A DNA stretch of 21,278 nt from the IMG/VR virus record IMGVR_UViG_3300017779_000203, positions 1-21,278 of that record; one strand, given 5' to 3'. The notes below the pieces were generated by a model. It saw only the letters and a list, made by a program, of their open reading frames with translations, had not been told where the DNA came from and did no database searches. Below are positions 1 through 21,278 of the stretch, piece by piece. Positions within the stretch are counted from its first letter, which is position 1. Each line of letters begins with the position of its first letter. The translations under genes were made by a program, and so were the position numbers. This DNA comes from a virus.

Positions 1-3000
1 GGAAACTTTAGTATTAGTACTTCTGATGGTGCTACATTTACTTCAACCATAAATCTGAATCCATTCACCACTAATAACCTTACAGAACAAGGTAATCTGT
101 ATTACACTGATACTCGTGTAAGGAATGCAATCTCTGCAACAGATGCAGGGGGTGATGGATCATTCTCGTATAACAGTTCGACTGGAGCATTTACCTATAC
201 AGGGCCCAGTGCGAGTGAAGTTCGTGCACATTTCAGTACCACTGGTGACTTGAACTATGATTCGAGTACTGGTGTATTCTCTATTGATGTAGAGCAAGTA
301 TACAGTCAGGCAAACTTTGATAGTGACTTCTTGACTCGTTTGGCAACGAAGATTGATAGTGCTTCCATACAATCACTCGAAACAACTTCTGCCCACATTG
401 ATTCTGCCACAGTAGTCAATCTGGCAACAACTCAATTAACCGCAAGTCAAGCAACCTTTGACTCGGCAAACATTTTATCTTTGGGTGCGGTTGGTAGTGT
501 AGATGCTACAACCACCTCAACCATTCGTGGATTATTCTCAAGTGGGGGAGACCTCACATATAACAGTGGGACTGGTCAGTTTACCTTTGATGTGGAGAGT
601 GTTTATACCAAGGCAAACTTTGATTCAGACCTCGGACTCGCAAACACTGGTCAATTACCAGAAGGAAGTAACCTCTATTATACAACCACTCGTGCGGATT
701 CAGACTTTGATGTCAGACTTGCTACCAAAACAACAGCAAATGTGGCAGAAGGTACGAACCTCTATTACACTACTACTCGTGCTGATTCTGATTTTGACAT
801 TAGACTCGGCACGAAATCGACTACTAATGTCAGTGAGGGTAGTAACTTATACTACACCACTGCTCGTGCCGATAGTGATGCCAAAAATTCAGTATCAGTA
901 ACAGATGCAGGAGGGGATGGTTCACTATCCTACAACTCCGCAACTGGTGTCTTTACCTATACTGGTGCATCTGCTACAGAAACTAGAGCACACTTTACTG
1001 CAAACAAAGGTCTATCTGTAACCTCTGGTGAGTTTAACATAGATTCTGCCAATGTCAAGGCAATGTTTGCAGGGAACAAGGGTCTATCATATACGGATGG
1101 AACATTCGATATTGACTCTGCCAATGTCAAGGCAATGTTCTCTGGTGGCACTGGTGTTACATACAGTAATGGTGCGATCAGTATTGGTCAGGCAGTCGGA
1201 ACTACCGATAATGTAACATTCGGTAAGGTCACACAAGACAGTGCGGTATCGAAGGGTATTCAGTTTACTCCACAAACATCTGCATTCTCACAGACCGCAG
1301 GATCATTATACTTTGATTCCGACCATGACAAAGGTCTGTCAGTTAGACTCGATACTCCCGAAAATGCAAATCCAGATGTAAACATGAACATCGGTCAAGA
1401 AACATTCCTCTATGTGAAGAATGAAACTGGTGCTCAGATTGATAATGGAGATGCGGTATACATTGTTGGGACTGATGCAGATGGTCATCCAAAGGTTGCA
1501 CTAGCAAGAGCAAATACCTCTACGACTGGTAAACCTTTTGGTCTTGCCACCATGAACATTCCCGACAATGCTCATGGTTGGGTAACTCGTTATGGTTTGG
1601 TTCGTGATGTCAATACCGCAGGGATGACCGCAGGGAACATATTGTTCCTATCTGCCGATTCCGCAGGGGTTGTAACAGAAACTCCTGTAACATCAACAAC
1701 TGGTTTCCCACATCATATTGGTCGAGTTATCAAAGTACACGGATCAGGTGGTGTTATCCTTGTTGATCCGATGAGTGAACACTTTGACGATCTACGAGTA
1801 GAGAACAAACTAACCACCAACCAGTTGATGGCAGATTCGGCATCACTTCTGAATGTTCAGTTTGATACGACTACATTCCCAAGTACACGTCAACCATATA
1901 ATGAAGGTTTGATGTATTATGATAATGTTCATAAGACACTAAACTATAATGATGACATCACTGGCATGGTTCACGAGGTTGGTACTCAGGAGCATCAACG
2001 AGTATTCAACAATACTGGTTCAACGATACTAAAAGGTTCGGCACTATACTTCTCTGGTAACTATACATCTGGAACAATCGATGTGCCAACTATTGGTCTT
2101 GCAGATGCGACAGATGCAAACGCATACAACGCACAGGGTATTGCCGCCTTAGACATCCCAAATAATTCATATGGTCACTGTCTTGTTGCAGGACAATTGA
2201 CCGAAGTAAATACTGCACATCTTAGTGCGAACACAAACTTCTTTGTGTCAACCACTCAGGCAGGATCACACCAGAATGCTTCTCCGACATATCCAAACTT
2301 CCCAATGTGTTTGGGTTGGGTTGTTAAATCTGGAGATTCTGATAATGGTATCTTACTTGTAAACCAACAGAACCACTCGGTAAATTCATTCCGTGTAAGA
2401 ACTTCTGCACATATTGGTACAGACTTACAGGTGGATGGTAACCTAACTATTCTAGGTAGTCAGACCACAGTAGGTCAATCTAATGTAACCCAAGGTGCTC
2501 CGATCTATCGTCTGAATGAAGGTGATGCGATTGGTGAAGCAGGAACAACATTCTCTGGTACTGGTGTTGACGATGCATTTTTCGCAGGACACTTTACAGG
2601 TACTACTGCACAAACTTACTATGTCCAGATTGATGGTGTAGGAACTGGTGCAGGAGGCAAGGATACCTTTGCGGTTGCACTAGGAACAGACAGTGCGTTT
2701 GCTTCACCTATTTTGACAAAACAAGTTATCACAACGAATGATCAACTTATTCACTCTACCGATAATATCTCGGTAAACTTTGGTGCCGCTACTGGTCACG
2801 ATTCTGGTGATACATGGACTGGTGTAGCATCACCTATTAATGTTGATACTGGATTCTTCACCAACCGTAACACTGGTACAAGTGGTGTCGGATATACTCA
2901 CATGGGTATATTCTTTGATGTCACAGATGAGAAGTGGAAACTGGTTGATGAGTACGACTCGACTCCGACAGGATCAATTAACACTGCGGATGCATCATTC

Positions 3001-3924
3001 GGTCTTGCGACTCTGGTTGCAGGAACCTTTGAAGGTAATCTGATTGGTGGGGTAACAGGTAATGCCTCGACTGCATCTGCCCTTGCATCTGGACAGAACT
3101 TCTCTATATCTGGTGATGTGACTGCATCCAATGTATCCTTTGATGGTACTGGTGCAGTAACACTCAGTGCAGCGATTACGGCAGATACAATTATCAATGC
3201 CGACATCAAGTCCGATGCCGCTATCGCAGATACCAAACTTGCAACGATTGCCACTTCTGGTAAGGTAAGCAACTCTGCGACTACTGCTACTGCCTCAAAC
3301 ACTGGTTCGGCAATTATTGCTCGTGACGCAAGTGGTAACTTTGCAGGGGGTACATTCACTGGTGAAGTCAATCGTGATGCACAAACTACAGTAACCGCAG
3401 GGACATATGGTTCTGCCACTGCAATACCAGTACTGACAATTGACTCAAATGGTTTCGTTGATAGTGCAGGAACAATCGGTGTGTCAGGTATCACTGGTGT
3501 AAACTTTGATAGTTCAAACGGATTACTCACTATCGCAACAAGTGGAGATGACTTCACTGATGTGATTACTCTTGATCCATTTACTACTGCGAACTTGAGT
3601 GAGAACACCAACCTCTACTATACAGATGCAAGAGCAAGAGCATCTATCAGTGGTAACAAGGGACTTGCATATAATAGTAGCACTGGTGTAATGGACTTAG
3701 ATTCTGCCAATGTCCGAGGAATGTTTAGTGCAAGTGGTCAACTGGCATATAACTCAGGAACAGGTGCATTTACATTCACGAATAGATCAAATGCTGATAC
3801 ATTGACTGCCATTAAAGCAGTAGATGGTGCTTCAAGTGGATTGGATGCTGATTTACTTGATGGTCAGGAAGGTTCACACTACAGAATTAATGTGTACAAC
3901 AACTCAGGTACACTGTTAAACTAA
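1..3924 (+). CDS. Long repetitive tail-fibre-type structural protein, 5' partial
   Basis: The frame is open from base 1 to the TAA at 3922-3924 (1307 codons visible), so the true start lies left of the window; the ATG at 250 is internal. The protein is rich in Ser, Thr, Gly, Asp and Asn and is built from recurring beta-type motifs: NLYYT..RA units (near 88, 670, 757, 844 and 3613), L.YNS.TG.F units, and DSANV..MF units. Two related domains of about 130 residues lie at 1399-1770 and 1990-2370. A DGNLTILG segment follows near 2434, and the C-terminus ends with a DADLLDGQEGSHYRIN-type motif that I associate with marine T4-like structural proteins. Position just before gene 13 and repeat character suggest a virion fibre or baseplate-attached adhesin. 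No enzymatic domain is visible. The exact T4 counterpart cannot be assigned; receptor binding is inference. Confidence 0.8.
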   Translation, partial: GNFSISTSDGATFTSTINLNPFTTNNLTEQGNLYYTDTRVRNAISATDAGGDGSFSYNSSTGAFTYTGPSASEVRAHFSTTGDLNYDSSTGVFSIDVEQVYSQANFDSDFLTRLATKIDSASIQSLETTSAHIDSATVVNLATTQLTASQATFDSANILSLGAVGSVDATTTSTIRGLFSSGGDLTYNSGTGQFTFDVESVYTKANFDSDLGLANTGQLPEGSNLYYTTTRADSDFDVRLATKTTANVAEGTNLYYTTTRADSDFDIRLGTKSTTNVSEGSNLYYTTARADSDAKNSVSVTDAGGDGSLSYNSATGVFTYTGASATETRAHFTANKGLSVTSGEFNIDSANVKAMFAGNKGLSYTDGTFDIDSANVKAMFSGGTGVTYSNGAISIGQAVGTTDNVTFGKVTQDSAVSKGIQFTPQTSAFSQTAGSLYFDSDHDKGLSVRLDTPENANPDVNMNIGQETFLYVKNETGAQIDNGDAVYIVGTDADGHPKVALARANTSTTGKPFGLATMNIPDNAHGWVTRYGLVRDVNTAGMTAGNILFLSADSAGVVTETPVTSTTGFPHHIGRVIKVHGSGGVILVDPMSEHFDDLRVENKLTTNQLMADSASLLNVQFDTTTFPSTRQPYNEGLMYYDNVHKTLNYNDDITGMVHEVGTQEHQRVFNNTGSTILKGSALYFSGNYTSGTIDVPTIGLADATDANAYNAQGIAALDIPNNSYGHCLVAGQLTEVNTAHLSANTNFFVSTTQAGSHQNASPTYPNFPMCLGWVVKSGDSDNGILLVNQQNHSVNSFRVRTSAHIGTDLQVDGNLTILGSQTTVGQSNVTQGAPIYRLNEGDAIGEAGTTFSGTGVDDAFFAGHFTGTTAQTYYVQIDGVGTGAGGKDTFAVALGTDSAFASPILTKQVITTNDQLIHSTDNISVNFGAATGHDSGDTWTGVASPINVDTGFFTNRNTGTSGVGYTHMGIFFDVTDEKWKLVDEYDSTPTGSINTADASFGLATLVAGTFEGNLIGGVTGNASTASALASGQNFSISGDVTASNVSFDGTGAVTLSAAITADTIINADIKSDAAIADTKLATIATSGKVSNSATTATASNTGSAIIARDASGNFAGGTFTGEVNRDAQTTVTAGTYGSATAIPVLTIDSNGFVDSAGTIGVSGITGVNFDSSNGLLTIATSGDDFTDVITLDPFTTANLSENTNLYYTDARARASISGNKGLAYNSSTGVMDLDSANVRGMFSASGQLAYNSGTGAFTFTNRSNADTLTAIKAVDGASSGLDADLLDGQEGSHYRINVYNNSGTLLN
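661..880 (+). repeat. Tandem 87-bp (29-aa) repeats in the fibre gene
   Basis: Two full units (661-747 and 748-834) and a partial third (from 835) each begin with E-G-[ST]-N-L-Y-Y-T-T and continue through RADSDFD-[VI]-RL. The spacing is exactly 87 bp. Single diverged copies of the NLYYT core recur near the start of the window and near the C-terminus of the same gene. Such units fit a trimeric beta-structured fibre shaft. Confidence 0.85.
1399..2370 (+). repeat. Duplicated ~130-residue domain within the fibre protein
   Basis: Copy A (1399-1770) and copy B (1990-2370) share an ordered set of motifs: N-[EN]-T-G near the start, a G-[DS]-A-[VL]-Y segment, G-[LI]-A followed by I-P-[DN]-N and a G-[HW] pair, then V-N-T-A, a later F-P-[HM] followed by [IL]-G, and a final G-[VI]-[IL]-L-V segment. 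Sequence identity is low but motif order and spacing agree, which points to an old internal duplication of a compact beta domain. Function is unknown. Confidence 0.6.
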
Positions 3925-3939
3925 GGATAAATAGATAGT

Positions 3940-4728
3940 ATGCCATATACAAGATTAAATAGTAGAGACAACTTCATAGACTACTGCCTACGCAAACTTG
4001 GTCATCCAGTGATCGAAATAAATGTGGATGACGAGCAGATAGAAGATCGTGTGAATGATGCATTGCAGTTATTCACCGAGTATGCCGCTGAGGGTAGTTA
4101 TAAAGTGTTCCTTCCTGTTACCGTAACACAGGATATGGTAACACGAAAGGCAATTGACTTTGATCTCGACACAACCGCACTTCCCGATGCTGATGACATT
4201 CTCAGTGTTATAAGAGTTCTGCCATTTGATACTTCATCTGGTAGTACCAGTTTCATGGATGTCAAATATCAAATGCGACTCAATGATTTGTGGGGTATGG
4301 GTACTGGTGTAGGTTCCTCTGTGGCATCCTATGAGATGATGCAACAATATATGAGTTTGATCGACATGAAACTCACTGGACATCCACAGATTCAATTCAA
4401 ACGAGAGACAAACACCATACAGATACTTGGTGATTTCGAGAGTGGAGACCTCAAGGTTGGGGACAATTTGATGATCGAAATGTATGTTGCATCCAATGCG
4501 AACAACAATGGCAAATTATATGATAACTTGTTTTTAAAAGAATATGCGACTGCCTTGATCAAAGAACAGTGGGGTTCTAACCTTATCAAGTTTGAGGGCA
4601 TGACCCTTCCCGGTGGTATACAATTAAATGGCAGACAGATTTACGAAGATGCCAAACAAGAGATAGAGACAATTAGACAACGAATATATAATGAGTATGA
4701 CACTCCACCAGACTTCTTTGTAGGATAA
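3940..4728 (+). CDS. 13: Neck protein gp13 (head completion)
   Basis: This 262-residue protein sits directly before gp14 in the T4 gene order. The N-terminal region runs YCLRKLGHPVIEINVDDEQ and continues to a V-NDAL-LF-EYA helix, the signature of T4-type gp13. The C-terminal part contains a KEYATALIKEQWG helix and LPGG, also typical of the family. In T4, gp13 joins gp14 at the portal to form the neck to which the finished tail attaches; T4 gp13 is somewhat longer (309 aa). An AAGGA element lies 12 bases upstream of the ATG, and a late-box-like GATAAATA lies only 6 bases before the start. The gene follows the fibre gene by 15 bp and precedes gp14 by 4 bp. Confidence 0.9.
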   Translation: MPYTRLNSRDNFIDYCLRKLGHPVIEINVDDEQIEDRVNDALQLFTEYAAEGSYKVFLPVTVTQDMVTRKAIDFDLDTTALPDADDILSVIRVLPFDTSSGSTSFMDVKYQMRLNDLWGMGTGVGSSVASYEMMQQYMSLIDMKLTGHPQIQFKRETNTIQILGDFESGDLKVGDNLMIEMYVASNANNNGKLYDNLFLKEYATALIKEQWGSNLIKFEGMTLPGGIQLNGRQIYEDAKQEIETIRQRIYNEYDTPPDFFVG

Positions 4729-4732
4729 CATA

Positions 4733-5632
4733 ATGGCAACGAACCCATACTTCAAGCAGGGTGTTCGTTCTGAACAGACAGTCTATGAGGACATTGTAAT
4801 TGAATCCCTCAAGATGTACGGACAGGATGTATACTACCTTCCACGAGAAATCGTCAACAAGGACTCGGTCTTTCTTGATGATGTTCCGTCAACCTTTGGT
4901 TCTGCATATAAGGTAGAGATGTATATTGAGAACACCGAAGCATTTGACGGTGAGGGTGATCTGTTCACTAAATTTGGTATCGAACTACGAGATCAAGCAA
5001 ACTTTGTTGTTTCCAGAAAAAGATGGAAGCAACTTGTTGGTTCTCGTCTCACAGAAAACAACTTCCGACCAAGGGAAGGTGATCTAATTTATCTCACTCT
5101 ATCTGATTCTATATTTGAGATTCGCAAGGTAGAGACCGAGACTCCGTTCTATCAGATGAGCAACTTGCCCACATTCAGAATGACTTGTGAGTTGTTCGAG
5201 TACAATGATGAGAACTTTGATACGGACATTGCAGAGATTGATGAAGTAGAGTTTGAAGGTGCGTTCCAGTATGCATTAACTCTGGACTCGGCAGGATTCT
5301 ACAATAACCTTGCAGGAACAACTGGAGACAACTGGACTGTCGGTGAGGTTGTAACTCAGACTGGTACTGGTTATAGTATGAAGGGTGAGGTCACTTCATT
5401 TAATCGTGATACCAAGGTACTACAGATTGCTCATGCAGGAGCAACCGATGGTAAATTCCACACCTTCACCACGACTGCACAGGTCACTGGTTCTGAGTCT
5501 GGTAGGGTATCGACACCGACACTGGTACAAGAACTGCAAGAGATTCAGCAGGATTCACAGAACAAAATATTCAATGACTTTGAAGCAGACTTCCTTGACT
5601 TCTCAGAGTCTAATCCGTTTGGGGACTTATAA
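4733..5632 (+). CDS. 14: Neck protein gp14
   Basis: This 299-residue protein starts MATNPYF and carries the N-terminal gp14 pattern (G-D-V-Y-Y-LPRE, then K-D-S-VF-DD near residues 30-50). A central RKRW followed by RP-EGDLIYL (about residues 96-121) is also characteristic. It forms the neck with gp13 in T4 (T4 gp14 is 256 aa). The protein here is longer because of a Gly/Thr-rich insertion at about residues 185-255, which may be a surface-exposed domain; this is inference from length and composition. The stop overlaps the gp15 start in a TAATG junction, so translational coupling is likely. Confidence 0.9.
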   Translation: MATNPYFKQGVRSEQTVYEDIVIESLKMYGQDVYYLPREIVNKDSVFLDDVPSTFGSAYKVEMYIENTEAFDGEGDLFTKFGIELRDQANFVVSRKRWKQLVGSRLTENNFRPREGDLIYLTLSDSIFEIRKVETETPFYQMSNLPTFRMTCELFEYNDENFDTDIAEIDEVEFEGAFQYALTLDSAGFYNNLAGTTGDNWTVGEVVTQTGTGYSMKGEVTSFNRDTKVLQIAHAGATDGKFHTFTTTAQVTGSESGRVSTPTLVQELQEIQQDSQNKIFNDFEADFLDFSESNPFGDL

Positions 5633-6408
5633 TGTTTGGAACATGGTTTTATCATAAACGAGTAAGGACTGCGGTATCGGTATTTGGATCGATGTTCAAT
5701 AACCTTCATGTACTCAGGCACAATAATGCAGGGGAGACTATCTCTCAGGTTAAAGTACCTCTGTCCTATGCACCCAAGAGAAACTTTATATCTCGACTAG
5801 AAGAGATGTCCAAGGGTGAGGATGCAGAACGCAGGGTGGCAATCAAGTTGCCTCGTATGTCATTTGAGATCACCAACATGACATATGACCCAACTCGACA
5901 GTTACCCAAGGTCAACAATATCTCGAAGGCAAGCAACGAGATTACCAAACGACAGAAGATTTACACTGCGACACCATACACTATTTCGTTTCAGTTGAAC
6001 ATCTATGCAAAGTCACAGGATGATGCACTACAGATTGTAGAACAGATTCTTCCATACTTTGCACCGCAGTACACGGTGACAATCAAACCATTTGCAGATA
6101 TTACCAGTCTGACCGAAGATGTTCCGATCTCTTTGGCAGGGGTTCAGTTCTCGGATGACTTTGAGGGTGCACTCGAACAACGCAGGACAATCATTTATAC
6201 TCTCGACTTTGAGATGAAGATTGCACTATATGGGCCCGAGGGCACTGGTAACATCATTCGTGATGTTCGTAACAACTTCTTCTTACAACAAGGTGGATTG
6301 AACGATAGTGATATGTACCTCAAAACACAGAAGATTACTCCGACTCCAGTTGGTGTGACTGCTGATAGTGATTACGGATTTAATACAATAGATTTGGATA
6401 GTGCATAA
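5632..6408 (+). CDS. 15: Tail sheath stabiliser / tail completion protein gp15
   Basis: This 258-residue protein begins MFGTWFYHKRVRTAVSVFGS, which matches the T4 gp15 start pattern (MFG-FY...R). It contains the family signature IVEQILPYFAPQYT at about residues 137-150, almost identical in T4, and an LPR segment near residue 75. In T4, gp15 caps the top of the sheath and tube as a hexamer and provides the docking surface for the neck. Both ends overlap neighbours by TAATG, so genes 14-15-16 are tightly coupled. T4 gp15 is 272 aa, so the length fits. Confidence 0.93.
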   Translation: MFGTWFYHKRVRTAVSVFGSMFNNLHVLRHNNAGETISQVKVPLSYAPKRNFISRLEEMSKGEDAERRVAIKLPRMSFEITNMTYDPTRQLPKVNNISKASNEITKRQKIYTATPYTISFQLNIYAKSQDDALQIVEQILPYFAPQYTVTIKPFADITSLTEDVPISLAGVQFSDDFEGALEQRRTIIYTLDFEMKIALYGPEGTGNIIRDVRNNFFLQQGGLNDSDMYLKTQKITPTPVGVTADSDYGFNTIDLDSA

Positions 6409-6761
6409 TGAGTGAAGAAAAACGAATAAAGGATGACTACGAATATTCTCGTGATACATACTATGAGATACTCGAAAAAGGTAAAGAGAGTATGGAGTTG
6501 ATGATCGAAGTTGCTCGTGAATCAGAACATCCTCGTGCGTTTGAAGTGTTATCTACTATGATGAAGAACATGGCAGATGTCAATGATAAGTTGATGGATT
6601 TGAATAAGAAGAACAAAGACATAAACAAAACAGAAGAAATCAAACAACTCGGTAACACGACAAACAACTTATTTGTAGGAACCACAACAGACCTACAGAG
6701 ATTAATACAGAATGAAACTCAAGTGGAAAAAGTAATTGATGTCGAACCCGAATCCAAATGA
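6408..6761 (+). CDS. 16: Small terminase subunit gp16
   Basis: A 117-residue, highly charged, mostly helical protein lies immediately upstream of the large terminase gene. A central helix (about residues 27-70, ESMELMIEVARESEHPRAFE through MM-NMADVNDKLMDLNKK) matches the central oligomerisation and DNA-recognition helix of T4-type gp16. In T4 the protein regulates gp17 and recognises concatemeric DNA. T4 gp16 is 164 aa; the shorter form here is common in marine relatives as far as I recall. The start overlaps gp15 by TAATG and its last 23 bases overlap gene 17. Confidence 0.85.
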   Translation: MSEEKRIKDDYEYSRDTYYEILEKGKESMELMIEVARESEHPRAFEVLSTMMKNMADVNDKLMDLNKKNKDINKTEEIKQLGNTTNNLFVGTTTDLQRLIQNETQVEKVIDVEPESK

Positions 6762-8355
6762 ATCCTACCTCGGTAACATAAATGTTAAACGAGATGGAGT
6801 TCAACATCAATTTACCGAAGAGGAAGTCAAGGAATACATCAAGTGTTCCAAAGACCCTGTACATTTTTGTAAAACCTATCTCAAGGTAATCTCTCTGGAT
6901 GATGGACTTGTTCCATTCACATTATATCCATACCAAGAGAAGATGTTCGATCATTTCAATAACAATCGATTCTCTATCGTACTTGCGTGTCGGCAGTCTG
7001 GTAAGTCGATCAGTTCGGTAGGGTACATAATCTGGTATGCTTGTTTTCATAGTGAGAAAACCATTGCCATACTTGCAAACAAAGGTGCGACTGCAAGGGA
7101 GATGTTGGCACGAGTCACATTGATGCTAGAGAATCTTCCATTCTTTCTCCAACCGGGAACAAAGGCACTAAACAAAGGTTCGATTGAGTTTAGTAATAAT
7201 TCTCGAATCATTGCCGCTGCAACCTCTGGTAGTTCTATTCGTGGTATGTCGGTCAATCTCTTGTTCCTAGACGAGTTCGCATTTGTTGAAAGAGCAAATG
7301 AGTTCTACACATCTACCTATCCAGTAATTTCTGCGGGTAAAGACACCAAGGTAATTATCACATCGACTGCCAATGGTATTGGTAATACCTTCCACAAGAT
7401 ATGGGAAGGTGCAGTACAGAAGGTCAATGAGTTTGTTCCATTCACCGTAAACTGGTACGATGTACCGGGAAGGGATGAGGAATGGAAGAAGCAGACAATC
7501 GCAAATACATCTCAATTACAGTTCGATCAGGAATTTGGGAATACTTTCTTTGGGACAGGCGACACCCTAATTAATGCCGAGACATTATTGGGGTTTAGAG
7601 CAGTACAACCCTCTACACATCGTGAGGGTGGTGACTTATTAATATACGACAATCCAGACAAAGAACACGAATATGTTATGTGTGTGGATGTATCAAAAGG
7701 AAGAGGACAGGATTATTCTACATTTAATGTAATCGACATTAGCACGAGACCTTTCAAACAGGTTGCTGTCTATCGCAATAATACTATATCTCCATTACTC
7801 TTTCCTAATGTTATATATAAGTACGCAAATTTCTACAATGAAGCATATGTGGTAATTGAGTCCAATGACCAAGGCACGGTTGTCTGTAATGGACTGTATC
7901 AAGACCTCGAATACGAGAATCTTCATATGGAATCGGCAGTCAAGGCAGACCGCATCGGTATCGAAATGAACCGCAAGGTCAAACGATTAGGTTGTTCCTC
8001 TATCAAGGATATACTTGAACAGAAGAAGTTAGACATCCTAGATGAGAATACCATCATGGAGATTTCTACATTTACTGCGAGAGGTCAGTCATATGAGGCA
8101 TCGGATGGAAACCATGATGACCTAATGATGAATCTGGTGATGTTCGGATACTTTGTTACATCTCAGTTCTTTGCTGATATGACAGACATCAATCTAAAAG
8201 AGATGATGTTCTCCAAGAAGATGAAAGAGATCGAGGATGATGTACCACCTGTTGGTTTCATTGATGACGGATTAGATGATGTTCGTATGGAAGAAGAACA
8301 AAGGAATATGGGATGGCACGATTTTGAAGGGAGTACAGGTGTAGAAGAATGGTAG
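6739..8355 (+). CDS. 17: Large terminase subunit gp17 (packaging ATPase and nuclease)
   Basis: The ATG at 6739 gives 538 residues; a TTG one codon earlier is less likely. The ATPase domain has Walker A CRQSGKS (residues 84-90), Walker B LLFLDEF (174-180, catalytic E179) and coupling motif ITST (207-210). The C-terminal RNase H-like nuclease domain has the acidic residues of VDVSKGRGQD (D317), VIESND (E374) and GNHDD (D460/D461). It powers DNA translocation into the prohead through the gp20 portal and cuts the concatemer at headful length. T4 gp17 is 610 aa; the shorter N- and C-termini fit marine homologues. The start lies inside the end of gene 16. The end is followed by a 174-bp gap holding an opposite-strand promoter and the gp18 late promoters. 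Confidence 0.97.
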   Translation: MSNPNPNESYLGNINVKRDGVQHQFTEEEVKEYIKCSKDPVHFCKTYLKVISLDDGLVPFTLYPYQEKMFDHFNNNRFSIVLACRQSGKSISSVGYIIWYACFHSEKTIAILANKGATAREMLARVTLMLENLPFFLQPGTKALNKGSIEFSNNSRIIAAATSGSSIRGMSVNLLFLDEFAFVERANEFYTSTYPVISAGKDTKVIITSTANGIGNTFHKIWEGAVQKVNEFVPFTVNWYDVPGRDEEWKKQTIANTSQLQFDQEFGNTFFGTGDTLINAETLLGFRAVQPSTHREGGDLLIYDNPDKEHEYVMCVDVSKGRGQDYSTFNVIDISTRPFKQVAVYRNNTISPLLFPNVIYKYANFYNEAYVVIESNDQGTVVCNGLYQDLEYENLHMESAVKADRIGIEMNRKVKRLGCSSIKDILEQKKLDILDENTIMEISTFTARGQSYEASDGNHDDLMMNLVMFGYFVTSQFFADMTDINLKEMMFSKKMKEIEDDVPPVGFIDDGLDDVRMEEEQRNMGWHDFEGSTGVEEW

Positions 8356-8383
8356 TATTCACCTCTTCCCAAACACTAAGTTA

Positions 8384-8412
8384 ATTATACAGTGAAATAC
8401 AGAGAAAGTCAA
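8384..8412 (-). promoter_or_regulatory. Sigma70-like promoter on the - strand behind gene 17
   Basis: On the - strand, TTGACT (8412-8407) and a perfect TATAAT (8389-8384) are separated by exactly 17 bp. A transcript would start near 8377 and run antisense into the 3' end of gene 17. No convincing - strand gene follows it: the open frame ending at 8163 starts with TTG and is probably a shadow of gene 17. It may make an antisense RNA or be a chance match in an AT-rich gap. Confidence 0.5.
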
Positions 8413-8421
8413 GTTTTTTTC

Positions 8422-8429
8422 TATAAATA
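8422..8429 (+). promoter_or_regulatory. Late promoter box TATAAATA, upstream copy before gene 18
   Basis: This is an exact match to the T4 late promoter -10 element TATAAATA (recognised in T4 by the gp55 sigma factor with gp33 and the gp45 clamp). It is preceded by a T-rich run and lies about 100 bp before the sheath gene, with a second identical box 16 bp downstream. Confidence 0.7.
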
Positions 8430-8437
8430 TGCTTTCT

Positions 8438-8445
8438 TATAAATA
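8438..8445 (+). promoter_or_regulatory. Late promoter box TATAAATA, proximal copy before gene 18
   Basis: This second exact TATAAATA has the CTTATAAATA context shared with the boxes at 16123 and, in part, 19492. The expected start near 8452 would give a leader of about 78 nt that contains the hairpin at 8469-8492. It probably drives genes 18 and 19 at high level. Confidence 0.8.
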
Positions 8446-8459
8446 AATGTATTGAGACT

Positions 8460-8492
8460 ACCGTATTCTAATGCGGTGTTCGCACCGTATTA
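8460..8492 (+). promoter_or_regulatory. Two-way hairpin in the leader of gene 18
   Basis: The segment AATGCGGT (8470-8477) is flanked on both sides by the same octamer ACCGTATT (8460-8467 and 8484-8491). It can pair with either copy, each time with one G-U pair. The downstream pairing extends to a 10-bp stem (8469-8478 with 8483-8492) closed by a TTCG loop and is probably the more stable. No T-run follows, so a terminator is unlikely; a role in RNA stability or start-site access is inference. Confidence 0.55.
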
Positions 8493-8529
8493 TGTTCACT
8501 TATAATTAGATAAACGAAAGGATAAAGTT

Positions 8530-10302
8530 ATGGCACTTTTTACACCCTCTGCTTCCCCTGCTGTGACAGTAAAAGAGATTGACCTTACAGGCGTAGTGCC
8601 TAATGTTCAAACTTCTACTGGTGCATTTGTGGGAAATTTCGGTTGGGGCCCTGTAGGTGAAGCAACTCTAGTTTCTGATGAAACTGGACTTGTTACTACC
8701 TTCTCTGCACCGACCAACTCAAACACGGTAGATTTCCATTCTGCCGCTTACTTCTTACGGTATTCAAATTCTTTATTTGTTGTCCGTCAGCAAGGATCAG
8801 ACGCAAAAAATTCCGCTGGTTCTAACACCAATAAAACCGTTACACAGACAAATTATAACAATTTAGATGCGTTCGACAACGCAACAATTGATTCTGGTGA
8901 TGGAGCATTCATTGCAAAATATCCGGGACAACTTGGTGACTCTTTACGAGTTTCTATGGTAGGTTCTGCTGATAGTGCGGGTTCTGCAACCACTGCATTC
9001 AACAACTGGGCATACAAAGGTTCTTTTGATGCCGCTCCTTCAACATCTGCGTTTGCTACAGAACAAGGTGCAACCAATGATGAAGTTCATATTGCGGTTA
9101 TTGACCGTGATGGTGGAATCTCTGGTGTTGCAAACACTGTACTAGAAACCTTCCCATTTGTATCTGTTGCTTCTAATGCAAAGAATGCCGATGGTACTTC
9201 AAACTACTACAAAGATGTGTTGAGATCACAATCTGCATGGATTTATGCAGGAGTTTCCCATGTGGGAACTGACTCAGCAGGAAAATCTGACTTTGGTGGT
9301 TCTAGTAACCAGTGGGGAGAGATCACTGCGACTAGCAGAGATTTTTCTACTGGACAAGTATTTGCAAATACGCAATCAACTTGGGACTTTGATGGTGGTG
9401 TTACTTCTTCAAGTATCTCTACATCAGAGATTGCTCTTGGATACGATAAGTTTGAAGATGCAGAAAACATCGAATTAGACTTCCTTATTCCACCAGAACT
9501 GGCAGATGCATCCTCAGTAAATACTGTGGTAAATGACCTAGTTTCTATTGCAGAAGCACGAAAAGATTGTGTGGTAGTTGCCTCACCAGATCGTGCCGCT
9601 GCCGTTACGACTAACACTAATGCCGCTGTTAAAACAACTGGTGATGGTTTCACTAAGTCTTCTTACTTGATACAAGACAACAACTATCTCAAGGTGTTCG
9701 ACAAGTACAACGATAAGTACATCAAGATTCCTGCTTGTTCTTCAACCGCAGGATTAATGGCATCAACCGATTTGGTTGCCGCCCCTTGGTTCTCACCCGC
9801 TGGTGCGAGACGAGGTCGTTATCTTGGTATTACTGACATTATTGTACCTAGTACAAAGACTGAAAGAGACACTCTTTACAAGGCAGGAATTAACCCAATT
9901 GCTAATATTCCCGGTGAGGGAGTTATGCTCTTTGGTGATAAGACTAATATGTCACGACCATCTGCGTTTGATCGCATCAATGTTCGTAGACTGTTCCTTG
10001 CAATTGAGAGAGCAATTGGTATCGCTGGTCGAAACGTAATGTTTGAATTCAATGACGAGTTTACTCGTGCTGAGTTCGTAAACATTGTAGAACCTTTCTT
10101 ACGAGAGATTCAAGGTAGGAGAGGTATCACAGAATTTAAAGTAGTCTGTGATGAGACCAACAATCCTCCCTCTGTTGTTGACCGTAATGAATTTATTGCA
10201 TCTATCTTCATCAAACCCGCTCGTTCTATCAACTATGTAACATTGAACTTTGTTGCTGTTAGAACTGGTGTTGAGTTTGAAGAAGTAGTTGGCACAGTAT
10301 AA
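8530..10302 (+). CDS. 18: Tail sheath protein gp18
   Basis: This 590-residue protein starts MALFTPSASPAVTVKEIDLT, followed by TGAFVGNFGWGPVGE, the N-terminal pattern of T4-type contractile sheath subunits. The C-terminal third holds conserved elements such as FSPAGARRGRYLG, GINPI, G-MLFGDKT and RLFLAIERAI, and ends with a domain that donates strands to neighbouring subunits in known sheaths (FNFVAVRTG-type segment near the end). It polymerises around the gp19 tube and contracts on infection. T4 gp18 is 659 aa; the difference lies in the central protruding domains. AAAGGA lies 11 bases before the ATG, and two late boxes precede it. It is followed 13 bp later by gene 19. Confidence 0.96.
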   Translation: MALFTPSASPAVTVKEIDLTGVVPNVQTSTGAFVGNFGWGPVGEATLVSDETGLVTTFSAPTNSNTVDFHSAAYFLRYSNSLFVVRQQGSDAKNSAGSNTNKTVTQTNYNNLDAFDNATIDSGDGAFIAKYPGQLGDSLRVSMVGSADSAGSATTAFNNWAYKGSFDAAPSTSAFATEQGATNDEVHIAVIDRDGGISGVANTVLETFPFVSVASNAKNADGTSNYYKDVLRSQSAWIYAGVSHVGTDSAGKSDFGGSSNQWGEITATSRDFSTGQVFANTQSTWDFDGGVTSSSISTSEIALGYDKFEDAENIELDFLIPPELADASSVNTVVNDLVSIAEARKDCVVVASPDRAAAVTTNTNAAVKTTGDGFTKSSYLIQDNNYLKVFDKYNDKYIKIPACSSTAGLMASTDLVAAPWFSPAGARRGRYLGITDIIVPSTKTERDTLYKAGINPIANIPGEGVMLFGDKTNMSRPSAFDRINVRRLFLAIERAIGIAGRNVMFEFNDEFTRAEFVNIVEPFLREIQGRRGITEFKVVCDETNNPPSVVDRNEFIASIFIKPARSINYVTLNFVAVRTGVEFEEVVGTV

Positions 10303-10315
10303 GGAGTATTGAGAA

Positions 10316-10843
10316 ATGGCAATTTTAGGTGTAGATGACTTCAAGTCAAAATTAAGAGGTGGGGGTGCAAGACCCAATCTATTTAAAGCAACGATCAACT
10401 TTCCTACTTACGCAGGTGGTGATGTAGAACTTACATCATTCCTCTGTAAAGCAGCGCAACTTCCTGCTTCACAAATGGCATTCTTTGATGTACCATTCCG
10501 TGGCAGACAGTTGAAGATGGCAGGAGATCGTACCTTTGAACCTTGGACAGTAACCATTCTGAACGATACTGATTTCAGTACTCGTAATGCAATGGAACGC
10601 TGGATGAACGGTATCAATGGTCACCAAGCAAACACTGGTCTGGTTAATCCTGTAGATTACCAAGCAGATTTGATTGTTGAACAGTTGAACCGTGATGGTT
10701 CCACTTCAAAAACTTATAACTTCCGTGGTTGTTTCCCAACTCTCGTCAGTGCAATTGATGTGAACTACGAAACTAACGATGTTATCGAAGAGTTTACGGT
10801 GGAATTCCAAGTGCAGTATTGGGAATCTGACACAACATCCTAG
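10316..10843 (+). CDS. 19: Tail tube protein gp19
   Basis: A 175-residue protein with the T4 gp19 pattern: ARPNLFKATI near residue 20, a C-KA-LPAS segment near residue 45, VPFRGR, then AGDRTFEPWTVTILND (about residues 69-84, closely matching T4), and a C-terminal EFTVEFQVQYWE. T4 gp19 is 163 aa. It stacks as hexameric rings to form the inner tube through which DNA passes. AAGGAG lies upstream of the ATG. The gene follows gp18 by 13 bp and is closed by the hairpin terminator at 10863-10892, which separates tail genes from the head operon. A second protein with the same fold pattern is encoded at 19524-20057. Confidence 0.95.
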   Translation: MAILGVDDFKSKLRGGGARPNLFKATINFPTYAGGDVELTSFLCKAAQLPASQMAFFDVPFRGRQLKMAGDRTFEPWTVTILNDTDFSTRNAMERWMNGINGHQANTGLVNPVDYQADLIVEQLNRDGSTSKTYNFRGCFPTLVSAIDVNYETNDVIEEFTVEFQVQYWESDTTS

Positions 10844-10862
10844 AGTTAATCTAGTTATAGAT

Positions 10863-10896
10863 AGAGGGGTAGGGAATTATCCCTACCTCTTTATTA
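10863..10896 (+). terminator. Rho-independent terminator after gene 19
   Basis: GTAGGGA (10869-10875) pairs with TCCCTAC (10880-10886) around an ATTA loop. The stem extends outward with GC, AT and GU pairs to about 10863/10892, followed by a short T-rich stretch. It lies between the tube and portal genes. The T-tract is imperfect, so partial read-through into gene 20 is plausible. Confidence 0.7.
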
Positions 10897-10912
10897 TAAA
10901 AAAGGTAAGTAC

Positions 10913-12418
10913 ATGGCAGAACAAGACAACAGTATTCTCAAACTGTTTGGTTTTGAATTAAAAAGACAAGACAAACCAGTTAAAGAGAAAGATAAATTAA
11001 AGTCTATTGTTGCTCCCACCGATGATGATGGTGCGGGGTATGTTACTGCGTCTGGTAGTCACTATGGTCAGTACATCGACATGGATGGGAACAAGGCAAA
11101 GGACAACCAACAACTTATCATCAAATACCGTGGGGTTGCACAACATCCAGAAGTAGATGCCGCTATTGAGGACATCGTAAACGAAACTATTGTAGGTTCT
11201 GAGCAAAATCAGTCTTGCGAACTTAATCTGGACAAAGTAGAAGCACCCGACAACATCAAAAAACAAATGACCGAAGAGTTCAATACCATATATTCTATGT
11301 TGAATTTTGGAGAACTAGGTCACGACATATTCCGTTCATTCTATGTTGATGGTCGTGTATATCACCATCTCGTAGTCAATGACTCAAATTTAAAAGCGGG
11401 TATCCAAGAAATCAGAACGATTGATGCCGCTAAGATTCGTAAAGTAAAAGAAGTAAAACATGACAAGGATCAGGCAACTGGTGCCAAGATCGTAAAAGAA
11501 GTCAATGAGTTTTACATTTATCAAGAGAAAGCAGGAACCAACCAAGGTGTAAGACTTTCTCCCGATAGTATTTCATATGTTTCCAGTGGTCTTTTAGACC
11601 CTAGCAAGAAACAGGTTGTGTCTTATTTACACAAGGCATTGAAACCAATCAACCAGTTACGCATGATGGAAGATTCACTTGTAATCTACCGTCTTGCTCG
11701 TGCTCCCGAACGCAGAATCTTCTATATTGATGTAGGTAATATGCCTCGCAATAAGTCGGAAGCATACATGAAAGACATCATGTCTAAGTATCGAAACAAG
11801 ATTGTTTATGATTCCAACACAGGACAACTGAAAGATGATCGCAAGCATATGTCTATGCTCGAAGATTTCTGGTTGCCTCGTAGGGAAGGTGGTCGTGGTA
11901 CTGAGATCAGCACACTTCCCGGTGGAGAGAATCTTGGACAGATTGATGACATCCTGTACTTCCAGAAGAGACTATATAGATCATTGAATGTACCAGTATC
12001 TCGTTTGGAACAGGAAGCACAGTTTACACTAGGTCGTTCAACTGAGATCGGAAGGGATGAAGTTAAATTCCAGAAGTTCATTGATAGACTGCGTAAAAGG
12101 TTCTCTGCATTGTTTACTGCAATACTCAAGAAACAACTCATACTGAAAGGTGTTATCACCGAACAGGATTGGGAAGAGTGGAAAGGGTTCATTACAGTAG
12201 ACTTCCAGAGAGACAACCACTTTACTGAATTAAAAGATGCAGAGTTGTTACAAAACAGACTGCAAACTCTTGATCAAGTATCTCAGTATGTTGGTGAATA
12301 TTTCTCACGAGAGTGGGCAATGAAAAATGTAATGATGATGTCTGATGAGGACATCGAAGAAATGAAACAGCAAGTCGAGGGTGAGAACTCCGTTGCAGAC
12401 GAAGATGAGGAAGTATGA
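10913..12418 (+). CDS. 20: Portal vertex protein gp20
   Basis: This 501-residue protein (T4 gp20: 524 aa) has the family signatures in order: KYR-VAQHPEVDAAIEDIVN (about 71-90), FYVDGRVYHHLV (143-154), IR-IDAAKIRKVKE (167-180), RLARAPERRIFYIDVGNMPR (260-279), and LPRREGGRGTEISTLPGGEN (321-340) with the LYRSLNVPVSRLE segment that follows. It forms the dodecameric ring at one capsid vertex, initiates prohead assembly, docks the terminase and later the neck. The C-terminus is strongly acidic. AAAAGG lies upstream of the start. The stop overlaps the next start in an ATGATG junction. This gene is commonly used as a marker for marine T4-like phages. Confidence 0.97.
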   Translation: MAEQDNSILKLFGFELKRQDKPVKEKDKLKSIVAPTDDDGAGYVTASGSHYGQYIDMDGNKAKDNQQLIIKYRGVAQHPEVDAAIEDIVNETIVGSEQNQSCELNLDKVEAPDNIKKQMTEEFNTIYSMLNFGELGHDIFRSFYVDGRVYHHLVVNDSNLKAGIQEIRTIDAAKIRKVKEVKHDKDQATGAKIVKEVNEFYIYQEKAGTNQGVRLSPDSISYVSSGLLDPSKKQVVSYLHKALKPINQLRMMEDSLVIYRLARAPERRIFYIDVGNMPRNKSEAYMKDIMSKYRNKIVYDSNTGQLKDDRKHMSMLEDFWLPRREGGRGTEISTLPGGENLGQIDDILYFQKRLYRSLNVPVSRLEQEAQFTLGRSTEIGRDEVKFQKFIDRLRKRFSALFTAILKKQLILKGVITEQDWEEWKGFITVDFQRDNHFTELKDAELLQNRLQTLDQVSQYVGEYFSREWAMKNVMMMSDEDIEEMKQQVEGENSVADEDEEV

Positions 12419-12735
12419 TGAGTGAAGAAAATCAAGAAGTTGAAACTGTAGAACCTACAGTAGTGGAAAACCTAATCAATCAGATCACTGATGGTGATTT
12501 GAATAATGCAGAAGGTTCGTTCCAGAGTCTTATACAAGACAAGATGGCAGATGCACTAGAAGCACAACGCATTGCTACTGCACAGGCAATCTTCAATGAC
12601 CAAGACGATGACATCGAAGAGATTGGAGATGAAGAAGTAGAACTTGATGATGGTGAAGTTGAAGTAACTTCTGAGGAAGAACCCGAAGAAGTTGAAGTAG
12701 TTTCTGAGGAAGAACCCGAAGAAACTGAAATTTAG
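12415..12735 (+). CDS. 67: Prohead core protein gp67-like
   Basis: A 106-residue (105 if the second ATG at 12418 is used) very acidic protein between portal and protease genes, the place of T4 gene 67. The segment at about residues 28-62 (LNNAEGSFQSLIQDKMADAL, then A-RIATAQAIF) matches the short conserved helix of gp67-like prohead core proteins. The C-terminal half is almost entirely Glu, Asp and Val and contains an 11-residue tandem duplication. Gp67 is a core component cleaved by gp21 during maturation in T4. It overlaps the gp20 stop by 4 bp, so coupling is likely. The identification rests on position and the helix motif. Confidence 0.75.
   Translation: MMSEENQEVETVEPTVVENLINQITDGDLNNAEGSFQSLIQDKMADALEAQRIATAQAIFNDQDDDIEEIGDEEVELDDGEVEVTSEEEPEEVEVVSEEEPEETEI
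12658..12723 (+). repeat. 33-bp tandem duplication in the gp67-like gene
   Basis: 12658-12690 and 12691-12723 are adjacent 33-bp copies that differ at only two bases (ACT versus GTT codon). They encode VEV[TV]SEEEPEE twice and extend the acidic tail in frame. The near identity points to a recent slippage or unequal recombination event. Confidence 0.9.
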
Positions 12736-12757
12736 TTGTTTTTAAAATATCATTTTG

Positions 12758-12765
12758 TATAAATA
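12758..12765 (+). promoter_or_regulatory. Late promoter box TATAAATA before gene 68
   Basis: An exact TATAAATA box in the 35-bp gap after the gp67-like gene. Only 5 bases separate it from the ATG of the next gene, so a transcript beginning at the usual distance would start at or next to that ATG. It probably provides extra transcription for genes 21 to 23. Confidence 0.65.
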
Positions 12766-12770
12766 ATACT

Positions 12771-12998
12771 ATGAAATCTTATAAACAACTCATTTCAGAA
12801 TTAAATGAAAGAACAAAGATGCCGAAAGGTGAAGTTGTTCTTAATAAGAAAATCAATCGTATCCCTGTCAAGATAATCAATATTGGCAAGGGAACTTTAC
12901 CATTTGTGGTTTTCATAGATGGTGACAAATTAGACGCATTCAAATCTTTGAAGGATGCTGAAAAGTCTGCCACCAAAGTAATAAAGGAATTAACCTAA
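12771..12998 (+). CDS. 68: Small basic prohead core protein, gp68-like
   Basis: A 75-residue lysine-rich protein (MKSYKQLISELNERTK start) sits between the gp67-like gene and the protease, the place of T4 gene 68. It contains a predicted beta segment, IPVKIINIGKGTLPFVVFID, followed by a Lys-rich helix. T4 gp68 is 141 aa, so the assignment is mainly positional. No Shine-Dalgarno sequence is visible; a TATAAATA box ends 5 bases before the ATG. The stop codon is immediately followed by the gene 21 ATG with no gap, which suggests coupled translation. It may modulate core assembly, as gp68 does in T4 by affecting head length. Confidence 0.55.
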   Translation: MKSYKQLISELNERTKMPKGEVVLNKKINRIPVKIINIGKGTLPFVVFIDGDKLDAFKSLKDAEKSATKVIKELT

Positions 12999-13661
12999 AT
13001 GAAGTTAATTACAGAGTTTACAGATAATAATACTCTTGAATGTCTCGTAGAGAAGAAAGAGGATGGTGAGAAGAAATACCTAATCGCAGGTGTTTTTGCT
13101 CAAGCAGACAAAAAGAATAGAAATGGTCGCATATATCCGAAGGCAGTTATGGAACCTGCTGTAGAGAGATATGTAGACCAACAAGTTAAAACTGGTAGGG
13201 CAGTGGGTGAGTTGAATCATCCAGAAGGGCCCACGGTAAACTTGGACAAAGTTTCACACCTCATCACAGAACTCAAATTTGAGGGAAATGATGTGGTAGG
13301 AAAGGCACAAATATTGGATACTCCGATGGGTAAGATCGTAAAGGGTTTACTTGATGGTGGTGTACAATTAGGTGTGTCAACTCGTGGTATGGGTAGTCTT
13401 GTGAATCAAGGTGGGGCAATGGTCGTGAAAGACGACTTTATTCTTAGTACGGTTGACATCGTACAAGACCCAAGTGCACCAGAAGCATTTGTTAATGGTA
13501 TTATGGAAGGTGTTGACTGGGTCTGGAATAACGGCATTTTGAAACCGCAAGTAATTGAAAATATGGAGACTGAAATTAAAAACACTCCGAAAACTGTCTT
13601 ATATGAGACAAGTGTTCGAGAGTTTAAGAATTTCCTCTCGTTAATTAAATCTAATATGTAA
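12999..13661 (+). CDS. 21: Prohead core scaffold protein and maturation protease gp21
   Basis: A 220-residue protein (T4 gp21: 212 aa) with the phage prohead serine protease signatures: NRNGRIYPKAV (about 40-50), GELNHPEGP with candidate catalytic His74, LGVSTRGMGS with candidate nucleophile Ser127, and a TVDIVQDPSAP segment (151-161). It belongs to the T4-type herpesvirus-fold protease group. It is packaged in the prohead core, activates itself and cleaves gp22, gp67, gp68 and the gp23 N-terminus before DNA packaging. It starts directly after the previous stop codon and is followed by gene 22 after 10 bp with an AAGGAG ribosome site. Confidence 0.95.
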   Translation: MKLITEFTDNNTLECLVEKKEDGEKKYLIAGVFAQADKKNRNGRIYPKAVMEPAVERYVDQQVKTGRAVGELNHPEGPTVNLDKVSHLITELKFEGNDVVGKAQILDTPMGKIVKGLLDGGVQLGVSTRGMGSLVNQGGAMVVKDDFILSTVDIVQDPSAPEAFVNGIMEGVDWVWNNGILKPQVIENMETEIKNTPKTVLYETSVREFKNFLSLIKSNM

Positions 13662-13671
13662 GGAGTCAATA

Positions 13672-14703
13672 ATGACTGATGAAGCAAAAGTCGAAGTTGA
13701 ACTTCACGATGAAGAAATTAACGACATTGTGGAAGAAACTCTCGAAGAGAAAGCAGAGGTTGCCAAAGAAGATAATTCCGAAGAAGATTCGGTTGCATCT
13801 GTCGATAAAGCAGCGGATGCAGTAAAGAAAGCACCGATTCCAAAAACGAAAGCGGGTATGATTAATGCTATGAGCATGGCGTTACATTCTATGAAAAAGG
13901 ATGAACTAACTGCCTCATACGAAAGTATCATGGGTGAAGCACTTGAATCAGGAGAAGAAGCAATTGTGGAAACACAGGTTGATACTTCTGCTGAACTAGA
14001 TGCATTAGTCGAGTCAGAGCAAACACTCAGTGATGAGTTTAAAGCAAAAACCGCTGTACTTTTTGAAACTGCTGTAAAATCGAAACTTTCAGAAGAAGTT
14101 GATCGTATCGAAGCACAGTACAAGGAAGAATTAGCAGAAGAAATCTCTTCTACTAAGGCAGACCTTGTTGAAAAGGTAGACAGTTACCTGAACTATGTAG
14201 TTGAATCTTGGATGGAAAGTAATCAAGTAGCAATCCAGAACGGTCTCCGTACTGAAATTGCTGAGACTTTCATGGACAAAATGAAAGACCTGTTTACAGA
14301 GTCTTACATCTCTGTTCCAGAATCCAAAGTTGACCTAGTTGACGAACTTGCTGAGTCCGTTGAAGAGTTGGAAACAAAACTCAACGAAACTACTCAGAAA
14401 GTGATTGACACTACTGGTGAACTGGAAGCATACAAACGTGATAGCATCATCCGTGAAGCATCTCGTGATCTTGCAGAGACACAGGTAGTTAAATTGAAGT
14501 CACTCGTAGAAGACATCGACTTTGAAGACGAAGATCAATTCGCCTCTAAAGTTAAGACTGTTGTCGAGTCATACTTCACCAAAGAAGTCGCAAGTAGTGA
14601 AGAAGTAGAACAAATCGTAGAAGATGCCGACAGTACTGTCGAAGTATCATCTGTGATGGAAGGATACCTCTCTGCTATTCGCAAACAAACAAAAACCCAA
14701 TAA
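13672..14703 (+). CDS. 22: Major prohead scaffold protein gp22
   Basis: A 343-residue, Glu/Lys-rich, mostly helical protein without Cys or Trp-rich folds, located between the protease and the major capsid gene as in T4 (gp22: 269 aa). Long coiled-coil stretches are evident at about residues 105-170 and 220-300. A segment near 55-85 (KTKAGMINAMSMALHSMKKD) matches the conserved start of the scaffold domain in marine relatives. It forms the internal core around which gp23 assembles and is degraded by gp21. A good AAGGAG site precedes the ATG. It is longer than T4 gp22, mainly through an acidic N-terminal region. Confidence 0.9.
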   Translation: MTDEAKVEVELHDEEINDIVEETLEEKAEVAKEDNSEEDSVASVDKAADAVKKAPIPKTKAGMINAMSMALHSMKKDELTASYESIMGEALESGEEAIVETQVDTSAELDALVESEQTLSDEFKAKTAVLFETAVKSKLSEEVDRIEAQYKEELAEEISSTKADLVEKVDSYLNYVVESWMESNQVAIQNGLRTEIAETFMDKMKDLFTESYISVPESKVDLVDELAESVEELETKLNETTQKVIDTTGELEAYKRDSIIREASRDLAETQVVKLKSLVEDIDFEDEDQFASKVKTVVESYFTKEVASSEEVEQIVEDADSTVEVSSVMEGYLSAIRKQTKTQ

Positions 14704-14727
14704 TTAATTCGTACTAAGGAAATTAAA

Positions 14728-16041
14728 ATGCAATCTTACGATAGTTTAATCGAAAAGTGGGCACCAGTACTAGATGAAGAGTCAGCAGGAAAAATCTCTG
14801 ACAATCACAGACGTTCTGTAACTGCCGCTATCTTGGAGAACCAAGAAAAAGCAATCATGGAGCAGAACGCTGCTTCTCATGGTTTTATGACCGAAAACAA
14901 CGCTGCTCCTGCTAACGCAACTGGTTCAGTAAACAACTTTGACCCTGTTCTTATCTCTTTGGTAAGACGAGCAATGCCTAACCTAATCGCATACGATGTA
15001 TGTGGTGTACAACCTATGAACGGCCCAACTGGTCTCATCTTTGCGATGAAATCACGTTATCAAGGTGGTTCTACTTCTAACCGTGAAGCACTGTTCAACG
15101 AAGCAGAGACTCGTTTCTCTGGTGACAGTTCTGGTACTCACGATTCTGACAATGCTTCTGGTTTCAACGGCATTGATTCAGAAGGTGCTCGTTTAACTTC
15201 ACTTGCCGCTGGTGGTATGCCTACTGCTGATGCCGAAGCACTTGGTCGTACTGGTGGTTCTGCGTTCAACGAAATGGGTTTCACCATTGAACGACAGACT
15301 GTTACTGCTAAGTCTCGTGCATTGAAAGCAGAGTACACTCTTGAACTTGCTCAAGACTTGAAAGCAATCCACGGTTTGGATGCTGAAACTGAGTTGGCAA
15401 ACATTTTGTCTGCTGAGATTCTTGCTGAAATCAACCGTGAAGTTATCCGTACTATCAACAGTCAAGCAAAGACTGGTGCACAACAGGCAAATGTTACCTC
15501 TAACGGTATCTTCAATATGTCTAGTGACACTGATGGTCGTTGGTCTGCTGAGAAGTTCAAAGGTCTTGGTGTACAGATTGACCGTGAATGTAATGTGATT
15601 GCCAAAGAAACTCGCCGTGGTAAAGGTAATGTAATCATCTGTTCATCAGATGTTGCTACTGCTCTTGCCGCTGCCGGTACTTTGGACTATAGTCCTGCTA
15701 TCAGCAACAACCTACAGGTTGATGACACTGGTAACACTTTCGCAGGTCTTCTGAATGGTCGTATCCGTGTATACATCGATCCATATGCCAACACTGACTA
15801 TGTAACTGTTGGTTATAAGGGTCAGAACCCATATGACAGTGGTGTATTCTACTGCCCATATGTACCATTACAGATGGTTAAAGCAGTTGGTGAAGATGAC
15901 TTCCAACCACGCATCGGGTTTAAAACTCGTTACGGAATGGCATCAAACCCATTTGTTGGTTCTACACCTTCTGACGGTCTTGCTACTGCTAAGACTAACC
16001 AGTACTACCGTATCTTCAAGGTGACTAACATCTTGACATAA
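14728..16041 (+). CDS. 23: Major capsid protein gp23 precursor
   Basis: A 437-residue HK97-fold capsid protein (T4 gp23: 521 aa). After the N-terminal propeptide come the highly conserved LVRRAMPNLIAYDVCGVQPM (about 79-98) and NGPTGLIFAMKSRY segments, and later GLDAETELANILSAEILAEI, FAGLLNGRIRVYIDP and FKTRYGMASNPF. The expected gp21 cleavage falls at about E56 in FMTE-N. TAAGGA lies upstream of the ATG. The gene ends in the first 64-bp repeat region with a strong UUCG terminator. No gene 24 paralog follows, as in other marine T4-like phages. Confidence 0.98.
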   Translation: MQSYDSLIEKWAPVLDEESAGKISDNHRRSVTAAILENQEKAIMEQNAASHGFMTENNAAPANATGSVNNFDPVLISLVRRAMPNLIAYDVCGVQPMNGPTGLIFAMKSRYQGGSTSNREALFNEAETRFSGDSSGTHDSDNASGFNGIDSEGARLTSLAAGGMPTADAEALGRTGGSAFNEMGFTIERQTVTAKSRALKAEYTLELAQDLKAIHGLDAETELANILSAEILAEINREVIRTINSQAKTGAQQANVTSNGIFNMSSDTDGRWSAEKFKGLGVQIDRECNVIAKETRRGKGNVIICSSDVATALAAAGTLDYSPAISNNLQVDDTGNTFAGLLNGRIRVYIDPYANTDYVTVGYKGQNPYDSGVFYCPYVPLQMVKAVGEDDFQPRIGFKTRYGMASNPFVGSTPSDGLATAKTNQYYRIFKVTNILT

Positions 16042-16053
16042 GTCGGTATAAAA

Positions 16054-16117
16054 AATAGAGTGGGGGAGTATATCTAACTCACCAATTTTAAAGGGGTCTT
16101 TCGAGACCCCTTTTTTT
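16054..16117 (+). repeat. 64-bp perfect direct repeat, left copy
   Basis: This stretch is identical base for base to 16419-16482 (offset 365 bp). It begins AATAGAGTGGGGGAG and ends in the T-run of a terminator hairpin. It lies 12 bp after the gp23 stop codon. Together the two copies bracket the lipoprotein cassette. Confidence 0.97.
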
Positions 16118-16118
16118 T
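16090..16118 (+). terminator. Rho-independent terminator after gene 23
   Basis: GGGGTCT (16093-16099) and AGACCCC (16104-16110) form a 7-bp stem with a TTCG loop, extended by AAA/TTT to 10 bp and followed by eight T residues. This is a textbook intrinsic terminator and closes the capsid operon. Confidence 0.95.
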
Positions 16119-16122
16119 GTCT

Positions 16123-16130
16123 TATAAATA
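16123..16130 (+). promoter_or_regulatory. Late promoter box TATAAATA for the lipoprotein gene
   Basis: An exact TATAAATA within CTTATAAATA, the same context as the proximal gp18 box. It lies just after the gp23 terminator and 86 bp before the lipoprotein ATG, so the small gene has its own late transcription unit. Confidence 0.8.
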
Positions 16131-16134
16131 AGTG

Positions 16135-16176
16135 TGTTCACGAACTGAACATAGAAGTATGAGACGGTATTACCGT
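16135..16176 (+). promoter_or_regulatory. Structured leader of the lipoprotein gene
   Basis: Two small inverted repeats occupy the roughly 80-nt leader: TGTTCA (16135-16140) with TGAACA (16146-16151), and ACGGT (16164-16168) with ACCGT (16172-16176). Neither is followed by a T-run. Box-to-start distance and hairpin content resemble the gene 18 leader. A function in mRNA stability or start control is inference. Confidence 0.35.
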
Positions 16177-16216
16177 GGTGTCTGGTCATCCAGTAATCTA
16201 GAAACAGGAGAGTATT

Positions 16217-16423
16217 ATGCGTTTTATTGCAATTGCATTCGCATTAGTTCTATCTGCTTGTTCAACTATCGATGCAACTATCGATGGTACTGGTGGTGTT
16301 ATTAAAGGTGTCGGTTCTGATGTCTTTGGTGTGACCGCAGGTGTGTTGGATGTAACATCAAATTTAATTAAAGATGTTGCAGAAAAGACTGGCACAGATG
16401 CAACATCACCAGAAGGGGAATAG
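16217..16423 (+). CDS. Small phage lipoprotein
   Basis: A 68-residue protein with a lipoprotein signal: MRF, a hydrophobic stretch (residues 4-12) and the lipobox LSAC with the lipidated Cys at residue 15. The mature part is about 54 residues, rich in Gly, Val, Thr and Asp, with no Trp or other recognised domain. Ser after the Cys would favour the outer membrane under the enteric Lol rule. CAGGAG lies about 10 bases before the ATG. Expression is late, from its own box. Known phage lipoproteins of this size include superinfection-exclusion proteins such as T5 Llp, and entericidin-like proteins are also similar in size; either role here is a guess. The stop codon lies within the right 64-bp repeat. 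Confidence 0.8.
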   Translation: MRFIAIAFALVLSACSTIDATIDGTGGVIKGVGSDVFGVTAGVLDVTSNLIKDVAEKTGTDATSPEGE

Positions 16424-16482
16424 AGTGGGGGAGTATATCTAACTCACCAATTTTAAAGGGGTCTTTCGAGACCCCTTTTTTT
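16419..16482 (+). repeat. 64-bp perfect direct repeat, right copy
   Basis: Identical to 16054-16117. It begins in the last codon of the lipoprotein gene, supplies its TAG stop and its terminator, and ends at the stop codon of the convergent methyltransferase gene. Confidence 0.97.
16455..16482 (+). terminator. Rho-independent terminator after the lipoprotein gene
   Basis: The same hairpin as at 16090, with a GGGGTCT/AGACCCC stem, a TTCG loop and a run of seven T. It stands between convergent genes. On the opposite strand the stem is followed by TTTAAAA, so it may also stop the methyltransferase transcript, less efficiently. Confidence 0.92.
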
Positions 16483-17815
16483 ATCCGAAGAACTCGTCTA
16501 GACTATTCTTTTCTGCTCTCGCAAATATATCGGGAGTGTTCTCTTTACCAAAGTACCAACAATTCTCGATATAGAGTTGATCGAAGTAACTCTGTAACTG
16601 TTCCTTGTCGAAGTTGCCATCCTCATCCTTGAACACAGATTTCCCTTGGGGTCTCTGCATAATACGCATACCTATCTGACCCTTGAAGTGTGGTCGAAGT
16701 AGGTCTACCAACTCACAACAGGATGGATAGACTTTGTTCTTGACCTTGGGGTTCATAATGTTGATGATCATGTGTCCTTGATCTGATAACGAGTCAAAGG
16801 TCTTTTGAGATACTGGGAGAAAGAAGTCATCCCTCCATCTCTCATATTCTCCAAACTTCTTCCATGACTGATTATCTTCATTCTCACCACCTTCATTATA
16901 TCTCTCGGTAGCAAAATATGGGGGTGATGTAAAGGCACAATCAATGTCATTGATCTCATCCCAAGGCAAGTCCTCGGCACCACAGTTGTACATCTTGACA
17001 ATCTTCTTCTTACCAGACATCTTTTCTAGGTAGGGTATCATCTCTTTGTATATTGCAAAGGTGTTTGGGTTAGGGTCACAACCGATATATTCTTCTGCAT
17101 CTGATGCATAGAACCCTGTTAGTCGATCACCCCAACCCATCGAAGTATCAAGTACTCGTTTGGCATTAGTCATCTGGTAGATGGTCTTTGCCATAGATGG
17201 TTTAAACTGGGTAGCAATATAGGTGGCAAGACGAAAGGTAGAAACATACGAGTTTTGTTGCAAGGAACCACCGACTAACTTCTCTTTCTCATTTCCCTCT
17301 AGATCACGGACAACGACTTTCTTGACATCATTGATCCCTCTCCACATGGCACCAAGACACGCCCATATCTCGTGGGCAGTTCCCTCATTCCATACAGTAA
17401 GAGGTGCCTTGAATGAATAACTATTACACTGCCATCTGAGAGGTTTCATAAACCAATCGGACACATCATTATAGGGTCTGGCAGGAGCATCAATTACACC
17501 CAATCCCCATTTACTATAGGGGTACTTGTAATCGTCATACTTCTCAATGATCTCTCTATCTTGGTTATCTTGGTGGGTAACACCCTTCCATATATCATAC
17601 TTCTTGAGTTTCCACCATGCATCATCCCTCCGTTTCTCGGTAACTTGATTGGCAGGGAAGGGAGGTCTCTCACGGAAGATATATTCGGCAAGAGTCAGTC
17701 TAAACTCTTCTTTTCCGTACTTCTCGGTAACATCAGTAAACTGGGTCTCATCCATCTTGGGTAGACCAGTACTGTCGGCACATTTGCCTAGAAGATCATA
17801 TAATTCTTGATTCAT
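16481..17815 (-). CDS. SAM-dependent DNA methyltransferase-like protein
   Basis: This 444-residue protein is the only clear gene on the - strand. The C-terminal half has SAM-methyltransferase motifs: motif I VLDTSMGWGDRL (221-232), an acidic residue after strand 2 in IGCDPNP (D247), GAEDLP (279-284) and the catalytic-type TSPPYF (296-301). TSPPY is typical of amino-methylating (N4-cytosine or N6-adenine) enzymes, but here motif I precedes it, unlike the usual order of beta-class enzymes with TSPPY. The N-terminal 215 residues have no recognised domain and may hold target recognition. GAGGA lies 9 bases before the ATG, and a TTGACA-17-TATGAT promoter lies upstream. DNA is the likely substrate; RNA cannot be excluded. 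No cognate restriction enzyme is adjacent, so self-protection or host-regulation roles are inferred. Confidence 0.8.
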   Translation of the reverse strand: MNQELYDLLGKCADSTGLPKMDETQFTDVTEKYGKEEFRLTLAEYIFRERPPFPANQVTEKRRDDAWWKLKKYDIWKGVTHQDNQDREIIEKYDDYKYPYSKWGLGVIDAPARPYNDVSDWFMKPLRWQCNSYSFKAPLTVWNEGTAHEIWACLGAMWRGINDVKKVVVRDLEGNEKEKLVGGSLQQNSYVSTFRLATYIATQFKPSMAKTIYQMTNAKRVLDTSMGWGDRLTGFYASDAEEYIGCDPNPNTFAIYKEMIPYLEKMSGKKKIVKMYNCGAEDLPWDEINDIDCAFTSPPYFATERYNEGGENEDNQSWKKFGEYERWRDDFFLPVSQKTFDSLSDQGHMIINIMNPKVKNKVYPSCCELVDLLRPHFKGQIGMRIMQRPQGKSVFKDEDGNFDKEQLQSYFDQLYIENCWYFGKENTPDIFARAEKNSLDEFFG

Positions 17816-17841
17816 AGGTTGAATTCCTCACTAGAACACCC

Positions 17842-17870
17842 ATCATACAGTATATAGCGTAAAATGTCAA
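17842..17870 (-). promoter_or_regulatory. Sigma70-type promoter of the methyltransferase gene
   Basis: On the - strand, TTGACA (17870-17865), a 17-bp spacer and TATGAT (17847-17842) lie about 27 bp upstream of the ATG. This is a perfect -35 and a 5/6 -10 match. It is back to back with the + strand promoter at 17906, with 35 AT-rich bases between the two -35 boxes. Confidence 0.85.
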
Positions 17871-17905
17871 GTACTAATTTATTTCACTTTTTTTGAAAAT
17901 AAGTG

Positions 17906-17934
17906 TTGACAAACCCTGTTCCATGTTGTATAAT
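17906..17934 (+). promoter_or_regulatory. Consensus sigma70 promoter of the small-gene operon (P1)
   Basis: TTGACA (17906-17911), a 17-bp spacer and TATAAT (17929-17934) match the bacterial consensus exactly. An AT-rich UP-like stretch precedes it. It should be used early by unmodified host RNA polymerase. The following leader to the ATG at 17970 is nearly identical to that of P2 at 18502. Confidence 0.92.
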
Positions 17935-17969
17935 ACTTGTATTGAGAATGAGAACTGAGAGAGTAAATT
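17935..17969 (+). promoter_or_regulatory. Conserved early leader, copy 1
   Basis: The leader reads ACTTGTATTGAGAATGAGAA followed by CTGAGAGAG and an AT-rich end. It contains three TGAGA units in close succession and no canonical AGGAGG site. Copy 2 (18531-18565) differs at only two positions. Conservation beyond the promoter suggests a shared translational or RNA-protein signal. Confidence 0.6.
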
Positions 17970-18302
17970 ATGACTAGATTTGATAAAGAAGAGTTCACTT
18001 GGGATGGTATGTACTTGATGTACCGTGGTAAACACACCGAGTCTGTGAATATGGAGGTCGCAAGTCCTAACTGTCACCCATCTTGGGTTGGTTTGCCCAA
18101 ACCAGAGTTCATTGCCCGATTCAAGTATGGTTACAAACCATATAAGGCATGGATCAACTTCCTTGTCAAGAATGCTACTGTTGAGCAGTATCTTGAACTG
18201 TCTGACCATCAAAACAAGTTTTACAGTGAGAAGTACGGTTACGAGGTTAGTGGTTCTCCTGCCTATGCAATGGAAGCACTAGGTTACAAGGGTAAGAAAT
18301 AA
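17970..18302 (+). CDS. Hypothetical protein, first gene of the early-type operon
   Basis: A 110-residue soluble protein rich in Tyr, Trp and Lys. Aromatic segments include FTWDGMYLMYRGKH (about 9-22) and FKYGYKPYKAWINFLVKNAT (51-70). No signal peptide, membrane segment or recognised domain is visible. It has a strong upstream consensus promoter, so it is probably made early. The stop overlaps the next ATG in a TAATG junction, indicating coupling with the 62-aa protein. I do not recognise the family; by position and promoter it is a candidate for host take-over functions. Confidence 0.75.
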   Translation: MTRFDKEEFTWDGMYLMYRGKHTESVNMEVASPNCHPSWVGLPKPEFIARFKYGYKPYKAWINFLVKNATVEQYLELSDHQNKFYSEKYGYEVSGSPAYAMEALGYKGKK

Positions 18303-18490
18303 TGGAGTACTTGCAAGAGGTCACTGATTGGGGAGAGCATAATGTCTCCAATCACACCTACATCGTGAACAAGCAGGGTCAACTTGCAGGATATATCAAG
18401 GTAGGTACTACCGAAGAGATCATGTTCAAGAAACCTATGAAACAATGGTCAAAGGCAAGAAGAAAGTTTTTAAAAGTGTCTCCCTTATAA
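18302..18490 (+). CDS. Small basic hypothetical protein
   Basis: A 62-residue protein starting MEYLQEVTDWGEHNVSNHTY. The middle (IVNKQGQLAGYIKVGTTEEI) looks like a short beta hairpin. The C-terminal 20 residues are strongly basic (MKQWSKARRKFLK), which would suit nucleic-acid or acidic-partner binding. Similar small proteins occur, to my recollection, in marine T4-like phages without known function. It overlaps the preceding gene by one base and ends about 12 bp before the second early promoter. Confidence 0.7.
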   Translation: MEYLQEVTDWGEHNVSNHTYIVNKQGQLAGYIKVGTTEEIMFKKPMKQWSKARRKFLKVSPL

Positions 18491-18501
18491 CAAAACGGTA
18501 T

Positions 18502-18530
18502 TAGACAAAAGATGTTCTATGTTGTATAAT
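18502..18530 (+). promoter_or_regulatory. Second early-type promoter of the small-gene operon (P2)
   Basis: TAGACA (18502-18507), a 17-bp spacer and TATAAT (18525-18530). The spacer end and everything from the -10 to the next ATG repeat P1 almost exactly, while the -35 has one change from consensus, so P2 may be slightly weaker. Confidence 0.85.
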
Positions 18531-18565
18531 ACTTGTATTGAGAATGAGAACTGAGAGTGTGAATT
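18531..18565 (+). promoter_or_regulatory. Conserved early leader, copy 2
   Basis: Same leader as at 17935-17969 with the three TGAGA units; the differences are near the 3' end (GTGTG in place of GAGTA). It precedes the ATG at 18566. Confidence 0.6.
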
Positions 18566-18790
18566 ATGATTATTTTTGAAAGAGATTTTGTCCGACTTGC
18601 CGAAGATTCCAGTTGGCAACAAGTAGTTGAGATTGTATTCCGTGATGAATACCCTACTGAGAGATTAGTGTTGGCAGATAACCGTGTGGTCTCTGCGACT
18701 TGGAAAGATATTGATGAGGTTCGTTCTGAAAACGAACACTACGAAGAGATTCAAAACGAACTGCGTGAGCAGGATGAGAGGCAATTATGA
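18566..18790 (+). CDS. Small acidic hypothetical protein
   Basis: A 74-residue protein starting MIIFERDFVRLAEDSSWQQV. The N-terminal two thirds suggest a small alpha/beta fold (VEIVFRDEYPTERLVLADNR, VVSATWKDIDEVRSEN). The C-terminus is a charged helix rich in Glu, Gln and Arg. No known domain is recognised. It is the first gene after promoter P2 and its TGA overlaps the next ATG as ATGA, so it is coupled to the 125-aa gene. Confidence 0.72.
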   Translation: MIIFERDFVRLAEDSSWQQVVEIVFRDEYPTERLVLADNRVVSATWKDIDEVRSENEHYEEIQNELREQDERQL

Positions 18791-19164
18791 AAGTAGTAAT
18801 TTACACACAATACCGTGAGAACTATGGTGCCCATGACTGGGATGGTACTGGGGAATGCCCACAGTACTGGAAGTGCAAGGGTGGGTCTACCTATGTGGTA
18901 GAGGGTGTATCCATTGAGGATGCACAATCCGAGGGGTACTATGATACCCTGTTTGATCTCGTATCCGAGAGCAACGAGTATGCCCAAGAATATGTTCTTG
19001 GTTCCGATCTCATTGATGATGTAGACTTCAAGGAGTCTAACATCTGTGAGCACTGGGAAAATCCAGTGTACATCAAGGTTGAGGGTGACAAGTTTGTTGC
19101 TACTCAAGCACATTATATGGAGGGACAACCTCCCCGAACTTGGGAATTAGGAGAACAAGTATGA
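18787..19164 (+). CDS. Hypothetical protein of marine T4-like type
   Basis: A 125-residue acidic protein starting MKVVIYTQYRENYGAHDWDG. It has a Cys pair C24/C30 within ECPQYWKCKGG, a further Cys in ICEHWENP (near residue 87) and a His in QAHYMEG. These could coordinate a metal, but no recognised zinc motif is present. No signal or membrane segment is visible. I recall similar sequences in marine phages annotated only as hypothetical. It is coupled to its neighbours by ATGA overlaps at both ends. Confidence 0.75.
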   Translation: MKVVIYTQYRENYGAHDWDGTGECPQYWKCKGGSTYVVEGVSIEDAQSEGYYDTLFDLVSESNEYAQEYVLGSDLIDDVDFKESNICEHWENPVYIKVEGDKFVATQAHYMEGQPPRTWELGEQV

Positions 19165-19355
19165 AGTATGAAGTCCGTTTAGCAAACACTGGTCGTGAAT
19201 GTTTGAAGTGGTACACATTTGATACTGCCAAAGAAGCAGTCAAGTTTGTGTTGAAACAACTGCACGAAGTGGGATTCACCGTTGATGGTAAGACCTACGA
19301 AGAGAAGTTCGAGGAAATCATCTGGGTTGGTAAGGGGAGAGTCATCAATGCATGA
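19161..19355 (+). CDS. Small hypothetical protein
   Basis: The ATG at 19161 (64 residues, MKYEVRLANTGRECLKWYTF start) overlaps the preceding TGA as ATGA and follows a TTAGGAGAAC ribosome site. An in-frame ATG at 19140 would add seven residues but lacks this arrangement. The sequence suggests a small beta-alpha-beta fold with a helix at about residues 24-40 (DTAKEAVKFVLKQLHEVG). Function is unknown. Confidence 0.72.
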   Translation: MKYEVRLANTGRECLKWYTFDTAKEAVKFVLKQLHEVGFTVDGKTYEEKFEEIIWVGKGRVINA

Positions 19356-19485
19356 TTATGTCCGATTGATCCAAAACGCAAAGGGTGCACGATCTCGTGC
19401 ACAGTCTGAGTGGGGTAAAAAATACTGGTCTACTGTTATCCAGAAACTTCTGGTAAATATGAGAGAACAGGAAACTATACACTAA
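19348..19485 (+). CDS. Very small basic hypothetical protein
   Basis: The ATG at 19348 gives 45 residues (MHDYVRLIQNAKGARSRAQS start), rich in Arg, Lys and Gln and probably helical. AAGGGGAG lies about 8 bases before the ATG. It overlaps the previous gene by 8 bp in another frame. The dense packing and ribosome site support it as the last gene of the early-type operon. Function is unknown. Confidence 0.55.
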   Translation: MHDYVRLIQNAKGARSRAQSEWGKKYWSTVIQKLLVNMREQETIH

Positions 19486-19491
19486 AACTCT

Positions 19492-19499
19492 TATAAATA
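19492..19499 (+). promoter_or_regulatory. Late promoter box TATAAATA before the tube-like gene
   Basis: An exact TATAAATA with the TTATAAATAGAGG context, 24 bp before the ATG at 19524. It marks the return from the early-type operon to late structural expression. Confidence 0.8.
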
Positions 19500-19523
19500 G
19501 AGGTATATTATAAGAGGTTAGTT

Positions 19524-20057
19524 ATGGCAATTACACCAACAATTACAACTCAGGTTTCCGATGCGGAACTGACAACCAATCTAAATTACCTACAACCAAC
19601 TGGTTTTAAATTGGTTATCGATAGGACAAAGTATCCTAATATGGAGTACTTTGTTCAGTCTGTATCACATCCCGGTGCATCTGTTAATCCTGTAGAATTA
19701 CCTGTCCGAAGAATCACATCTGTCCCCCTAGCAGGAGACAAGATAACCTTCACCGAAGTATCATTCACTATCATTCTTGATGAGGACTTGACATCATACA
19801 CAGAGATGATGGATTGGTTGACTCGTATAGTCAATGATGGTCAGGTGAGTGGTCTGGAACGAGCAACTAAATTTCCTACATACTCTGACATTACACTTCA
19901 TGTATTGTCGAGTCATAACAATACTACCAAGAAGATTGTATACAAAGACTGTATTCCAATTTCACTTGGTAATATTGAATTTACTTCTACAACAGGAGAT
20001 GTTACCTATCTGACCTTTGATGCGTCATTTAGGTTCTCACAGTTTGAGATAATTTAA
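19524..20057 (+). CDS. Second tail-tube-fold protein (gp19 paralog)
   Basis: A 177-residue protein that shows the pattern of the tail tube fold: PTGFKLVIDR (about 26-35), SVSHPGAS (47-54), ELPVRR, then PLAGDKITFTEVSFTIILDE (about 68-87), in register with the gp19 signature AGDRTFEPWTVTILND of the protein at 10316. The C-terminal TYLTFDASFRFSQFEI resembles the gp19 end EFTVEFQVQYWE. It has its own late box and the ribosome site AGAGG. Candidate roles are a baseplate tube initiator (T4 gp48/gp54 function), a tail terminator (T4 gp3 is 176 aa) or a special tube ring. Which one applies cannot be decided here; that it is a virion tail protein is likely. Confidence 0.72.
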   Translation: MAITPTITTQVSDAELTTNLNYLQPTGFKLVIDRTKYPNMEYFVQSVSHPGASVNPVELPVRRITSVPLAGDKITFTEVSFTIILDEDLTSYTEMMDWLTRIVNDGQVSGLERATKFPTYSDITLHVLSSHNNTTKKIVYKDCIPISLGNIEFTSTTGDVTYLTFDASFRFSQFEII

Positions 20058-20087
20058 CCCTATATAATTTTTTGTAATGGAGACAAT

Positions 20088-20537
20088 ATGATAGACTTAG
20101 AATCTGTTCTTGCGGAGTGGAAAGAGGACTCCGAAATTTCTAAACACCAATTAGACGAGACCTCTCGTGTTACCCCTGCGTTACACGCAAAGTATCTGGA
20201 GTACCTCTCGTTGACCAAACTGCGACTCAAACAAGCAGAGTTCAAACAGAAAGTTCTGCTCAAAGACAAATACCTATACTACGAGGGTAAGATGTCCAAG
20301 GAGGACATTGAGACTCGTGGGTGGGCATATGATCCCTATGATGGGTTGAGTGCAACCACCAAGAACTTCAAAGAGTACTACTACGACTCTGACAAAGAGA
20401 TTCAAGAGTCTGAGATTAAAATTCAGTATCTAAAAACGATTATAGATACACTTACAGAGATTGTTAATAGTCTCAATTGGAGACACCAGACCATCGGTAA
20501 CATGATAAGATGGAGATCATTTGAAGCAGGACAGTGA
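20088..20537 (+). CDS. uvsY: Recombination mediator UvsY
   Basis: A 149-residue helical, charged protein with the T4 UvsY layout (137 aa): an N-terminal LE-L-EWK-D start, a central K-VLLKDKYLYYEGK segment (compare KVALKARLDYYSG in T4), and a C-terminal I-NMIRWRSFEAGQ matching the I-DMRAFEAGK end of T4 UvsY. It helps load the UvsX recombinase on ssDNA coated with gp32 and supports recombination-dependent replication. GGAGA lies upstream of the ATG. It is followed by a small membrane-protein gene and uvsW, an arrangement also known from T4 in modified form. Confidence 0.92.
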   Translation: MIDLESVLAEWKEDSEISKHQLDETSRVTPALHAKYLEYLSLTKLRLKQAEFKQKVLLKDKYLYYEGKMSKEDIETRGWAYDPYDGLSATTKNFKEYYYDSDKEIQESEIKIQYLKTIIDTLTEIVNSLNWRHQTIGNMIRWRSFEAGQ

Positions 20538-20543
20538 GGAATT

Positions 20544-20681
20544 ATGTTAAAAGAAATGAAAGAAACATTTAAAGTTAATAAAATTTATCAGTCTCGGTGG
20601 GTATGGTATCACACGATACTTGCGTTCGAGATATTCCTAACCAATATACTATTGATTGCTATTTTAGTCAAGATGCCGTGA
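20544..20681 (+). CDS. Small single-pass membrane protein between uvsY and uvsW
   Basis: A 45-residue protein with a basic N-terminus (MLKEMKETFKVNKIYQSRW) followed by one hydrophobic segment of about 20 residues (residues 24-43, ILAFEIFLTNILLIAILVKM), so an inner-membrane anchor with a cytoplasmic N-terminus is likely. GAGGA lies 4 bases before the ATG. The TGA overlaps the GTG start of uvsW. It occupies the place of the small uvsY.-1/-2 genes of T4; homology to them is not shown. Confidence 0.65.
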   Translation: MLKEMKETFKVNKIYQSRWVWYHTILAFEIFLTNILLIAILVKMP

Positions 20682-21278
20682 GTATACCTAACACGATACG
20701 AGTGGGGTTGAAAGACAACTCCATGTTGCTGATTGATGCGGAAGCACACCAGATTCCCGAACTGCGAGAATACTTCTCGTTCTATGTTCCGGGACATAAA
20801 TTTATGCCCGCTTTCAAGTCTCGTAAATGGGATGGGAAGATCAAACTTTTCAACCAAATCACTCGTGAACTCAATGTAGGACTCTATGCACATCTCAAGA
20901 AGTTCTGTGCAGACAGAATGTATCCTATTGAGTTGATCGACAATGACGAGTATGGACATCCAGAACAGAAGAATCATGTCCAACACCAGAACCTCATAAA
21001 GTTTCAGAGTGAACTGGATTTGCCATTCTCATTGCGTGACTATCAGTATGATGCAGTGACTCATGGTATCAAAGAGAAACGAGCAATCCTATTGTCACCC
21101 ACAGGATCGGGTAAGTCATTCATCATCTATAATCTGATGCGGTGGTACACTGCAAACTTTAGTCAGAAGGTGTTGGTTGTTGTTCCGACAACAAGTCTGG
21201 TAGAACAAATGCACAAGGATTTCGAGGACTATGGATACGATCCAGAACTATGTCACAAGATATATTCTGGTAAAGAGA
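20678..21278 (+). CDS. uvsW: RNA-DNA and DNA helicase UvsW, 3' partial
   Basis: The frame runs off the right edge after 200 codons. The N-terminal domain shows the UvsW pattern IPELREYFSFYVPGHKFMPA and KWDGKIKLFN, with T4 counterparts in the same order. Superfamily 2 helicase motifs follow: Q-type LRDYQYDAV (119-127), Walker A PTGSGKS (141-147) and motif Ia VPTTSLVEQM (169-178). UvsW unwinds R-loops and branched intermediates and helps switch T4 from origin to recombination-dependent replication. The GTG at 20678 overlaps the previous TGA and puts the N-terminus close to the T4 length. An in-frame ATG at 20603 would add 25 residues and overlap the membrane-protein gene. Confidence 0.95.
   Translation, partial: MSIPNTIRVGLKDNSMLLIDAEAHQIPELREYFSFYVPGHKFMPAFKSRKWDGKIKLFNQITRELNVGLYAHLKKFCADRMYPIELIDNDEYGHPEQKNHVQHQNLIKFQSELDLPFSLRDYQYDAVTHGIKEKRAILLSPTGSGKSFIIYNLMRWYTANFSQKVLVVVPTTSLVEQMHKDFEDYGYDPELCHKIYSGKE

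Follow-up and report, generated by a model that had tools for sequence, protein, structure and literature searches.

A moron is an independent transcription unit lying between conserved phage genes. The term is in use (PMC6469090). In T4-like phages, gene shuffling is mediated by a composite element, the promoter-early stem-loop (PeSL), as described in the passage of PMC4503421 that cites Arbiol et al. 2010 and Comeau et al. 2014. Small lipoproteins acting in superinfection exclusion are also described in phages, such as Cor and the Ltp of TP-J34 (PMC3952083). The locus analysed here lies in a stretch of 21,278 nucleotides (IMG/VR record IMGVR_UViG_3300017779_000203, hereafter the window) and shares properties with all of these. 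As in the PeSLs described in that passage, a stem-loop and a promoter form a composite that borders the exchanged genes of T4-like phages and is found at their joints; unlike in them, the promoter is late and not early, and a single cargo gene is carried together with a leader of its own. An early promoter of the sigma-70 type joined to the stem-loop was not found, the promoter being TATAAATA. Like a moron, it is an extra gene with its own predicted promoter between conserved genes, which is present in some relatives and absent from others; it differs in its predicted promoter, which is of the late type whereas morons are expressed from a repressed prophage, and in that the terminator on its left is that of the resident gene. 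Because the promoter is late, we do not class it among the PeSLs, yet it appears to work like a PeSL and like a moron. We read it, with a probability of about 0.72, as a mobile late-gene cassette of ~0.3 kb, composed of a late promoter, a gene-specific leader RNA and a lipoprotein ORF, that is exchanged among T4-like marine phages. Set beside morons and PeSL cassettes, the closest known systems, it is a late-promoter variant with two alternative gene-specific leaders.

Features of the locus and of the lipoprotein family

A repeat search of the window found two direct copies of 64 nt that are 100% identical and spaced by 365 bp, as an earlier note on this DNA had claimed, and the contents which that note had assigned to the unit (late box, leader, ribosome site, lipoprotein and terminator) were all found between or in the copies (Table 1). 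The note had also proposed a search for the 64-mer elsewhere in the same genome; it occurs twice in the record, which comprises only 21,278 bases, and these are the two known copies. The terminator part of the repeat has no third match in the window with up to 3 mismatches allowed, and shuffled sequences gave 0 matches. The region of the left copy folds with a z-score of -3.6. One sigma-70-like match was found on the plus strand, at 16033-16061 on the 5' side of the terminator, a number within chance. No Rfam family was matched by the repeats or by the leaders.

Table 1. Coordinates of the lipoprotein cassette and its neighbours in the window
Feature	Position	Strand	Evidence
gp23, T4-type major capsid protein	14728-16041	+	Pfam PF07068, E=7.9e-147; PHROG 138
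Left repeat copy: first hairpin and gp23 intrinsic terminator	16054-16117	+	Repeat search, folding
First hairpin of the left copy	about 16060-16083
Terminator hairpin of the left copy, followed by T-run	16090-16113
T4-type late promoter TATAAATA, predicted	16123-16130	+	Consensus late box by motif search
Type a leader RNA	16131-16216	+	Match to model R2, E=2e-13
AGGAG (ribosome site), within the leader stretch	16206-16210
68-aa lipoprotein ORF, MRFIAIAFALVLSAC (ending with the lipobox cysteine) followed by STIDATIDGTGG...	16217-16423	+	ORF and lipobox LSA/C
Right repeat copy: lipoprotein stop and second gp23 terminator copy	16419-16482	+	Repeat search, folding
Lipoprotein stop codon, inside the right copy	16421-16423
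Terminator hairpin of the right copy	16455-16478
Convergent methyltransferase-like gene, stop codon overlapping the T-run of the right copy	16481-17815	-	PF01555, E=2.8e-5, just under the Pfam cut-off

A scan of viral contigs gave at least 111 stretches encoding the lipoprotein, of which 80 were kept, and a second scan with the alignment as query gave 128. Where the flanks are readable the gene follows gp23. The exception is a single phage type, represented by L106, L108, L110, L111 and L260, in which it follows a gene that we take to be gp32, judging by the kind of protein and by its position in phages of the T4 type. Large records that have the lipoprotein gene carry a single copy of it, and the core of the protein is nearly invariant. 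No convincing relative was found among the isolated phages of INPHARED or in PDB, Pfam and NCBIfam, nor in GTDB genomes, where two peptide patterns only were used and distant relatives could be missed. The protein resembles Cor and Ltp in being a small phage lipoprotein; it differs in that its only family match is a weak one to Cor (E=0.039), which covers residues 3-31 and falls to about one half in the signal peptide. Homology over the mature protein, as in a Cor-type exclusion lipoprotein, was not found, the match stopping at residue 31, and an AlphaFold2 model (mean pLDDT 54) was of no use. Given the lipobox, the small size and the late promoter, our tentative guess is that it might be placed in the outer membrane late in infection and change the surface of the infected cell, for example in superinfection exclusion; a part in lysis is the main alternative and ranks second. 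The family to which it belongs is widespread and highly constrained, has dedicated leaders, and is absent from those annotated phage records and family libraries that were searched.

Empty and filled sites and the left joint

Relatives without the lipoprotein exist behind gp23 (L003 and L006), where the earlier note had proposed to look for versions with one repeat and no lipoprotein, and behind gp32 (L261 and L262, in which gp32 is followed by a terminator and the convergent gene); the gp23 site is also empty in the record of L110. The filled gp32 site of L260 has the same flanks as the two empty ones (gp32 DNA 98% identical, downstream gene 92-93%; against L262 alone, gp32 DNA 98.4%, upstream 97% and downstream gene 93%). 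Its insert begins exactly past the T-run of the resident terminator and ends a single base short of the stop codon of the convergent gene, a clean insertion in which no terminator is duplicated, and four assemblies have contigs with the filled form. The filled and empty forms are also unlike in the sequence that precedes the terminator hairpin, and for this reason the left joint of this pair may lie further left than the T-run.

Phages that are nearly identical may have unlike cassettes or lack one altogether. Behind gp23, L155 shares 97.9 and 98.8% of its gp23 DNA with L124 and L134, respectively, and an identical terminator with both, and homology stops at TATAAATA; the same pattern is seen between L147 and L148 (gp23 DNA 93%), which differ from the late promoter onward. 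The left joints of exchanged cassettes are mostly between the terminator and the late box. These comparisons show that the left joint is at or near the boundary between the terminator of the resident gene (gp23, and gp32 in one case) and the late promoter, with a resolution of terminator-to-promoter at the finest because the terminators resemble one another, which is also part of the reason why alignments extend into the terminator. The natural pair of empty and filled sites, together with the near-isogenic swaps, fixes where a phage cargo gene joins a new genome, and through them terminator-guided gene exchange becomes testable.

Right ends and the repeated terminators

The right ends were surveyed in 50 distinct cassettes at the gp23 site, of which 47 are readable and 3 run into contig ends. 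The GCCAAGGATGGC type is the most frequent (28), followed by GGGGAC..GTCCCC (14) and others (3), while a gp23-type terminator stands on both sides at 2 of the 47 readable sites, those of the window and L083. The right joint is thus usually not at a terminator, and the 64-bp perfect repeats are a rare, lineage-specific by-product and not a general means of movement. This bears on the proposal of the earlier note that the unit docks by terminator homology and that the flanking terminator copies are docking and excision sites, between which recombination inserts or removes the gene. In the window lineage the gene is indeed flanked on each side by 64 bp of perfect homology, and left joints do fall at terminators, which sustains the terminator as the place of docking on the left; as a docking device, the flanking repeats are not supported, being found at those two of the readable sites and absent from the gp32 insertion. 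Moreover, no excised, single-copy form occurs among the contigs carrying the first hairpin of the repeat, all of which have both copies (L083, whose second copy is diverged, being counted among them). We therefore regard docking and excision through paired copies as improbable.

The perfect identity of the two copies can be compared with L083, whose gp23 is 96% identical to that of the window and which has both terminator copies. The right and left copies of L083 differ at 4 positions, and the window copies have 1 difference from the right copy of L083 and 4 from the left. Since the upstream copy of the window fits the downstream copy of L083 better, this comparison of two lineages with few differences points to an older duplication that later underwent gene conversion. 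The earlier note had offered either recent duplication or ongoing conversion, and conversion is the better explanation of the two, the L083 copies having already diverged. A plain recent duplication of the terminator, unrelated to mobility, would fit copies that are perfectly identical; however, the mutually diverged copies in L083 make the duplication probably older than the split, and movement of the cassette is seen in relatives that have no repeat, which leaves this explanation with little likelihood.

Under the reading of a mobile cassette, its left end would pair with the resident terminator by homology during phage recombination, and its right end would be joined by short or no homology. 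In the ancestor of the window and L083, the joining of the right end might have taken place ahead of a gp23-type terminator, through the short match AGAGT that occurs both at the end of the lipoprotein gene (GAATAGAGT) and in the trailer of gp23 (AATAAGAGT), so that a terminator would have remained on both sides. In the window lineage the copies would later have been made identical by gene conversion, probably of right over left.

Exchange between phages with diverged gp23

All data are metagenome contigs. In 35 pairs, which are not mutually independent, the lipoprotein genes have a pS below 0.15 despite a gp23 pS above 0.5; between L116 and L155, for example, the values are 0.00 and 0.66. In pairwise profiles, identity is high in a block that begins at about -110, in the terminator/promoter region, and extends as far as the stop codon of the lipoprotein gene, dropping outside. 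The limits were located in 17 discordant pairs. In 10 of them the left limit precedes the late promoter by 23-38 nt and so falls in the terminator, in 5 it precedes the promoter by 60-75 nt, and in 2 it is within the leader; the right limits are mostly near the stop codon. On the gp23 tree, cassette presence requires at least 10 changes, of which starred branches force 6; leader type likewise requires 10. In addition, the junction CCTTTTTTTATNYGTATAAATA occurs once each in 5 of 15 records. Every one of these carries the cassette, and the junction stands behind gp23 as well as behind gp32. Near-identical cassettes in phages discordant in gp23 bear out the exchange of the unit between phages, its gain or loss having been claimed in the earlier note. 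One contig, L105, has the sequence of L116 to the left and that of L110 to the right, and changes from one to the other within the cassette sequence that they share; it is probably an assembly chimera of the two (or else a real recombinant) and was dropped as evidence, although it is still included in 4 of the 35 pairs, 3 of the 17 pairs and the tree.

Vertical inheritance with repeated loss, in which the lipoproteins would be alike only through strong constraint, accords with the 38 invariant columns of the alignment and with the clustering of cassette presence on the gp23 tree, where the counts cannot separate gain from loss. It is already contradicted by the synonymous-site data, as synonymous sites and leader are near-identical where the synonymous sites of gp23 are widely diverged, and the same cassette is also found behind gp32; we consider it very unlikely. 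An assembly artefact, named in the earlier note as a possible refutation, might be suspected from the chimeras that shared cassettes seem to produce, but it is the least probable explanation by far, because three further assemblies (L163-L165) show the repeat pair, again 365 bp apart.

Leader RNAs and other repeats

The same lipoprotein gene is preceded by two unlike leaders, a and b. Covariance models of both matched only on the 5' side of the lipoprotein gene, at most once per record, and gave no match in searched records lacking the lipoprotein; type a is found only before this gene in the searched records. Leader b has one hairpin in which three pairs are changed on both sides, which supports a structure with this first hairpin only; a proposed second helix was rejected, with 63% of cells paired and one pair never formed. 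Leader a shows little covariation, its helices being without two-sided change, and single leader folds were not clearly more stable than shuffles. A wider generalization, that terminator plus late promoter is a general cargo docking site in marine T4-like phages and that each of the two leaders stands for a new class of regulatory RNA serving one lipoprotein alone, is speculative and seems to us rather unlikely as a whole.

A single lipoprotein gene is preceded by a tandem of the two leader types in L018, and likewise in L087, L089, L091 and L092, an arrangement that looks as though a cassette had docked behind what was left of an earlier one. Elsewhere in the window, a 33-bp tandem repeat (94% identical, 12655-12720) lies in a small acidic ORF following gp20. 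An 82-bp direct repeat (87% identical, 17908-17989 and 18504-18585) contains an early-type promoter and a leader before two small ORFs and looks like a repeated early promoter cassette; a portion of it is also present on the 3' side of the lipoprotein gene in L004, L083 and L146-L148.
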